This document shows positions 1 through 64,000 of a DNA stretch of 64,000 nucleotides, one piece after another. The DNA lies in NCBI RefSeq assembly GCF_900177045.1, contig NZ_LT841358.1, forward strand, positions 389,073 through 453,072, in the 5' to 3' direction. Position 1 is the stretch's first letter. Each line of letters starts with the position of its first letter. The position numbers were made by a program, and so were the translations under genes. The DNA comes from Candidatus Nitrosotalea okcheonensis. Its GTDB lineage: Archaea > Thermoproteota > Nitrososphaeria > Nitrososphaerales > Nitrosopumilaceae. The notes under the pieces are model-generated. The model had not been told where the DNA came from. It did not search any database and saw nothing but the letters and a program-made list of their open reading frames with translations.

Positions 1-1030
1 GGCCGCAGGCTGCCGAGATCTCTGCCCCTTTTTCAACGCGTACTGTGCAATTTACGTCTCCATTGCGAAGCACTTGTTGGAATGCTAATACTTTTTTTCT
101 ATCTGGACGTTGGAATCCTCCGGCAGTTGGATTCATTGGGATGAGATTTACATGCGCACCATTACCTTTCAAGATGCATGCAAGTTCTGATGCTAATTTG
201 ATAGAGTCATTGATGCCCTCAATTAATGCATATTCAAAAGTGACGCGCCGTCCAGTTTTTTTGAAATAACGTTTTGCAGCTGCAATCAAATCTCCGACCG
301 AGTTAGGTCCTGCCGTAGGTACAAGTTTTCTACGTAATTCATCATTTGGGGCATGAAGTGAAATTGCAAGTTTGACTTGAAGATCTTCATCTGCAAGACG
401 GTCTATTCCAGGTATTATGCCGACCGTGGAAATAGTAATACTTCGTTGTCCTAGACCAAATGCACGAGGGTGTGTCAGCAATCTAACAGCTCTGATAGTT
501 TCGTCATAATTTGCAAGCGGCTCACCCATTCCCATGAACACTAGGTTGGTAACATGTTCTCCTCTCTGACTAAGAATGTCTGAAAAATGGAGTACTTGGG
601 AAACAATATTTTCAGCTTTTAGATTTTTTTCAAAACCCATTTGACCTGTTGCACAAAACACGCAACCCATTGGGCAGCCAACTTGGGTTGAGACACAGAC
701 TGTTGACCTTGGATGAGTTTTGTCTTGTGATGGGCTGTATTGCATGAGAACTGTTTCAACAAGTGCATTATCATCAAATTTGAGCAGTATCTTTGTGGTA
801 TGACCATCTTTGCTGATAACTCGATTAACTTCATTTTCAGGACCTATCATATATCCATCTTTTACAAGTGCATCTCGCATAGACGATGGGATTTGATGTA
901 AATCTGACACTTTTTTTGGAGATTCATGGTACAATGCTTGAAGCAACTGCTGTGATCTGTATCGTGGTTGACCAAGTTCTGTGACAAGAACATCCATCTC
1001 TTCTGGTAGTACTCGATATAGATCAGCCAT
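1..1030 (-). CDS. rlmN: RlmN-type 23S rRNA/tRNA adenine-C2 methyltransferase (3' end outside window)
   Basis: Radical-SAM methyltransferase of the RlmN/Cfr family, which methylates C2 of an adenine in 23S rRNA and in tRNA. The gene starts at the ATG at 1030 and 343 codons are visible. The 4Fe-4S motif CX3CX2C is at residues 119-126 (C119, C123, C126). The conserved upstream cysteine is C112. The downstream partner cysteine lies in the AACG at residues 340-343, directly at the window edge, so only a few C-terminal residues are missing. The GMGEPLANYD segment for SAM binding is present. RlmN is known mainly from bacteria but occurs in archaea. The family call is strong; the exact RNA target is inferred. 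Confidence 0.9.
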   Translation of the reverse strand, partial: MADLYRVLPEEMDVLVTELGQPRYRSQQLLQALYHESPKKVSDLHQIPSSMRDALVKDGYMIGPENEVNRVISKDGHTTKILLKFDDNALVETVLMQYSPSQDKTHPRSTVCVSTQVGCPMGCVFCATGQMGFEKNLKAENIVSQVLHFSDILSQRGEHVTNLVFMGMGEPLANYDETIRAVRLLTHPRAFGLGQRSITISTVGIIPGIDRLADEDLQVKLAISLHAPNDELRRKLVPTAGPNSVGDLIAAAKRYFKKTGRRVTFEYALIEGINDSIKLASELACILKGNGAHVNLIPMNPTAGGFQRPDRKKVLAFQQVLRNGDVNCTVRVEKGAEISAACG

Positions 1031-1156
1031 CTGGATATCTTTTTTCTATGTTCTTGTGAAAATATGACTCTTGTGTAATTTACAACCAATCTGATATTTT
1101 TCAAGTATGTGTAATTCGTTTTACGCGCTGGCAGAGACAGCTTGAGACAATATCTA

Positions 1157-1987
1157 CTATTGCTGAGGATTAAAACTAGACTTGTCCACTAATTTTGTAG
1201 CAAATAAAATCACAATCATTGAAATCCACAAAACAACCATTGTAATCGGGCCAAATTCTGGAATTGCAGCCTTTTGCGACATGTCTATGATTGAATGTAG
1301 TGTAGAGTTGGAATCTGTTAGTGTATTGCCTATGATCACTTGCCCTGTCATCCAAGGATGTATGGTACAAAAATAATTGTAAGTTCCTGCGTTTGAAAAT
1401 GTAAATTCAAATGTCTTTCCAGACTGGATGGTTCCACTGTCAAACAACGAACCAACACTGCAGCCTTTCACCTGCACTGTTTTTTCTACTGAGAATGTGC
1501 TATGACCAATTCCTTCCAATACTACGACTTCGAACGACTTTGTCACAGGAGATACATATGCTTCATAAACCAGTCGCCTTACGTCTGCATTGGTGTTTTC
1601 TTCTGCATATGGTTGAATCTGTGCAAGCTTTGCATATGTTGTATCAGTAAGTGATGTGTGTATCATTACGATAGGATCCACCTGCCGCGTGTCGGTAGCC
1701 ACTTGAATTGTCACATGTGGTCCGTTACATAGGTTGTTTACACTTGTTATTGTGTGAGTTGTAAAATCAGAGTTCTTCCAAGTTACTGTTGTTCCAACTG
1801 GAACATCTAGCGGGTTTGGAGAAAAACAGTCATGTGTACTGACACATGCAGATCTTACACTAGTACCTGACCCTGCTTGGATGTCCACCTCCGATGCGGA
1901 CTGTCCAAATGCTTGTGTGGCAGAAATTCCAAATGTTGCAATACATAATGCAATTACACTAAAATTGATGGCAGAAAAGTAGTTCAA
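1157..1987 (-). CDS. Secreted cupredoxin (blue copper) protein with PEFG-CTERM anchor and a large loop insertion
   Basis: Predicted extracellular electron carrier or copper protein of 276 residues. It has an N-terminal signal peptide (about 1-30). The cupredoxin ligands are visible as H78, C207, H210 and M213, the last three in the YFCTIHPWM block. The C-terminus has the thaumarchaeal sorting signature IPEFGP (242-247), a hydrophobic helix and a Lys-containing tail. The distance between the first His and the Cys is about 130 residues, roughly 95 more than in compact thaumarchaeal plastocyanin-like proteins, so an extra segment (about 84-180) is inserted in the copper fold. The start is TTG at 1987, with TATA-like gatatat centred near 2014. 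Its place in the ammonia-oxidation electron chain is inferred. Confidence 0.85.
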   Translation of the reverse strand: MNYFSAINFSVIALCIATFGISATQAFGQSASEVDIQAGSGTSVRSACVSTHDCFSPNPLDVPVGTTVTWKNSDFTTHTITSVNNLCNGPHVTIQVATDTRQVDPIVMIHTSLTDTTYAKLAQIQPYAEENTNADVRRLVYEAYVSPVTKSFEVVVLEGIGHSTFSVEKTVQVKGCSVGSLFDSGTIQSGKTFEFTFSNAGTYNYFCTIHPWMTGQVIIGNTLTDSNSTLHSIIDMSQKAAIPEFGPITMVVLWISMIVILFATKLVDKSSFNPQQ

Positions 1988-2206
1988 TTCATGATTTATT
2001 TCGTATTGTGATATATCGCCTTATTGATAATGTACTGAACCAGTATTCATAAATCACAAGCGGGTGCGGAGAAACATACCATCACATTTTACCATGAATA
2101 AATTTAATATGCACAAAAAGGCACAAAAATTCAATAATGTTTTACAACTCTCAAATACAAATTAGGTTCACAAACCACTCCAATAAAAAATACATTTGAT
2201 GAAATC

Positions 2207-3517
2207 ATGATAGGTACAGAACTTGGTAATTGGCGTAGAACGATCTACTCTAACCAGCTTGATCCATCTATGGATGGAAAAGAGGTTGTCATAATGGGTT
2301 GGATTTCCAGTGTGAGGGATCATGGAAATTTAGTATTCATTTTGCTAAATGACAAAGAAGGGCAGATGCAAATTACAGCAAAAGCAGGAGTGTGTCCAGA
2401 GGACATCAAGGAAATGCTGGTAAAACTAAAGGAGCAATCAACTATTGCAGTCAAGGGCATTGTAAAACCATCTGCCAAGGCTCCACGAGGGGTAGAAATA
2501 TCACCAAGTGAATTACGCGTATTTTCAGTTGTTGAAAAAATTGCACCCTTTCAATGGCAAACAAAGACTGTCCCAAATATTGATACTAGGTTAGAATTGA
2601 GGGCAATTGATCTTCGCAGAAATATCTTACAACATGTCTTTAAGATGAGGGGCTTGGTTCTAAAATCAATTCGAGATTACTTGTATGAAAAAGAATTTCT
2701 TGAAGTAAATACTCCTAAGATGATTGCAACTGCAACTGAGGGTGGAGCTGCACTATTTCCAATATTTTACTATAACAAGGAGGCGTTTCTTGCACAAAGC
2801 CCTCAGCTTTACAAGGAACAACTAACACTAAGCTTTGAGAAAATTTTTGAGATTGCTCCAATATTTAGAGCAGAGGCATCGCGAACTAACAGACATCTTT
2901 CAGAGGCAATCTCCATGGATATCGAAGAGGCTTTCTCAGACTATGACGATGTTATGGTACATGTAGAAAATATAATCAAAAAATCAATTAAAACTGTAAA
3001 AGACTATTGTGACTCCATAAAAACGGTGGACTACAAAATTCCTGAAATTCCAGAAAAAATCCCACAATATACATACACAGAGTTGGTAGACAAGATGCAA
3101 AAGGCGGGAGCCACTACAAAGTGGGGCGATGATTTGTATCCTTCGCAATTGAAGAAAATAAATCTCAACGGATTTTACTTTATCAAGGACTGGCCGCTTG
3201 CTCCAAAACCGTTTTATGTAAAAGCCAAAAGTGACGACCAAAAGATTTCTGAATCATTTGATCTGATGTTCGGGGATCTTGAATTATCTTCCGGCAGCAC
3301 TAGGATTGAAAAAAGAATGGAGTTAGAAGACAGGATGAAAAACAAGGGCTTTAAGCTTGAGACATTTGATTATCACTTACGTGTATTTGATTATGGAGTT
3401 CCTCCTCATGCTGGATGTGGAATAGGCCTTGAAAGACTGATGATGGCACTGACCGGCACTGAAAATATCAGGGATGCTACCTTTTATCCACGTGATGTAG
3501 ATAGACTTACACCGTAG
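2207..3517 (+). CDS. aspS: Aspartyl-tRNA synthetase, probably non-discriminating (Asp/Asn)
   Basis: Class IIb aminoacyl-tRNA synthetase of 436 residues, the usual archaeal length. An N-terminal OB-fold anticodon-binding domain (about 18-105) precedes the catalytic core. Motif 2 is FRAEASRTNRHLSE and motif 3 is GCGIGLERLMMAL. It is the first gene of a tight cluster with gatC, gatA and gatB (10-nt gap, then adjacent, then ATGA overlap). That arrangement strongly suggests the enzyme also charges tRNA(Asn) with Asp, which GatCAB then amidates. The start ATG lies about 27 nt after an AT-rich box (near 2180), consistent with a leaderless mRNA. Non-discrimination is inferred from context, not from a residue I could verify. 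Confidence 0.93.
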   Translation: MIGTELGNWRRTIYSNQLDPSMDGKEVVIMGWISSVRDHGNLVFILLNDKEGQMQITAKAGVCPEDIKEMLVKLKEQSTIAVKGIVKPSAKAPRGVEISPSELRVFSVVEKIAPFQWQTKTVPNIDTRLELRAIDLRRNILQHVFKMRGLVLKSIRDYLYEKEFLEVNTPKMIATATEGGAALFPIFYYNKEAFLAQSPQLYKEQLTLSFEKIFEIAPIFRAEASRTNRHLSEAISMDIEEAFSDYDDVMVHVENIIKKSIKTVKDYCDSIKTVDYKIPEIPEKIPQYTYTELVDKMQKAGATTKWGDDLYPSQLKKINLNGFYFIKDWPLAPKPFYVKAKSDDQKISESFDLMFGDLELSSGSTRIEKRMELEDRMKNKGFKLETFDYHLRVFDYGVPPHAGCGIGLERLMMALTGTENIRDATFYPRDVDRLTP

Positions 3518-3527
3518 ATGAAGTAAC

Positions 3528-3794
3528 ATGGTGGAAAAAAAAGAGATTGAGCATCTGGCAGATTTAGTCAAGGTTAACCTAAGTGAGCCAGAAAAATACA
3601 TCAAGCAGGTAGAACAGATTTTAAATTATTTTGACAGACTTGACAAAGTAGAATTTCAATCAGATGAGACACTAGGAATTCAAATTACAACAGAGGATCT
3701 AAGAGAAGATATTCATATACAATACGGAGATTCTTTAATCGAACACCTCAAAAAAGATCAAAATAACTTCATTCGTGCTCCTAAAATGGTTTAA
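3528..3794 (+). CDS. gatC: Asp/Glu-tRNA amidotransferase subunit C
   Basis: Small (88 residues) GatC subunit, which belts GatA and GatB together in the tRNA-dependent amidotransferase. The N-terminal helix EIEHLADLVKVNLSE and the LDKVE hinge are typical of the family. The stop codon at 3794 is immediately followed by the gatA start, so the two are translationally coupled. Confidence 0.92.
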   Translation: MVEKKEIEHLADLVKVNLSEPEKYIKQVEQILNYFDRLDKVEFQSDETLGIQITTEDLREDIHIQYGDSLIEHLKKDQNNFIRAPKMV

Positions 3795-5246
3795 ATGAAT
3801 TTAGGAATTTCAGCCACTGAATTTACGTCTCAGGTAAAGGAAGGTTCTATATCTGTAGAAGAATTTGTTGCAAAAACTCTGGACAGGATTGAAAAAGTCG
3901 ATGAACAGATACATGCCTTCATTACGGTTGACTCACAAAATGCGCTTGAAAAAGCAAGGATACTTGACAAAAAAATAAAGTCTAAAGAAAAAATCGGAAT
4001 TTGTTTTGGCCTGCCAATGTCTGTTAAAGATAACATTTGTACTGCGGGACTAAAAACAACATGTGCCTCAAAAATGCTTGAAAATTTTGTTGCACCATAT
4101 GATGCAACTGTAATTTCTAAACTAAAATCCGAAGATGCCATAATAATTGGAAAGGTAAACCTCGATGAATTTGCAATGGGCTCTACAACTGAATTTAGTC
4201 ACTTTGGTCCAACTAGAAATCCATGGAATATCGGATATGTTCCAGGGGGATCATCTGGAGGAAGTGGTGCATCAGTAGCTGCACTAGAATGTCTTGCCGC
4301 TTTGGGTTCTGATACTGGAGGCTCGGTTCGAAGCCCTGCAAGTTTTTGTTCTGTAGTCGGTTTGAAACCGACATATGGCCTGATAAGCAGGTATGGCCTA
4401 GTCTCATATGCAAACAGCATAGAACAGATAGGTCCTATGGCAAAGACAGTAGAGGATGTAGCGTTTTTACTAAATATCATATCAGGTCATGATATCCATG
4501 ACAATACTACTTCAAAAAATGCGCGTATTGATTATGTCAAGGACTTGAAATCTGGAATTTCTGGAAAGAAGATTGGAATAATTTCACAAATGACTGGAGA
4601 TGGGGTGGACAAGGAAGTAGAGTCTGCAACAAATGATGCGATATCAAAACTACAGGATCTTGGTGCGCAATGCATCCCAGTGTCTCTTGATGCTGTAGAA
4701 CATTCAGTGGCTGCATACTATACAATAGCTGCTGCAGAAGCAAGCAGCAATCTTTCAAGATATGATAATTTGAGATATGGCTTTGATTTTGGCATCGAGG
4801 GATATGAATTCAAGGCGTTTATCTCAAAGGCACGAGGCAATTTTGGACCTGAGGTGGTAAGAAGGATGTTGCTTGGAGCATTTGTCTTGTCTGCGGGATA
4901 TTACGGCAAGTATTACCTCAAGGCTCAAAAAATTCGGGCAATGATAAAGACTCAGCTTGATGAAGCATTCAAGAATGTGGACTATCTAATATCACCTACG
5001 ATGCCCGTATTGCCATTTAAGATTGGCGAAAAAATTGATGACCCGCTAAAACTCTACCTTACTGATATAAACACTGTCACTGCAAACTTGTCTGGAATTC
5101 CTGCCATTTCTATTCCATTTGCAATGTCAAGTTCCGGGTTGCCAATTGGTATTCAGCTATTTGCAAACTCGTTTAAAGAAAAAGAACTACTTCAAGCAGC
5201 GTATGCATTACAAGAAACTACTAAACTCCCGGGGATTACACTATGA
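3795..5246 (+). CDS. gatA: Asp/Glu-tRNA amidotransferase subunit A (amidase)
   Basis: Glutamine amidase subunit of GatCAB (483 residues). It releases ammonia from glutamine and passes it to GatB. The amidase-signature signal is clear: a catalytic Lys in PMSVKDN, the Gly/Ser-rich stretch GGSSGGSGASVA with the cis-Ser, and the nucleophile Ser in GSDTGGSVR. Length and motifs are complete. Its last codons overlap gatB by ATGA (5243-5246). The gene lies in the aspS-gatCAB operon, so the relevant product in this organism is probably Asn-tRNA(Asn). Archaea generally use GatDE for Gln-tRNA, which fits that assignment. Confidence 0.95.
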   Translation: MNLGISATEFTSQVKEGSISVEEFVAKTLDRIEKVDEQIHAFITVDSQNALEKARILDKKIKSKEKIGICFGLPMSVKDNICTAGLKTTCASKMLENFVAPYDATVISKLKSEDAIIIGKVNLDEFAMGSTTEFSHFGPTRNPWNIGYVPGGSSGGSGASVAALECLAALGSDTGGSVRSPASFCSVVGLKPTYGLISRYGLVSYANSIEQIGPMAKTVEDVAFLLNIISGHDIHDNTTSKNARIDYVKDLKSGISGKKIGIISQMTGDGVDKEVESATNDAISKLQDLGAQCIPVSLDAVEHSVAAYYTIAAAEASSNLSRYDNLRYGFDFGIEGYEFKAFISKARGNFGPEVVRRMLLGAFVLSAGYYGKYYLKAQKIRAMIKTQLDEAFKNVDYLISPTMPVLPFKIGEKIDDPLKLYLTDINTVTANLSGIPAISIPFAMSSSGLPIGIQLFANSFKEKELLQAAYALQETTKLPGITL

Positions 5247-6649
5247 CAAAAATAGGCCTTGAGATTCACTGTCAACTTACAAAACTCGCAAGCAAATTAT
5301 TTTGTTCGTGCAAGGCGGAATATAGAAACATTGGACCGAATTCTAACATCTGTCCTGTTTGTATAGGTCTGCCAGGTTCACTTCCCATGTTGAATAAAAA
5401 AGCGGTAGAAAAAGCTGCAATGATATCACTTGCACTAGGCTGCACAATTCCTGAAAAAATTGGATTCTTTAGAAAGAATTACTTTTATCCAGACTTGCCA
5501 AAAAACTTTCAAATTACACAGTATAATGCATATGGTCCTACGAGCATTGGCTCTGGTGGAAAAATCGAGATTGAAGGAAAGACAATCAGGATAAGGCGAA
5601 TACAGCTAGAAGAAGATCCAGGCAGGCTTGTATACGAAGGTACTTCTGAGAAGACAATGATTACGCTAGTTGATTACAATAGGGCAGGTACGCCACTTGT
5701 AGAGATAGTGACAGAGCCTGACTTTGAGACTCCAAAACAAGTCCGTGTGTTCTTGAATGTACTTGCAGATCTAGTTGAAAACATTGGGGTATCTGACCCA
5801 TATCTTGAAGGTGCAATGAGAGTAGACGGAAACATCTCGGAAGGGGATGGAAACAGAGTAGAGATCAAAAATGTGGGCTCTTTTAGAGATATTGAGAAAG
5901 CACTCCATTTTGAAATAACACGCCAGCAGAGCCTTGTTGAAAGAGGAATACAAGTACTGGCAGAAACAAGACACTGGGACGAGGCAAGAAGAATTACAGT
6001 CTCATCCAGATCAAAAGAGGAAGAACAAGACTATAGGTACTTGCCAGAGGCAGACATACCTATTGTTCAAATCGGGAATAATTCTATTGAACAAATAAAA
6101 ACACAAATGCCTGAAAGCATTGTTGGAAGAAGGGAAAGATATGTCAAAAAGTATGGCATGCCTGCACAGGTGGCTGATGTCTTGTCTTCTGATAAATTCT
6201 ACTCTGATCTGTTTGATAAATCTCATAATGAAAAAAATGCAAAGGAGGTATCAAATATCATTACAACTGATCTGATGGGTGTTGCAGACACTAGGGAAAA
6301 GAAAATTGAACTAAAGATTACATCAAAACATCTCTCTGATCTTGCAGATGCTATAATGACAAACAAACTAACAAGAAATTCGGGAAAACTGGCATTGCAC
6401 GAAATGATACAATCTGGAAAATCGCTTGCTGATGTTATGTCAAGTCTTGACTTGGGTCATGTCAGTGATCCTGGTTCTATCGAGAAAATAATCGATGAGG
6501 TGTTCCAAGAGGAAGGAAAAGCAGTGGCAGAAGCAAAACAAAATCCGGATACAATTAACTATCTGGTTGGCAAAGTAATGAGAAAGACAAAAGGCAAGGC
6601 GGATCCTGCTACTACGCTTGATATTTTACGAAAAAGACTTACCATGTGA
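5243..6649 (+). CDS. gatB: Asp/Glu-tRNA amidotransferase subunit B
   Basis: Transamidase subunit of GatCAB (468 residues). It activates the carboxylate of mischarged Asp-tRNA with ATP and amidates it. The N-terminal IGLEIHCQL and the KNYFYPDLPKNFQITQY segment are GatB hallmarks. CSC and CPVC near residues 20-40 form the zinc site. The helical and YqeY-like tail (about 330-468) binds tRNA. Translation is coupled to gatA by ATGA. A run of T-rich sequence follows the stop. Confidence 0.95.
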   Translation: MTKIGLEIHCQLTKLASKLFCSCKAEYRNIGPNSNICPVCIGLPGSLPMLNKKAVEKAAMISLALGCTIPEKIGFFRKNYFYPDLPKNFQITQYNAYGPTSIGSGGKIEIEGKTIRIRRIQLEEDPGRLVYEGTSEKTMITLVDYNRAGTPLVEIVTEPDFETPKQVRVFLNVLADLVENIGVSDPYLEGAMRVDGNISEGDGNRVEIKNVGSFRDIEKALHFEITRQQSLVERGIQVLAETRHWDEARRITVSSRSKEEEQDYRYLPEADIPIVQIGNNSIEQIKTQMPESIVGRRERYVKKYGMPAQVADVLSSDKFYSDLFDKSHNEKNAKEVSNIITTDLMGVADTREKKIELKITSKHLSDLADAIMTNKLTRNSGKLALHEMIQSGKSLADVMSSLDLGHVSDPGSIEKIIDEVFQEEGKAVAEAKQNPDTINYLVGKVMRKTKGKADPATTLDILRKRLTM

Positions 6650-6811
6650 TAAAGATGTTTGTTAATCTAGAACGACATTATTTTACTACACATCTATGAG
6701 CAAAGATTTATTGTTCTGAATTTTTGCATATTCATTTTTTCATATTTTGGGTTTTATCTTACAATAAAGACACTTTACAAAACATTACTGTTTTTGATGT
6801 ATAGGATATGT

Positions 6812-8062
6812 CTACATTTTGCCAAACTCGTCTTCATCAGAATACGCACGCTCTGCATGCTCTTCGATGTCCAAGCCTGCTTCTTCCACTTTGGCTGATA
6901 CTCTGACTCCGATTAGTTTGTCTATTACCTTCATTATTGCAAATGTTCCAAAAAATCCCATTGCCCCTGCAACTCCTACACCAATAGCTTGAATGAGTAG
7001 CTGTTGAGGGTGGCCAAACAATAATCCATTTGGACCATTTGGATTAACCAACGTACTAGCAAATACTCCTATCCCCAATGAACCAATTATTCCAGCTACC
7101 CCGTGTACTGAACTGACATCTAATGCATCATCTATCTTGAGGTGTTCCTTGAAGAACAAGACTGCAAGATATGATCCTATTCCAATTGCAATTCCTAAAA
7201 CAAATGCATGTTCTACGCTGATGTACCCGGAAGCTGGCGTAATTCCTGCAAGTCCGGCAATTGCTCCGTTGATTGCAGCAATTACACTTGGTTTGCCTGT
7301 TCGCATCCATGAAAGCCCTACCCAGATTAACGCAGAAATTGACGATGCAATATGGGTGTTGATGATGGTATTTCCTGCTAAACTTCCGGACGCTAATGCG
7401 CTGCCTGCATTAAATCCAAACCACCCTAGCCATAGTAATGATGAACCTAAAACTGCTATTGGAATACTGTGTGGAATCATGATGGATGGGCCATAGTTGA
7501 GTCTTCTTCCAAGCACCAAGGCAGCTGCCAGTGCTCCCATGCCTGCACTGGTGTGTATAACAATACCGCCTGCAAAATCGACAACTCCCATCTGGCCAAG
7601 CCATCCGCCTCCCCAAATCCAATGGACTAGGGGATAATAGATAAGCCCACTCCATGCTACAATGAAAATGACATATGCGCTAAACTTCATTCTCTCTGCA
7701 ATTGCACCGGTTAGCAGCAAAGGCGTAATTACTGCAAACATCATCTGGAATTTTGCAAATAAAACTCCTGGAATTGTAGGTGCATAATGCAGGCCTGAAT
7801 CATATGGGACGTTATTGAGGAATGTCCAATCCATATTTCCGGTGAGACCCATTCCTGTATCTGGTCCAAATGACAAACTAAATCCAAATGTGAACCACAT
7901 GACACTGAGAATTGCTAATCCGAAAAAGATCTGCATGAAAATAGAAACGGTGTTCTTTCGTCGTAATAATCCAGCTTCAAACAACCCCAAAGCTGGGATC
8001 ATCAATAGTACAAGGCTGGAAGCTATGAGCATCCAGGCTGTATCACCTGTGTCAATTGGCAA
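6812..8062 (-). CDS. amt: Ammonium transporter (Amt/Rh family)
   Basis: Integral membrane ammonium channel of about 416 residues with the usual 11-helix pattern. The core begins IDTGDTAWMLIASSLV. The conserved DFAGGIVIHTSAG segment and the pore histidines (one in that motif, one in DVSSVHGVAG) are present. An upstream ATG at 8221 would put the first 53 codons inside the divergent glnK gene. I prefer the TTG at 8062, about 30 nt after a TATA-like tttttttata on the minus strand, giving a leaderless mRNA. Ammonium is the energy and nitrogen substrate of this lineage. The divergent PII genes suggest post-translational gating by GlnK. Confidence 0.93.
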   Translation of the reverse strand: MPIDTGDTAWMLIASSLVLLMIPALGLFEAGLLRRKNTVSIFMQIFFGLAILSVMWFTFGFSLSFGPDTGMGLTGNMDWTFLNNVPYDSGLHYAPTIPGVLFAKFQMMFAVITPLLLTGAIAERMKFSAYVIFIVAWSGLIYYPLVHWIWGGGWLGQMGVVDFAGGIVIHTSAGMGALAAALVLGRRLNYGPSIMIPHSIPIAVLGSSLLWLGWFGFNAGSALASGSLAGNTIINTHIASSISALIWVGLSWMRTGKPSVIAAINGAIAGLAGITPASGYISVEHAFVLGIAIGIGSYLAVLFFKEHLKIDDALDVSSVHGVAGIIGSLGIGVFASTLVNPNGPNGLLFGHPQQLLIQAIGVGVAGAMGFFGTFAIMKVIDKLIGVRVSAKVEEAGLDIEEHAERAYSDEDEFGKM

Positions 8063-8178
8063 GATTTCTTTCTTAGAAAAGATGAAGTATAAAAAAATTT
8101 GTTTTTTTGAGGGTTGTAACGGATCTGAAATGAATCCACAAGATTTTTTAATATGGTATTTTATTTCCTTACATCTTG
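8060..8178. promoter_or_regulatory. Bidirectional amt / glnK promoter region
   Basis: On the minus strand a TATA-like tttttttata is centred near 8092, 30 nt before the amt TTG. On the plus strand ttttttaata is centred near 8149, 27 nt before the glnK TTG at 8176. The two putative leaderless starts therefore face away from each other with about 113 bp between them. This is read from spacing only. Confidence 0.5.
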
Positions 8179-8505
8179 CTAAAAATTGAAGTAGTACTCC
8201 CAGAAAATGAAATAAAATCAATTAGCGATGCACTAAAAAAACTGTCAGTTGGTGGAATAACTGCATACAAAGGATGGGGCAGAGGGAAAACAATTGCCAA
8301 AGAAATACACGCATCAAAAGGAACAGAGGTGTTCACTCCTGAATTTGGAGAGCGGTTTATCTTGGAAGTAATAGTGCCAGATGAAAAGAAAAATAATGTA
8401 ATAGCAGCCATCCGGGAATCTTCTAAATTTGGAAAAATATTTGTCACCTCAATTTCAGAAGCATATGACATTCAAACTCCTAAAAAAGACGAGCAAGTCA
8501 TCTGA
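8176..8505 (+). CDS. glnK: PII nitrogen regulatory protein (GlnK-type)
   Basis: PII signalling protein (109 residues) that senses ATP/ADP and 2-oxoglutarate and usually binds Amt. The PII fold signature is visible from EVVLPENEIKSISDALKKLSVGGIT onwards. The T-loop GWGRGKTIAKE lacks the uridylylated tyrosine of enterobacterial PII. The B-loop reads SKFGKIF and is two residues shorter than the canonical GDGKIF-containing loop. The start is TTG at 8176, placed 27 nt after a TATA-like box. It lies divergent to amt and 38 nt upstream of a second PII gene. Confidence 0.92.
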   Translation: MLKIEVVLPENEIKSISDALKKLSVGGITAYKGWGRGKTIAKEIHASKGTEVFTPEFGERFILEVIVPDEKKNNVIAAIRESSKFGKIFVTSISEAYDIQTPKKDEQVI

Positions 8506-8543
8506 GTCTTTTGACAAAAATATTATCTAGTGCAAATTCTGTC

Positions 8544-8882
8544 ATGACTAACATGATACGTATAGATGCAATTGTCCCACAAAATGATATCAGGGCTATC
8601 AGTGATGCATTAAAAAAAATAAATGTAGGCGGAATTACAATTATGAAAGTTCGTGGAAGGGGTAAAACAGCTGGGCCTGCACTGCATGCAGCAAAAGGCA
8701 CTGAAACATTCATTCCAGAATTTTCAGACAAGTATATTGTAACTGTAATTGTAGAAGAGAAAGATGAGGATGAAGCGGTGACCATTATTCGCAATAATAC
8801 AAAAATTGGCAAAATTTTCATGTACAAACTTTCACGTGCGGTGGATATTGATACTGGCGCAGAGAATGAAAAAGCAATTTAG
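8544..8882 (+). CDS. glnB: Second PII nitrogen regulatory protein
   Basis: Second PII paralogue (112 residues from the ATG at 8544; ATG 8553 and an upstream TTG at 8511 are alternatives). It parallels the neighbouring PII throughout, including the KVRGRGKTAGPALHAAKGTE T-loop region without the modified Tyr. It has the same shortened B-loop, here TKIGKIF. Tandem PII copies beside amt are usual in thaumarchaea and probably form mixed trimers or act on different targets (inference). The gene symbol follows position and family, not a proven orthology to bacterial GlnB. Confidence 0.88.
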   Translation: MTNMIRIDAIVPQNDIRAISDALKKINVGGITIMKVRGRGKTAGPALHAAKGTETFIPEFSDKYIVTVIVEEKDEDEAVTIIRNNTKIGKIFMYKLSRAVDIDTGAENEKAI

Positions 8883-9008
8883 AATTTTTATTTCAATGTC
8901 TGTCTAATATCATGTATGAGATGATTGTATCGAAATACTGATTATGCCTGATAACCAGATCTGATAATTTGAATTACTTTAATAATATTGGAATGTTTTC
9001 TTGTAGTA

Positions 9009-9218
9009 ATGGTTGACAGTTTCCTAGTTCAAGATTTGTACCTGAAACATCGAAAAAAGATGATCAGATCTGATGTCCAACCATTGACATGTCACATGTG
9101 TAAAAAAGAATTAAACGGAATCTCGATCACTGCTAAAATGGTATCTGGGAAAATGGTATTTTTATGTTCGCATCATTATGCTTCAAAACCATATCAAGTT
9201 GTTCTGGTGGATGGATGA
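9009..9218 (+). CDS. Small zinc-finger protein, function unknown
   Basis: Protein of 69 residues with one likely zinc site, CHMC near residue 28 and CSHH near residue 54. The start is the ATG at 9009; an AT-rich box (tttaataat) is centred 27 nt upstream, which argues against the earlier in-frame TTG at 8988. The stop overlaps the next gene's ATG (ATGA, 9215-9218), so the two are translated together. I do not recognise a named family. Confidence 0.65.
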   Translation: MVDSFLVQDLYLKHRKKMIRSDVQPLTCHMCKKELNGISITAKMVSGKMVFLCSHHYASKPYQVVLVDG

Positions 9219-9484
9219 CAATACATACGGATGTCAAGACAGCAATTGAGACAAACCTAGATCTGATGATTAATCAGACCAAGGCATACCTGCCATTTCT
9301 AAGAGTGGCATTTCCAGGAGTGCAGGACTTTTCTGAGTTGGTGTTTAACATGATGGTTGGAAATGCATTATCTGTCTTTATTTCACAATGTACTATGAGA
9401 TTACAAAGTCCATCTGCAGATGATTTTGCTGAATTTGGAAAAATTGTTGAATCATACAGAAACAAAGTGAAGGAATTATTCTAA
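9215..9484 (+). CDS. Hypothetical protein, 89 residues
   Basis: Coupled by ATGA to the zinc-finger gene before it. The protein begins MTIHTDVKTAIETNLD and is predicted to be mostly helical, with no transmembrane segment or Cys motif. The earlier in-frame ATG at 9164 lies inside the upstream gene and is unlikely. I do not recognise the family; it may be a binding partner of the adjacent small zinc protein. Confidence 0.6.
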   Translation: MTIHTDVKTAIETNLDLMINQTKAYLPFLRVAFPGVQDFSELVFNMMVGNALSVFISQCTMRLQSPSADDFAEFGKIVESYRNKVKELF

Positions 9485-9487
9485 TCG

Positions 9488-9643
9488 ATGAAAACCGTGA
9501 TGAATTATCAACAGATTGTGAAGTTTTTGAAAGATCCGAGTCGTTGTCCTATTACTATGTTTATTGGGCAAAATATGCAATCTTACAAATATTGGGTCTG
9601 GCATCAAACAAGTGAGAACATAGTTGAAACTAAGAAAATGTGA
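9488..9643 (+). CDS. Possible 51-residue protein
   Basis: Short reading frame from the ATG at 9488, three bases after the previous stop, reading MKTVMNYQQIVKFLKDPS and ending at TGA 9641. The amino-acid usage is plausible and the position fits the end of a small operon. There is no motif. It overlaps the start of the Cys-rich frame at 9624. Confidence 0.3.
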   Translation: MKTVMNYQQIVKFLKDPSRCPITMFIGQNMQSYKYWVWHQTSENIVETKKM

Positions 9644-9731
9644 CTGCAAGTGTGGGTGTACTCGTAATATATGTAACAAGTATTATGCACTCTGTATTTT
9701 CTGTACATTAGGAAATCATAAAACAAATTGA
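9624..9731 (+). CDS. Cys-rich micro-protein (35 residues), probable metal binder
   Basis: Frame from the TTG at 9624 (directly after an in-frame TAG) to TGA 9729-9731. It reads KCDCKCGC, then C, then CIFCTLGNH: seven cysteines in 35 residues, with CxCxCxC followed by CxxC and a GNH. The pattern is far too regular for chance non-coding DNA and resembles small thaumarchaeal Cys-cluster proteins. The start codon is uncertain. Confidence 0.45.
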   Translation: MKLRKCDCKCGCTRNICNKYYALCIFCTLGNHKTN

Positions 9732-9743
9732 AAATTATCGTAA

Positions 9744-10133
9744 TTATTTGATTGGTATATTTCTACCCTGTACTAGTTTTGGCATTGTGATCTTCAAAAT
9801 ACCGTCCTCAAATATTGCAGAAATTTGTTTCATGTCTATTCCACTTGGAATCTTTATCGTCTTTCTCAACCAGTTAAACTCTGTTACTACATTTCCCCTT
9901 GAGATACAAAATGTCTTGGTTAGTTTTGCGTTTATGGAAAGGTGGTCAGCCGATAATATTATTTCAATATTTTTTTTATCCACTAATGGCAGGTCAATCT
10001 CTATGATCCAACTAGAATGCTTTTCATTAATATGTGAAAGCGGAATCATTTCTTTGTGCGTGAAATCATTAAAAACAGTGTCTTTGAAAAAGGAATTCAT
10101 CCGTTTTTCTATAATTGATCCAAAATCGCTCAT
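9744..10133 (-). CDS. hsp20: Small heat-shock protein (Hsp20/alpha-crystallin)
   Basis: ATP-independent holdase of about 129 residues. The alpha-crystallin domain covers roughly residues 35-120, with EIDLPLVDKKNIEI, the L-rich beta strands and the FEDGILKITMPK signature. The C-terminal GRNIPIK carries the I-x-I type anchor used for oligomer assembly. I chose the ATG at 10133 because the ATG at 10193 lies inside the upstream gene, which stops at 10138. The gene follows a proteasome-chaperone gene and sits near the thermosome and htpX. Confidence 0.85.
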   Translation of the reverse strand: MSDFGSIIEKRMNSFFKDTVFNDFTHKEMIPLSHINEKHSSWIIEIDLPLVDKKNIEIILSADHLSINAKLTKTFCISRGNVVTEFNWLRKTIKIPSGIDMKQISAIFEDGILKITMPKLVQGRNIPIK

Positions 10134-10137
10134 ATCA

Positions 10138-10884
10138 TCACTTGTATATTTGGGGGGGAGTAGTCGATGATTCCTTTTGCGTCTGTAAAACATTTAGTGT
10201 ATCTTCCATGAGTTGCCTGTTTTGTAATCGTAAATAGTCGACCTGTTTCTTAAATTCTACCAGATCAATCTCCGTCTTTATGATTTGAGATATTGTTTTG
10301 ATGGTTTGCATAGCAGCATCAGGATCAGGAAAAAAATAATTACACTCGGTATGAAAAGCAATGGTTGGTATGGATGAATTTCTCAACTGTGAAAGAATTA
10401 TGGCATCGGGACCACTAATCACGCCTGAAAGAAATTTTGGTATCCCGTTATCATAAAGTAGTTTTTCAAGTTTTTCATGTGTCACAAGTCCATATGTCTT
10501 AAGATTGGACACATTTCTTTCTTGAACTTGAATGCCTGATAAAAATACGATCAAGTCAACATGGTTCTTTTTAGAAAAATCTATGACTGATTCTGTAAAG
10601 CCTATGGAATTATCATAGTCTATTGGGATGTCTGATACAATTGCAAACATCTTGTCTTTTTTATAAATCCTGATAGGACTCACCATCTGACAATTGTCTA
10701 CAAAGATAATTGGTGAAGGGCTACTATCTATCTCTCCTACCAGATCCATCTTTAGTGTATGAATAACATATGTCATGGATATGGTTCCTATCAATCCAGG
10801 TCCTGGTATGCCAAGAAATAATGTGACTGGATCTTCTGCTAATTCTACTTTCTTTATCTTGGATTTTTGCATTATTGTGGACAA
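10138..10884 (-). CDS. PAC2-family proteasome assembly chaperone homologue
   Basis: Protein of 248 residues in the PAC2 superfamily, named for proteasome assembly chaperone 2. The N-terminal FLGIPGPGLIGTISM nucleoside-phosphorylase-like loop, the central VFLSGIQVQERN region and the FFPDPDAA segment are characteristic. A coiled-coil-like C-terminus (about 205-240) is typical of archaeal members. It is followed after 5 nt by hsp20, so the two probably share an mRNA. Assembly of the archaeal 20S proteasome is the likely but unproven role. Confidence 0.8.
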   Translation of the reverse strand: MSTIMQKSKIKKVELAEDPVTLFLGIPGPGLIGTISMTYVIHTLKMDLVGEIDSSPSPIIFVDNCQMVSPIRIYKKDKMFAIVSDIPIDYDNSIGFTESVIDFSKKNHVDLIVFLSGIQVQERNVSNLKTYGLVTHEKLEKLLYDNGIPKFLSGVISGPDAIILSQLRNSSIPTIAFHTECNYFFPDPDAAMQTIKTISQIIKTEIDLVEFKKQVDYLRLQNRQLMEDTLNVLQTQKESSTTPPQIYK

Positions 10885-10993
10885 TACACTAATGGTTTTA
10901 TCTTATAAAAATAATCGTGCCAATTTATCACCGATGATTATCAATGTTGAAAATCTTCATTATGCTGAAATTAAAACATATACGGTTTGTAGT

Positions 10994-12628
10994 ATGGCAT
11001 CAGTACAAACAACATCTGAAGGAATTCCTATCTTGGTGCTAAAAGAAGGATCTAGACAATCACGAGGCAGAGATGCACAAAGAGGTAATATTGCAGCTGC
11101 AAAACTCATTGCAGAGATTGTAAGTACAAGTCTTGGGCCGCGGGGAATGGACAAGATGTTGGTAGACTCGGTTGGTGATATTACCATAACAAATGATGGC
11201 GCGACCATACTAAAAGAAATTGATGTTCAACATCCTGCAGCAAAGATGATGGTTGAAGTGGCAAAGGCTACGGACAGTGAAGTTGGGGATGGCACGACAT
11301 CTGCAGTGGTCTTGGCAGGAGCACTGCTTGAAAAAGCAGAAAACCTCATTGATAATGACATTCATCCTGTAATTATTGCAGACGGTTACAAAAAGGCAGC
11401 AATGAAAGCGATTTCATTGCTTGGGGAAATTTCACAAAAAGTTGAACCAAAAAATAGGGAAATCCTTGAAAAAATTGCGATAACTACAATGCAAACTAAA
11501 TTGATATCGGTGGAAGCTGCTGATCTTGCAAAACTCGTGGTAGATGCAGCATTATCGGTTGTGACTCAAAAAGCAGATGGGTATAATGTTGATTTGAATA
11601 ATATCAAAGTTGAAAAAAAGGCAGGCGGGTCAGTCTTGGATAGTACCTTGATATCTGGAATAGTTCTTGACAAGGAAGTAGTTCATAGTGGAATGCCAAG
11701 AAAAGTTGAGAATGCTAAGATAGCATTGATCGCAGCTCCACTTGAGATAGAAAAGACTGAATTTGAGGCCAAGATTAACATCTCAAGTCCAGATCAAATC
11801 AAGTCGTTTATGGAAGAAGAAGACAGTATTCTAAAGGGGATGGTGGAAAGGATAAAATTTTCTAAAGCCAATGTGTTGCTCTGCCAAAAAGGTATTGATG
11901 ATATTGCTCAACATCACCTGTCCAAGGTTGGTATACTTGCAGTACGGAGGATAAAAGAAAGTGACATGTCAAAACTTGCAAAAGCCACTGGAGGCAGAAT
12001 TGTTGGAAGTGTTAATGATTTGACTGAAAAGGATTTAGGAGAATCTGCAATAGTTGAGGAACGAACAATTGAAAATGATAACTGGGTCTTCATAGAAGGA
12101 TGTAAGAATCCAAAAGCAGTTACATTGTTGATACGTGGTGGTTCGCAAAGAGTGATAGATGAAGTCGATAGGTCCTTGCATGATGCATTAATGGTTGTAA
12201 AAGACGTCATAGAAAAACCGATGATTGTGTATGGTGGAGGCTCTCCTGAGGCATATGTTTCATACAAGCTTAGGTTGTGGGCTCAAACCTTGTCTGGACG
12301 AGAACAATTAGCTGTTGAAAAATTCGCCGAGGCACTGGAGTCCATACCTCTGGCTCTTGCACGAAATGCTGGAATGAATCCAATCGATGCAATAACACAA
12401 TTGCGTTCAAGACAAAACGCAGGAGAGAAATGGACAGGAATTGATACAATCAATGGACAAGTTGGTGATCTGGAAAAATTACAGATTATCGAGCCTACCA
12501 AAGTAAAAGAACAAGTAATAAAATCTGCAACCGAAACTGCCAATATGATTTTACGCATAGATAATGTTGTGGCATCATCAAAGGGCGGCAATATGACGCC
12601 TAATATGCCTCCTGGCCAAGATACTTGA
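10994..12628 (+). CDS. thsA: Thermosome (group II chaperonin) subunit
   Basis: ATP-dependent chaperonin subunit of 544 residues, normal for archaeal thermosomes. The equatorial-domain signatures are clear: TSLGPRGMDKMLV, ITNDGATIL and GDGTTSAVVLAG. The conserved GGGSPEAYVS and the NAGMNPIDAI region lie near the C-terminus. The tail ends with short GGNMTPNMPPG repeats. The frame is open upstream to 10775, but those codons are antisense to the divergent PAC2 gene, so the ATG at 10994 is the start. It is divergent from pac2-hsp20, giving a proteostasis cluster. Confidence 0.95.
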   Translation: MASVQTTSEGIPILVLKEGSRQSRGRDAQRGNIAAAKLIAEIVSTSLGPRGMDKMLVDSVGDITITNDGATILKEIDVQHPAAKMMVEVAKATDSEVGDGTTSAVVLAGALLEKAENLIDNDIHPVIIADGYKKAAMKAISLLGEISQKVEPKNREILEKIAITTMQTKLISVEAADLAKLVVDAALSVVTQKADGYNVDLNNIKVEKKAGGSVLDSTLISGIVLDKEVVHSGMPRKVENAKIALIAAPLEIEKTEFEAKINISSPDQIKSFMEEEDSILKGMVERIKFSKANVLLCQKGIDDIAQHHLSKVGILAVRRIKESDMSKLAKATGGRIVGSVNDLTEKDLGESAIVEERTIENDNWVFIEGCKNPKAVTLLIRGGSQRVIDEVDRSLHDALMVVKDVIEKPMIVYGGGSPEAYVSYKLRLWAQTLSGREQLAVEKFAEALESIPLALARNAGMNPIDAITQLRSRQNAGEKWTGIDTINGQVGDLEKLQIIEPTKVKEQVIKSATETANMILRIDNVVASSKGGNMTPNMPPGQDT

Positions 12629-12640
12629 ATATAGTTTCAA

Positions 12641-13546
12641 CTAGATTCCAAATTCGTCTTGGTTGCGAAGTTCTTGTTCAATTCGCATCAAGCGCTTTAC
12701 ACGTTCTGTAACTGGAGGATGTGTGGAAAAGAATCGTGCGATAGTCTCACCTGATATTGCAGGTATGATAAAAAATGCATTCATGCCTTCCATCTTTTTG
12801 AGTTGCGGAATAGGCGCAGTCTTTACTTCCCCACTTATCTTCATTAGTGCACGGGATAGGTTCATTGGTTTGCCTGTGAGATATGCCCCTCCTCTGTCTG
12901 CTGCAAATTCCCTGTATCTAGATATTGCCCGGATTGTCAAAAAACTTAGGAACCAAACAATTCCTGCAACTATGATGACAACAAATGTATTTCCACCTTG
13001 TTGCCTTCCACCATATCCGTATCCTCCCCACATTGTACTAAACATGGAAGACTGCATCAAATACCATGCAATTGTGGAAAATAAACTGGCAAGTGTAATG
13101 ATTGTAACATCCCTATTTCTAATGTGGGTAATTTCATGTGATAATACGCCCTCAAGCTCGTCTTTGTCTAGAATTCTTAGTATTCCGGTACTCACTACTA
13201 TTACTGATTTCTTGGGACCCTTTCCAGTTGCAAATGCATTTGGAACGTCACTTGCCATGATTCCTACTCTGGGTTTTGGAATGTTTGCTTTTTGAGTCAG
13301 GTTTTCTATTATTTGGTGCAATACTGGGTATTCTTCTTTGGATGTGATCTTGGTTCCTGTACTCCATAGAACTATTCTGTCAGAAAAATACCATTGTGCA
13401 CCGATCATCAGTCCTGCAATCATTGCAATTGGGAGAATGCCTAATCCAAAATAAATTGCAATGAAACTCAAAAATGCTAGGTAGATCATAGTTAGGGCAA
13501 AAAAGCTAATAGCCATCCTCAAAGTTAATTGAAAATCCCGTTGCAT
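12641..13546 (-). CDS. htpX: HtpX-type membrane zinc metalloprotease
   Basis: M48 family protease of 301 residues that degrades damaged membrane proteins. Two N-terminal membrane helices (about 10-55) and a further hydrophobic pair (about 155-205) flank the catalytic site. The zinc motif is HEITH with the third ligand Glu in REFAADRGGAY. A Gly/Tyr/Gln-rich loop (GGYGYGGRQQGG) sits between the later helices. It converges with the thermosome gene. A palindrome in its promoter may serve in regulation. Confidence 0.92.
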   Translation of the reverse strand: MQRDFQLTLRMAISFFALTMIYLAFLSFIAIYFGLGILPIAMIAGLMIGAQWYFSDRIVLWSTGTKITSKEEYPVLHQIIENLTQKANIPKPRVGIMASDVPNAFATGKGPKKSVIVVSTGILRILDKDELEGVLSHEITHIRNRDVTIITLASLFSTIAWYLMQSSMFSTMWGGYGYGGRQQGGNTFVVIIVAGIVWFLSFLTIRAISRYREFAADRGGAYLTGKPMNLSRALMKISGEVKTAPIPQLKKMEGMNAFFIIPAISGETIARFFSTHPPVTERVKRLMRIEQELRNQDEFGI

Positions 13547-13557
13547 GCTGGCATCCT

Positions 13558-13571
13558 ATGATCTTGATCAT
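13558..13571. promoter_or_regulatory. Palindrome in the htpX promoter
   Basis: The sequence ATGATC-TT-GATCAT is a perfect inverted repeat. It lies between the htpX start (13546) and a TATA-like aatttaaaac (near 13575 on the minus strand), a normal position for an archaeal repressor site. Function is inferred. Confidence 0.35.
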
Positions 13572-13765
13572 AATTTAAAACTTGAGACTGGTTCTTACGG
13601 TATGTCTTAGTCAATACTCATGGTGTAGAAAATTTATCTAAAATGTTTCTCATATGGAATTTTCTTTTTTTGTCTGCTTTCTAGTAGAAGTTCTAGGAGA
13701 ACTAAATCTTGAAATCTAAAATACTCTGTCATTATGATATATCCTGAACCACGTTTGAAGTGGAA

Positions 13766-14293
13766 TTAGATTGTAAAAATGGGTCTTATTTTTGTAGATA
13801 GCACTACTGTGGCCAGGATTGCCAGTGCAAATATTGTCACAGACAATGGGCCAAATTCCGGAATTGACTGTGTTGCATTGGTCTGATTTCCTGTGTTTGA
13901 GATGGGTTGTGTTTGAGTTCCAGTGAACTGAAATGTGGTCTTGGCAGTTTTATCTTGGCCTCCATATGTGACGTCAATCTCATAAGTACCTGCAGTTTTC
14001 CACAGGCCTCCGCCTGCAACTGCTTGAGATGAATAATTGTTATGGGAATCCGGGTTCGTCTGGGCAATGTATACTAGATTTTGAGAACTATCTTTGATGA
14101 CTATGGATATTGGTATGTTTAACTGATCAGCTACACTACCAGATATCTTGATCGTGTCACCATCGGAATATGATGTCTTGTCAGTCATTACCGTAATGGG
14201 AGTTTGTGCGGTTGCAGACAAAACTGAAACTGTGAAGAATACGATTATTACAAGACCTACTTTTGATGTGGTTATCAATACACTAGCCTTCAT
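13766..14293 (-). CDS. Secreted PEFG-CTERM protein with Ig/MG2-like beta domain
   Basis: Surface protein of 175 residues with an N-terminal signal peptide (about 1-30). A single beta-sandwich domain opens with the TDKTSYSDGDTIKISGSV motif typical of thaumarchaeal Ig-like/macroglobulin-type repeats. A Thr/Asn/Gln linker follows, then the sorting signal SIPEFGP with a terminal helix. The protein would be processed by an archaeosortase and left attached to the cell surface. It is related in plan to the PEFG protein at 52438. The ligand is unknown. Confidence 0.75.
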   Translation of the reverse strand: MKASVLITTSKVGLVIIVFFTVSVLSATAQTPITVMTDKTSYSDGDTIKISGSVADQLNIPISIVIKDSSQNLVYIAQTNPDSHNNYSSQAVAGGGLWKTAGTYEIDVTYGGQDKTAKTTFQFTGTQTQPISNTGNQTNATQSIPEFGPLSVTIFALAILATVVLSTKIRPIFTI

Positions 14294-14616
14294 GATTTGA
14301 TATTTAAGATTTGATGTTGGTTACTACTTTCATTGTGTGGTAATGTATTCATACCTGTCAAAACTGATTTGCCCGTGATAGTGATAAATCTCATTATCAT
14401 GTTATGCATTGTCTGGATGTCTGCAGTTGTTATGATGCAAGTAAATGACATGTGTCATAAACACTGTATTGGTGTTGACAACAAATTTGACTTCAGTTTA
14501 ATTTAACATGATGGCAGATAAAAATATGCTTGAAGACAGAGCAAACATGAAATTTTTATCCATCTCATCTATGGGCTGGATGGATCATAATTTGGTTTCA
14601 TCACTCGATTAACTTT
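14294..14616. other. Non-coding stretch
   Basis: Upstream region of the PEFG gene and flank of the candidate small RNA. I see AT-rich promoter-like sequence and no convincing reading frame. Confidence 0.4.
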
Positions 14617-14696
14617 TAAAAAGGAGAGACGGAAACGTGTTTCACACATTATACCTTTGTACATCATGCTTGGGTTACTACCCCGCGTTTCCGTCC
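14617..14696 (-). ncRNA. Candidate structured small RNA, terminal-stem closed
   Basis: The arms GACGGAAACG (14628-14637) and CGTTTCCGTC (14686-14695) are perfectly complementary and enclose 48 nt. A minus-strand TATA-like tttaaata is centred near 14722, putting the expected start at 14696, exactly the G that opens the stem. Downstream of the closing stem the minus strand has CTCC followed by five T, a plausible terminator. Inside, GGGT-AGTA-ACCC can form a small hairpin. No reading frame explains the pairing. The opposite strand also has T-rich sequence after the stem, so orientation is not certain. It matches no RNA family I recognise. Confidence 0.5.
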
Positions 14697-14700
14697 ATTT

Positions 14701-14727
14701 TTTAATACGTGATTAAATTATTTAAAA
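14701..14727 (-). promoter_or_regulatory. Putative small-RNA promoter with inverted repeat TTTAAT-N5-ATTAAA
   Basis: The 17-bp inverted repeat at 14701-14717 lies between the TATA-like element (14718-14727) and the predicted start of the small RNA at 14696. Its 13-base core (AATACGTGATTAA) recurs at 55422-55434, also next to a TATA-like box. It may be a factor-binding site. Confidence 0.35.
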
Positions 14728-14800
14728 TTGATCCTAGTTACCAACTCTGATTGTAAAATAAAATCTTATATTATCTGATTGGTTTTCTGATTGATTATTC

Positions 14801-14959
14801 TTGTTTGTTACAACTGCATCTGGGAATCCTCGTACCATTGATGGAAAATTGGTTATCAGAGAACAAGATGATTTCTTCTTCCAATCTACTCGTCATATTG
14901 ATTGGTGCACAAAATGGTTCAAAAAGCCTTGTATGTTTGATCTTTTGATATGGGTATAA
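14801..14959 (+). CDS. Possible small protein, 52 residues
   Basis: Frame from the TTG at 14801 to TAA 14957-14959, reading MFVTTASGNPRTIDGKLVI and ending in an aromatic-rich tail with two Cys. A TATA-like cttatatta is centred near 14770, close to the leaderless spacing seen at many genes here. The composition looks like protein but I recognise no family. Confidence 0.35.
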   Translation: MFVTTASGNPRTIDGKLVIREQDDFFFQSTRHIDWCTKWFKKPCMFDLLIWV

Positions 14960-15028
14960 TAATGACTAGTGCTCTTGTTCTAAGAATTTCAAGTCAATCT
15001 TAAAATAGAATATTGTTAGAGGGCTAAC

Positions 15029-15385
15029 ATGCAAGGCTCTAACGCACTTGATAATTATGATCCAAAAAAGGCAGAAAAATCCCTAAGAATGCTACTAAAT
15101 GACAAGAGTAATGAATTTCAAGAATTGGCACATGGTATTGGATATCCTACCTCAAACAAGGAATGGGAATCTATAATTCTGAATTTCTGCCTTGATTTTA
15201 GTGACTGTTTCAAGGCATGGTCAAGTAAAGACAACAGCTCCGATCACATGCAGGTACACAAATGTAACACCATGATGAGACAAATTGGCCTTGGTAAATC
15301 CAACATGACTGAAGTTACACATCTGGAAAATATTGCGTATAGAATCGCAGAAGATTTTAAAGCCATTTACAAGAGAATCGAATAA
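15029..15385 (+). CDS. Hypothetical protein, 118 residues
   Basis: Soluble, probably helical protein that starts MQGSNALDNYDPKKAEKSL. It has three scattered Cys but no CxxC motif and no membrane segment. A TATA-like taaaatagaa is centred about 27 nt before the ATG at 15029, consistent with a leaderless transcript. I do not recognise a family. Confidence 0.65.
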   Translation: MQGSNALDNYDPKKAEKSLRMLLNDKSNEFQELAHGIGYPTSNKEWESIILNFCLDFSDCFKAWSSKDNSSDHMQVHKCNTMMRQIGLGKSNMTEVTHLENIAYRIAEDFKAIYKRIE

Positions 15386-15434
15386 ATTCTCCAGATTATT
15401 TTAAAACCGAAAACGTCAAAAATTGATTTATATG

Positions 15435-16202
15435 TTATCCTTCTGATGCAGATTTTCCGCCGTCCACATTAAGTATGGCGCCAGAAATCCATTTTGCCTC
15501 GTCTGATGCAAGATATGCTACAGCATTTGCAATATCTGACGGTTCTCCAATTCTGTTTATGGGCTGTCTATCTTCTAAGACCTTTCGTGCTTCTGGGTAA
15601 TCAAGATAGGATTTCATCATTCCTGCATTGACTATTCCGGGATTGACACAATTGCAGCGAATATTTCGTCGTGCGTATTCTACTGCAAGTCCCTTGGTGA
15701 ACATGTTGATAGCGGCTTTTGTTGTGCAATATACTGTTAGGTGAACCTTTGGTATTGCTCTTTCTGCGGAAATAGAGCCAATATTGATTATAGATCCACC
15801 ATTTTTATTTTCAAGCATCTTGATTATGACTGACTTTGTTATTCTGAATGTACCAAACAAGTTTGTGTCCACTAGAGAATTACAGTCTTCATCAGTCATC
15901 TCATGAAAATGTATTGGATCAGTGATTGTTCCTGCATTGTTTACTAAAATATCAATTTTTCCATAATGATCTGTTATCTGATTTACTGTTTGAATGACTT
16001 GAGATTCTTTTGTTATGTCGCATGGGATTGCAACAGTTCGTAACTGGTAATCTTTGATGCTCTTTCGCGCCTTTTCTAACTTCGCCATGTCTCTTCCCAA
16101 CATGACTACGCTTGCCCCCTCATCGACAAATTTCTTGGAAATCTCTAATCCTATGTCGCTTGATGAACCTGTAACAATTGCTATTTTATCCTTTAATCTC
16201 AT
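15435..16202 (-). CDS. Short-chain dehydrogenase/reductase (FabG-like)
   Basis: Classical SDR oxidoreductase of 255 residues, NAD(P)-dependent. The cofactor motif is TGSSSDIG, with Asp where most members have Gly in TGxxxGIG. The NNAG motif, the catalytic Ser (INIGSISAE) and the YxxxK pair (YCTTK) are present. The C-terminal NVDGGKSASEG is typical. Substrate cannot be told from sequence. The gene stands alone, facing the hypothetical gene at 15029. Confidence 0.85.
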   Translation of the reverse strand: MRLKDKIAIVTGSSSDIGLEISKKFVDEGASVVMLGRDMAKLEKARKSIKDYQLRTVAIPCDITKESQVIQTVNQITDHYGKIDILVNNAGTITDPIHFHEMTDEDCNSLVDTNLFGTFRITKSVIIKMLENKNGGSIINIGSISAERAIPKVHLTVYCTTKAAINMFTKGLAVEYARRNIRCNCVNPGIVNAGMMKSYLDYPEARKVLEDRQPINRIGEPSDIANAVAYLASDEAKWISGAILNVDGGKSASEG

Positions 16203-16360
16203 GTATTGTGTTTGGAATTATACTATATGAATAATTACATTCCAAGTTTTATATCGAACCACATAATCCAGCAACTAGAAATAGCATCTATGCCTTGATT
16301 TGTAATATTGGCATTCTTTTTAAAATCACTTAACATCAGGATATTGTCTTAGTACCTGTG

Positions 16361-16816
16361 TTAATGCATGATTATTACTGGGCATTTTGCCAATTCAGAA
16401 ATTTTTCTACTCGTGCTTCCTAATGTCAACACCTTTGAAATTCCTGAACGCCCTTTACTGCCAATAATGGTCAAATCTATATCATTATCTTGTATGAATT
16501 TCAATAATTCTCTAGTTACATCCCCTTCTAGAACAACACTTTTGATGACTATACCAGAGTTCTTGTAGTTTATTCCAATTTCTTTTAGGTGTGATTCTGT
16601 AGATATCATGATTGAGTTTTTTATCTGTTCCAATGTTTTCCTTTTTCCTTTCGAGAGGATCTGCCCGGGTGGGTTTACTGTACTCACATCTACGACATTT
16701 ACAAGATATATGAAAGAATCAAATGACTTTGCCATTTCAATTGCCATCTTCAATGCTTTCTGAGAATACATAGAACCGTCATATGGGACCAGGATGTTTC
16801 TATATGACTTGTCCAC
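16361..16816 (-). CDS. Universal stress protein (UspA family)
   Basis: Usp domain protein of 151 residues. The N-terminal ILVPYDGSMYSQKAL and the ATP-binding G-2x-G-9x-G(S/T) signature, here GSKGRSGISKVLTLGST, place it in the ATP-binding group. It is a single-domain, cytosolic protein. Such genes are numerous in thaumarchaea; the stress response is inferred from the family only. Confidence 0.9.
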   Translation of the reverse strand: MDKSYRNILVPYDGSMYSQKALKMAIEMAKSFDSFIYLVNVVDVSTVNPPGQILSKGKRKTLEQIKNSIMISTESHLKEIGINYKNSGIVIKSVVLEGDVTRELLKFIQDNDIDLTIIGSKGRSGISKVLTLGSTSRKISELAKCPVIIMH

Positions 16817-16935
16817 GGTGTGTTTTCGATGATTCTAGGAGTTAAACTGTTTCATTAATTTCAGTTGTGATAACACAGTGTACCTATAAAATACACTGCA
16901 TTGTTACTGGTGGGAGGTTATGTTGGTGAATAAAC

Positions 16936-17583
16936 ATGATGTTTAAAAATAGGACTGATGCAGCTCAAAGACTTGCCAGTAAACTAGAATGGCTAAAAAA
17001 AGAAAATCCTGTGATTTTGGCAATTCCTAGAGGCGGTGTAATAACAGGCGATGTAATTGCAAAGACACTTGGACTCTCACTTGATGTAGTTGTCTCACGA
17101 AAAATAGGTGCACCTCACAATCCGGAACTTGCTATAGGTGCAGTAATACATGATGGTAGTTTTTTTCCAAACTCTAATCTGATAAACGCGCTGGGAATTT
17201 CGCAGAGTTATCTTGACGAACAAATTGCCAATAATGTCAGAGAGGTACGACAAAGACTGGTGAAATTTCGGGGTAGGACAGACTATGATCTAAAAGGTAA
17301 AACCGTCATAATTGTTGATGATGGTATTGCGACTGGTGCAACAGTTTTTGTTGCATTGGAATGGATCAAAAAACAGAGACCAAAGAGAGTCATAGTTGCA
17401 ATTCCTGTAGGGCCTCAAGATACTATCAATAGGTTACGTCAAATAGCAGAAGTTGTAGTGCTACATGATCCGGCTGTCTTTGGTGCAGTAGGGGAATTTT
17501 ATGATTCATTTGATCAGGTTGAAGATTATCAAGTATTTGAAATAATGAGAAGTTACGGGTTTAAACTAGAAAACACCAAATGA
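16936..17583 (+). CDS. Phosphoribosyltransferase-domain protein
   Basis: Type I PRTase fold of 215 residues. The PRPP-binding signature is VIIVDDGIATGATV (about residues 122-135) and the early PRGGV loop (about 30-35) binds pyrophosphate. The family is the stand-alone PRTase often found near Usp or hydrolase genes and annotated only by domain. An in-frame TGA 9 nt upstream fixes the ATG at 16936. It converges with the P-type ATPase gene. The base substrate is unknown. Confidence 0.85.
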   Translation: MMFKNRTDAAQRLASKLEWLKKENPVILAIPRGGVITGDVIAKTLGLSLDVVVSRKIGAPHNPELAIGAVIHDGSFFPNSNLINALGISQSYLDEQIANNVREVRQRLVKFRGRTDYDLKGKTVIIVDDGIATGATVFVALEWIKKQRPKRVIVAIPVGPQDTINRLRQIAEVVVLHDPAVFGAVGEFYDSFDQVEDYQVFEIMRSYGFKLENTK

Positions 17584-17599
17584 TAATTGTTGTTATAAA

Positions 17600-19462
17600 C
17601 TATCTTGCACGTAATGCGTTTAGTATGACGCTGACATCCAAAACTTCTTGAAGTATGGCGCCAATGGCTGGTGGAAGGTGTCCTAACATAGCTATTGCCA
17701 TAAAGAAAAAACTGCCGCCTAGACCAACTAGAATACTCTGCTTTGCAACTTTGATGGTCCTTTTGCTTATGTCTATCACATCTATTATCTTTGAGACTCT
17801 GTCTACCAGAAATACAATGTCTGCAGCCTCTGCTGAGATGGCAGTCCCTTTTGCTCCCATAGCTATTCCTACGGTTGATGCCGCTAAAGCTGGTGCGTCA
17901 TTGATGCCATCTCCTATCATTGTAACATTTTCAAACTCTTGTCGCAGTTTCTTTACTGCAACAACTTTTTCTTCTGGGATAAGATTTGCCTCATAATCGA
18001 TTATGCCAGATTGCTCCGCAATATTCTTAGCATTATTTTTGATATCTCCTGTAAGCAAAACCGTTTTCTTTACTCCTCTGATTTTTAATTGCTGGATCAT
18101 GGTTTTTACATCAGGTCGTATCTCATCACCAAACATGATTGCACCTGACAGTCTTCCATTAAATGCCACGAATGCAACCATGCGTCCTTTTGATTTTATC
18201 TTATCTGTCATGACATTGGTGTTGTTGAAAATACCTTCTCCCACATTTGCAAATATGCTCGGAGATCCTATCATTATATGGTCCTCTCCTACTCTTCCCT
18301 CTACTCCAGCACCTGATATTTCACGAAAATTTTCTGGTATGAGTAGTTTACCAAATTTTTCTTTGCCTTTTTGGACTATCATGGATGCAATGGGATGAGA
18401 AGATAGCTGTTCCAAGCTCGCTGCCTTTAACAATATGTCTTCGCTTGAAATCACGTCAAAAGATAATATTCTTTCAACAGCTGGTGTACCATGTGTTATG
18501 GTTCCTGTTTTATCAAAAACTGCAACTTGGGTCTTTGCAACATGTTCCATAGCTGCTCCTGTTTTTACTATTATTCCAGACTTGGCAGCTCGGTTTATTC
18601 CACTGATGATTGCAACAGGAGTGGCAAAGATAAGTGAGCAAGGAGTTGCTACCACTAAGACAGCTAATATTGTCTCAAAATTATTTGTAACCAACCACCC
18701 TGATATGCTTGCCACAAGTGTGATGGGAGTAAACCAAATGGCATATTTGTCTGCCATCCTCTGAATCGGAGCTTTTTCATGCTGTGCTTTTTTCACAAGG
18801 TTGACAATTTTTGAATATTGGCTTTCTTCACTTTTTCTTGTAGCTTTGATATCGAACACATCGCCAATATTTACTGTTCCACTAAACACCTGATCTCCAT
18901 TAGTTTTCGTTTTTGGTAATGGTTCACCAGTAAGTGATGATTCATCAATACGGGATACCATACTAAGTATCTCCCCATCAACTGGAATTACATCTCCTGA
19001 CTTGATGACTAGTGTATCGCCTATGTTAATTTGAGATACTTGGATTTCCTCAAGATCATGGTCAATCTTTCTATGTGCAATTCTTGGTGCGTGTGATAAA
19101 AGGTTGTCAAGTGATGATGATGCTCTTCTATATGCATAATCTTCTAATGCTTTCCCACCTGACTGCATTAATACAATTATCATACCTGGAAATGAGTCAT
19201 TGAGTATGATTGAGACAATGATTGCAAGCATTGCCACAATGTCTGCCACAAAATGTTTATGTAAAATTTCATGCATAGTTTGCCAAACTACTGGAATTCC
19301 CCCTAGAATTAGAGTAATCAACCAGATAATTTTTCCAGCCTGCGGTTCATTGGTTGCCTGTAATGCCCCTCCTACGATCAGCCCTAGGAGGGCCAAGATT
19401 GGGACCGGATAATGTCTTGTAAACCACGTGATTTTCCTTAACTGTTCCATCACACACATCAT
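17600..19462 (-). CDS. Heavy-metal P1B-type ATPase with a TPC membrane motif
   Basis: Metal-transporting P-type ATPase of 620 residues. The actuator TGEP, phosphorylation DKTGTITHG, SSHPIA nucleotide-binding and GDGINDAPAL hinge motifs are all intact. The metal-determining motif in membrane helix 6 is ATPCSL instead of the CPC of copper and zinc pumps. There is no N-terminal HMA domain; the protein begins with two helices. In P1B classification TPC-type motifs are a minor group of unsettled specificity, so I give no metal. Start at the ATG 19462 fits a TATA-like box near 19488; 19459 and 19450 are alternatives. Confidence 0.88.
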   Translation of the reverse strand: MMCVMEQLRKITWFTRHYPVPILALLGLIVGGALQATNEPQAGKIIWLITLILGGIPVVWQTMHEILHKHFVADIVAMLAIIVSIILNDSFPGMIIVLMQSGGKALEDYAYRRASSSLDNLLSHAPRIAHRKIDHDLEEIQVSQINIGDTLVIKSGDVIPVDGEILSMVSRIDESSLTGEPLPKTKTNGDQVFSGTVNIGDVFDIKATRKSEESQYSKIVNLVKKAQHEKAPIQRMADKYAIWFTPITLVASISGWLVTNNFETILAVLVVATPCSLIFATPVAIISGINRAAKSGIIVKTGAAMEHVAKTQVAVFDKTGTITHGTPAVERILSFDVISSEDILLKAASLEQLSSHPIASMIVQKGKEKFGKLLIPENFREISGAGVEGRVGEDHIMIGSPSIFANVGEGIFNNTNVMTDKIKSKGRMVAFVAFNGRLSGAIMFGDEIRPDVKTMIQQLKIRGVKKTVLLTGDIKNNAKNIAEQSGIIDYEANLIPEEKVVAVKKLRQEFENVTMIGDGINDAPALAASTVGIAMGAKGTAISAEAADIVFLVDRVSKIIDVIDISKRTIKVAKQSILVGLGGSFFFMAIAMLGHLPPAIGAILQEVLDVSVILNALRAR

Positions 19463-19585
19463 CTGTAATCTCGAGTCTACCGAAAATTAAAACAGCTCTG
19501 CTACTATCATATCTGATAATCAAGTCTTTTTAACGGCTGTTTTTTATTAAAAAACTGGATTCCAGCATCTGATATATGTACATCA

Positions 19586-20824
19586 CTACACGTGCTGTTT
19601 TAACAATCTTTGAATCTCTTGCGTAACTAGGGGCAAAAATGCTCCTACATCAGTTACTATTCCGAGTGCTTGCCATGTTCCTCTGTCCATGAGTTTTGTT
19701 ACGGTTGGCTGGCTGATGTCTACTACAATTACCTTCACATCAGCTGGTAACATATTTCCTGTAGCAATCGAGTGAAGCATTGTTGAAACCATGATGACAA
19801 GTTTTGCATCTTTGACAATTTCTTTGTATTTACGCTGTGCTATTGTCATATCTGTAATGACATCTGGTAATGGACCATCATCTCTTAATGAACCTGCAAG
19901 TACAAAAGGCACTTTATTTTTCACACATTCAAACATTATTCCTTTTTTCAACACTTTCTTTTCTACCATGGTGCGAATTGATCCTGCTTTGAAGACTGCA
20001 TTTATTGCTTGCATGTGATTTCTGTGACCTCTTACTGCAAGTGTGCCATCTTGGACATTCATTCCAAGTGATGTACCAAGAGTAGAGTATTCTATGTCAT
20101 GAACAGCAAGTGCATTTCCTGCAAGAACCGCATTGATGAATCCAAGTTTTATCAATAATGAAATTGAATCCGATGCCCCTGTATGTACAATTGCAGGTCC
20201 TCCCACAAGAACAATTTTTCCTCCTTGTTTCTTTATCTTGTAAATGTCCTCTGCAACTTTTCTTGCAATGTGCTGTGTCGGTCTTTCACTTGAACTTCCA
20301 CTACTCATGAATTGAAACAGGTTGACTCCTTCTCTCGGTCTTTCAGGAGGTGTGACACGTATTCCTTTTTCACCAACAATTATCATGTCACCTTTTTTGA
20401 TGTCACGAATTGGAGTGCAGAATGCCCTATTTTTTTTTACTATGATACATTTGTCCATCATCATGTTTTCTACGCGAATCCATTTTCCACTGTAGAAAAT
20501 TTCAGTATGGTTATTGGTCGTACTGTAAAAATCATCTGGCATTACCATGTTTTTTTGCGCTTTTTTTAATGAAATTTCTTGTTGGATCCTTGAGGTCGCA
20601 CCTTCCCGGTACACCGCCTCTAGAATCTTATCCAGATGTCCCTGGGACTGACCATGAATTGAAAGCTTTGCGTAACTCTCATCTTTTTTATGCTTTCCTA
20701 CCTTGAACTCTTGAACCTGAAATTCGCCCTTCAAGTCCATTATTACATCAAAAATCTTTGTCAATATCATGGAATCAATGAGATGCCCCTTGACCTCTAT
20801 GTCATGAGAAAACTTCTTTGTCAT
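19586..20824 (-). CDS. TIGR00300/LOR-SDH-type protein, probable archaeal ornithine cyclodeaminase
   Basis: Protein of 412 residues in the archaeal family annotated TIGR00300 or LOR/SDH bifunctional domain. Methanogen members were shown to be NAD-dependent ornithine cyclodeaminases. The N-terminal domain (1-110) has the GHLIDSMIL opening. The central region carries a conserved Cys (NRAFCTPI). The C-terminal Rossmann-like half contains VLVGGPAIVHTGA and VVVDISQPTVTKL. Conversion of ornithine to proline would link it to the agmatinase-family gene at 45 kb in arginine metabolism, which is inference. Confidence 0.75.
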   Translation of the reverse strand: MTKKFSHDIEVKGHLIDSMILTKIFDVIMDLKGEFQVQEFKVGKHKKDESYAKLSIHGQSQGHLDKILEAVYREGATSRIQQEISLKKAQKNMVMPDDFYSTTNNHTEIFYSGKWIRVENMMMDKCIIVKKNRAFCTPIRDIKKGDMIIVGEKGIRVTPPERPREGVNLFQFMSSGSSSERPTQHIARKVAEDIYKIKKQGGKIVLVGGPAIVHTGASDSISLLIKLGFINAVLAGNALAVHDIEYSTLGTSLGMNVQDGTLAVRGHRNHMQAINAVFKAGSIRTMVEKKVLKKGIMFECVKNKVPFVLAGSLRDDGPLPDVITDMTIAQRKYKEIVKDAKLVIMVSTMLHSIATGNMLPADVKVIVVDISQPTVTKLMDRGTWQALGIVTDVGAFLPLVTQEIQRLLKQHV

Positions 20825-20891
20825 TTCCTAAAATGAAGAGTTGTACTAATTTAATCTTGATGCTAAACAGTCATGATATTCGGCAATATGA

Positions 20892-21239
20892 TCAAACTGG
20901 AAGAACCACATCACCCTTGTGCTCTACGATATTGTCTGATCTTAATTTGGCAACGATGATATCCTTTCGCTCTGCATCTAAACTTCTGACAAGAGCTTTT
21001 GAGATTCCGTTTTTATCACAAATTACTATCATGTATCCTGTAGAATCAGTCAAAACATATCCTCCCGCGTCACTTAACACAGCATAAAGATTTTCTTGAC
21101 CAACTGGTTCCCACACATTAGTTTTGTTATCGCGTAGTGCCAAGGCTGGCATGGCTTGTTCATTGCATAATGTATTGAGATATTCGCGGGCTTCTTTGAC
21201 TCGTTTCTCACCCATCTTGAGTGCTACAAAATATTGCAT
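20892..21239 (-). CDS. Hypothetical protein, 115 residues
   Basis: Soluble protein starting MQYFVALKMGEKRVKEAREYL, followed by mixed alpha/beta sequence with a YVLTDSTGYMIVICD strand pair, a fold reminiscent of small ligand-binding or roadblock-like domains. A minus-strand TATA-like atataaata is centred near 21264, matching leaderless use of the ATG at 21239. I do not recognise a named family. Confidence 0.6.
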   Translation of the reverse strand: MQYFVALKMGEKRVKEAREYLNTLCNEQAMPALALRDNKTNVWEPVGQENLYAVLSDAGGYVLTDSTGYMIVICDKNGISKALVRSLDAERKDIIVAKLRSDNIVEHKGDVVLPV

Positions 21240-21259
21240 AATTGAAAAACCAATTATTG

Positions 21260-21790
21260 TTATTTATATGATAGTGCGTCTAGTATGTCCATGAGTTCTT
21301 TTGACTTGACCTCTTTTTTTGCAGACTCGATAAATGTACCGAGTTTTTCATTTGAAAAACCTTCTGAAGAATATTTCATGGCTTGAATGGCCATTTCAAA
21401 CTTGTCAATCTCATGCAATAGAGTTGCTTCCTTTGTATTTGCTCGCATGTATTCGTGCCATATGTTGTTGTACTGATGTGCTATATTTTCTGGTAGTTTT
21501 GCAAGAATCTCTTTCATCGCGTCATCTTCAACAACTTTCTTGTTTTCCTTTGAAATTTCTTCTGGCATAAAATCGCCGGTGATAGATTCTGCCAAATCAT
21601 GAAGAAGCGCCATTTTGAGAATCTTTCCAGTGTCAAGATTGTGCATGTCTGACAAGACCATGGCTATGACTGCTGTTCCGTAAGAATGATCTGCTATGGA
21701 TTCTGGATGTTCTATGCCTACCTTGCTTTTCCATCCACTACGCGGTATTCTTTTGAGCTCTGATGCAAGATAAAAAAAATCAAACAACAT
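21260..21790 (-). CDS. HD-domain hydrolase (YfbR/HDDC2-like 5'-nucleotidase)
   Basis: Metal-dependent phosphohydrolase of 176 residues. The HD-superfamily ligands are H in ESIADHSYG, the HD pair in ALLHDLAES and the distal D in LHEIDKFE. This arrangement is that of the YfbR/HDDC2 group of deoxyribonucleoside 5'-monophosphatases. Expected role is nucleotide pool control. It lies 20 nt upstream of the hypothetical gene at 20892 on the same strand but that gene seems to have its own promoter. Confidence 0.85.
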   Translation of the reverse strand: MLFDFFYLASELKRIPRSGWKSKVGIEHPESIADHSYGTAVIAMVLSDMHNLDTGKILKMALLHDLAESITGDFMPEEISKENKKVVEDDAMKEILAKLPENIAHQYNNIWHEYMRANTKEATLLHEIDKFEMAIQAMKYSSEGFSNEKLGTFIESAKKEVKSKELMDILDALSYK

Positions 21791-21896
21791 TTGAGATTTA
21801 TATGAAATGTGTATGTTTTAATCTTTAAGTCTAGATTTTTTTGAAATACTAATGCAAACAAGATTAAAATGGCAATTGTGATCCAATTAGACATCT

Positions 21897-22433
21897 GTGA
21901 AAATTTACACAAAAACAGGTGATGATGGAACCACCGGTCTAATTGGCAACAAGCGCGTAAAAAAATCAAGCCCTAGAATTGAATCTTATGGCGTGGTGGA
22001 TGAACTAAATGCGTCTATTGGTATAATTTTGTCGTCAAAACTGCAAAAAGACATTCGTGTTCTGCTGACAAAAATTCAAAATGATCTTTTTGTAGTAGGT
22101 GCAGACCTCGCAAATCCAGACTTGAAAAATAATTCAAACCGAGTTACGTCTGAAATGGTGTCTTATCTGGAAAAAAAGATAGACCGCCTTGAAGAAAAAC
22201 TGTCTCTCATAACATATTTTATTTTGCCTGGTGGAAATTTGATTGCCTCGCAAATTCATCTAGCAAGAACGATCTGTAGAAGAGCAGAGACAAACATGGT
22301 ACACCTGTCAGAATCTGAGGATCTAAACAATACATGCTTGATATACATGAATAGATTATCTGATCTTCTTTTTGTAATAGCGCGAACAATAAACAAAAGA
22401 AAAAAAATTTCCGATATTGCTTGGAAAAAGTAA
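21897..22433 (+). CDS. cobO: ATP:cob(I)alamin adenosyltransferase (PduO/MMAB type)
   Basis: Adenosyltransferase of 178 residues that makes coenzyme B12. The N-terminal IYTKTGDDGTTGLIGNKRV is the ATP-binding signature, and the RTICRRAE motif with downstream Asn (NRLSDLLF) is diagnostic of the PduO type. It has the usual length. The start is a GTG at 21897 after an AT-rich box near 21867. Thaumarchaea make cobalamin and need adenosylcobalamin for methylmalonyl-CoA mutase in carbon fixation, which gives the gene a clear purpose. Confidence 0.9.
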   Translation: MKIYTKTGDDGTTGLIGNKRVKKSSPRIESYGVVDELNASIGIILSSKLQKDIRVLLTKIQNDLFVVGADLANPDLKNNSNRVTSEMVSYLEKKIDRLEEKLSLITYFILPGGNLIASQIHLARTICRRAETNMVHLSESEDLNNTCLIYMNRLSDLLFVIARTINKRKKISDIAWKK

Positions 22434-22474
22434 AAGACACACTTTAATTCCCCTGAAATTGGATAGTGAAATGT

Positions 22475-22548
22475 GCCGCCGTAGCTCAGCCCGGGAGAGC
22501 ACTCGGCTGAAGACCGAGCTGTCGCATGTTCAAGTCTTGCCGGCGGCA
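22475..22548 (+). tRNA. tRNA-Phe (anticodon GAA)
   Basis: The acceptor arms GCCGCCG (22475-22481) and CGGCGGC (22541-22547) pair fully. The anticodon arm CTCGG-CTGAAGA-CCGAG gives GAA. The discriminator is A and the CCA is not encoded in full. A TATA-like tttaattc lies about 27 nt upstream and a run of five T follows the 3' end as terminator. No intron is visible. Confidence 0.95.
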
Positions 22549-22670
22549 CCTTTTTGATATGATATTTACATGATTGCCTTGGCAAGTGTGATTTTCTAAT
22601 ACCGTATGCCTAAATTCTAAATCTGACATATGATGATAACCAAAATATTTCATTCTGAAGGGATTGTTTT

Positions 22671-23027
22671 CTATTTGGTTTTCTTGTATTGTTTTAGTGC
22701 AATTCCATTTGTAACAAGCAACAATCCTTGTAATATGTAGCCACCAACAATCAGTACAATTGCGTTGTAAAATGGATGTAATGTTGACATGATCTCCAAA
22801 TGTTTTGGAGATGCTGTATTGCCTACTATGACTATGCCGGCAATAATGAAATTTGGGAGGTATGCATATCTGAAACTTTTTAACGACAATACTACAAGTG
22901 CCATAAAAGATGATTCTAATGCAATGGCTTGGATGAAAAACTTTGGATCTCCCAACGGTATGCCAAATGCACCCACAATGCATATGGACACAAGGACAGA
23001 AACTAGATACTTTTTGATGTTGTTCAT
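22671..23027 (-). CDS. Small integral membrane protein, function unknown
   Basis: Protein of 118 residues with about four hydrophobic helices, from MNNIKKYLVSVLVS onward, ending in a Lys-rich tail. An upstream in-frame start would add 30 polar residues but overlaps the divergent gene's promoter, so I take the ATG at 23027. I see no catalytic motif and recognise no family. Confidence 0.55.
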   Translation of the reverse strand: MNNIKKYLVSVLVSICIVGAFGIPLGDPKFFIQAIALESSFMALVVLSLKSFRYAYLPNFIIAGIVIVGNTASPKHLEIMSTLHPFYNAIVLIVGGYILQGLLLVTNGIALKQYKKTK

Positions 23028-23132
23028 TTTAACTTCCAGTTTTGTACCATGTTTAATAAAATTAATTGTACGTGACGGGAATTCAAAACATGTCTTAAAT
23101 AGGGTGTTCTGAAACATATTTTGAATACAAAA

Positions 23133-23486
23133 ATGAGCTTATCTGCAGATACGGTCAATTATTGCAAAAAAATACTTGCACTTGATCCCCAGATTAGATT
23201 TGCAGGTAAGATTGTCGATGAAGAACTGGTATCTACTGCAAGAAAGGATGGTGTTGTACCTTTGCTTGACAAGGATCTTGCTGCTCTTGCACATCATCAG
23301 GTTTCTGTAAAGGCTATGATGGACAAGATGTTCACCGATAAACTAGGCAATACCGACTGGATTGTTGAATCCAAGGGAAAAGTGAAATTATTGACAGTGT
23401 TCCAAAAAGATGGCATACTGATTCTTTCAACAGAACCCACATCTGATCATCATGCCATAATTGAAAAAATAAAGAATCTTAAATAA
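23133..23486 (+). CDS. DUF6659-like protein (roadblock-like fold)
   Basis: Soluble protein of 117 residues. It aligns by eye with the protein encoded at 24829-25221: both have a C/I-rich first helix, an IR(F/Y)xG strand, an (V/L)L block, a central helix, and a closing DG(I)xx(I/L)S strand plus an IIxKIK tail. This layout matches a thaumarchaeal family I know as DUF6659, probably a roadblock/longin-like dimer. ATG 23133 is preferred to the TTG at 23121. Confidence 0.6.
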   Translation: MSLSADTVNYCKKILALDPQIRFAGKIVDEELVSTARKDGVVPLLDKDLAALAHHQVSVKAMMDKMFTDKLGNTDWIVESKGKVKLLTVFQKDGILILSTEPTSDHHAIIEKIKNLK

Positions 23487-23605
23487 TATCAATATTGGGT
23501 ATGTGCGAAATTCGGCTTTTTTCCTTGAATTGTGTCGAAATTATTTAGTAATGTCATAATGAGACAAGTTTAAAAGGACGATACTACTTGTTGGATAATC
23601 GTCTT

Positions 23606-23869
23606 ATGACAAAGGACAAGAAAAAAGATAGCAAGAAGTCTACAAAAAAAGAGGCCTTGAAAAAGGAACCTTCCAAAAAAGAAGTGACAAAAAAGGAAAT
23701 TCCAAAGGTCAAACTAAAAGAGAAGACTAAACTAAAAGAGGATCTGGTTCAAGAAGATGACGGGATAATTGTTGTTGAGGATGACACAGGTCTTGACAAG
23801 GAAGCAGAACTAGAGGCAAGAAAAGCATACTTGGAAGAGGCACGTTCTCAAGAAGCAAGTGACGATTAG
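23606..23869 (+). CDS. Lys/Glu-rich charged protein
   Basis: Protein of 87 residues whose N-terminal half is a run of KK, KKE and KKEP repeats and whose C-terminal half is acidic. Such lysine tails occur on archaeal nucleic-acid-binding proteins, but here there is no folded domain. A TATA-like gtttaaaagg about 30 nt before the ATG at 23606 supports this start. Function unknown; a chromatin or RNA-binding role is speculation. Confidence 0.6.
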   Translation: MTKDKKKDSKKSTKKEALKKEPSKKEVTKKEIPKVKLKEKTKLKEDLVQEDDGIIVVEDDTGLDKEAELEARKAYLEEARSQEASDD

Positions 23870-23927
23870 ATTTTTCATATTGCTCTGATCGAAAAGACTT
23901 ATCCATGATTATGTCAATACAGGTATA

Positions 23928-24176
23928 ATGAGATCTCTTTGTTTGATAACTGTAAAACCAGGCAAGGTTGACTCGGTCATAGATTCTCTGAAAAAAGCAA
24001 GAAAAATACTACGAGAAATAATGGTCGTGACAGGAAGGGCTGACATTGCAGTTGTTCTTCAGGGCACAATTGATGAAATCAATAACATCGTGATTGATTT
24101 TAAAAAGATAAAAGAAATTGTTTCAACAGAGACTCTGATTGAAGTGGAGGTAGATATGGGTTGGTCAAAGCCGTAG
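23928..24176 (+). CDS. Stand-alone Lrp/AsnC RAM-domain protein
   Basis: Ligand-binding (RAM, regulation of amino acid metabolism) domain of 82 residues with no DNA-binding helix-turn-helix. The strand-helix-strand-strand-helix-strand order is clear, including VVTGRADIAVVLQG, the usual glycine turn. Such proteins can form octamers or mix with full-length Lrp regulators. Its end overlaps the next RAM gene, so they are co-translated. Confidence 0.75.
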   Translation: MRSLCLITVKPGKVDSVIDSLKKARKILREIMVVTGRADIAVVLQGTIDEINNIVIDFKKIKEIVSTETLIEVEVDMGWSKP

Positions 24177-24379
24177 TCCTAGTAAAATCTCCTAAAAAAC
24201 TCATAGCTGCAAGACTCCGCTTGGTAAAGTCTGTCTATGATTCTTTTGCGGTAAGTGGTCAATTTGATGCGGTTGCACTCATAGAGGTTAAGGAATTATC
24301 ATCCATAAAAGACGTTACAACAGAGATCCAAAACATAAAAGGCGTAGAACGTACTGAAACAATGGTCCAAGTAGTCTAG
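24161..24379 (+). CDS. Second stand-alone RAM-domain protein
   Basis: RAM domain of 72 residues starting at a TTG (24161) inside the end of the previous RAM gene. It has the same fold order with AVSGQFDAVALIEV in the ligand turn and a VERTETMVQVV last strand. The tight overlap suggests a hetero-oligomer made from one mRNA, which is inference. Confidence 0.75.
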   Translation: MVKAVVLVKSPKKLIAARLRLVKSVYDSFAVSGQFDAVALIEVKELSSIKDVTTEIQNIKGVERTETMVQVV

Positions 24380-24421
24380 TTTCACCATAATCTTTTAACA
24401 CTGCGAACACTTACGGTGTAC

Positions 24422-24832
24422 ATGAATATCCGACACCTTGGAAGTGTAATCATTGCAGTCTCAGACTTGGACAAATCTCTGAAGTTTTATAATGAAGTGA
24501 TTGGATTGCCAGTTAAAAACAGCAGAGAAAACTGGGTGGAATTGGCAAAAGAAGGTGCAACCGTCATACTTCATCCTGCAAGTAAACCCATTAACACTGG
24601 AACGTCTATTGAGAATGGAATAGTGATTGGATTGGTTGTAGGGGATATAGAGTCTGCAGTGAAAGAACTCAAATCAAAAAATGTCACAATCTATAGAGAA
24701 ATTGTATCTCACAAGGCAGGCAAAAACTGTATTGTGCTGGATCCTGACAAATACATGGTGTCATTATTTGAGCCTTCATTTGATGATGGTGCAAAACAAG
24801 CTCGTGGTTTCCACGGATTTGCTCCACTCTAA
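24422..24832 (+). CDS. VOC/glyoxalase-fold protein
   Basis: Vicinal-oxygen-chelate fold protein of 136 residues. The first strand and helix read LGSVIIAVSDLDKSLKFY, followed by GLPVKNSRENWVEL and a second module with VGDIESAVKEL, ending LDPDKYMVSLFEP where the metal-binding Glu of glyoxalases sits. Substrate unknown. The start is the ATG at 24422, 26 nt after tcttttaaca; a GTG at 24416 is less likely. It converges with the DUF6659-like gene. Confidence 0.8.
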   Translation: MNIRHLGSVIIAVSDLDKSLKFYNEVIGLPVKNSRENWVELAKEGATVILHPASKPINTGTSIENGIVIGLVVGDIESAVKELKSKNVTIYREIVSHKAGKNCIVLDPDKYMVSLFEPSFDDGAKQARGFHGFAPL

Positions 24833-25221
24833 ATAATTTTTTTAATTTTTGCAATAATTTTGTTTACTGCATCAGGTGCCACTATCTTGTTTACTGAAAT
24901 ATAATAAATGCCCTCTTTTCTCTGGAATACGATAATTGTAACCCTGTCATGCCTAAGTACTGCACTATCCATATTTCCAATGGCTAGACTTGCCTTGCTT
25001 CGCATTGCAAGCATTGTAGAAACCAAGAAAAACTCATTTCTTGCAGGCTCGTTTGATAGCAGGACATTTAACCCCGGTCGAAATATTCCAGTCAACGTTC
25101 TTCCATATTCATTTATCAACCCTACATATCTGATTGATTTTGACAACTCCATTATGTTCTGACATTTCATTCTGTATTGTGCTATCCGTTCTGTCCATTT
25201 TTGACTGGGTGTCTTTTGCAT
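24829..25221 (-). CDS. DUF6659-like protein (roadblock-like fold)
   Basis: Protein of 130 residues related to the one at 23133-23486. The core from SIRYVGLINEYGRTL through LLSNEPARNEFFL to GIYYISVNKI gives a roadblock/longin-like pattern. A minus-strand TATA-like cttttataaag centred near 25249 supports leaderless use of the ATG at 25221. It overlaps the VOC gene by four bases at the 3' ends. Function unknown; paralogues are common in this lineage. Confidence 0.6.
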   Translation of the reverse strand: MQKTPSQKWTERIAQYRMKCQNIMELSKSIRYVGLINEYGRTLTGIFRPGLNVLLSNEPARNEFFLVSTMLAMRSKASLAIGNMDSAVLRHDRVTIIVFQRKEGIYYISVNKIVAPDAVNKIIAKIKKII

Positions 25222-25260
25222 AGTTATGATAGAAAGTTTATGCTTTATAAAAGTTGGAAG

Positions 25261-25659
25261 TTATTTTTTCTTTTCTTTACCAAGATCAGATCTCAAAGCC
25301 ATGTTTTCTTTTTTCAGTCTGTCATTTTCTTCGGTTAGCGTATCTACTGTCTGCATTGTAGCATGCATTGGATGACCTGGCATGAATCCATTTGGCGTCA
25401 TGTTAAACAGGCCTGCTGCATATCTTTGAAACATTGTATGATGGCCTGAAAGTTTACTCGTCATCATGTTGACATCCTTGACTATGCTGTCTTTTACCAT
25501 TCCTGCACTGGAAATTCCATGTGGTGGATTTGCACGTGGTGGTAACCTTGGAAATGCAAATGGGGAATTCATATTGTCAATTGGATGTCCCAAAATCTCC
25601 ATCATTTTTCTCACATCATATGGCCACATGAGTTGAATTCTTGTTGTCCTATATTTCAT
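25261..25659 (-). CDS. Hypothetical protein with C-terminal coiled coil
   Basis: Protein of 132 residues. The middle is rich in Pro, Met and His (LPPRANPPHGISSAGM), and the C-terminus (about 103-130) is a leucine-zipper-like helix, TLTEENDRLKKENMALRSDL, ending in a Lys tail. The TATA-like tatatct near 25688 supports the ATG at 25659. The architecture recalls scaffold or granule-associated proteins, but I cannot assign a family. Confidence 0.6.
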   Translation of the reverse strand: MKYRTTRIQLMWPYDVRKMMEILGHPIDNMNSPFAFPRLPPRANPPHGISSAGMVKDSIVKDVNMMTSKLSGHHTMFQRYAAGLFNMTPNGFMPGHPMHATMQTVDTLTEENDRLKKENMALRSDLGKEKKK

Positions 25660-25772
25660 GTTTACTCACAAAATTACGCATTAGATATAGCAAGGTGTCA
25701 AGTGCTGGTAGTTTTTTATCAAATTCTATCGATCTCTGATCCTTATAGAATGGCCTGATCGACACTAGTTTA

Positions 25773-25922
25773 ATGTCAAAAATGATATCAATGCATTGCA
25801 TAAAATGTAAAAAAAATATTGGTTCAATGGATTTATACAAAATTGTCATGTATGTTGTTGATCAAAAGTTTACAGATCATCATTACGAACATGTGGAATG
25901 TCCTGACAAATTCACTATCTAG
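25773..25922 (+). CDS. Small zinc-finger protein, 49 residues
   Basis: Frame from ATG 25773 to TAG 25922. It contains CIKC near residue 9 and H-H-x3-H-x2-C near residue 37 (HHYEHVEC), enough for one zinc site. The last four bases overlap the 3' end of the cyclase gene on the other strand. The opposite-strand frame here is longer but has no sensible composition. Family not recognised. Confidence 0.5.
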   Translation: MSKMISMHCIKCKKNIGSMDLYKIVMYVVDQKFTDHHYEHVECPDKFTI

Positions 25923-26716
25923 ACATGCATTGCATACACTCTGTAGACTCTTCCTGTTTTCTTGTCTTGGTATGACCATCTATTATCCGACCATTCTATT
26001 TGCTCGAAAAGATTTTTGAGCGATGGGTGAAGCTTCTCATAGACATCTTCACCGATCAAGATCTGGTTTGGCTTTGCTAGTGCAGTAATTTTGGCGGCAA
26101 TGCTTACTGCTGGGCCAAGGATGTCTACATGTGATCTAACTTGGTCTGAACCATATCTTGCAATCACATTCTCACCAAAATCCATGCCGATCTTTACGCG
26201 TAACTCAGGATAATCATATTCACTAAGTATCGGATTTATTCCACGTTCAATTACATCTATCATAGTTCTTGCACAGTTTACTGCACTGTCTGATACCACA
26301 AGTGGACTTTCTTCGGCAATAAAATACCCAATAACTGCATCTCCGACATATTTTAGGACATATCCTCCATGATGGCGTATTACAGATCTCATCTCTTGTG
26401 AAAATGAGCTAATTATTATCCCAAGTTTTTCTGGCGGGAGTTGCAATGCCATATCTGTTGAGCCAACCAAGTCTACAAACATGACAAGCATGTGCAGTTT
26501 TTGTGCCACATGTTTTCGCAGAAACGTATCTGATTCATCTATGGAATAATCATATTCATATCCTTTTTTGAGGGAACTCCATACTCTCTTCTGAGTCTCC
26601 TTGATCAAACTTTCACTGTCTAGGGTACCAGTCTTGCCTCCTCCCAACATCATGTCTATGATGCTTTTGGTGGACGTGTTTTCCTCTTCCTGCATTTTCT
26701 TGGGTTCTTCACTCAT
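25919..26716 (-). CDS. Class III adenylate/guanylate cyclase
   Basis: Nucleotide cyclase of 265 residues with one catalytic domain (about 70-250) and no membrane segment. The metal-binding aspartates are in MLVMFVDLVGSTD and GYVLKYVGDAVIG. The FGENVIARYGS segment and DILGPAVSIAAKI follow in the usual order. An N-terminal acidic region (1-65) may be regulatory. The gene begins 6 nt after a small zinc-ribbon gene, suggesting co-expression. Whether cAMP, cGMP or another product forms is not evident. Confidence 0.85.
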   Translation of the reverse strand: MSEEPKKMQEEENTSTKSIIDMMLGGGKTGTLDSESLIKETQKRVWSSLKKGYEYDYSIDESDTFLRKHVAQKLHMLVMFVDLVGSTDMALQLPPEKLGIIISSFSQEMRSVIRHHGGYVLKYVGDAVIGYFIAEESPLVVSDSAVNCARTMIDVIERGINPILSEYDYPELRVKIGMDFGENVIARYGSDQVRSHVDILGPAVSIAAKITALAKPNQILIGEDVYEKLHPSLKNLFEQIEWSDNRWSYQDKKTGRVYRVYAMHV

Positions 26717-26722
26717 TTTTAC

Positions 26723-26854
26723 TCATTCCAATGGAAAGTTGGCTCCACATACGGGACATACTCCTCTTTCTCCCTTGTATTTTATATCAAAGTATTGTAT
26801 TACTTCCACGTTACAGTTCCAGCAGATTATCTTCTTAAAGGACGGTTTTTTCAC
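26723..26854 (-). CDS. Zinc-ribbon micro-protein upstream of the cyclase
   Basis: Protein of 43 residues from the GTG at 26854 to TGA 26725-26723. Two CxxC knuckles, CWNC (11-14) and CPVC (33-36), form a complete zinc ribbon, with basic residues at the N-terminus (MKKPSFKK). The stop lies 6 nt before the cyclase ATG. Such ribbons often act as nucleic-acid or protein adaptors; the cyclase link is contextual. Confidence 0.65.
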   Translation of the reverse strand: MKKPSFKKIICWNCNVEVIQYFDIKYKGERGVCPVCGANFPLE

Positions 26855-26911
26855 TTGTCAACATCCAATAAAAAATGGGCTTATAACGTATTTAAAGTAC
26901 ATACCGATTTT

Positions 26912-27775
26912 ATGTGGAAGGCTTTTGGAGATATTTTGATGCAGATACCTGTAAGCAATCCCGATCTATTCATAAAATCTATGAGTGACAAGGCTGAGAT
27001 CATACGGACCTCATTCTTGGGGCATATTACTACTCTTACAAAAAAAGTTCCTCTGAAGGTCATGTTGGGAGATGGTACTGTGACAGATCAGGAATCATTT
27101 GATCCTGCTCTTGTAAGAAAATTTTTTGAAAATATACTAAACAAAATACCTGAATGGAATCATCAGGGAGTATCTGCAACTACTGAAAAAGACTTGCGAA
27201 GAAGTTTCATAAAATTCGATATACAGGAAGGAAATTATCTTCTTTCTTCACACATGTCTCTACAATATCACGCATTGCTATTTTATAGACTTGATCACCG
27301 CGTTATTGAGATCCAAAAAGAACTATCAGATATATCCAACATGATTGAAAAACTCCAGATTCGGGTAGGACCTGAAAATGACAAGATAATAGAAGAAAAA
27401 CTACGAGCGGAAGGATATCATGGAATGGATGAACAAAAACTATTCGAAGTGTTGTTTAATCGTGAAGATATCACACAAGATGTTGTAAAAACAATTGAGG
27501 CGTCACATGCAGAACACACAAAACTTGTAGTAAACAGGGATAAATTGTTTAGAGAACTGGATGACCTGCTCATAGAGGTATATCATACTACGCCAGTGTT
27601 AATTGATGAAAACAAAATGATCGCGGCAGAGGAAGGATGTCTGTGCAATTTTAATCTAGAATATGTAAGGAATAACACCAGACAAGGAAATATAAACCTG
27701 GCAAGAATTTCGGAGCAGACCAAGACAAACTTACTTGTATTGCTTGATAGTATCATAGAAATTTTAAAAATCTAA
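26912..27775 (+). CDS. Hypothetical protein, 287 residues, coiled-coil regions
   Basis: Large soluble protein of unknown family. The region about 140-180 (VIEIQKELSDISNMIEKLQI) and 215-245 are coiled-coil-like. A late CLCNF contains two cysteines. The frame is open upstream to 26795, but those codons are antisense to the zinc-ribbon gene, so I chose the ATG at 26912; 26939 is possible. It is divergent from the zinc-ribbon/cyclase pair. No catalytic motif could be found. Confidence 0.65.
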   Translation: MWKAFGDILMQIPVSNPDLFIKSMSDKAEIIRTSFLGHITTLTKKVPLKVMLGDGTVTDQESFDPALVRKFFENILNKIPEWNHQGVSATTEKDLRRSFIKFDIQEGNYLLSSHMSLQYHALLFYRLDHRVIEIQKELSDISNMIEKLQIRVGPENDKIIEEKLRAEGYHGMDEQKLFEVLFNREDITQDVVKTIEASHAEHTKLVVNRDKLFRELDDLLIEVYHTTPVLIDENKMIAAEEGCLCNFNLEYVRNNTRQGNINLARISEQTKTNLLVLLDSIIEILKI

Positions 27776-27781
27776 AAAATT

Positions 27782-27935
27782 GTTTATATCAAAGTGTTTT
27801 CAAAACTCCTGTATTATTAGCCAAGGGGTCAGAACTACACATCACGGTGCAAAGTTTGGGGAGTTGACACCATGTGGTATATGACCACCTTGACTTAGAT
27901 CTTACATGCTCTCAGAATATTATTTAGCCCTTTTT
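27782..27935 (+). other. Possible leader transcript upstream of ilvA
   Basis: A TATA-like gtttatatc (27782-27790) would start a transcript near 27813. It contains a strong ribosome-binding-like GGGGAG eight bases before an ATG at 27872, opening an eight-codon frame MWYMTTLT (27872-27898). GTGGT-ATATG-ACCAC can form a hairpin over that frame. Sequence ending in CCC plus five T (27927-27935) could terminate it. ilvA also appears to have its own leaderless promoter, so this may be an independent short RNA. Confidence 0.3.
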
Positions 27936-28077
27936 GATCCATAAAGATTTTGTTAATTTGTCATATGTTTGTATAGTTTTTATCTTAAATATGTCAGAAT
28001 TATGCAAAATACATGTTGGTTTTTTGGTTCACATGGTTCAATAAACCAAATATACCAAGTCAGGGCTGGAAATTCTG

Positions 28078-29286
28078 ATGGATGTAACTTTTGAAGACAT
28101 AATAAAATCCCAGAAATTACAACGTAATGTAATTCGTAGGACACCACTTGAAAACTCACATTCATTTAGTGAAATGACTGGCTCCAATGTCTACCTGAAA
28201 TCAGAATGCCTACAAAAAACCGGCTCATTCAAGTTTAGGGGAGCCTATGCAAAGATTGCAAGCCTTTCAAAAGATGAAAAGAAAAAAGGAGTGATTGCGG
28301 CATCTGCGGGAAACCATGCACAAGGTGTGGCATATGCATCATCGCTTGAAAAAATTCCATGTACGATTGTAATGCCTGTGACGGCATCTCCTGCCAAAGT
28401 TTCTGCAACCAGATCATATGGTGCCAACGTAATTCTAGAAGGTACTATCTATGACGAATCTTCTGCAAAAGCTGCAGATATCGCACAAAAAACAGGGGCT
28501 ACTATTGTACATGCTTTTGATGATGAAACGGTAATAGCTGCACAGGGAGTAATAGGACTTGAAATAATGGAAGATCTTCCCGATGTAGATGAGATTTATG
28601 TTCCAATCGGAGGGGGAGGACTTGCAGCTGGAATCCTAAAAGCAGTCAAGACCAAAAAACCAAAGGTGAAGGTGATTGGTGTACAATCATCGGGTTTTCC
28701 TGCGATGAAAAAATCATTTGATATTGGCAAGTTACAATCAGTTGCAGGCCACCGGACGATAGCAGATGGCATATCTGTAAAAACACCCGGTCACTCCACA
28801 TTTAAAATCATAAATGAGTTGATAGATGATATTGTTCTTGTCGATGATTCTTCCATAGTGAAGGCAATGTTTCTACTGATGGAAAGATCAAAGACCGTGG
28901 TAGAACCAGCTGGTGCTGTTGGCATTGCATACTTGCTTGATAAAAAACCATCTCCGGGAAAAAAAGTGGTCACAATCCTGTCCGGTGGAAATGTGGACAT
29001 GTATTTGCTTGGTCAGATTGTGGCAAAGGGCCTAACAGAAATGGGTAGAATGGTCAAGATCTTTATTCTTTTAACTGACAAACCGGGAGCACTCAAGGAA
29101 GTAGTTGACCAGATATCATCACTAAGTGTAAACATAGTAGATGTGATTCATGATAGGCTAAGCTCAAGTATACCTGCAGGTACTGCAGGGGTCACACTGA
29201 GTCTTGAGACACAAGATCAGGAACATGCTCAACAATTGATACGATTCTTGAAGAGAAAGAATATCCAGTTCAAGGTAGTGACTTAG
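28078..29286 (+). CDS. ilvA: Threonine dehydratase, PLP-dependent, with ACT domain
   Basis: Threonine ammonia-lyase of 402 residues giving 2-oxobutanoate for isoleucine. The PLP lysine is in KTGSFKFRGA, the phosphate-binding glycines in PIGGGGLAAG, and the SAGNHAQGVAYA segment binds substrate. A C-terminal ACT-like regulatory domain (about 325-402) begins MVKIFILLTDKPGALKEV. The single short ACT domain is like the catabolic/archaeal type. The ATG at 28078 follows a TATA-like aaatatacc by 27 nt. It converges with the Nramp gene and shares four bases with it. Confidence 0.92.
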   Translation: MDVTFEDIIKSQKLQRNVIRRTPLENSHSFSEMTGSNVYLKSECLQKTGSFKFRGAYAKIASLSKDEKKKGVIAASAGNHAQGVAYASSLEKIPCTIVMPVTASPAKVSATRSYGANVILEGTIYDESSAKAADIAQKTGATIVHAFDDETVIAAQGVIGLEIMEDLPDVDEIYVPIGGGGLAAGILKAVKTKKPKVKVIGVQSSGFPAMKKSFDIGKLQSVAGHRTIADGISVKTPGHSTFKIINELIDDIVLVDDSSIVKAMFLLMERSKTVVEPAGAVGIAYLLDKKPSPGKKVVTILSGGNVDMYLLGQIVAKGLTEMGRMVKIFILLTDKPGALKEVVDQISSLSVNIVDVIHDRLSSSIPAGTAGVTLSLETQDQEHAQQLIRFLKRKNIQFKVVT

Positions 29287-30533
29287 AAACCGACTGTAGC
29301 AAGCAGGTATATGTTTAGCAACATGATGATGCCAACAAACATGCTTGCTACAACAGTAGTTATTTTCCTGTTTACAAATTGACCCATCAGGTTTCTGTCC
29401 CTTGTCAATATCAAAAGAGGTATCATTGGCAATGGGATCAATATACTCAGTATTACTTGGCTGTAAACAAGTATGTGTAGAGGATCAAACCCCAAAAGTA
29501 TTGCAATTGTAGTAGGAATTACATTGACAAACCTGGTGACCAGTCTTCTTAACCATGGATTCACTTTTTTCCCTAAAAGGCCTTCCATGATTGATTGACC
29601 TGCCAGTGTACCTACTACTGATGATGCAATACCTGATGACAGTAGTGTTATGATAAAAATTGTGGCAGCAGAGACGCCAAAAAGTGGAATGAGAATTTTA
29701 AAGGCCTCAGATATTGTATTGATTTCAGGATGTGTTGGATTGAAAGCTACGGCTGCCATTATCATAATTGATACATTTACGGCAGCTGCAAGACTGAGTA
29801 CAATTATTGTTTCTGTCAAATGATATTTTCTAAATTTGGTTTTTTGTTCAATGGTGCTTCCACTAACCTTATCTCGTGTCAGAGAAGAATGAAGAAAAAG
29901 TACATGCGGCATAACTGTTGCACCAATAACTCCGACTGCAACAAATAATGCCTGAGAATTTGTAACTGATGGAACTATCGAATGGTAAACTAGCATACTG
30001 GCATCGGGTTTTGCAAGAAATATTTCATAAAAAAAACCAAAACTGATCACTGAAACAAATAAGAGGAAGAATTGTTCTAACACTCTGAATCTCTTTGATG
30101 TCAAACCAAGTATGAGTATGACATCTGCAGCTCCAAAAATTGCAGCATAAAGTAGTGGTACACCAAATAATAAATTAAGTGCAATAACTGTTCCAAGATA
30201 TTCTGCTAGATCTGTTGATGCTGCAACAACTTCTGCACTCAGCCAATATGGTATGATGTAAATCTTTTTTTTCAATCTTGCACGGATTATTTCTGGCAAT
30301 GACATCTCTGTTGCAATGCCTATCTTTCCAGATAGATACTGGAGAAGCATGGCCATTATGCTTGCAAGCCAGACCACCCACAAAAGAGTATACCCATAGG
30401 ATGCACCACCTGTAATGTCAGTACCATAATTTCCTGGGTCCATGTATCCTATACTGATTATCAAGGCAGGGCCAGCAAAAGCCAAAAATCTTGCAATCTT
30501 ATTCCTAGCATCCGCTAGACTAGTTTTATTCAT
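29283..30533 (-). CDS. mntH: Nramp-family divalent metal transporter
   Basis: Proton-coupled Mn/Fe importer of 416 residues with 11 predicted helices. The helix-1 metal motif DPGN (GYMDPGNYGTDI) and the helix-6 MPH motif (GATVMPHVLFLHSS) are intact, so the metal site looks normal. The ATG at 30533 has a minus-strand TATA-like acttttaat centred near 30561. An inverted repeat just upstream may be a metal-regulator site. Mn(II) as main substrate is inferred from the family. Confidence 0.92.
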   Translation of the reverse strand: MNKTSLADARNKIARFLAFAGPALIISIGYMDPGNYGTDITGGASYGYTLLWVVWLASIMAMLLQYLSGKIGIATEMSLPEIIRARLKKKIYIIPYWLSAEVVAASTDLAEYLGTVIALNLLFGVPLLYAAIFGAADVILILGLTSKRFRVLEQFFLLFVSVISFGFFYEIFLAKPDASMLVYHSIVPSVTNSQALFVAVGVIGATVMPHVLFLHSSLTRDKVSGSTIEQKTKFRKYHLTETIIVLSLAAAVNVSIMIMAAVAFNPTHPEINTISEAFKILIPLFGVSAATIFIITLLSSGIASSVVGTLAGQSIMEGLLGKKVNPWLRRLVTRFVNVIPTTIAILLGFDPLHILVYSQVILSILIPLPMIPLLILTRDRNLMGQFVNRKITTVVASMFVGIIMLLNIYLLATVGF

Positions 30534-30561
30534 GAATTACAAGTTCTGACATGCGCTATTA

Positions 30562-30602
30562 AAAGTTAGCTTAGTCTATATTAATTAGCTCTGTCTAACT
30601 TT
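30562..30602. promoter_or_regulatory. Inverted repeat upstream of mntH
   Basis: AAAGTTAG (30562-30569) and CTAACTTT (30595-30602) are perfectly complementary arms flanking an AT-rich centre with further TTAG/CTAA-like pieces. The left arm lies over the mntH TATA box. The layout fits a DtxR/MntR-type operator between mntH and the divergent PRTase gene, by inference. Confidence 0.4.
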
Positions 30603-30653
30603 AAAATGATTTTTCAAAATGATTAATAGGAAACAAAAAACAGTGCAATCGGA

Positions 30654-31091
30654 TTGACAAAACAACTTTGGAAAGGGCACTATGATGTTACATGGGCTGA
30701 AGTAGAGATGCTAATAGAAATTCTTGTGAATAAGATAAAAAAGACTGGTATTGAATTTGACAGAATAGCAACCATCTCAAGAGGAGGCCTAGTACCTGCA
30801 AGACTAATCGCTGATCATTTTGATACAAAAAAAATAATTGTAAACCCGAAAAAGATTTCAAAAAAAACTCTTTTTGTTGATGACATTTATGATTCTGGAA
30901 GTACATTCCATAAGATATTTTCACTCGTTCAGACACCTGAAAATTTTTTGTATGCTACATTGATTGCAAGAAAAGACATGAAGTATCCGAAATCGTTGAC
31001 ATATGCCAAAAAAACACAGGGTCGTGAATATGTGGTATTTCCATGGGACAGATTCGAGTTTAAGAGAACAAAAACAAACATTAAAGATTAG
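30654..31091 (+). CDS. Phosphoribosyltransferase (xanthine/hypoxanthine type)
   Basis: PRTase of 145 residues. The family features are the N-terminal TISRGGLVPARLIADHF loop and the PRPP motif TLFVDDIYDSGSTF. The final EYVVFPWDRFE is typical of XGPRT-like archaeal enzymes. The start is the TTG at 30654, 27-29 nt after tgattaatag. Likely role is purine base salvage; the base preferred is not evident. Confidence 0.85.
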   Translation: MTKQLWKGHYDVTWAEVEMLIEILVNKIKKTGIEFDRIATISRGGLVPARLIADHFDTKKIIVNPKKISKKTLFVDDIYDSGSTFHKIFSLVQTPENFLYATLIARKDMKYPKSLTYAKKTQGREYVVFPWDRFEFKRTKTNIKD

Positions 31092-31115
31092 GTATTATGA
31101 TATTATCGATTCGAT

Positions 31116-31232
31116 ATGAATCCATTTGCATGCTCTAAATGTTTTGCTGGATATAGGCCTGGAGAGTTGATATCTTGTTCAAAATGTAGTCAAGAATTCT
31201 GCGGCACGTGTTTTAAGCAACATGTTCACTAG
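31116..31232 (+). CDS. Small double zinc-knuckle protein, 38 residues
   Basis: Frame from ATG 31116 to TAG 31232. It contains CSKC, CSKC and CGTC with a terminal HVH (CSKCFAG, CSKCSQEFCGTC), like a minimal AN1 or B-box zinc finger. The next gene begins at the very next base, so both are co-translated. Family not recognised. Confidence 0.6.
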   Translation: MNPFACSKCFAGYRPGELISCSKCSQEFCGTCFKQHVH

Positions 31233-31733
31233 ATGCCTGAAAAAATAAGTAGTGGTCATGGGTCAAATACTCTAATGGAATTTGGGGGCGATGATGTAGA
31301 TACACTTGCATTGATGTTTGACAAACTTCAGTATATTTTTCGGGGATATGACTCGTACATTCAGGCATTCGCAGAAATGTATGCGCTCTACAAGCAAGGA
31401 AATCTTTCTGAACGGGACTATTATTACGGAATAACTGATGCAGTTCTAAAATATTCCGCACTGGATTTTCTAGGGTTAAAAGCCATGTTTGAGATAAAAA
31501 AGGCACTAAATAGGATGAATAACGCTTCCCTGACATCTACAACAGGATTGACACCTGGTAAGATACAATCGGGTCCTCAAAATACTGTTGCCTCGTTTAT
31601 TTCGGCAAAAACCCTGCCTGGAAGGAATGAAGTCATGAATGTGATATCTGGTGATGGAAACAAATGCATGTCTTGTGGAAAGACTGTATCAAATGTGGCA
31701 AAATTTTGCACATCATGTGGCAACAGGATGTGA
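31233..31733 (+). CDS. Protein with C-terminal zinc ribbon, unknown function
   Basis: Protein of 166 residues. The first 100 residues are helical and contain the repeated aromatic helix SYIQAFAEMYALYKQG. A Gly/Thr/Ser linker follows, then a C-terminal zinc ribbon CMSCGKTVSNVAKFCTSCG (about 145-164). Such ribbons are frequent in thaumarchaeal proteins of unknown role. The gene is joined head to tail with the 38-residue zinc protein before it. Confidence 0.65.
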   Translation: MPEKISSGHGSNTLMEFGGDDVDTLALMFDKLQYIFRGYDSYIQAFAEMYALYKQGNLSERDYYYGITDAVLKYSALDFLGLKAMFEIKKALNRMNNASLTSTTGLTPGKIQSGPQNTVASFISAKTLPGRNEVMNVISGDGNKCMSCGKTVSNVAKFCTSCGNRM

Positions 31734-31792
31734 ATTGATTAATTGTTAAGAAAATTCAAGAACTAAATAATCCTACTTTGAAAAATAAATCT

Positions 31793-31867
31793 GGATCGGT
31801 AGTCTAGCCTGGTTAGGATATCGCACTCACACTGCGGGGGTCGCTGGTTCAAATCCGGCCCGATCCA
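31793..31867 (+). tRNA. tRNA-Val (anticodon CAC)
   Basis: Acceptor arms GGATCGG (31793-31799) and CCGATCC (31860-31866) pair fully. The anticodon arm TCGCA-CTCACAC-TGCGG gives CAC. The T arm is GCTGG-TTCAAAT-CCGGC. The CCA tail is not encoded. The last 11 bases recur at 38050-38060, which suggests use of this tRNA as an integration site. Confidence 0.93.
31857..31867 (+). repeat. Putative attL: 3' end of tRNA-Val
   Basis: GGCCCGATCCA at the tRNA 3' end is repeated in the same orientation at 38050-38060. tRNA 3' ends are the standard target of archaeal tyrosine integrases. Confidence 0.45.
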
Positions 31868-31915
31868 CTACTATACAGTTCTTTTTATGGTTCCGTCACG
31901 CATGGGGTATAGGCC

Positions 31916-32074
31916 TTGAAAATACACAAATCAGATATCGAGCAATTAGAGCAAAATCCGTTAGACCTATTCTATGATGGATGCAGATCGCCTGCTACCA
32001 AAGAACGCTATGCCAGATATCTTAGAACAATTCTATGTGATATCTATGAAACTGTTTTAGAAATTATAAATTGA
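31916..32074 (+). pseudogene. Integrase N-terminal fragment (SAM-like core-binding region)
   Basis: Frame of 52 residues from the TTG at 31916 (27-30 nt after tctttttatgg) to TGA 32074. NPLDLFYDGCRSPATKERYARYLR resembles the helical core-binding domain at the N-terminus of thaumarchaeal tyrosine recombinases, but the catalytic domain is absent downstream. It sits 49 bp from tRNA-Val. It could be the left part of an integrase split by integration, or a simple remnant. Confidence 0.5.
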
Positions 32075-32119
32075 CTGGATTGATTTTATATTCAAGTTCA
32101 CAATAAAAATTACTACCAG

Positions 32120-32431
32120 ATGGATTTGTTATTTGATGAGCATTGTGCAGGTAATTATTTCTCTAATCAATCAGAAATTGATCAAAATCATAAATCGATT
32201 TGCGTTGGTCATCATGCTGATTTGCCCGCTGGTATGCATGATGAGGCAATAATGGAATATGCAAAAAACAATAATTTTACTATTGTGACTAAAGACGTTA
32301 AATTTGTAAAAGAACGTAGTAAACAAAATACGAAAGTGGCTGTGTTAAAGGGTAACTATCTATTTCTTGTACAATCAGCTGTCAAGATGTTTGGTCGTGA
32401 ACCAGATGACCGATTATTTACTTATGACTGA
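32120..32431 (+). CDS. DUF5615 PIN-like protein (possible toxin nuclease)
   Basis: PIN-like domain of 103 residues. The DUF5615/Mut7-C pattern is visible: LLFDEH at the start, then HDEAIMEYAKNNNFTIVTKD with the second and third acidic positions, then a short C-terminal part. This family is mainly found as the toxin of putative toxin-antitoxin pairs with a small DUF433-type antitoxin. No such partner is encoded next to it here, so it may be an orphan or act differently. Confidence 0.7.
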   Translation: MDLLFDEHCAGNYFSNQSEIDQNHKSICVGHHADLPAGMHDEAIMEYAKNNNFTIVTKDVKFVKERSKQNTKVAVLKGNYLFLVQSAVKMFGREPDDRLFTYD

Positions 32432-32538
32432 TGGATTTTATATCGATGTAGATGTAACACGGGCCCAAAATAATGACTAGAAGAAAAACATTATCTATTA
32501 AATCCTTAAGTTGATGGAAATTCAAAAAAGCCTGGGAT

Positions 32539-33537
32539 TTGGGCGAAGAAACAAAAGAATGGTATGATAAAGTATTAGAGTGTAATCCTAGAGATGTTGA
32601 TGCGCTATACTACAAAGGTGTCTCACTTGACAAACTAGGAAAACACGAAGAAGCAATAGTGTGGTATGATAAAGCACTAGAAATTAATCCAAAATATGTT
32701 GATGCTCTAAACAAAAAACGTATTTTACTTGGCAAACTAGGAAAGAACGCAGAGTCACTAGAGACTGACAAATCTAATCCTGTCAAGGCTGAAAAATTAT
32801 ACATCATTCAGGAAGAATCTCTAGTTAGTTTATCTGAAGATTATGTAAGGGATTTTTTACAAAATACTGTTGTCAAGATTGATGACAAAATCAAGATTCA
32901 TCATAATGGCACAATAATAGAAATGAAAATGGTTTCGACCTATCCTGGTGGGTCTTCTGTTGTAGTACCATCTACAGAAATTCACATTACTACAAGACAG
33001 GAAATTGAATACCTGTCTAATCTTAGACCAGAAAAAAAGAAAATAAGCGCAGATAATGCCTGTGCTACGCCTGATTGTAAAACAAAATTACATGATCTTA
33101 ATTCAAAACATTGTAAGTTATGTAATCAAAGAGTCTGTATTGATCATTTGCAATTACACCTAAACAAGTATTGTCCTAAAACTATGTATGTTAAATATAT
33201 CCGAAAGTTATGGCTGATGAAACGTGGTCAGAATGTTTCTTCAGGCATGTACAGCATAATCTGTGAAACATGTGGTTATGTTTCTGATTTTCCACAATTA
33301 ATCGAATATGCTGGACAAGAATTAGAATCACATCTAGATAACAGCCCAGAATGTAAGGCAAACGAGAAAACATTTCTTGAGGAACTTGATTTTGAACCAA
33401 TACCAAAAGGAGTACATGTAGAATCAAGCATTGTTCATGATCCTACTAGGACATTATGGGTATGTGTACATTGTCGGCCACCTAGAAAGTTTACAAATCA
33501 TGATGAATACATATCACATCATTATACTCATAGTTAG
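32539..33537 (+). CDS. TPR protein with Cdc48-domain-2-like, AN1-like and C2H2-like regions
   Basis: Multidomain protein of 332 residues. Residues 1-70 hold about two TPR repeats (WYDKALEINPKYVDAL). Residues 105-152 read VVKIDDKIKIHHNGT and VVVPSTEIHIT, similar to the second N-domain of Cdc48. An AN1-like zinc finger spans C175-C212. CETC with a distal H/C and a final CVHC...H...H give two more zinc sites. In eukaryotes this mix belongs to Cdc48/ubiquitin work. The TTG start at 32539 enters in the middle of a TPR and the codons before it also look TPR-like until a TGA, so the 5' end may be trimmed. Confidence 0.6.
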   Translation: MGEETKEWYDKVLECNPRDVDALYYKGVSLDKLGKHEEAIVWYDKALEINPKYVDALNKKRILLGKLGKNAESLETDKSNPVKAEKLYIIQEESLVSLSEDYVRDFLQNTVVKIDDKIKIHHNGTIIEMKMVSTYPGGSSVVVPSTEIHITTRQEIEYLSNLRPEKKKISADNACATPDCKTKLHDLNSKHCKLCNQRVCIDHLQLHLNKYCPKTMYVKYIRKLWLMKRGQNVSSGMYSIICETCGYVSDFPQLIEYAGQELESHLDNSPECKANEKTFLEELDFEPIPKGVHVESSIVHDPTRTLWVCVHCRPPRKFTNHDEYISHHYTHS

Positions 33538-33543
33538 AAAAAT

Positions 33544-35112
33544 ATGGACGATGATGACTGGCGTAACTGGAAGAATGGACGATATGATAATCGATATGAT
33601 GGTGTAGGAAGACACTCGGGTAAAAGATACTATCGACGAAGTAAATTTGGAGCAAAACAGATTGCAATTATTTCTATTGGATTAGTTGCTGCGTCACTAT
33701 TTGTTTTAGTGGTAGGAGTTCCAGGACTACCACAAATACAACTTCCACAAATTAGTCTTCCAAATCTTATACAAACATCACCATCTCAAAGCCCCTCAGA
33801 AATACCACCAGGACAAACAAATCAGCCACCAGCTAGTAGCACCAGCCAAGTTGTTTATTCGAACTGTCTCATGGCATCAAACGGAGCCGGAGGAATTAGG
33901 ATTAATTGTGCAAATCATGATTCAATACAGTGTATATCAGATCCTCCAATAGGTTCCGGAATACAAAAAGATGTGACTTTGACAATTGACAAAAATTCCT
34001 GCATTGTCCAATATCAAAATTCTCAAGGAAGTGATGCTGTATATAATTTTCAATTAGGTTCATCTCCGTCTGTTACAACACCCAATCCGAGTAACACTCC
34101 TCCTGCGCCTAGTATTCTTCCAAAGATGACATTTCCAAAAATTACGTTTCCAAAGGTAACAATTCCCTCTATAACAATTCCAGGAAGTTCTAATGTTCAA
34201 CCACCGATCCAACCAACAGATCTTCCAAGCCTTTACGCATATGCACTAAAAATTATAAATGATGATAGAAAGGCAAATGGATTAAGTCCGGTAGCATTAA
34301 GCAATATAGGTTCGGCACAAAATCATGCAAACGATCAATTGACTCTAAAATATTTTTCACATTGGAATAGTGATGGTGTAAAACCCTATGTCGTTTATAC
34401 AAAACTTGGCGGAAGAGGAGCCGTTGCAGAAAATGATTATTATACATATTCAACATGTCCAACCGGAAACTGTATAGAAAATACCTATGACCCATATGCA
34501 GAAATCCAAAAAGGAGAAGACGAGATGATAAATAATGATGCTGCATCAAACTGGGGTCACAAGAAAAATATTCTAGATCCTGATCATACAACCGTAAACT
34601 TTGGAATTGCGTATGATAATGACCGATTCTACTTTGTACAAAACTTTGAGAACAATCTAGTAAATTGGCAGACAATAAAATTGACAGGTGGAACTCTGAT
34701 GATTAGTGGAACAATTCTTCCGGGATATACAATGTATAGCATTGATGTATTTTCTGATCCAAGTCCAAAAGCACTTACGGAAAATGATTTGGATAATTCA
34801 CCTCCTTACAATGCTGGATATTATGACCAAGGAACTGATGTAGGCATGATTGTACCAAGACCTGTGGGAAATAGCTATTATCCTGAATGCTCTCCTGGGA
34901 AAATCACTACCTTATTTTCAGATGGTAAAAGCGAGTGTTTGGACTATGCTATGTATGTAAATAATTCTCCAAGTCCAAACTCGATTAATACAGTAATTGA
35001 CGTTTCAAAATGGTTAGGTACAGGAGGATTACATACGATTTATCTCAACTTGAAGGATCCTTCAGGAAACGTGGCTCCTGCAACTTCATGGACGTTAGAG
35101 TATTTGAAATGA
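33544..35112 (+). CDS. Membrane-anchored CAP/SCP-domain extracellular protein
   Basis: Protein of 522 residues. A cytosolic, charged N-terminus (1-38) is followed by a membrane helix (about 39-62). A Pro/Ser/Thr-rich spacer contains a small Cys-bearing domain (about 100-175). The CAP domain (about 230-375) begins YAYALKIINDDRKANGLSP and contains the family His in YFSHWN and the NxxHKKNI region. The C-terminal 140 residues are beta-rich. Six bases separate it from the TPR gene and its stop overlaps the next start (ATGA). CAP proteins are secreted and of varied function. Confidence 0.75.
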   Translation: MDDDDWRNWKNGRYDNRYDGVGRHSGKRYYRRSKFGAKQIAIISIGLVAASLFVLVVGVPGLPQIQLPQISLPNLIQTSPSQSPSEIPPGQTNQPPASSTSQVVYSNCLMASNGAGGIRINCANHDSIQCISDPPIGSGIQKDVTLTIDKNSCIVQYQNSQGSDAVYNFQLGSSPSVTTPNPSNTPPAPSILPKMTFPKITFPKVTIPSITIPGSSNVQPPIQPTDLPSLYAYALKIINDDRKANGLSPVALSNIGSAQNHANDQLTLKYFSHWNSDGVKPYVVYTKLGGRGAVAENDYYTYSTCPTGNCIENTYDPYAEIQKGEDEMINNDAASNWGHKKNILDPDHTTVNFGIAYDNDRFYFVQNFENNLVNWQTIKLTGGTLMISGTILPGYTMYSIDVFSDPSPKALTENDLDNSPPYNAGYYDQGTDVGMIVPRPVGNSYYPECSPGKITTLFSDGKSECLDYAMYVNNSPSPNSINTVIDVSKWLGTGGLHTIYLNLKDPSGNVAPATSWTLEYLK

Positions 35113-36185
35113 CTCGTTATTTAGTACAAATCAGAATTTTAGGCAACACAAAAGTGTATCTTAAAGATCTGATTTATGATATATCAAAGAAATTTGATGT
35201 TGATGGTGTAACAAGAAAAAGACCAGTACCTCATATTTCTCTTGCAGGTCCACTCAGCACAGATGATGAGGAAAGACTTGTCAGAGAAGTATTTGATGTT
35301 GTCAAGAAATATGACATAGTAGGATACTCTCTAGACGGATTTGGTAAATTCAGTAAATTCCTTTTTTTAAAACGAGTCATATTTGTAAACATTGAACCTT
35401 CCAAAGATTTGGAAGAAATGAGGAGTGAAATATCTCGGAGATTAGAAATCTTTTGCAAGATGCAGGATCATGATTACAAGGATGATTTTGAATTTCATGC
35501 GACAATTGCATTTCGTGACATCACATGGAAATTTGGGGAGATATGGAAGTATATGCAAAAATTACCACAACCGAAAATTAATCTGACTCTCTTACGAGTG
35601 ACAATACTTAAGAAAGCCATACATGAGAAATCAAAAATCCTTTATGAATATGATCTAATGCTTAAAAGAAAATTGGATAGAGAACAAGCACTTGATAAAC
35701 AAACCCTTCAACACACATTATCTGTTCTAAAAAAAAGACAAGAAACTCTTCCTCCAGATTTCTGGGATGTGCCTGATTCTGAGAAGGATGGAGAGATATT
35801 CCTAATCAGTGATACTCATTTTGATCATGAAAATATCATAAGATATTGTCATAGGCCTTTCAAATCTGTAGGAGAAATGAACAAGACTCTAGTTGACCGA
35901 TGGAATTCAAAAGTTGGAAAGGAGGATACTGTTTATTTCATGGGCGATTTGACACTTGAACGTGAGAATCTTGATTATTGGCTCGGTAAACTAAATGGAA
36001 AAATAAAATTCATTCGTGGAAACCATGATAAAGGTCTGATTACAAAGGCAGAAGAAATACAGGATAGATGTCCCCTTGTCTACAAGGGAAATAAATTCCT
36101 TCTAACTCATGACCCTGTCAGACCAGCTAATTGGGATGGTTGGCTAATCCATGGTGACAAGCACAATAATAGTCTAGATAATTGA
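35109..36185 (+). CDS. 2H phosphoesterase fused to calcineurin-like metallophosphoesterase, 5' part, cut by an IS
   Basis: N-terminal 2H phosphoesterase (LigT/CPDase-like, 1-185) with HIS at 42-44 and HAT at 130-132. It is joined by a helical linker (186-225) to a metallophosphoesterase with DTH (235-237), GD (279-280), GNHD (304-307), H334 and HGDKH (348-352). The frame stops at 36185 only because an insertion sequence begins at 36183. The lost C-terminus is at 37317-37577. All named metal ligands precede the break, so partial activity is possible. The start ATG overlaps the CAP gene stop. Action on 2',3'-cyclic phosphate RNA ends is inferred from the families. Confidence 0.8.
   Translation: MTRYLVQIRILGNTKVYLKDLIYDISKKFDVDGVTRKRPVPHISLAGPLSTDDEERLVREVFDVVKKYDIVGYSLDGFGKFSKFLFLKRVIFVNIEPSKDLEEMRSEISRRLEIFCKMQDHDYKDDFEFHATIAFRDITWKFGEIWKYMQKLPQPKINLTLLRVTILKKAIHEKSKILYEYDLMLKRKLDREQALDKQTLQHTLSVLKKRQETLPPDFWDVPDSEKDGEIFLISDTHFDHENIIRYCHRPFKSVGEMNKTLVDRWNSKVGKEDTVYFMGDLTLERENLDYWLGKLNGKIKFIRGNHDKGLITKAEEIQDRCPLVYKGNKFLLTHDPVRPANWDGWLIHGDKHNNSLDN
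36177..36182 (+). repeat. Target-site duplication (left)
   Basis: GATAAT immediately before the left inverted repeat of the insertion sequence; its twin is at 37311-37316. Confidence 0.75.
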
Positions 36186-37310
36186 GGGTTGGGCACAATT
36201 CCAAGGCATATTTTGATCATGTTCCAAAATTAATTTAATGGAAAATGCTTTGGATCTCCTTGCCAGATATTCATTGTCAAGATGCATATCAAGAAAGAAA
36301 TCCTCAGCAAGATTCAATCAGAATCCTTCCTTATTGGCATTTTGCATTTGATAGGTTTGCTATCTTTGTATGATGATATTGACAAAAGGGGAAGACCATA
36401 TGTGTATTCTACTTGTACAATGATTCGCTGCTACATTGTGCGAATATGGTTTAGAATTCCATCAAACAATTGCCTGCATCATTATTTTTCTGTAACACAC
36501 AACAAGAAAATAATGAGATCATGTGGATTGTACACATTACCAGACAGAAGAACATTTGACCGAAGATTCAAGGTTATGCCGGTCCAGAACATCATTGGTA
36601 TCATGGGAAGAAGATTTGTGTCAGAAAAAATTGCTGATTCTACCATAACATCCATTGATAGTTCCATGATACGTGCAAAAAATGGTCATGTTTGGCATCG
36701 CAAGCATATGATATCAGGACATCTTCCACGATCCGGAATTGATACTGATGCCAAATGGGGATTCTCTGGAACACGTGGATGGATATTTGGATACAAATTA
36801 CACATGACATGCAGTACTGGAAAACTAATAGTTCCACTGTCTGCTGGCATAACAACTGCAAACATACAAGATAATCAAGAGTATCAAAATCTTGTAGAAT
36901 ATCTTCCTGATATGCGATATATTGTTGCTGACAAGGGGTATGATGATCATGAGCTGTACGAGTATACAAGACAGAGAGGTGCAAGGTTAGTTTGTCCGGT
37001 ACGAAGGTACAGGCATACAAGAGGTGAAAGACTGGAATTGATTTTATTTTACAAATCCAAAAAAGGTCGGAAGATACATCATAGTAGAAGTGTATCTATT
37101 GAACCATTGTTTGGTAGCATCAAGGAAACATTTGGGATATCAACATCTCCTGTATCTGGATACAACAACGTATCATCATATTTACTGATGTGCGTCTTTG
37201 TGTATCAGGTTGTCATATACTACAATTGTATTCTGGGAAATAATCCACGATCCATCCGATTGATGCTTGGTAATTAGAATATTTTATGAAATGTTTATGC
37301 CCAAGTCTCA
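36183..37310 (+). mobile_element. Insertion sequence, IS4/IS5-like DDE group, 1128 bp
   Basis: The ends are imperfect inverted repeats: TGAGGGTTGGGCACAA (36183-36198) and the complement of 37295-37310 agree at 13 of 16 positions. It is flanked by GATAAT on both sides. One transposase gene fills the element. Removing the element and one duplication restores the reading frame of the phosphoesterase gene, which defines both ends exactly. The high integrity of the transposase frame suggests a recent insertion. Confidence 0.88.
36282..37277 (+). CDS. DDE transposase (IS4/IS5-like)
   Basis: Transposase of 331 residues with an intact DDE set: D126 in SIDSSMI, D217 in VADKGYDD and E274 in SIEPLFGSIKE. 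An N-terminal helical DNA-binding region (about 1-105) ends LPDRRTFDRRF. It is the only gene in the 1128-bp element. The family within IS4/IS5 cannot be fixed by eye. Confidence 0.88.
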   Translation: MHIKKEILSKIQSESFLIGILHLIGLLSLYDDIDKRGRPYVYSTCTMIRCYIVRIWFRIPSNNCLHHYFSVTHNKKIMRSCGLYTLPDRRTFDRRFKVMPVQNIIGIMGRRFVSEKIADSTITSIDSSMIRAKNGHVWHRKHMISGHLPRSGIDTDAKWGFSGTRGWIFGYKLHMTCSTGKLIVPLSAGITTANIQDNQEYQNLVEYLPDMRYIVADKGYDDHELYEYTRQRGARLVCPVRRYRHTRGERLELILFYKSKKGRKIHHSRSVSIEPLFGSIKETFGISTSPVSGYNNVSSYLLMCVFVYQVVIYYNCILGNNPRSIRLMLGN

Positions 37311-37316
37311 GATAAT
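37311..37316 (+). repeat. Target-site duplication (right)
   Basis: GATAAT directly after the right inverted repeat, identical to 36177-36182. Confidence 0.75.
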
Positions 37317-37577
37317 TATCCTTTCATGAATCACGAAAAAAAGACAGTTAACATATGCTCAGAACTTGTTGGCTACACGCCTATCTCACTTGATATCATA
37401 ATTCTTAATCTTTCAAAAAATGAACAGAAAAATTATAGATATTATGAAGGGGAAGCGGACCGCCAAAATTCTGAATATGGCGAAGATCATAGACATGAAC
37501 ACAGAGATGGTAGAAGAGAACACAGGACTGGGGAGTTATTTGATCATGTAAAGTATAACAAACGCTTTGGTTACTAG
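37317..37577 (+). pseudogene. 3' remnant of the metallophosphoesterase gene
   Basis: Reading on in frame from codon 358 of the gene at 35109 gives YPFMNHEKKTVNICSELVGY, the usual end of this metallophosphoesterase family (core ends near PISLDIIILN), and then a His/Arg/Glu-rich tail. An internal ATG at 37326 could allow separate translation but there is no promoter-like box that clearly belongs to it. The restored protein would have 444 residues. Confidence 0.8.
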
Positions 37578-37579
37578 AA

Positions 37580-37599
37580 TACGTACATTAATGTACGTA
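37580..37599. promoter_or_regulatory. 20-bp perfect palindrome, probable operator
   Basis: TACGTACATTAATGTACGTA reads the same on both strands. It lies 38 bp upstream of the gene at 37637 and touches a second palindrome. Position and symmetry suggest a dimeric repressor site, likely for the product of that gene. Confidence 0.5.
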
Positions 37600-37615
37600 C
37601 ATATATGCATATATG
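37600..37615. promoter_or_regulatory. 16-bp perfect palindrome overlapping the TATA position
   Basis: CATATATGCATATATG is self-complementary and is centred 29-30 nt before the ATG at 37637, where a leaderless promoter's TATA box is expected. It may simply be the TATA element or a second operator. Confidence 0.4.
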
Positions 37616-37636
37616 CAAGTAGTGTGTAATTAATGT

Positions 37637-37972
37637 ATGGCGAATCCAAAATCCGTATTTACAAAAGACCACATTCTAGATTCTGGAACAGTTCTCTCTG
37701 GCAATGATTTCATCCAAAACATATCCAAGTATAATCCGACGCTTAAGAATATCCTGAAAGTAGAACAACTTCTTGCAAAATACAAGGAGTTTGATTCAAA
37801 AGCACAGTTGACAAAAAAACTAGATGTTACCATGAGACCCCCTGTTCTAAATGTCATTTTAAAATATCTAGAAGCATCTAACAAAGTTTTACTGGATAAA
37901 GATGGTTCTATAATCTGGATTTATGCCAGTACTACTGCTAAAAAGAGCTGGGAAAAAGCAGTACCCATATAG
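37637..37972 (+). CDS. Winged-helix-like small protein, possible autoregulator
   Basis: Protein of 111 residues. The middle (about 45-85) reads as a helix-turn-helix followed by a wing: LTKKLDVTMRPPVLNVILKYLEASNKVLLDKDGSIIWIY (39 residues across two helices and a beta pair) has the layout of archaeal winged-helix regulators. Two palindromes precede the gene, which fits autoregulation. Family not named with certainty. Confidence 0.55.
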   Translation: MANPKSVFTKDHILDSGTVLSGNDFIQNISKYNPTLKNILKVEQLLAKYKEFDSKAQLTKKLDVTMRPPVLNVILKYLEASNKVLLDKDGSIIWIYASTTAKKSWEKAVPI

Positions 37973-38049
37973 AATTCAAGGAACTTGAATCTCATAATGG
38001 AATTAGGCACAAACGGATCTAAAACTAGAACGCAAAACGTAACATACCA

Positions 38050-38060
38050 GGCCCGATCCA
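38050..38060 (+). repeat. Putative attR: copy of the tRNA-Val 3' end
   Basis: GGCCCGATCCA is identical to 31857-31867 and in the same orientation. It is a GC-rich word in an AT-rich non-coding stretch with no other evident purpose. Confidence 0.4.
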
Positions 38061-38559
38061 TATTTTTTAAACTAGAAGAATCCTACACCAATTTTTTATG
38101 ATATGTACGTCCAGTACGTGTAAGAAATGAGACTCCCATGCGAAATCTTTTCCTTGCAGTAACTAACCTGATACTAACGATATGTCAAGTTAATATTGCT
38201 GTATCAGACTGTATCCCTTGAATTATCTAACAATATTGTATTAATTACAATCTGTATTTTTTTAGGAATTTTCACATGATGGATTTTTTATGATGTTGAT
38301 TAATTTGGACAGGTTGTTGGATGGTAGAAAAAATGTGAGCATTTTTATGTAAAAACTCCATTTCTAAGAATAAATATGTTCTAGTTACCATGAAATGAAA
38401 AAATAGTAAAAATAACTCAAATGAGTATAATGTTGATGAAATCGAATAAAAAAATATTATATTTTCAAATGATGAGTTACATACATGTGAATTTTGTACG
38501 TTGACTTGAGAAAAACATCAATATTCTTATATAAAATATAGTATATAGAATTAGATATT
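38061..38559. other. AT-rich non-coding stretch
   Basis: About 500 bp between the putative attR and the response-regulator gene. I see only very short reading frames, AT-rich sequence and, near 38528-38540, a TATA-like ttatataaaatatag serving the next gene. Confidence 0.4.
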
Positions 38560-38916
38560 ATGATGAAAATTTTACTAATAGACGACAATGAATCCATTAC
38601 CGAAATGATGTCCAAATATCTGAGAGGTAAGGGACACGAATGTATTGTTACAAATGATGGAAGAAACGGACTGACTCTGATTGAACAAGAAAAATTTGAT
38701 GTCATATTACTGGATTTGGCAATGCCCGAGTTTACTGGGGTGGATGTAATAGATCATCTGTATAAAAATGGAGAAATTGGAAAACACAAGATAATCTTGT
38801 TTACTGCCTCATCTATCACCGACGAAGAAATTCAAAAGCTTATAAAAAAAGGGGCACATTCCTGCCTTAAAAAACCTGTAAAATTAGAAGTCCTATTAAA
38901 AACTATGGGAGCCTGA
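38560..38916 (+). CDS. CheY-like response regulator (receiver domain only)
   Basis: Receiver domain of 118 residues without an output domain. The acidic pocket is DD in LLIDDN, the phospho-acceptor Asp is in VILLDLAMP, the switch Thr in ILFTAS and the Lys in CLKKPVK. The TATA-like box is centred about 27 nt before the ATG. The genes that follow are a membrane protease-like protein and a histidine kinase, which likely phosphorylates this regulator. Confidence 0.9.
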   Translation: MMKILLIDDNESITEMMSKYLRGKGHECIVTNDGRNGLTLIEQEKFDVILLDLAMPEFTGVDVIDHLYKNGEIGKHKIILFTASSITDEEIQKLIKKGAHSCLKKPVKLEVLLKTMGA

Positions 38917-38922
38917 GTAAAA

Positions 38923-39942
38923 ATTAGTTCAGACAAAAATGATACGTCTGCAGATGAAAAGCTGTTTGAAAGTGATAAGATAAAAGAGTTAGAACAAGAA
39001 AAAATCCTTCTAAAGGAAGTCAACGATTCGATATCGTCACAAATGGATGAGATGGGAAAATTAAAACAAGATCTAGAAAGAAAACTAGTTGATGAATCAC
39101 AAAAATCCAAAGAATTGGGACAAGAAAAAATTATTCTTGAAGAGATAGTACATGATGGGGAAAAGACTGAAAAAAGAGCTCGTAAATGGTATTATGTATC
39201 GGTTTTAGGTATTGCGGTTGTAGTTTCATTGGGATTTGTAGGCTATTCTTACTATGAAAATCAAATTGTGAACAAAGCTATATCCCACGACATGTCAAAT
39301 TACAACTCAAACTATGTAATCCAGAATCTACAAGGCGATACTGTAGATACATGGGTATCATGGAATATTGACAATGGAAGAGTGATTCACGTTCATGTTG
39401 TTAACGAAGCAAAAGTCTCACAAGACATGATAAATGCCATAAAAGATGCAATCTTATCTACTAAAGTTGTATCTATAGATGATTCACAAACAGGTAAAGG
39501 TCCACAGGGAACTTCTTCCACATATTATGTTGGGTGGGAAGGAGCTACTGAACAAGCATCCGAAAAACCTACCACGTTATACATACCACAAAAATTTGAC
39601 ATAAATGGATCTCCTAATGGAGTGGGAGACATTGAAATAATACTTACAAGTGATGTGAATCCTGACGGATATTCTGGATATACCAAATCTCTTGTAGATG
39701 GCAATCAAATACTTAAGTCCAAAATAACCATCTTCAAGGCAAACAAGCTTGATGCCGATAGACTTGAGGCAATAATGAGACATGAATTTGGTCATGCTCT
39801 GGGACTTGGCCACTCTACTGCTATAGAAGATCTAATGCATTCAATGCTTCCAGATTATCCGTATATCTCTGCCTGTGATATTGACGCGTTACATGGATTG
39901 TATGATGGAGACAAGAATAGCAAGGTGGTGTGTACAAAATGA
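38923..39942 (+). CDS. Membrane-anchored matrixin-like zinc metalloprotease, possible ATT start
   Basis: The protease domain carries HEFGHALGLGH followed by DLMHSM, the zinc and Met-turn pattern of metzincins. From the first ATG (39043) the protein has 299 residues with a membrane helix at about 51-72. The same frame continues upstream to the regulator's TGA with clearly coiled-coil sequence (KIKELEQEKILLKEVNDS) but no ATG, GTG or TTG. An ATT at 38923, 11 nt after GGGAG, would give 339 residues starting SSDKNDTSADE. If only ATG can be used the start is 39043. Orientation puts the protease outside the cell. Confidence 0.7.
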   Translation: MSSDKNDTSADEKLFESDKIKELEQEKILLKEVNDSISSQMDEMGKLKQDLERKLVDESQKSKELGQEKIILEEIVHDGEKTEKRARKWYYVSVLGIAVVVSLGFVGYSYYENQIVNKAISHDMSNYNSNYVIQNLQGDTVDTWVSWNIDNGRVIHVHVVNEAKVSQDMINAIKDAILSTKVVSIDDSQTGKGPQGTSSTYYVGWEGATEQASEKPTTLYIPQKFDINGSPNGVGDIEIILTSDVNPDGYSGYTKSLVDGNQILKSKITIFKANKLDADRLEAIMRHEFGHALGLGHSTAIEDLMHSMLPDYPYISACDIDALHGLYDGDKNSKVVCTK

Positions 39943-39979
39943 CCTGCTTCCTTTATGCCTGTTTTAGGAGGGATGTGTT

Positions 39980-41395
39980 ATGTTTCAAGTAAATTCTTAC
40001 ACTTCTTGGATAATTGTTGGAACGCTATTGCCGATTATTGCATTTTCCATAGTATCATGTGTATCATTTATCAGTATAAATAATTTGATTCAAAATGAAA
40101 ACTGGTTATCGCATACTTTTACAGTGATTGACAAAGCAGACTATTTCATGAAAACAATGGTGGATGCCGAAACTGGTCAGCGTGGATATCTAATTACTGG
40201 ACAAGAAAATTTCTTGGAACCCTACAATTCTGCAATATCTCAGATTGATGATCAGATCAAGGCATTAAGACAACTTACGATGGATAACCCTGTTCAACAA
40301 TCCAATATGGATAAATTGGAACCATTGGTGAAAAAAAGACTGGATTTACTTGATTTAAACATAAATCTTCGCAAGAGCAATAACACATTAGATCTTGTTA
40401 AAAATTTTGATACACTCAAAGGGAAAAAAACCATGGATGAAATTCGTCAAGTAGTAGAGAACATAAAAAATGAAGAACAACAATTATTATCTAAACGAAA
40501 TCTAGATACCCAGTCAGCTATACTCACTACTGAATATGTGATAATTTTAGGAACTGGCCTTGCAGTAATTTTAACCGTTATCACAACTCTTGTAGTAAAT
40601 AAGAAATTGGCAGAACGACAAAAACTTGAAAGATCTAATATTGAATTACAGGTACAATCTCAACAATTACGAGAAACAGACATAGCCAAAGAAGAATTTA
40701 CTACTATGGTTTCACATGAATTGAAAACTCCTCTAGTCACAATCAGTGGATATGCAGAAATGCTCAGAGAGGACAATAGTATTCTTGGACCATTAAATAG
40801 TGAACAGATTAACGCAGTTGAGAAAATTAGTACAGAAACTACCAAGCTGGAAAGATTAATCAGTGACATAATGGATACCCAGAAAATAGATTTAGAAAGA
40901 ATGAAGTTTAACAAAAAGGAGTTTGAAGTTAAAGAATTCCTAGACGAGCAAATCCAAACACATTCAAAATTAATGAGTGATAAAAAAATACTCTTCGTCA
41001 ACACTACCAAAGAAAGAACAAACATAGTGAGCGATCAGTATCGATTAAGTCAAGTGTTTGCCAATTTGATAAAAAACGCAGTTGATTTTGTACCACAAAA
41101 TCATGGCAGTATAGAAATTAACGCACAAGGAAATAACAATCATGTTGTTTTTTATGTAAAAGATAATGGTAGTGGAATACCAAAAGAAAAACAAAATAAT
41201 CTTTTCAAAAAATTTTATCAGATTGATACATCTCTTAAAAGAAGACATGGTGGAACTGGATTGGGCTTGGTGATCTGCAAAGGTATAGTGGAAGCATTAG
41301 GTGGAAAAATTTGGCTTGAGAGTGAAGTTGGGAAGGGCACTACAATTTTTTTCACCCTGCCAAAAACTGATCTAAATGAAAAGCATGATGAATAG
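39980..41395 (+). CDS. Sensor histidine kinase with extracellular CHASE3 domain
   Basis: Kinase of 471 residues. Two membrane helices (about 8-32 and 178-202) enclose a CHASE3-type helical sensor (MVDAETGQRGYLITG is the family signature). A short coiled coil leads to HisKA with the phospho-His in MVSHELKTPL and a HATPase domain with the N, DNGSGIP, and GGTGLGL boxes. The ATG at 39980 has a true Shine-Dalgarno AGGAGGG (39966-39972), unlike most genes in this window, as expected for an internal operon gene after the protease. Confidence 0.92.
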   Translation: MFQVNSYTSWIIVGTLLPIIAFSIVSCVSFISINNLIQNENWLSHTFTVIDKADYFMKTMVDAETGQRGYLITGQENFLEPYNSAISQIDDQIKALRQLTMDNPVQQSNMDKLEPLVKKRLDLLDLNINLRKSNNTLDLVKNFDTLKGKKTMDEIRQVVENIKNEEQQLLSKRNLDTQSAILTTEYVIILGTGLAVILTVITTLVVNKKLAERQKLERSNIELQVQSQQLRETDIAKEEFTTMVSHELKTPLVTISGYAEMLREDNSILGPLNSEQINAVEKISTETTKLERLISDIMDTQKIDLERMKFNKKEFEVKEFLDEQIQTHSKLMSDKKILFVNTTKERTNIVSDQYRLSQVFANLIKNAVDFVPQNHGSIEINAQGNNNHVVFYVKDNGSGIPKEKQNNLFKKFYQIDTSLKRRHGGTGLGLVICKGIVEALGGKIWLESEVGKGTTIFFTLPKTDLNEKHDE

Positions 41396-41803
41396 TTATT
41401 GCGGTATTAACAATTTGAGTAAAATGCTTGCAAGTTGAAATTGTGGAAAAACAGAATAACAAATATCTTCCATGGATGAAGTGTATAAAATCAAGATCTA
41501 GAACAGGTACATATTGTACTATAAGATCCGCATGAATCACTTGATGCTAAAAATGAAGATCTAGAAAAATCGAGAAAAAAATTGAAATGATGTGGAAAAA
41601 GATCATTCTATGTGGATACTGTATTGATATAACTTGTACATTGTAATGTGATGTGGTTCTAATTTTCTTATTCGGAAGTCATGCCAAATTGGAACCAAAT
41701 ACGTGTTAAACCTTCCCCACTTGATATATTATATGTCCTCGTGATAATTATTGTAAATTGTAATGTCTAGAATTTTCTTCACAGCACAAAGGACTATATC
41801 TAT
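41396..41803. other. Non-coding stretch after the kinase
   Basis: About 400 bp of AT-rich DNA. Short pieces look coding-like (for example DAKNEDLEKSRKKLK near 41543-41590) but no frame is open for long. It may hold worn coding sequence; I can support nothing firmer. Confidence 0.3.
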
Positions 41804-42052
41804 TTGAGATCACATCACAAATACTTTGAAAAAGAATTAAGAAAATTGCCTATTGAGAAGTTATGGGAAATTGTGGAAGAATTACTATCATTTCACTACT
41901 ATGTACCTGACAAAATAGGAATGAATTATGAACAAGTACTTGAATTATGTGTCATTTTAAAAGAAATTGATGAGATGTTTAGAAATCTTGAACAAGTTGC
42001 TATTTTAAAAAGCGAATTGGGCAAGACTTTAAACCATGATGTCTCTAATTAG
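41804..42052 (+). CDS. Hypothetical protein, 82 residues
   Basis: Starts at a TTG (41804) and reads MRSHHKYFEKELRKLPIEKL, then three amphipathic helices. There is no cysteine pair or membrane segment. Function unknown; located in the accessory region after the kinase. Confidence 0.5.
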   Translation: MRSHHKYFEKELRKLPIEKLWEIVEELLSFHYYVPDKIGMNYEQVLELCVILKEIDEMFRNLEQVAILKSELGKTLNHDVSN

Positions 42053-42331
42053 TCCGATTTTTTCAATATGCGCATAATCATAGAGAATATGATGTCTCTT
42101 GTCTTTTGGGAAAAATAATATTACTTGTGACAACATGTCACAATCGCAAAGCATGATATACATTACTAATTATGATAAACATTGCAAATGTTCTCAAACA
42201 ATATGTTACCGATGAAAGTTATCAGACCATAATACGTGCTTTATTTCCAATATTCTAAAAACCTGATAATCTAAGACGGATTTTTATTGGATGATTATTT
42301 GACGAAATTAAAATGTGGCGGCACATGTATT

Positions 42332-42520
42332 ATGGATAGTTGGATTTATCCCCTACTTCTTAGTTTGATCGGTGGTCCTGCAGCAATAATTTTTAGACGC
42401 TGGTACAGTAAAAAAGATGATACTTCAAGTAAGTTTAGAGATGCAGGCACCTATGTACGTGATGATTCTTTATACTCTTATGATAAAAAGGAAAAAGACT
42501 CTCAGGAGGGGGTAACTTGA
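42332..42520 (+). CDS. Small membrane protein, 62 residues
   Basis: Protein starting MDSWIYPLLLSLIGGPAAII, one membrane helix followed by a basic-aromatic stop (FRRWYSKKDD) and an acidic, Tyr-rich tail. An upstream TTG at 42287 would add 15 residues; the AT-rich aaattaaaat near 42305 supports the ATG at 42332. No family recognised. Confidence 0.5.
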   Translation: MDSWIYPLLLSLIGGPAAIIFRRWYSKKDDTSSKFRDAGTYVRDDSLYSYDKKEKDSQEGVT

Positions 42521-42629
42521 ATTGATTTTGCAACATGTTTAAATTTTTTTATAAACATCATAAAATCAAAATTAACCCATGCTGTACATGACACAACCGT
42601 TTTTATAATTGCAAATCACAAAACCATTA

Positions 42630-42875
42630 ATGTCTACATCAGAATCAAATTCCGTTGCATGTTCTCTGCTTATCAACATGCAAGGTTGCCAGGAATTAAA
42701 GAAACTAAAACAAGGAACACAATACAAGATTGACGTGATCCAAGAGCCTAGTGTGATCTTCAAAGATTCTGTAGGAAACAAAAAAGAGATGAAGTTCAAA
42801 CAAAACTGTACCATAACCATAACGCATGAAAAAATACTCTACAACCGTGATGATGTCGTAATAAAATCAGTATAG
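42630..42875 (+). CDS. Hypothetical protein, 81 residues
   Basis: Soluble, mostly beta protein starting MSTSESNSVACSLLINMQGC and containing three cysteines. A TATA-like tttttataatt is centred near 42604, exactly 26-27 nt before the ATG at 42630. Function unknown. Confidence 0.55.
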   Translation: MSTSESNSVACSLLINMQGCQELKKLKQGTQYKIDVIQEPSVIFKDSVGNKKEMKFKQNCTITITHEKILYNRDDVVIKSV

Positions 42876-42928
42876 TTGTACAGTAATGAAAATACTTATG
42901 GATGTCCACGAATCAAGTGATTATATCT

Positions 42929-43060
42929 ATGGAAAACCTACTTAACAATGAAGAGATAGATTGGCTAGTCAAGTTTTTGGCTGGAAAGGGTAGCAATGAT
43001 GAGATAATCGAAAAAATAGTTCGAATAACCACCAAGCTTGAGAAAATGAAACGTAGGTGA
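42929..43060 (+). CDS. Small helical protein, 43 residues
   Basis: Frame from ATG 42929 to TGA 43060 reading MENLLNNEEIDWLVKFLAGK, then a second amphipathic helix with a basic end (LEKMKRR). The composition is clearly protein-like. Function unknown; it may be a short regulator or adaptor. Confidence 0.45.
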   Translation: MENLLNNEEIDWLVKFLAGKGSNDEIIEKIVRITTKLEKMKRR

Positions 43061-43168
43061 TTTCTAGTATGTTCCTTTAATGGCCCAAAGTTTTTTTTGA
43101 ATATTTTTTATCATCGCATGTTCATTTTGGCATAAAGTTTAATTCAACAACCAAAACAAAAATAAAAC

Positions 43169-45019
43169 ATGCGAATATTGCAGTTACATTGCGATTATAT
43201 CGAATATACACCGGTAAAAAAGGAAATAAAATCTGCTGAGGAAATAGATCCTCAAACAAAACGCCTTGAAGAGATTGTGGTTGCATTTGTGGCAGTAGAA
43301 GAACTAGATAATGAAGTTGTTGCAAAAAAGGCAATAGTTGAAATCTCAGAATCCATGCAAAAAATTGGCTGTTCTAAATTATTGTTGTATCCTTATGCTC
43401 ACTTGAGCTCAAAGCTTGCATCTCCCACCACTGCATTGCTTTTACTCCAAGATATGGAAAAAAACGCCAAAGGTCTGGAGGTGCATAGGGCACCATTTGG
43501 ATGGACAAAATCGTATAAACTTCAGGTCAAAGGACACCCATTGGCTGAAAATTCTAAAACAATAACAGCTGGAGAAGAAAAAGACTCGTCATCAAATGCA
43601 CTAAAAGCGGAATCCAAAATCATATCATATTGGCACATACTTACCCCTGATGGCAAACTGCATGACATTGACAAATTCAATTTTGCAAAATACCAAAATC
43701 TCGAAGTGTTGGCAAAATATGAAGCTGCTAAGAAAAGAGCAGTCGACGAGCCTCCGCCTCATGTAAAATTAATGAAAAAATTGGCAATCGCAGATTATGA
43801 ACCTGCATCAGATGCTGGCAACATGAGGTTCTATCCAAATGGCAGGCTCATGAAATCTTTGATTGAACGATATGTCACAGACAAGGTAATGGAATATGGG
43901 GGGTTTGAAGTCGAGACTCCAATAATGTATGATTCACATCATCCTAGCATGGAAAGTTATTTTCACAGATTTCCGGCGCGACAGTATAGCATTGATTCAG
44001 AAGGAAAACACCTTTTCCTGAGATTTGCAGCATGTTTTGGTCAGTTCTTGATGGCAAAAGACTTTCAACTATCATACAAGAATCTGCCGTTAAAACTGTA
44101 TGAGCTTACAAGGTATAGTTTCAGAAGGGAACAGTCTGGAGAACTTGTGGGGCTTAGAAGATTACGTGCCTTTACAATGCCTGATTGTCATGCCATGTGT
44201 ATGGATATGAACCAAGCAAAAGAAGAGTTTAGAAAAAGATTTGATTTGTCACGTGATGTCATAAAAGGACTTGGCATTGAAAGCGAAGATTATGAAATGG
44301 CGATTCGATTTACCGAAGAGTTTTACAATGAAAATAAATCACTAATTGAAGAGATTGTGGCAAAGATTGGCAAGCCAGTGCTTGTTGAGATGTGGAAGGA
44401 GAGATTTTTCTACTTTGTACTAAAATGGGAATTTAACTATGTGGACAATCTCGGAAAAGCTTCTGCATTATCAACCGATCAAATTGATGTAGAAAATGGA
44501 AAAAGATACAACATTGAGTTCATGGATGACACCAACAAACCTCAGAGCCCAATAATTTTGCACAACTCTCCTAGCGGTGCAATTGAGAGAGTGATATACA
44601 CGTTATTGGAGAAAGCAGCAAAGGACCAGAGAGAGGGAAGAAAGCCCATGTTCCCATTGTGGCTTGCCCCCACCCAAGTACGATTAATTCCTGTAAAACC
44701 CGAGTTTCTGGACTATTGTGAAAAACTTGCAGACAAACTCACAGAAAATGACATACGCGTAGATGTAGATGACAGAAATGAAAGCGTAAGTAAGAGTATC
44801 CGGGATGCAGAGACTGAATGGATACGATACATCATAGTCATCGGTGAAAAAGAAGTCAATTCTACTACTCTATCTATTAGGGATAGAAAGTCAAAAGATC
44901 CACATAATCTATCAGTTGAAGAATTCATCACAAACATCAAAGAAGAAACCAAGGGGAAACCTTTCATGAGAATAAACATGGGTCGAAGCATGGCAAAAAG
45001 GCCACAAATAATGGTCTGA
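43169..45019 (+). CDS. thrS: Threonyl-tRNA synthetase (archaeal type)
   Basis: Synthetase of 616 residues. The N-terminal 140 residues form the archaeal D-aminoacyl-deacylase-like editing domain (MRILQLHCDYIEY and YPYAHLSSKLASP), which hydrolyses Ser-tRNA(Thr). The class II catalytic core follows with motif 2 (LTRYSFRREQSG) and the zinc-site Cys in RFAACFGQF plus later His. The anticodon domain closes the protein. The ATG at 43169 has a TATA-like aagtttaat about 27 nt upstream. Confidence 0.95.
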   Translation: MRILQLHCDYIEYTPVKKEIKSAEEIDPQTKRLEEIVVAFVAVEELDNEVVAKKAIVEISESMQKIGCSKLLLYPYAHLSSKLASPTTALLLLQDMEKNAKGLEVHRAPFGWTKSYKLQVKGHPLAENSKTITAGEEKDSSSNALKAESKIISYWHILTPDGKLHDIDKFNFAKYQNLEVLAKYEAAKKRAVDEPPPHVKLMKKLAIADYEPASDAGNMRFYPNGRLMKSLIERYVTDKVMEYGGFEVETPIMYDSHHPSMESYFHRFPARQYSIDSEGKHLFLRFAACFGQFLMAKDFQLSYKNLPLKLYELTRYSFRREQSGELVGLRRLRAFTMPDCHAMCMDMNQAKEEFRKRFDLSRDVIKGLGIESEDYEMAIRFTEEFYNENKSLIEEIVAKIGKPVLVEMWKERFFYFVLKWEFNYVDNLGKASALSTDQIDVENGKRYNIEFMDDTNKPQSPIILHNSPSGAIERVIYTLLEKAAKDQREGRKPMFPLWLAPTQVRLIPVKPEFLDYCEKLADKLTENDIRVDVDDRNESVSKSIRDAETEWIRYIIVIGEKEVNSTTLSIRDRKSKDPHNLSVEEFITNIKEETKGKPFMRINMGRSMAKRPQIMV

Positions 45020-45021
45020 CA

Positions 45022-45252
45022 TCAAGAAGCGTCTAAATCTCTTGGGTCCAGTTGGAGAGACTTGTTGAAACATTCAATGGCCTCATCATATCTTCCCAGG
45101 CCGCGCAGGGAAATTCCTTTTCTGTTGAGCAAATCCGGGTTGCTTGGCTGCATTATTATTGCTTGATCAAAATGACTTGATGCCTTCTCAAAACCACCCT
45201 CTGTCATCAACTGAATGCCTTTTTTGGCAAGGTTTGAAATGTTTTCTTCCAC
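45022..45252 (-). CDS. Small TPR protein, 76 residues
   Basis: Contains about two tetratricopeptide repeats: FEKASSHFDQAIIMQPSNP and YDEAIECFNKSLQLDPRD. It stops two bases after thrS on the opposite strand and follows the agmatinase-family gene by 28 nt on the same strand, so it may be co-transcribed with it. Binding partner unknown. Confidence 0.75.
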   Translation of the reverse strand: MEENISNLAKKGIQLMTEGGFEKASSHFDQAIIMQPSNPDLLNRKGISLRGLGRYDEAIECFNKSLQLDPRDLDAS

Positions 45253-45280
45253 TAGATGGTAATTTTATTTCTGCCTTAAG

Positions 45281-46171
45281 TTACTTACGGGATAAATTCA
45301 TTGCTATGACTTCAGACATTAGTTTTGCGGCAACAGAGGCTGTTGCACCATTATCATATGGCGGACAGAGTTCAACTATGTCCATACATCTTATAGTGTT
45401 ACCCTCTAATGCGTATATCATGTCAAATAACTCTCGTGATGTTATTCCCATGGCCTCTGGATTCCCAACCCCAGGTGCAAATGCTGGGTCTAGCACATCC
45501 AAATCAATGCTGACATAGATCTTGTCAAAAGTTGACATAAAGTCTTTGACCATTTTTGGTCCTCTGCCCTCTCTGATGTCTTTGTCTGTTACAACGTTTA
45601 TCTTATGTTCTGTCTTGAATGCCAGCTCTTCTTTTACAAATGATCTTGCACCTACATGGACAATATTTTCAGCTCCGCGTTTTTCGATGATTCTTCTAAG
45701 ATATGCTGCATGGCTCAGCTTAATGTCTGCATATTCATCTCTTAAATCATAATGGGCATCAAATACTATGTAACCTGTATCCTTTGGAAATGCCATGTAT
45801 GTGCCATATGTAATCAGATGTTCTCCACCTAAAATGATCATCTGCTTGTTTCTTTCTGCAAGCTCAGTTGTTATCTTTCCAATCATGTCGAGCACTTCGG
45901 TTGCAACTACTGTATGATATGTATTTCCAAGGTCTTCGATATTGACACTTTCTAAATCTACGTTAAATCTTGTTGAAAATATTTCAATATTGTTAAAAGC
46001 CTGGCGTACTGCATCTGGACCAAATCTTGTTCCAGGCCTAAATGAATGTGTAGAGTCAAAGGGAATTCCATAAACTATTGCCGATACATCTCCTTCTTCA
46101 CTAGGGCTTGTTATCAACGGATTCCGATTCATATACAAGTCAAGAAAACTCATTTGTGTAAGGCTCATCAT
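45281..46171 (-). CDS. speB: Agmatinase/arginase-family ureohydrolase
   Basis: Binuclear manganese enzyme of about 296 residues. The metal ligands appear in order: GGEH, DAHYDLRD and DLDVLDPAFAPG. FDSTHSFRPGTRFGPDAVR is the family's N-terminal loop. Agmatinase (agmatine to putrescine and urea) is the likely function in archaea, but other ureohydrolases cannot be excluded. I prefer the ATG at 46171 because a minus-strand AT-rich box lies about 27 nt before it; an ATG at 46216 would add 15 residues of unusual composition. Confidence 0.88.
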   Translation of the reverse strand: MMSLTQMSFLDLYMNRNPLITSPSEEGDVSAIVYGIPFDSTHSFRPGTRFGPDAVRQAFNNIEIFSTRFNVDLESVNIEDLGNTYHTVVATEVLDMIGKITTELAERNKQMIILGGEHLITYGTYMAFPKDTGYIVFDAHYDLRDEYADIKLSHAAYLRRIIEKRGAENIVHVGARSFVKEELAFKTEHKINVVTDKDIREGRGPKMVKDFMSTFDKIYVSIDLDVLDPAFAPGVGNPEAMGITSRELFDMIYALEGNTIRCMDIVELCPPYDNGATASVAAKLMSEVIAMNLSRK

Positions 46172-46343
46172 TTTACAGTGATATAATAATATTTCAAATT
46201 TTGATCTTTTTGACAAATAAAAAAACTGGGATTTTCAGACTCGATGATCTGTTATTTGTTCAAAAACACTCTTTTGGTTTGGAGTTGAATGGCCTTTTTT
46301 CAATAAAGCAAAACTGGTCAAATTTTGGATACTTGAAAAATAT

Positions 46344-46511
46344 CTAATTGCATACAACATCTTTTGCGATCAGATTACATTTTGGGTGAACCTGCTCATC
46401 GCTTGCCTTTCTACAAGTGGTGCAGACAAACTGGTTTACCTCACTACATATGGTGCAACGTTGAAATTCTTCCATAGTTATACCACAATTTCTACATGAA
46501 TCTTTTCTCAT
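46344..46511 (-). CDS. Small zinc-finger protein, 55 residues
   Basis: Three zinc knuckles, CRNC, CTIC and CTTC, followed by H and C (HPKCNL), resembling a treble-clef or double ribbon. The ATG at 46511 is 27 nt after the minus-strand TATA-like tttataaat; the earlier ATG at 46565 would place that box inside the gene. Function unknown. Confidence 0.6.
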   Translation of the reverse strand: MRKDSCRNCGITMEEFQRCTICSEVNQFVCTTCRKASDEQVHPKCNLIAKDVVCN

Positions 46512-46659
46512 ATTTGTAATTTCTATAACTTTATTTATAAATTTTAGTACTGATGGACTTGACACACAGGTGTAAATATTTGCTCATTTTCAGGGTGAAT
46601 ATCTGGTTTTAACAATTTTTTCGAGGCCCGAAACCGATCAACATTAATTGTATGTCTAG

Positions 46660-49600
46660 CTACTTCCAGAAAAATTGATCCAACCCGGTCTGTTTTGGTT
46701 CCCCAATCAAGCTTGCAAAATCCAAGTCCATTGAAGACAATATTTGGTCAAACGTACTTTCCATAAACTCCATGTATTTCGGAGTATCAATCTCATCCGG
46801 CCTTGCCATCTCGGTAGGCTTTACCCCTGGTTTGTTTATTATCTTGACATATGAAATAATGTCACCTTTTTTTATCTCTCTTGTCTGTTCTAAAAGTTTG
46901 GCAGCTCTGATGTGTTGAGGGATGGTTTTAACATATTCTGCAGGAGCCTTGCTTATCATTACATTGAATGCAAGTTCTACAAGCGGAATCTGCCTTGCCT
47001 TTAATTTTTTTGCATAACTTGATATCATATCACCAATCTTTGTCTTGGACTGGGAGAACTCCTGTTCGTTTTGTACTTGTGACAAGATTTCAAGTATTTC
47101 ATAAAACAGATTTCTAATAAATGGTGGAGTATGTGATTTTTTTCCAGTCAGGCCTTTGACATCTACCTTACCATCTTTTTGTACTCCGAGATAGTTTTTC
47201 TTTCTTTTACTAAATACTACATAACGATATTCCTTGTCTAAATCCAAATCAACTCCAAACTCTGTTTTTGCCCATTCTACTACGCCTTGCACCTGATCTT
47301 GTGATGGAGATTTCAAAAACAATGAATCCGTATTATGTAACAAGACATTGCCTAATCCACCACAAAAATGATGATTCTTTGTTTCCAAATCATACACATA
47401 TCCGCTTATGTTGAATTTTTCAATTTTTTTGATGATATCTGATTGTTTTACTCTCATGGTTTTTTGATCTTTAATTATTTCTAGTCTACATGTGCATGGC
47501 TTGTTTTTTCTTATTTGCAACGAATAGTCCAGTCCTAACTGCTCCAACATGACAATGATTCCAGCAATGACGGTCTTGTGTATTTGATCTATTGTCATTC
47601 CAGTTATGTCGGTATGGTAATCTCTACCCAACATTCCGTTCATGAATGCCCTTTTTGCCTCATTGTTTGCATTCAGTACGGATTGTGGTACTCCCTTGTG
47701 GTCATCGCGATAGCAAAAAAGTCTAAAATAATCCACAAACAGTTTGTGGTTATTCTTTGGAACTAACGCATATGCAGAAGACCTTTTGTGGACACCCTTG
47801 ATGATTGTTTCTAAAGCCAAATGCTCATGTATGATTTTCTGTGCTTTTTGTAATGACTTTTTGTCTTGGTCTACAATTCTCCATGAATATTGAATATGAC
47901 TTTCATGTCTATCTGTATTACATGTGCCTTTTGCAATAAAGAGACCAAATAACCACACTAGATCAGCATTTACATGTAATCTGGATTCTGTTTTAACTGA
48001 AATAAGATTAATTCTGTCTCCCACTTTTAGCTCTGATGGTTTTACATTTTTTCCATTGATGACTAGGCTGTGATCTTCAGTACATTCCACAAATCCCTTT
48101 CTGGTAAGAATTCGATATCCTTTTTTCTTTACCTTGTGTCGGTAGACGTATTTTATTTTTGTAAACCCCTTCTCTGTCAGTACTTCAATGTCTCTAATCT
48201 TGTCATATCTTGTATCGCTTATTGTTTTTGGCATCAGTGTCTCTATTGGAATCAAATCAATCGCCCCGTCTTTTCTGCGAATTGTAATTGGTGTATCTGG
48301 GAGTACGCTGTCTCCGTATAAAACCTCGATTCCAACCGATTTGCATTTTTCAATTGTCTCTAAAATTGTAAACCTCCCAACCGCCGTTGTTGCTTCCGCA
48401 ACCGGCAGGCAATATAATGGAAATATCTCTGCACCCATTACACCATAGCTCGCATTCAAAATGACCTTGAGTGCTTGGCTTACTACTGTGTACAATTGTT
48501 TTTGATTTGCAGAGAGACTTGGATTTTTTGATAAGCTCTTGTAATAGTTTACACGCAGGTCCCTGAGCGAGCCAATTAACATGGCAGTCAGACCGTTTTT
48601 CTTGGTACAAACCCAATGGGTGGTTCCAGGAATCATGTTTTTTTTACATTCGTCATGAATACATCTCACTGTCTCATAGGATAGATTTCTCACCTTGATT
48701 ATGCTGGGGTATAGACTTGCAAAGTCCATTACAGAGACATTGAAATGAATTCCTTCTGTGGGTTCTACTACTAGACCTCCGCGATACTTTTTGTCTTTGA
48801 TAACAGCTTCTGTTGATGCGGTACCTGATTTTTGATCAAGTTCTTCCCGTCGTGGTATCAAATAATTATGTTTTCGATGTTCATAATAAAACAGACTTCG
48901 AATCCATTGGGATACGCCCATTCTCGATATGTCATCAATCGGCATGCGCCCAATTCTTGTTATGACTACAAGAAGATTCATCAACAAATCATTATTAAAA
49001 CTTGTAAGCTTTTGCGTGATTCTTGAATCATTGAAACAATAGTTTCCCAATTCGTAAAGAGAGAGATCTCCCAGTTCTCCCTCATACTCTGTCTTGGATT
49101 CATCAATCAGTCCTTCGCATATTGTGTTCAGTGAAAAATCATTATACCTGTGTGAAAAAGCATAGATTTGAAATGAGCGATTGGAAAATGTTCGGTACAA
49201 GTCAATATGCACGCCTTTCTTAAGAGTTGCAGAATCGCGCATCATCACCAATGGAATTTCCTTTAATGGAACACCTAGTCTTTCTGCTCTGTTGTACATG
49301 AAAGGCATGTCAAATTCATCTCCGTTGAAGGTTATTACAAATGGATAATTTTCCAAGATTTTGAACGCATCTCTTAACATGTCTGCCTCCTTGTCTTCTT
49401 CATAGAAACTGATCTTGACATCCTTTGGAAGCTCATTATTTCCCATCTGTAGTCCTGCCCGTTTTAGGACAAAGACTGTCTTGAAATCATCACTTGCACA
49501 AAACCCTATTGCAGTAATTTTCTTGTCAGCAATTTTAGGATCAGGGATTCTTCCCGTCTCCGATTCTACTTCGATATCAAAGGTAATTCTTCGTATGTTG

Positions 49601-50190
49601 GGCACTGGTTGATTGAGAAGATTTGCCCATTCACTGATGTGGTTTTGAAATTCCTTTGTGTCTATTATTCCAATGTTTGTTATCTTGTCAAACAATAGCC
49701 CTTTTAGCGCAAGCTGGACCTCGTCTGGTATCGGATGTGAATATTCTTTGAGTGCGCCATTTTCAATGGTGTAATATCTGCCTACAATTAACGAATTGTC
49801 ATAAAGATAGTTTTCATAATATTTGATATCTGACTCCCACGTCTCAATGGTGTTCCTTATACTCTTGTCAGTCTGGGTACCACCAATTGCAAGTGGATCT
49901 GCTACTATGATCTTTGTCACGTCAATCATTCGGTCTTTTAGCAAATCTTCTCGCTTGACATTTTCGAGTTTTAATACATCTGTTCTGTTTGACAAGAACG
50001 TCAGTTCCTCTGGGGTGAGTTTGGAATAGCAATATGGTTTATGTCCTGTATTATCGAACCAAAGTTTTAGCGTTTGAGATTTTGGTTCATAAAACTTGAG
50101 CACCGCACATTTTTTTAGGCCATCATATGCTGCCGACACCAATAGTGCCGGTGGCATGGAGGTTGTCACTTCTTCTATTACATTTGACAT
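46660..50190 (-). CDS. polB: DNA polymerase family B, interrupted by an intein
   Basis: Replicative-type polymerase. From the ATG at 50190 the precursor has 1176 residues; removing the 326-residue intein leaves 850, normal for archaeal PolB. The exonuclease motif FDIEVE, polymerase motif A (MDFASLYPSII), motif B (KVILNASYGVMGA) and motif C (YGD/TDS, split by the intein) are intact, then the KKNYLGV region. The C-terminus QTGLDQFFWK is a PCNA-binding box. The frame runs on to an ATG at 50232, but that lies inside the dCMP deaminase gene ending at 50198, so 50190 is chosen. Confidence 0.93.
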   Translation of the reverse strand: MSNVIEEVTTSMPPALLVSAAYDGLKKCAVLKFYEPKSQTLKLWFDNTGHKPYCYSKLTPEELTFLSNRTDVLKLENVKREDLLKDRMIDVTKIIVADPLAIGGTQTDKSIRNTIETWESDIKYYENYLYDNSLIVGRYYTIENGALKEYSHPIPDEVQLALKGLLFDKITNIGIIDTKEFQNHISEWANLLNQPVPNIRRITFDIEVESETGRIPDPKIADKKITAIGFCASDDFKTVFVLKRAGLQMGNNELPKDVKISFYEEDKEADMLRDAFKILENYPFVITFNGDEFDMPFMYNRAERLGVPLKEIPLVMMRDSATLKKGVHIDLYRTFSNRSFQIYAFSHRYNDFSLNTICEGLIDESKTEYEGELGDLSLYELGNYCFNDSRITQKLTSFNNDLLMNLLVVITRIGRMPIDDISRMGVSQWIRSLFYYEHRKHNYLIPRREELDQKSGTASTEAVIKDKKYRGGLVVEPTEGIHFNVSVMDFASLYPSIIKVRNLSYETVRCIHDECKKNMIPGTTHWVCTKKNGLTAMLIGSLRDLRVNYYKSLSKNPSLSANQKQLYTVVSQALKVILNASYGVMGAEIFPLYCLPVAEATTAVGRFTILETIEKCKSVGIEVLYGDSVLPDTPITIRRKDGAIDLIPIETLMPKTISDTRYDKIRDIEVLTEKGFTKIKYVYRHKVKKKGYRILTRKGFVECTEDHSLVINGKNVKPSELKVGDRINLISVKTESRLHVNADLVWLFGLFIAKGTCNTDRHESHIQYSWRIVDQDKKSLQKAQKIIHEHLALETIIKGVHKRSSAYALVPKNNHKLFVDYFRLFCYRDDHKGVPQSVLNANNEAKRAFMNGMLGRDYHTDITGMTIDQIHKTVIAGIIVMLEQLGLDYSLQIRKNKPCTCRLEIIKDQKTMRVKQSDIIKKIEKFNISGYVYDLETKNHHFCGGLGNVLLHNTDSLFLKSPSQDQVQGVVEWAKTEFGVDLDLDKEYRYVVFSKRKKNYLGVQKDGKVDVKGLTGKKSHTPPFIRNLFYEILEILSQVQNEQEFSQSKTKIGDMISSYAKKLKARQIPLVELAFNVMISKAPAEYVKTIPQHIRAAKLLEQTREIKKGDIISYVKIINKPGVKPTEMARPDEIDTPKYMEFMESTFDQILSSMDLDFASLIGEPKQTGLDQFFWK
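47332..48309 (-). mobile_element. Intein in PolB motif C, with degenerate LAGLIDADG domain
   Basis: The insertion begins with Ser (SVLPDTPITI, block A) directly after YGD and ends VLLHN (block G) before TDS, so splicing would restore YGDTDS. Block B is CTEDHSL with the conserved His, and block F is SGYVYDLETKNHHF. Between them are two worn homing-endonuclease dodecapeptides: LFGLFIAKG, where the acidic residue is Lys, and FMNGMLGRD, where the catalytic position is also altered. Protein splicing looks intact and the nuclease probably dead. Confidence 0.92.
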
Positions 50191-50197
50191 GGTTCCA

Positions 50198-50734
50198 TCA
50201 CTTTGGCGTAAGATTGGCGTCTGGCTCTTCAAGGAGAACCTTTATCCAATGATTTATCCTGCTCTTGTCCAAAATCACTACTTCTAACCCAGCTTCATGT
50301 AATAATTCATAATCCGTCTCAGGATAATTCCCAAGGCAGACTATTTTTTTAATCCCGATTGTGATTGCCATCTTGCTACACTCTAAACATGTGATAAATG
50401 TGGTATACAAGGTAGAATTTTTGGTCCCAGAGCCTACCCCGAGTATAGCACAATGCATTATGGCATTTGCTTCAGCATGGTTGCATAGGCACCTGTCAAG
50501 ACCTTCACCTGATGCAACTTTGCCTTCCATTCGAAGTTGGCATCTTTTACAGCCTCCCTCGAAGCAATTTTTTACCCCCGGAGGCGTCCCATTATAGCCT
50601 GTGGCAATCTGTCTGTTTTCTCGTACAATTACTGCTCCAACTTGTCTTGTAATGCAATTTGATCGTAATTTTGCTAATTCTGCCTGGAGCATAAAATACT
50701 CGTCCCATGTAGGACGGTCAAATGACTTGTTCAT
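50198..50734 (-). CDS. dCMP deaminase family protein (ComEB-like)
   Basis: Zinc deaminase of 178 residues. The active site is HAEANAI with the downstream CLEC pair, and RPTWDEYFMLQAELAKLRS opens the protein as in dCMP deaminases. CFEGGCKRCQ adds the second, structural Cys cluster of the dCMP/ComEB group. It likely supplies dUMP for thymidylate. It lies 8 nt upstream of polB on the same strand, so nucleotide supply and replication are probably co-expressed. Confidence 0.9.
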   Translation of the reverse strand: MNKSFDRPTWDEYFMLQAELAKLRSNCITRQVGAVIVRENRQIATGYNGTPPGVKNCFEGGCKRCQLRMEGKVASGEGLDRCLCNHAEANAIMHCAILGVGSGTKNSTLYTTFITCLECSKMAITIGIKKIVCLGNYPETDYELLHEAGLEVVILDKSRINHWIKVLLEEPDANLTPK

Positions 50735-50857
50735 GTGAAGACTGTATAACAGTCCAATATAAGATTACAAACATCTTGGAGTGAAAAGAGTAGTAAGTAA
50801 AGATCAACTTTCTATTCTAAACAAGCTTTTTACCAAGATGATGACAATCATGATTAA

Positions 50858-52366
50858 TTGAGTGGTAATTTCGTAGAACACAAGTATATCAAAAAGTTAA
50901 GTATAGAACACAGGGATTATCAAAACAACCTGGCAAGACAGGCAATTGCAGAAAATTGTCTAATTGTACTTCCAACAGGACTTGGTAAGACTACTGTCGC
51001 ATTGCATGTGATTGCAGAATTTCTGTCAAGAGGAAAAGGAGGGGTCTTATTCTTGGCTCCTACTCGAGTCTTGGCACACCAGCATTATGAGTTTTTAAAA
51101 AATAATTTGTTAATTGATGACATCGTCCTTATTACAGGAGAAGATCTACTTGCAAAAAGAAAGAAACTTTGGGTAAGCAGCATAATTTGTGCAACTCCTG
51201 AAATTGTAAAAAATGATCTTGACAGACAGATCGTTTCCACTGATCAGTTTTCACTTGTAATATTTGATGAGGCACATAGGACAGTTGGAGATTACGCATA
51301 TTCTGGAATTGCAGAGCGTTTTGTAAACATGAACGTTAGAATAATTGGCATGACTGCTACTTTACCAAGCGAGAAACAAAAGGCAGAAGAGATGATAAAG
51401 ATACTAAAGATTACAAGTATAGCTCAGAGGACAGAAGAGAGTCCCGATGTAAGTCCATACGTTCAACAAACAGACACACAGTGGATTACTGTTGAACTTG
51501 GACCTGAGATGAAAGAGATTCAGGCCTTGATAAAAGCCACAATTGATTCCAGGTATCTTGAACTCAAAAAACTTGGTCTTAATCTTTCAGGAAGCCGATC
51601 AATGTCTGAACTTTTGCGTGTAAGGGAATTTGTTTTAAGACAAAACAGGCGAGCTGCCAAGCCACTCTTTACTGCCATCCGCCTCATTCATGCACTAAAC
51701 GTGTTTGAATCTCATGGTGTTACATCCTTTCTTAGGTTTTGTGAGAGAACTCGAGAGAAAAAAGGAGTCGGCATTAGAGACTTGTTTGAAAATGATGTGA
51801 ATTTTGGCAAGGCGGTAAGGCTTGCAAAACAGGCACAGGAAAAAGGAATTGAGCATTCCAAAATGGAAAAACTCAGTGAGGTATTGCGCGACATTCCAGG
51901 AAAGGCACTTGTCTTTACAAGCTACAGGGATTCGGTGGATGTCATACACCGGAAACTAAACGAGATGGGAATCCCCTCTGGATTTCTGATAGGAAAGGCT
52001 GGCGAGACCGGCCTTAAACAGAAAAAACAGATAGAGACAATACAGAAATTCCGTGATGGGCAATACAAGGTGTTAATTGCAACTCGCGTAGGTGAGGAGG
52101 GTCTTGATATTTCAGAAGTTAATCTCGTAGTATTTTTCGACAATGTCCCAAGTTCGATTCGATATGTCCAGAGAAAAGGTCGTACTGGAAGAAAAGATTA
52201 TGGTAAATTAGTAGTATTGATTGCTAAAGATACAACTGATGAAACATATTATTGGATAGGAAAACGCAAGGTTACAGCTGCAAAGGGAATGGGCGAGAAA
52301 ATGAACAAGTTCTTGGAACAACAAGAAGTACCTGTCGCAAAAAAAGGTCTTGATTCATTCTTCTAG
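50858..52366 (+). CDS. hef: Hef-type superfamily 2 DNA helicase (helicase part only)
   Basis: Helicase of 502 residues. Motif I is PTGLGKTT, motif II DEAH, motif III TATLP, motif VI QRKGRTGR. The inserted helical domain (about 210-320) is typical of Hef/FANCM. The C-terminal XPF-nuclease domain of euryarchaeal Hef is absent, as in other thaumarchaea and crenarchaea. The protein ends KKGLDSFF, a PCNA-binding-like box. The start is the TTG at 50858, 27 nt after a TATA-like ctttttacc. Role in fork repair is inferred. Confidence 0.9.
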   Translation: MSGNFVEHKYIKKLSIEHRDYQNNLARQAIAENCLIVLPTGLGKTTVALHVIAEFLSRGKGGVLFLAPTRVLAHQHYEFLKNNLLIDDIVLITGEDLLAKRKKLWVSSIICATPEIVKNDLDRQIVSTDQFSLVIFDEAHRTVGDYAYSGIAERFVNMNVRIIGMTATLPSEKQKAEEMIKILKITSIAQRTEESPDVSPYVQQTDTQWITVELGPEMKEIQALIKATIDSRYLELKKLGLNLSGSRSMSELLRVREFVLRQNRRAAKPLFTAIRLIHALNVFESHGVTSFLRFCERTREKKGVGIRDLFENDVNFGKAVRLAKQAQEKGIEHSKMEKLSEVLRDIPGKALVFTSYRDSVDVIHRKLNEMGIPSGFLIGKAGETGLKQKKQIETIQKFRDGQYKVLIATRVGEEGLDISEVNLVVFFDNVPSSIRYVQRKGRTGRKDYGKLVVLIAKDTTDETYYWIGKRKVTAAKGMGEKMNKFLEQQEVPVAKKGLDSFF

Positions 52367-52437
52367 GCTAGTACATAGACGTTTGATTTTGAATAACATA
52401 AAACCACAGTTAAATATCATGGAAATATCACAAACTT

Positions 52438-53214
52438 TTGATGGATGTATCAAAAAATATGATTTTTCTAATCTTGCTTCTTGTTATACCGTCAATCATT
52501 CTCCCAATTTATGCAGATAGTTCTGGAATTACGGCGTCTGTAAACAGGGATTCATACCAGCCAGGAGATAAGGTGATAATCAGTGGATCTGTTGGACAGG
52601 TTGTAAACAGTAATCCGGTAAACATAATTGTTCGAAACCCCATGGGGAATGTCTATGATGTAGGGCAGGTAAACTTGTTAAACAATTTGTTTGTTCATGA
52701 TTTTGTATTAAATGATGACTCGTTGGGCGGTACATATACTGTCAATATCAAGTACAGCAATTCCTCGAGTCAGTTACATTTTGTACTGAATTCTGGAACG
52801 CTGAGTACAATTCCTGTCTTTGACAGTGAGATAAAAATAAGAACAAATGGTACAAACATGATAAAATATGGCAATGTTTCAGTGTCTGCCACGGATAATA
52901 CAATCAAAATTTCAATGGACACATCACAAATGTCTGGTAACTCTGTAAATCAAGAATATCAAATTCCAAAAAAAATAATTGATACGCCTGGGGGAAATAT
53001 AGTGTTGAAGGTTGATGGAAACCAGATCTTGTGTTCGCAGAGTGAAACTGATACTATCCGCATACTTGATTGCACAATTCCTGCAAATTCTACAGAACTT
53101 GAATTGGTTGGAGCTACGGTAATTCCAGAATTTGGTCCGTTGGCAGGTCTTGCAATATTTGTATCTTCGATCACAGTAGTTGTTTTGTCAAGGATCTCCA
53201 AAATTCATTTGTAG
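52438..53214 (+). CDS. Secreted PEFG-CTERM protein with Ig-like beta domains
   Basis: Surface protein of 258 residues. The signal peptide spans about 1-27 (ending PIYADS). The first beta domain has the SVNRDSYQPGDKVIISGSVG motif shared with the PEFG protein at 13766. A second beta region (about 115-225) contains several N-x-S/T sites and a Cys pair. The C-terminus is VIPEFGPLAGLAIFVSSITV plus a short basic tail, the archaeosortase-type signal. Ligand unknown. Confidence 0.8.
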   Translation: MMDVSKNMIFLILLLVIPSIILPIYADSSGITASVNRDSYQPGDKVIISGSVGQVVNSNPVNIIVRNPMGNVYDVGQVNLLNNLFVHDFVLNDDSLGGTYTVNIKYSNSSSQLHFVLNSGTLSTIPVFDSEIKIRTNGTNMIKYGNVSVSATDNTIKISMDTSQMSGNSVNQEYQIPKKIIDTPGGNIVLKVDGNQILCSQSETDTIRILDCTIPANSTELELVGATVIPEFGPLAGLAIFVSSITVVVLSRISKIHL

Positions 53215-53222
53215 CTCAAGTA

Positions 53223-53642
53223 TCACTTTTGAAGATTATCTATTGTAATGTGTCGTATCTTGTCTTTTAGCTCTTGAATCCGAATACCATATCGGGATAT
53301 TTCATTTTGTGGTAGATATCTTTCTTTTTCAAATTTTTTCACATGAGACTCACATATCCAGAGAAACTCAAGATCGTAAGATATGGAATCATGGGAATTG
53401 TTCTCTTCGATGGCTCCAGGGTACTCCTTTTCAAATTTTATCATTTCAGGTAGATGTTCTACATTGTTTTTCACTAGACTCAGGAATGAATCAAGTTCCT
53501 GTTTCAAGGCACTGTTATCGCGAATCTGCTGAGTCCAGACAAGTTTTGTCTTATCATGATATACTAGTTCTTGATTTGACAGGTCAATACCAAATGTGTC
53601 CAATACATCTCTTGTTATTTCCTCCCTGACACTTTCTGACAT
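53223..53642 (-). CDS. Hypothetical helical protein, 139 residues
   Basis: Soluble protein starting MSESVREEITRDVLDTFGID, rich in charged helices. The second half holds YDLEFLWICESHVKKFEKER. The ATG at 53642 has an AT-rich minus-strand box (actaaaaaac) about 28 nt upstream; a GTG at 53681 would add 13 residues. It converges with the PEFG gene. Function unknown. Confidence 0.6.
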   Translation of the reverse strand: MSESVREEITRDVLDTFGIDLSNQELVYHDKTKLVWTQQIRDNSALKQELDSFLSLVKNNVEHLPEMIKFEKEYPGAIEENNSHDSISYDLEFLWICESHVKKFEKERYLPQNEISRYGIRIQELKDKIRHITIDNLQK

Positions 53643-53795
53643 TTTTATCAGTCTGGCGGTAGCATCGTTTTTTAGTTTCACATTTAGAGTTTTAGCTGTA
53701 CTGTGATACTATACTATGTGCAAATAATGTAACAAATTGGTTTAGAGATTGTCTAGTGATGTGATAAAAAATAAAGAAAAAAGGGTTTTGTAGGA

Positions 53796-54343
53796 TTATG
53801 ATCTGATGTTGCCCGAGTTTCCAATCGTACATGGAGCAAATGTTCCATTGAGCACCGCAATATATCTTCTAATTATATCGCCAAACGATGATTCATTTTG
53901 TACCCGCGTCAGGATTCTGGGTCTAGTGCACCTTGTGGTGTTGCAAATAGGCCATCAAACTTTTTGATTGCATAAAATGAACCGTATACAAGCTTTCACA
54001 CTTTTAGGTGATCATTGAGATAATCGTGCCCAACAGTACCCACTCCGGAATCTTCATCATTTTGTACAAGATGTGAAACGTCTGGAATTTGTTTGACTCC
54101 CTTTGTATGTGAGTCTGCCAAAAAGCTTTGGCTTGGACAGATATTTCGTTTTCCATGAAAAACATCATTATCGGTTTTGAATGGTTTTAGTTTCTCATCT
54201 TTGTCAGAGAACGCGTTTGCAACATAGCTTGATCCAGCAGGATAGTTTTATGCCATAACTGACAGTATCAAGATACCATCTATGCAAATGCACGTAGAGT
54301 TCTATTCATTATGATCAATACTGGCAGTGTCATATTTAGACAT
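53796..54343 (-). pseudogene. Decayed gene, unknown product
   Basis: From an ATG at 54343 one minus-strand frame reads as protein for about 180 codons but is broken by TAG, TAA and TGA stops and, near 53913, a one-base frameshift. Readable blocks are YPAGSSYVANAFSDKDEK, CPSQSFLADSHTKGVKQIPD, KLVYGSFYAIKKFDGLFATP and FGDIIRRYIAVLNGTFAPC. The last stop is at 53796-53798. The composition suggests a secreted protein. I do not recognise the family. Confidence 0.6.
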
Positions 54344-54458
54344 GATCGAAAATTTTTACGGTCAATTTACCACTGATAATTTTCCTTGAAATGACATGTG
54401 ACCGAAAAACAGCTCAAAAATTTATCATGGTTTTTTCAAAAGATATTTAACGTCTAGG

Positions 54459-54728
54459 ATGGCATTGCAGAACGTGATTACATACATTCTTGCAACATGT
54501 ATACCTGGAAATGAAAAAGAAGTCATACAAAAAATAAAGGAATTGCCAAACATAGTCGAGGTGAATGGAATAATGGGCAAATATGATATTTTTGTCAAGA
54601 TTCAAGCATCTGATGTAACAAAGGTTGATTCAACAATAGGCAAGGTAAGAAGTGTTCCGCATGTTACTAGTACCGTATCAATATCTGCGATTTATGGTCA
54701 GGGCGGAACAATAGACTATGAAAAGTAG
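54459..54728 (+). CDS. Stand-alone Lrp/AsnC RAM-domain protein
   Basis: RAM ligand-binding domain of 89 residues without a DNA-binding part. ITYILATCIPGNEKEVIQKI is the first strand and helix, and EVNGIMGKYDIFVKI the conserved glycine turn. It is the third such protein in the window (others at 23928 and 24161). Likely an effector subunit for Lrp-family regulators or an amino-acid sensor. Confidence 0.75.
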   Translation: MALQNVITYILATCIPGNEKEVIQKIKELPNIVEVNGIMGKYDIFVKIQASDVTKVDSTIGKVRSVPHVTSTVSISAIYGQGGTIDYEK

Positions 54729-54800
54729 TTCAAATCTTAATTCTTAATTTTGTGACTAGATACTGGCAAAGATTATCTATAATGGTCACTTAATTATTAC

Positions 54801-55196
54801 ATGGTGAAAGTGGTTGAAGTTACAGACTCGGAAAGAATTGACAGAGTCCCTGATAAGACAGTCGTATTATTATCCGGTGGAAAATTTTTGGAACGTGGCC
54901 ATGTAGTGCAAAATATTGCATTAAATCTATACATTCAAAGAAAAAATGAAAAACTTGGACCATATTCACTGATCACTGCACTTGTAGAGACTGACAAGGG
55001 AATAATAGAAATGACATATGATGAGGGTTATAGAGGTGAAAATGCAATCGAAGAGGCTGCTGCATTTCTTACATCTCATATTGGCATTTCAGCACTGATA
55101 CTGAGATCTATTATTCAGCTTGATCAGTCTATGAATAAAAATAACCTAGTTGTAATAGAACAAAATGATCAGGGGGATAAGTTTTACGAAATTTGA
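54801..55196 (+). CDS. Hypothetical protein, 131 residues
   Basis: Soluble alpha/beta protein. Sequence VVLLSGGKFLERGHVVQNIAL near the start and a long helix (GENAIEEAAAFLTSHIGISAL) in the second half. No catalytic motif or membrane segment. Its end overlaps the small zinc-finger frame at 55165. Function unknown. Confidence 0.6.
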   Translation: MVKVVEVTDSERIDRVPDKTVVLLSGGKFLERGHVVQNIALNLYIQRKNEKLGPYSLITALVETDKGIIEMTYDEGYRGENAIEEAAAFLTSHIGISALILRSIIQLDQSMNKNNLVVIEQNDQGDKFYEI

Positions 55197-55329
55197 ACGA
55201 AAACCTATTGCAATTACCCCGACTTGTGCAGTGTGCGGAAAATTTGTCAAAGATCACACTCAGGAACAGACAAAATCCTGTACAGATGAGAGACGTAAAT
55301 GCCATGTAAAAACTAGCGGCTCTACATGA
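55165..55329 (+). CDS. Small zinc-finger protein, 54 residues
   Basis: Frame from ATG 55165 (within the end of the previous gene, +1 relative) to TGA 55329. It contains CAVC (about 22-25) and later C and CH (SCTDERRKCHV), making one likely zinc site. The N-terminus is basic (FTKFERKP). Overlap with the upstream gene suggests translational coupling. Family not recognised. Confidence 0.5.
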   Translation: MIRGISFTKFERKPIAITPTCAVCGKFVKDHTQEQTKSCTDERRKCHVKTSGST

Positions 55330-55414
55330 TACCTATTTGATGACACATGTGATCCCGTCTCATCTGTACGTATGCTAGTGTTAAAAAAGATGACATAACT
55401 TGTTGCATCACTTC

Positions 55415-55435
55415 ATTAATCAATACGTGATTAAT
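55415..55435. promoter_or_regulatory. Inverted repeat ATTAATCA-N5-TGATTAAT
   Basis: Perfect 8-bp arms with a 5-bp spacer, containing the same 13-base core as the element at 14701-14717. A TATA-like ttaaatt lies beside it on the minus strand. It may be a binding site for one regulator shared by two loci. Confidence 0.35.
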
Positions 55436-55589
55436 TTAAAGCACCTCATGATATGGCAAAGTTGTCACATGTTATAACAAAAACAATACCGGGTAGTGAA
55501 AGAAAATCTAAGAATTCATTTTTTTGTAGCATATTGTACACTAGGTCAGCAAACTTGTTTCAAAAAAGACTGTTTTTGACATCTGTTGA

Positions 55590-55748
55590 CTAGGAGTCTT
55601 TTGTCCATTTTTCTATGTCAAAGCCAAGACAGTTTCCAGCGAACTCTTTTAACATTATGATCCTGCAAATCTGCTCTTGTAGTTCTGAATGTTCTGCAAA
55701 TTTTTGTCTGCAAATAGGGCATCTGGCATTTTTGAGCAATAGTGTCAA
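55590..55748 (-). CDS. Small zinc-binding protein, 52 residues
   Basis: Frame from the TTG at 55748 to TAG 55592-55590, reading MTLLLKNARCPICRQKFAEH, then a helical part with two more Cys (QICRII and GNCLGF). CPIC with a following His gives half of a zinc finger. It lies 30 nt downstream of the gene at 55779 on the same strand. No ATG is available in this frame. Confidence 0.5.
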   Translation of the reverse strand: MTLLLKNARCPICRQKFAEHSELQEQICRIIMLKEFAGNCLGFDIEKWTKDS

Positions 55749-55778
55749 TGTGTTAAAACAGTTTATTGAAATTTTCCC

Positions 55779-56438
55779 TTACAGGTCAAGTTCACTTGCA
55801 TCTTGTAGTTTTCCAGTTAATTCAAGATAGGTATACGGGTCTAACTGTTTTGCAAAACCTTTGTCTATGTTTATCAGATATATCGAATGCAGATGAGCAT
55901 TTAGGATGTCTTCTGGTTCAATTGGCGGATTTTTATAAAACCTGTCTACTAGTAATTTTATCTTTTGGACTTCTTCTGACTTTCTATCCTTTGGAGGTTT
56001 CAAGAATAATTTCGGGACTGGCAAAATCCCAACAACTGGTGTAGCTAGTGCAAACTTGGAACAATGTTTACTATATCTTGCAATCTTACTTGATATTCTT
56101 GCGACATAATAATCAATAGTATCTAGTGCATGGTCTGGCGGTGTAAACCCTGTTTCTATTTCTAAAATAAGTGTACCATCTCCTTTTGTTGCAAACACAT
56201 CACAGACTAGAATGTTTGAGAGTTGCTTTTCAACATCTACGGCATAGCCACGAGATATCAAGTTTGAGGCACAGATTATCTCCAATACTGAATGATTGAT
56301 CTTGACCACGTTTTTTTTGTACAACTCAATTAATCGTTCCCTTACAAAATTTGTCTTTGATTTTATTTCAGGCGTCTGATCACGAGTTAGTTTCTCAGTA
56401 ACTGTATAGACATCTTCGGTGAATTTTTCTAAATCCAA
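55779..56438 (-). CDS. Hypothetical protein, possible PD-(D/E)XK nuclease-like fold
   Basis: Protein of 219 residues. A helical start (1-60) is followed by RGYAVDVEKQL, VCDVFATKGDGTLILEIETG, where D, E and E are spaced as in restriction-endonuclease-like folds, though the usual Lys is not evident. The rest is alpha/beta with a Lys-rich helix. The nuclease idea is weak; the fold could be another one. Followed by a small zinc protein in the same direction. Confidence 0.55.
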   Translation of the reverse strand: MDLEKFTEDVYTVTEKLTRDQTPEIKSKTNFVRERLIELYKKNVVKINHSVLEIICASNLISRGYAVDVEKQLSNILVCDVFATKGDGTLILEIETGFTPPDHALDTIDYYVARISSKIARYSKHCSKFALATPVVGILPVPKLFLKPPKDRKSEEVQKIKLLVDRFYKNPPIEPEDILNAHLHSIYLINIDKGFAKQLDPYTYLELTGKLQDASELDL

Positions 56439-56621
56439 AATCTACTATTTTAAATCCAACTAGGGGTTTAAGAGGATTATCTAATTGATATGAATACAAT
56501 GCCGACTATTTACTGGATTTGGTAATTATTGCCGTATTTGTTCACGTATGACGTATGCCAAAAAATACTTTAGAATAATTGTATGGAATTGGTTTTATTC
56601 TAGGGTGATAATGGCATTCAT

Positions 56622-56789
56622 ATGATAAAACGACTAATGATTTTTCTGGTAAAAAAATGGTGTACACGTAGGGTTGTAAACAAAAAGAAGGGACTAGAAC
56701 AAGCACATTATGAACCACTCATCATAGTAGATGACTGGATTTCTTTTGGCTATGTACGACACGGAGAATCCATCAGTGATTTACAATGA
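56622..56789 (+). CDS. Possible small basic protein, 55 residues
   Basis: Frame from ATG 56622 to TGA 56789: a basic N-terminal helix (MIKRLMIFLVKKWCTRRVV) followed by an acidic-aromatic tail ending VRHGESISDLQ. Its stop overlaps the next tiny frame by ATGA. Function unknown. Confidence 0.35.
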   Translation: MIKRLMIFLVKKWCTRRVVNKKKGLEQAHYEPLIIVDDWISFGYVRHGESISDLQ

Positions 56790-56866
56790 CCGTGGTTACA
56801 AAAATAAAACTTGTACATGATGCAAAAGACCTAAATAAAATCAGGAAAAATTTGGAAGATCACTAA
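56786..56866 (+). CDS. Possible micro-protein, 26 residues
   Basis: Frame from ATG 56786, overlapping the previous stop (ATGA), to TAA 56866: a single amphipathic helix, KIKLVHDAKDLNKIRKNLED. The coupling is the main argument for it being real. Confidence 0.25.
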   Translation: MTVVTKIKLVHDAKDLNKIRKNLEDH

Positions 56867-56891
56867 TATAGTATTTTTTCATAATGTTATC

Positions 56892-58202
56892 ATGACAGCG
56901 GCCCAAGAAAATCATGACATGATGTTTTTATCAGAACAGTTTAAAAAAACTCGCGCACAAACACTTGAGCTGGTAACGACACTTGAAAAAGAAGACTTTG
57001 TAGTACAGACTGCCACATTTATGAGCCCACCGAAATGGCATTTGGGACACGTAACATGGTTCTATGAGGTAATAATGAGTAAGATGAATCCAAGTTACGA
57101 ATTTTATTCTCAAGAATATTCCAAGATCCTAAATTCATACTATCAGGCTCTTGGTACACCACACGAAAAGACAAGGCGTGGAATAATGTCAAGACCGACA
57201 GTTAATGAGACACTGCAATATTTTGACATTATAAACAAGCGGGTCGAAGAATTTTTGCAAAATCACATTGCAGACTATAATCTTGATTATATGTTCAATC
57301 TTGCATTTAATCACGAATGTCAACACCAGGAACTTTTAGTATATGACTTGCAACATTTACTTGCAAGTGCATACCGACCCGTAAAACACCATGTTGCCCC
57401 AAAACCGTTTTCTATTGAAAAAAATTCTGTCAAGATTTCTGGCGGACTGTACGATCTTGGGTATGGCGGAGATGATTTTTGTTATGACATTGAACTTCCA
57501 GAACATAAAACGTATCTGAACCAGTATAGTATCGATGTGTTCCCAATTACAAATGGAGATTATTTGAAATTCATGGACTCGGGAGGGTATGAAGATTTTA
57601 GATTTTGGCTTGCAGATGGATGGGATCAGGTCAAGAAAAATAATTGGAATGCACCTATGTATTGGGAGAAAGACGGTGACCTGTGGACAAGGCATGATTT
57701 CAGAGGCAAGGTGCCGATTAACCTCAACGAGCCTGTTTGTAACGTTTCATACTATGAAGCATATGCGTATTGCAAGTGGGCAGGAAAGAGATTGCCGACA
57801 GAGGCAGAATGGGAAAAAGCCGCTTCGTGGAATGAGCAAAAACAGAGAAAGACACTGTATCCATGGGGTAATGAACCCATATCTGAAAATCATGCAAACT
57901 TGTTAGAGTCATACATCTGGGGACCTGTTGAAATTGGTTCATATCCGTCTGGGAAAAGCCATTACGGAATACACCAGATGATGGGGGATGTTTGGGAATG
58001 GACAACTTCGGATTTTGTAGGCTATCCAGGATTCCAGTCTGGATTTGCAGAATATAATGACAAGTGGTTTTCAAATCAAAAGGTACTTCGTGGTTCTTCG
58101 TTTGCCACTCCTAGGTATCAAATCAAGAACAGTTATAGAAACTTTTTCAGGCCTGATGAGCGGTGGATGTTTGCAGGGTTTCGGTGTGTGGAAGACATAT
58201 GA
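56892..58202 (+). CDS. egtB: Ergothioneine-biosynthesis sulfoxide synthase EgtB-like
   Basis: Non-haem iron enzyme of 436 residues that joins a sulfur donor to hercynine using O2. A DinB-like N-terminal helical domain supplies the iron histidines: HLGHVTW (about 49-55) and HX3HXE in NHECQHQEL. The C-terminal FGE-sulfatase fold has RLPTEAEWEKAA, MGDVWEWT and the RGSSF...FRPDERWMFAGFR end. It directly precedes egtD with an ATGA overlap. Whether cysteine or gamma-glutamylcysteine is the sulfur donor is not evident; no egtA or egtC is in the window. Confidence 0.88.
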   Translation: MTAAQENHDMMFLSEQFKKTRAQTLELVTTLEKEDFVVQTATFMSPPKWHLGHVTWFYEVIMSKMNPSYEFYSQEYSKILNSYYQALGTPHEKTRRGIMSRPTVNETLQYFDIINKRVEEFLQNHIADYNLDYMFNLAFNHECQHQELLVYDLQHLLASAYRPVKHHVAPKPFSIEKNSVKISGGLYDLGYGGDDFCYDIELPEHKTYLNQYSIDVFPITNGDYLKFMDSGGYEDFRFWLADGWDQVKKNNWNAPMYWEKDGDLWTRHDFRGKVPINLNEPVCNVSYYEAYAYCKWAGKRLPTEAEWEKAASWNEQKQRKTLYPWGNEPISENHANLLESYIWGPVEIGSYPSGKSHYGIHQMMGDVWEWTTSDFVGYPGFQSGFAEYNDKWFSNQKVLRGSSFATPRYQIKNSYRNFFRPDERWMFAGFRCVEDI

Positions 58203-59224
58203 TTAGAAAGCAGCAGATGGAGATTGATAATTATGAAAAAGTTGCAGTAACTCCACGGTTTTGCTACTTTAAACCAAAAGTTATGACAAACTCTACCATG
58301 GCTCAAGAAATAGCATTTAGCTTGTCACAGAAAAAGAAGTTTATCTCATCCAAGTTTTTCTACGATGATGTAGGCTCAGAGACCTTTGAAAAAATATGCG
58401 ATTTGCCGGAATACTACCTTACAAGAACCGAGTTTGAAATACTAGATGAAATAAAATCTGATCTGTCAGAATATCTTGCAGACAACTTTGCTCTGGTAGA
58501 ACTTGGAAGTGGTTCGTCTGTCAAGACACGTAAACTTTTGGAAATTTTGACGTGTAAACAAAAAGATGTAGAGTATTACCCAGTTGATATTTCAGACATC
58601 CTAAAGGACAGCTCAATTAATCTGCACGATGAATATGAGAATCTGAAGATAACTGGAATAATTGATAATTATGAAACCGGGCTTGAATTTATCAGGACGT
58701 TAGATCACACAAAAAAACTTGTTGCATTTTTGGGATCTAGTATGGGAAACTTTAGCCCAAAAGAGGGAATGGAGTTTTTAGAAAAAATCCATGAGTCTAT
58801 GAGTGTTGGCGACATGTTGTTACTTGGCCTTGACTTGGTAAAGGATGTAAAAATACTAGAATCGGCATACAATGATTCCTCGGGTATCACAGCAGATTTC
58901 AATTGTAATCTCTTGTTACGTTTGAACAAGGAATTTGGTGCAAACTTTGACTTGACAAAGTTCAAACATGTGGCAGTCTTTAATAAAAAACACAGGAGAA
59001 TCGAAATGTATCTAAAATCACTTACAAAACAGCATGTCTTTATGCCTGTCATTGATTTGTTTTTGAAATTCAAAAAAGACGAATTGATTCATACGGAATA
59101 CTCTCACAAGTACACCACATCACAAATCAAAAAGATGACAAAAAGGACTGGATTCAGGCTTGTGCACATGTGGAATGACAAGAAAAATTATTTTACCATG
59201 GCGCTATTTGCAGTTGAGAAATGA
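58199..59224 (+). CDS. egtD: L-histidine N-alpha-methyltransferase EgtD
   Basis: SAM-dependent enzyme of 341 residues that trimethylates histidine to hercynine. SKFFYDDVGSETFEKICDLP and EYYLTRTEFEIL are the family's N-terminal signature, ELGSGSSVKTRKLL is the SAM loop, and FLGSSMGNFSP follows. The C-terminal half is the EgtD substrate domain. ATG 58199 overlaps the egtB stop and its own stop overlaps the next ATG, so three genes are translationally linked. Start at 58163 is open but unnecessary. Confidence 0.9.
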   Translation: MIRKQQMEIDNYEKVAVTPRFCYFKPKVMTNSTMAQEIAFSLSQKKKFISSKFFYDDVGSETFEKICDLPEYYLTRTEFEILDEIKSDLSEYLADNFALVELGSGSSVKTRKLLEILTCKQKDVEYYPVDISDILKDSSINLHDEYENLKITGIIDNYETGLEFIRTLDHTKKLVAFLGSSMGNFSPKEGMEFLEKIHESMSVGDMLLLGLDLVKDVKILESAYNDSSGITADFNCNLLLRLNKEFGANFDLTKFKHVAVFNKKHRRIEMYLKSLTKQHVFMPVIDLFLKFKKDELIHTEYSHKYTTSQIKKMTKRTGFRLVHMWNDKKNYFTMALFAVEK

Positions 59225-59481
59225 CTGACAAAAAATGTGTGCACTATGACGGCGTACCAAATACCGTTTCTCAAAATACTGAGGGATGCGAAGAGTGTGA
59301 AAAAGGGGGCACCGATTGGGTGGCACTACGTCTTTGTTTATCATGTGGTCATGTAGGATGTTGTGATTCATCCCCTGGAATGCATGCAACAAGTCATTTT
59401 AAAAAAACTGGACATCCGGTAATGGTTGCACTGCCAAACTATGCTTGGAAATGGTGTTATGTACACAAGGCATACTCTTGA
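59221..59481 (+). CDS. UBP-type zinc-finger protein
   Basis: ZnF-UBP domain of 86 residues. The Cys/His pattern is complete: C6, CEEC, CLSCGHVGCC, then H (MHATSH) and a final H (TGHPV). Eukaryotic relatives bind the free C-terminus of ubiquitin; prokaryotic ones are single-domain and of unknown role. The ATGA overlap with egtD puts it in the ergothioneine operon, an unexplained link. Confidence 0.85.
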   Translation: MTDKKCVHYDGVPNTVSQNTEGCEECEKGGTDWVALRLCLSCGHVGCCDSSPGMHATSHFKKTGHPVMVALPNYAWKWCYVHKAYS

Positions 59482-59638
59482 TTATTTTCACATCCATCTA
59501 ACATGATGGTGATAAGATGTAATGTCAGAGGATATGATGAAATCAATTGTGATTTAGTATAAAATGGTTGTTTTCAGATGATTCCCAAGTTTTGCCATTT
59601 CATACTTGAAATAATCATGCCACATTGACTGGTCATGA

Positions 59639-60013
59639 ATGGATACAACAAACATATTGTCAACCATGCCATTATATCATGATAGTATGACGTACGTTGA
59701 CTGTGCAGGTGATGACACAGTGGCACAAGAACTTGAAACTTATCTCAAGAGTCATGGTTTTAGTGCAAAGGCAGACAAATCCATGATAGTGGTAAATGAA
59801 AATGACATAGATCATATTCTAGTTCATTTTCTCAAGGAGACAAACAGACTAGATTACAAGATACGCAAGATAGATTCTGAAAATCTACTCCTGTCTAAAG
59901 AAGTACAGCTAGAAGATTTTGGCTTTTTCAGGTGTGAGATGTGCGGGTATGCATTATCCAGTCAGGAAGAGTTACTGGTTCACCGAAGAGCACATGGTAT
60001 CCAGTTGTTGTAA
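59639..60013 (+). CDS. Protein with C-terminal C2H2 zinc finger
   Basis: Protein of 124 residues. The first 90 residues are alpha/beta (TVAQELETYLKSHGFSAKAD and a helix ILVHFLKETN). The C-terminus is a classical C2H2 finger, CEMCGYALSSQEELLVHRRAH. A TATA-like cttgaaataat is centred near 59611, 28 nt before the ATG at 59639; other in-frame ATGs lie at 59666 and 59687. A DNA- or RNA-binding role is likely. Confidence 0.65.
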   Translation: MDTTNILSTMPLYHDSMTYVDCAGDDTVAQELETYLKSHGFSAKADKSMIVVNENDIDHILVHFLKETNRLDYKIRKIDSENLLLSKEVQLEDFGFFRCEMCGYALSSQEELLVHRRAHGIQLL

Positions 60014-60099
60014 TTAAAAACACGGATCAAAACATTATCTCTTAACTATAACCACATTGCCGAGAAAAATCTATAAAATTAGAAATTTGTATAAAATCA

Positions 60100-60507
60100 A
60101 TGAATTATTGGCTTTTAAAACAAGAACCGACTGTATACAATTTTGACAGACTAGCAAAGGAAAAAAAGACAGTCTGGGATGGTGTTCATAACAACTTGGC
60201 ATTAAAACACATGCGCAGTGTGAAAAAGGGTGACAAGGCGATTTTTTATCATACAGGTGATGAGAAACAAGCAGTTGGAATAGTAGATATCATGACAAAT
60301 CCATATCCGAATCCAAAAGAGTCTGACAAACGGTTCATAGTGTTTGATGTAAAGGCATCAGACAAGCTCAAGAGGCCTGTTACTCTGGATGAGATCAAAA
60401 ATGATATGAAATTCAAAGACTGGGAACTTGTCAGAAACTCTCGTCTTTCTGCAATGCCTGTACCAAAGGTTTTGTGGGATGAAATAATGAAAAAATCAAA
60501 GAGCTAA
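60100..60507 (+). CDS. EVE-domain protein
   Basis: Protein of 135 residues with the complete EVE fold, related to PUA/YTH domains that bind modified nucleotides. The opening MNYWLLKQEPTVYNFD, the W in TVWDGVHNNLALKHM and GDKAIFYHTGDEKQAVGIVDI are the family signatures, and SAMPVPKVLWDEIM closes it. Single EVE proteins are widespread. Some occur in modified-base restriction systems, but no such genes are nearby here. Confidence 0.9.
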   Translation: MNYWLLKQEPTVYNFDRLAKEKKTVWDGVHNNLALKHMRSVKKGDKAIFYHTGDEKQAVGIVDIMTNPYPNPKESDKRFIVFDVKASDKLKRPVTLDEIKNDMKFKDWELVRNSRLSAMPVPKVLWDEIMKKSKS

Positions 60508-60672
60508 TCTTTTTACCAAAATCTTCCATGTGCTGATAAACTACAGAATATTTTTTTAATTGCAAGTGTTATGCAAAAATTCCACTAGTTTGTCATCTGG
60601 CTTAATTTTGGAGTATACAATCTGACATGCATAGTAAAATTTTATGTACAAATGCAGAAAATATACTTGCAC

Positions 60673-62469
60673 CTAATTGTCTTTTTTGTCATCAGGGTGA
60701 ATCTTTCTTAATGTTTCATGTATCTGATTCCTAAAGATTGTTAGCCCTATCCTCTTTGCATATGGTTCACCTTTTGCAAAAGATTTTGTCATCTTGCTTA
60801 CTAATTTAATGTCCATCTTTGGCGGCATAGGTGGTTCAAAGGGATCTACGTATGCCTCTATTATGGTTGGTGCATTTTGTGACATTGCTTCATGCATTAC
60901 TTTCTTAATCTCGTGGGGTTTTTTTATTGAATACCCTTTTCCACCACATGCCTCTGCGAACTTGACAAAATCAATTGGAGAAAATTCTACACCATATTCA
61001 GGATTCCCAAGAAATGCCAATTGCTCCCACCTGATCATTCCAAGAATATTATTTTTTATGATGATGACTTTAATCGGTAGATTATATTTCACTGCAGTAG
61101 CAAATTCTCCCATCAACATTGTAAATCCTCCGTCCCCCACAAAAGCTACAGATTGCCTGTCAGGAAATGCAATTTGAGATGCTATTGCATATGGCAAACC
61201 ACATGCCATTGTTGAAAGAGTTCCAGAAAGGGAAAATTTCATTCCTTCTCTGATATTGATGTAACGTGCTGCCCAGATGGTATTAGTTCCACTGTCTACT
61301 GAAATTATCGCATTATCTTCCAATTCATCTGAGACTGCTGTTGCAATTAACTGTGGTTTTATTGGTTCAGCCAGAGGATCTGAAGAATGAATGAGACTAT
61401 TCCATTTCTTCATGGACACTTGTTTTGATTTTAGAAACTTGTCATCTTTTTGATGTAGTAATGGCAATATCTTGTCAAGAGTACGTTTTGCATCGCCGAC
61501 AAGACCAACTTCTACTGGGTATCTGAGCCCGATTTTTTCAGGAAATAAATCAATTTGAACTCCTCTTGCATTTCCGGGCTTTGGAAGATACTCCATGTAT
61601 GGAAATGAGGTTCCGATCATCAACAAGGTGTCCGCTTCATCCATTGCATCACTTGCAGGTTCAGTGCCAAGTAACCCAAGACCTCCTATGCTGTACATAT
61701 TATCGTCAGGTATGACTGCCTTGCCAAGAAGTGCTTTGACTACAGGTGCTGAAAGTTTTTTTGCAACTTCAATTACTTGATCTCCTGCACCAAGGGCTCC
61801 TTGTCCTACTAACAAAACTATTTTATTGCCTGCGTTCAAAATCTCTGCCGCCTTTTCAAGTAAAACCATATCGGGAATTCTTGCTGCTGTTGTTGGAGAA
61901 AGAAGGTGAGCAGTATGGCCTCCAACATTATGTCTGGTGTATCTGCCTTCAAGTTTTCTCTCTTGTGTATCTATTGGAATGGTTATGTGACTTACACCCC
62001 TTAGTGCCAATGCACTTCTACATGCAATATCAATTACAGACTCGACATGTTCTGGACTGTTGATCATATTGTTGTAAATTGTAACATCTGAAAATAGTTG
62101 TAACAGATTTACATCTTGTTGATATTTTGTTCCCATCGTATCAGAATATGTGTTTCCTGTAATTGCAAGTACTGGAACGCCATCCGCTTTTGCATCATAT
62201 AATCCAGTTAGCAGATGAGTTGCACCTGGTCCTGATGTAGCTACACAGACTCCAAGTTTGCCCGTATATTTGGCATATGCACATGCCATAAAGGCAGCTG
62301 ATTCTTCATGTCTTACTAGAATGAATTTTATCTTATCTTGATGACGTCTCAATGCTTCAATTACCCCGTTGATTCCATCTCCCGGTAATCCGAAAATTAC
62401 CTCTACTCCCCACCTGAGTAGACCTTCAACAATTATGTCTGATGTTTTGAGCCGGTCATATTTTGTCAT
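60673..62469 (-). CDS. ThDP-dependent enzyme, pyruvate oxidase/acetolactate synthase-like
   Basis: Enzyme of 598 residues with three ThDP-family domains. The N-terminal domain has the catalytic Glu (LVRHEESAAFMA), the middle domain binds FAD or nucleotide (GTSFPYMEYLPKPG), and the C-terminal domain has the ThDP motif GDGGFTMLMGEFATAVKYN followed by KNN. The sequence looks like the archaeal PoxB-type group more than true IlvB, since a neighbouring small IlvN subunit is absent. The product (acetyl phosphate, acetate or acetolactate) is not settled. Confidence 0.85.
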   Translation of the reverse strand: MTKYDRLKTSDIIVEGLLRWGVEVIFGLPGDGINGVIEALRRHQDKIKFILVRHEESAAFMACAYAKYTGKLGVCVATSGPGATHLLTGLYDAKADGVPVLAITGNTYSDTMGTKYQQDVNLLQLFSDVTIYNNMINSPEHVESVIDIACRSALALRGVSHITIPIDTQERKLEGRYTRHNVGGHTAHLLSPTTAARIPDMVLLEKAAEILNAGNKIVLLVGQGALGAGDQVIEVAKKLSAPVVKALLGKAVIPDDNMYSIGGLGLLGTEPASDAMDEADTLLMIGTSFPYMEYLPKPGNARGVQIDLFPEKIGLRYPVEVGLVGDAKRTLDKILPLLHQKDDKFLKSKQVSMKKWNSLIHSSDPLAEPIKPQLIATAVSDELEDNAIISVDSGTNTIWAARYINIREGMKFSLSGTLSTMACGLPYAIASQIAFPDRQSVAFVGDGGFTMLMGEFATAVKYNLPIKVIIIKNNILGMIRWEQLAFLGNPEYGVEFSPIDFVKFAEACGGKGYSIKKPHEIKKVMHEAMSQNAPTIIEAYVDPFEPPMPPKMDIKLVSKMTKSFAKGEPYAKRIGLTIFRNQIHETLRKIHPDDKKDN

Positions 62470-62517
62470 ACAGTAAACGACTCGTACTCGGATAAGAATA
62501 TTCTTTAGATTATCAAA

Positions 62518-62688
62518 TCATCTAGAATGCAAACCGCATGCTTTTTCCAATTTTGCAACCCTCCTGCCCGTATTTTGTAAATCTGTATCTGAGAGGTTTG
62601 CGTTAATAACTACGATATTGTCAAGATCTGCATTTTTAAGATTAGTATCAGTTAGACTAACTCCTACATGTTTGATGTTTTTAGGCAC
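62518..62688 (-). CDS. Short pentapeptide-repeat protein or remnant
   Basis: Frame from the GTG at 62688 to TGA 62520-62518 (56 residues). SLTDTNLKNADLDNIVVINA and NLSDTDLQNTG are pentapeptide-type repeats with L every five residues. Only about six coils are present, so it may be the remains of a longer protein. It lies between the ThDP gene and a divergent gene, and its promoter would overlap that gene's. Confidence 0.4.
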   Translation of the reverse strand: MPKNIKHVGVSLTDTNLKNADLDNIVVINANLSDTDLQNTGRRVAKLEKACGLHSR

Positions 62689-62725
62689 TAACAAGATTTT
62701 TTATCAAGGCCAAGTAATAACAACT

Positions 62726-62980
62726 ATGAGTGAACTGTCAAGTGATGACAAATTAGTACTCCTTCAGCATGCCATTTCAAAATATGAGGATGAAAACACT
62801 CTACTTGAAAAATTAAAGGCAGTATTACCTCAGAAGGACATTGATAGAGGCATCGCAACACTGATTGGGACACAAAGAGTACGAAGAATTGGCCCTGATG
62901 TATTACAGAATAACATCAGTCACATTGGTGAGTTGCCAGAAATCCCTACACATATCAAAGAAATTATAGATGGTCTATAG
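62726..62980 (+). CDS. Hypothetical protein, 84 residues
   Basis: Small soluble protein starting MSELSSDDKLVLLQHAISKY with a second part GIATLIGTQRVRRIG and a Pro/Ile-rich end. A TATA-like gattttttatc is centred near 62699, 27 nt before the ATG at 62726; the frame is open further upstream but the region belongs to that promoter. Function unknown. Confidence 0.65.
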   Translation: MSELSSDDKLVLLQHAISKYEDENTLLEKLKAVLPQKDIDRGIATLIGTQRVRRIGPDVLQNNISHIGELPEIPTHIKEIIDGL

Positions 62981-63157
62981 TTCAAACTTTTTAATATTTC
63001 CAGCATCTGCTTTTCAAATATGAATATCTCATGAACAGAACTGTTCAGACAATACACAAGATAGTTTTTCAAGTTAAATATTTAAATGCAAATTGCATTT
63101 CTTACATGTACTACAATGTCGAAAACTTACAAATAGATGTGATTCAAACCAGTACAC

Positions 63158-64000
63158 ATGATAATAAAAAATATTACAGTTTTGGGTTCTGGTATAATGG
63201 GTCATGGGATTGCCCAAGTTTCTGCAATGGCAGGATACAACGTAGTTCTTAGAGATATTGAAAAACAATTTCTTGATAAAGCAATGGAAAAGATCAAGTG
63301 GTCACTTGACAAACTAGTGTCGAAACAAAAAATTACGGAAGATCAGGGAAAAGAAATTCTTGCAAGAATTATGCCGATAGTAGATTTGGCTGAGGCATTA
63401 AAAGACTGTGATTTGATGATTGAAGTAGTACCTGAAATAATGGATTTGAAGAAAAAAGTTTATTCCGAAGTTGATAAAGTTGCGCAACAAAAGACAATGT
63501 TTGCATCAAACACCAGTACTTTACCTATAACTGAGATTGCAAGCACGACATCTAGGCCAGAAAGATTCATCGGGATTCATTTCTTCAACCCGCCGCAATT
63601 GATGAAACTAGTTGAAGTTATTCCAGGACAAAAGACATCGAAAGATCTAGTAGATACAACAATTAATTTTGTAAAATCAGTCGCAAAGGAACCAGTCTTG
63701 TGTAAAAAAGATGTGCCTGGGTTTATTGTAAACAGATTGTTCATTCCATTAGTCCACGAAGCTGCCTACGCCATGGATAGGACAGGTGCAACAAAAGAAG
63801 AGATTGATTCTGCAGTGAAATTTTCTCTTCATTTTCCAATGGGAATATTTGAACTTGCTGACTTTACTGGCATGGATGTGATCTACAAAGCTACACTTGA
63901 GATGCATTCACGTGACAAAAAAGTAGTCCATCCACATCCGTTGATTGAAAAATTATACAACGAAAAGAAACTAGGACAGAAAAGCGGTGAAGGTTTTTAC
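63158..64000 (+). CDS. 3-hydroxyacyl-CoA dehydrogenase (3' end outside window)
   Basis: NAD-dependent dehydrogenase; 281 codons visible. The Rossmann motif is TVLGSGIMGHGIAQVSAMAG, the catalytic His is in GIHFFNPPQLMKLVE with the Glu four residues later, and DVPGFIVNRLF precedes the C-terminal helical domain with TGMDVIYK. It resembles 3-hydroxybutyryl-CoA dehydrogenases. In autotrophic thaumarchaea this reaction belongs to the 3-hydroxypropionate/4-hydroxybutyrate cycle. The gene may also encode a fused domain beyond the window. Confidence 0.92.
   Translation, partial: MIIKNITVLGSGIMGHGIAQVSAMAGYNVVLRDIEKQFLDKAMEKIKWSLDKLVSKQKITEDQGKEILARIMPIVDLAEALKDCDLMIEVVPEIMDLKKKVYSEVDKVAQQKTMFASNTSTLPITEIASTTSRPERFIGIHFFNPPQLMKLVEVIPGQKTSKDLVDTTINFVKSVAKEPVLCKKDVPGFIVNRLFIPLVHEAAYAMDRTGATKEEIDSAVKFSLHFPMGIFELADFTGMDVIYKATLEMHSRDKKVVHPHPLIEKLYNEKKLGQKSGEGFY

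Follow-up and report, generated by a model that had tools for sequence, protein, structure and literature searches.

The polB gene of Candidatus Nitrosotalea okcheonensis is interrupted, within the catalytic motif of the polymerase, by an intein with a LAGLIDADG endonuclease domain. Can this domain still drive homing, and if it cannot, how has the intein been kept? The DNA analysed, here called the window, is a stretch of 64,000 nucleotides (contig NZ_LT841358.1, positions 389,073 to 453,072). Our best overall explanation, to which we give a probability of roughly 85%, is a pol-c intein that is dead for homing, still splices, and is inherited vertically in a clade formed by the window species and its two closest species (genomes G028 and G033).

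The intein and its host polymerase

The host gene and the splicing elements are located as follows:

46660..50232, minus strand: polB precursor (PolB1-type family-B DNA polymerase), 1190 aa from a TTG start
48310..50232, minus strand: N-extein, ending in ...VLYGD
46660..47331, minus strand: C-extein, starting with TDS..., stop codon included
47332..48309, minus strand: intein, 326 aa, 37.6 kDa, inserted at YGD/TDS (the pol-c site)
48307..48309, minus strand: Ser1, the N-terminal splicing nucleophile, invariant
48070..48084, minus strand: block B CTEDH (C76-H80), with T77-E-D-H80 and the catalytic His80
47332..47337, minus strand: His325-Asn326, the C-terminal splicing residues (block G)
47329..47331, minus strand: Thr+1 of the C-extein, the second nucleophile

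The insert is a genuine pol-c intein. It has Ser1, a TxxH in block B, a terminal HN and Thr+1, and lies in frame in a conserved protein, as in class 1 HINT domains. The Pfam model Intein_splicing matches it at 2.5e-9, over the cut-off; likewise, the NCBIfam models for the N- and C-terminal parts of inteins score above theirs. The in-frame 978-bp insert recurs at exactly the same polB site in about 20 relatives, so it is not a product of chance. Its splicing residues are invariant in the full-length relatives and are also kept in the degenerate and mini-inteins at this site. The original prediction had placed an intein of 37 kDa at these coordinates, with 326 residues splitting YGD from TDS and with Ser1, the His of CTEDH, the terminal HN and Thr+1; all of these are present, and the predicted mass agrees with the computed one. 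The same YGD/TDS insertion point is used by the pol-c (position III) inteins of archaeal PolB and Mimivirus PolB (PMC549080). Compared with those, the window intein is hosted by a thaumarchaeal PolB1, not a PolB3 (PMC4104785), is shorter (326 versus 537 aa) and has Lys in place of the first catalytic acid.

The polB open reading frame matches NCBIfam PRK05761.1-3 with 1137 bits, and we class its product as PolB1 because PolB1 is present and PolB3 absent in Thaumarchaeota (PMC4104785). The true start is likely the ATG at 50190 (residue 15), which is the start used by most relatives. Counted from this ATG, the spliced polymerase has the 850 residues originally predicted, whereas the TTG-started frame gives 864 aa. 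No other PF00136 gene occurs in the whole Nitrosotalea genome (1.97 Mb, one contig), and the extein is strongly constrained, with an omega of 0.039 after the catalytic loss described below and 0.036 on other branches (here as throughout, omega was estimated with a purpose-written branch codon model). Because polB is single-copy and its extein remained under such constraint, splicing presumably must work, as had been predicted. To judge from the sequence, the intein is most likely spliced efficiently; as a class-1 (Ser1 ... HN/T+1) pol-c intein of an archaeal PolB1, it would by post-translational splicing restore YGDTDS, the catalytic motif C of the polymerase. The description of the host as 'the replicative polymerase' is not supported: the genome also encodes a PolD large subunit, and in Thermococcus kodakarensis the presence of PolD allows polB to be removed with no delay in growth (PMC6759347). 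As a label for PolB1 beside PolD, essential or sole replicase is unproven.

One of the two closest relatives also has a second family-B polymerase fragment, 45-53% identical (G028:C215:4-1482), possibly contamination or the polymerase of a mobile element.

The endonuclease domain and its catalytic acids

Five features define the state of the endonuclease:

47455..47985, minus strand: LAGLIDADG endonuclease domain, residues 109-285 (weak Pfam Hom_end match; profile, AlphaFold and Foldseek)
47929..47967, minus strand: first LAGLIDADG helix, residues 115-127 (AlphaFold model)
47929..47931, minus strand: Lys127, replacing the catalytic Glu at the position of PI-SceI D218 (alignments)
47629..47664, minus strand: second LAGLIDADG helix, residues 216-227 (AlphaFold model)
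47617..47625, minus strand: R229-D230-Y231, with Asp230 kept and the flanking glycines lost (alignments)

The domain has the two helices and the pseudo-symmetric arrangement of the LAGLIDADG fold. Profile matches are to PI-PkoII, TliVMA and PI-SceI, and the nearest folds found by Foldseek are those of PI-PkoII, TliVMA, PI-PfuI, PI-SceI and I-DmoI, with an E of 7e-15 for the match to 2cw7. PI-PkoII, the endonuclease of the KOD polymerase intein, is closest in both profile and fold. The AlphaFold (AF2) model of the intein has a mean pLDDT of 80.5, with residues 230-237, D230 included, below 50.

In intact relatives, the first helix closes with the consensus F-[IV]-[AS]-E-G, and the second motif reads G-[MI]-[LM]-[DE]-G-D-G; the window has FIAKG (within GLFIAKG) and GMLGRDY. 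Profile alignment equates position 127 with D218 of PI-SceI and position 230 with D326, both of which are critical for PI-SceI activity (PMC1508164). Position 127, Glu in the eight intact relatives, is Lys in the window. D230 aligns with the D of DGDG as well as with D326; lost around it are D228, G229 (G229R) and G231 (G231Y). The original prediction that both helices had lost their acid thus stands for the first (E127K) and fails for the second, since GMLGRD aligns with GMLDGDG; alignment to the intact relatives and to PI-SceI rules out loss of both. A catalytic Asp or Glu in the correct place had been named as the observation that would overturn the prediction, and here the result is mixed, with D230 at the D326 position, in a segment modelled at low confidence, and a non-acidic residue at 127.

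E127K and G229R are common to the window, G028 and G033, and G231 is also lost in the latter two. As the two changes occur in three independently assembled genomes, with the frame intact in all, an artefact of sequencing or alignment was rejected and is extremely improbable; we found no support for it beyond the low model confidence of the block E loop.

TliVMA and PI-SceI share the fold and both LAGLIDADG helices with the window intein, and have both acids; they are active or probably active (PMC8966425, PMC1508164), while the window lacks the first acid. A closer precedent is the VMA intein of Pyrococcus horikoshii (PhoVMA), a 'degenerated HEN' that likewise kept the LAGLIDADG fold through a catalytic loss (PMC8966425). 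In PhoVMA both active-site acids are gone, one through a deletion within block E, whereas in the window one is substituted and one kept; the host genes also differ. Together with the yeast VMA series considered below, PhoVMA is the closest precedent.

With D230 in place, residual nicking or DNA binding may persist. One could go further and suppose that the endonuclease is still active or nicking, with another acid standing in for E127 and selection reflecting continued homing. The retained D230 and the empty target sites in close relatives are compatible with this idea; the charge reversal at an essential acid and the loss of both flanking glycines speak against it, and with the evidence on selection and descent given below we regard it as unlikely.

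Selection after the catalytic loss

The eight intact inteins agree with one another at 82 endonuclease sites. The window intein departs from them at 19 of these, the intein of G028 at 12 and that of G033 at 15; nine sites are altered in all three. At invariant sites of the splicing domain, each of the three has 4 changes in 89; the excess in the endonuclease is significant for the window (Fisher p=5e-4). Intact inteins scored in the same way have 0-5 changes, except for the most divergent, G225, which has 16. The reversal of charge at the acid, together with the 19 changed sites, bears out the prediction that the intein probably cannot home: as far as alignment can tell, homing is probably dead.

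The omega of the endonuclease domain is 0.10 on other branches and 0.21 after the loss (roughly 0.14-0.31 from the likelihood profile). Selection has thus relaxed significantly (p=0.001) but is far from absent, with neutrality rejected at p=1e-14; the result is unchanged on the host-like topology. In the splicing domain, omega went from 0.06 to 0.13 after the loss. The endonuclease domain is therefore relaxed without being free to decay. Neutral decay is rejected, and the prediction's term 'worn-out' is not supported if it is taken to mean free decay.

For a functionless domain, an omega of 0.21 after the loss is low, and this counts against our best explanation. If judged on dS/dN as PRP8 inteins were (PMC1508164), the window endonuclease would pass as active or recently active, and the rejection of neutrality is what a still active endonuclease would lead one to expect; the 19 changed sites and the relaxation itself weigh on the other side. 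In the yeast VMA inteins, which like the pol-c series are homologues sharing one site, some with an active endonuclease and some with a dead one (PMC1508164), dead domains are sometimes near neutral (dS/dN 0.67, one pair), as compared with a dN/dS near 0.2 for the dead domain of the window.

Two known explanations fit the constraint: the insert must stay foldable and compatible with splicing, or splicing depends on the HEN domain (PMC8966425). The first belongs to our best explanation, by which a misfolded insert of 180 residues would most likely hinder splicing of the sole family-B polymerase, leaving the endonuclease fold under residual, relaxed purifying selection. The second leads to a different reading, in which the inactive endonuclease has been domesticated, either because splicing depends on the domain (HEN-HINT mutualism) or because the polymerase has gained a conditional switch in the intein. 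The constraint remaining after catalytic loss is in keeping with this, as is the finding that some inteins, for example TliVMA, splice less well once the HEN domain is deleted (PMC8966425). On the other hand, mini-inteins of 248-276 aa (G244-G246) show that the domain can be nearly lost at this site, and many close relatives have no intein, which leaves no essential regulatory role for it in the genus. We treat domestication as a tentative possibility with well under an even chance; its mutualism half is the weaker half and overlaps with our best explanation. Taken as a complete account, in which selection retains a dead domain needed for or tuning splicing, vertically kept and possibly a condition-sensitive PolB switch, it appears quite improbable.

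Our preferred reading of a homing-dead, still-splicing intein can be set out as a sequence of events. The source would have been a LAGLIDADG homing intein that moves between related ammonia-oxidising archaea, Nitrosotalea and Nitrosotenuis included. Its copy in the common ancestor of the window species, G028 and G033 presumably lost a metal-binding acid (E127K) together with the glycines flanking the second acid; this most likely put an end to double-strand cleavage and so to homing, and since then the element would have been passed on with the chromosome. This is a late stage of the homing cycle, of a well-known kind.

Descent and alleles at the pol-c site

As proposed, polB of close relatives was compared for presence or absence of the intein and for intact LAGLIDADG residues. 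Of 33 assessable Nitrosotalea genomes, 10 carry the intein and 23 are empty, and eight full-length relatives are intact at E127 and D230. The extein tree requires at least five gains or losses of the intein among 16 close species. Extein and rpoB trees agree on the host relations, with window,(G028,G033) as sister to G016 (occupied) plus G022 (empty), and inside the window clade the intein tree has the same topology. In this clade, dS is 0.55-0.59 for the intein and 0.41-0.44 for the extein, values close enough to be as expected for vertical descent; such a match also argues against a still active endonuclease. The trees use one genome per species, and this test spans three species. Within them, the intein is inherited with its host.

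Beyond the clade, the intein tree joins the window clade to G019/G021 (support 97/96) instead of to G016, its sister among the hosts. An intein tree constrained to the host arrangement is rejected (AU p=0.015), and genus-wide vertical inheritance was accordingly discarded; monophyly of Nitrosotalea inteins alone is not rejected (AU p=0.41). Inside clades, the intein has a dN 4-5 times that of the extein, while between genera intein dN is similar to or less than extein dN (0.107 vs 0.136 for G001-G239), which points to transfer of the intein between genera. A closely similar intein is also found in G297, from another family of the order. Of the original description 'fixed, vertically kept', the vertical keeping is thus supported for the window, G028 and G033, where trees and dS agree; for the rest of the family, in which the intein is patchy and mobile, the description is not supported. 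A scan of IMG/VR with the intein, made with a viral donor in mind, found no relative.

The alleles at this one site form a series. Both motifs are intact in eight inteins (G016, G019, G021, G001, G239, G219, G222 and G225) and in a mixed contig of G009. The first acid is lost in the window, G028 and G033 (Lys) and independently in G297 (Gly); the second is lost in G228 (DGN) and G217 (deletion). In the inteins of G023 (L010) and G057 (L049), of 316 and 336 aa, the splicing blocks are kept, the LAGLIDADG motifs are unrecognisable and the endonuclease is heavily scrambled, although these inteins are almost full length. Endonuclease remnants are also unrecognisable in the mini-inteins of G244-G246, at the same site. 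The homing cycle described in PMC3229294 and PMC1654191 is visible here at a single site in one archaeal family, as empty alleles, intact inteins, at least three independent catalytic losses, near-unrecognisable endonucleases and mini-inteins. The pol-c series is a good natural set for asking how long, and why, a dead endonuclease stays constrained. In the literature searched, we found no paper on inteins in Nitrosotalea.

The mixed contig, L073 (Nitrosotalea sp. FS, G009), has at 4107-5981 an empty YGDTDS polB, then pieces of an intein with intact motifs, runs of N and the same C-extein start. It represents either a misassembly or a population in which empty and occupied alleles coexist, and as such was left out of the intein trees. 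The G024 assembly breaks inside the intein, and that of G029 just past the empty site. In an Asgard MAG (Thorarchaeota archaeon BC, L074), this polB site holds an intein of similar length class with 37% identity, with GG at the second acid, which is apparently lost.

Other inteins were met in the relatives. In two genomes of a Nitrosotenuis-like genus, g16 (G223 and G214; L149 and L150), a different intein (Cys1...GN/S) lies in PolB motif A, at DFA/SLYPS, with intact-looking LAGLIDADG motifs (GRFLGDG and KGLMDSDG); their YGDTDS site is empty, so that PolB1 of this one family has a second site of insertion. G297 (L152, L136) has a 1589-aa PolB frame with two inteins, one N-terminal (WE/CYD...CGN/SDIKYHENY) and the pol-c intein whose independent loss of the first acid reads FIAGG. 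Five Nitrosotalea relatives (G243, G018, G017, G007 and G025; L053-L057) carry an intein in the Walker A motif of an SNF2-type helicase-like protein (DEMGLGK/C...HN/T), whose identity to the PolB intein is only about 21%.
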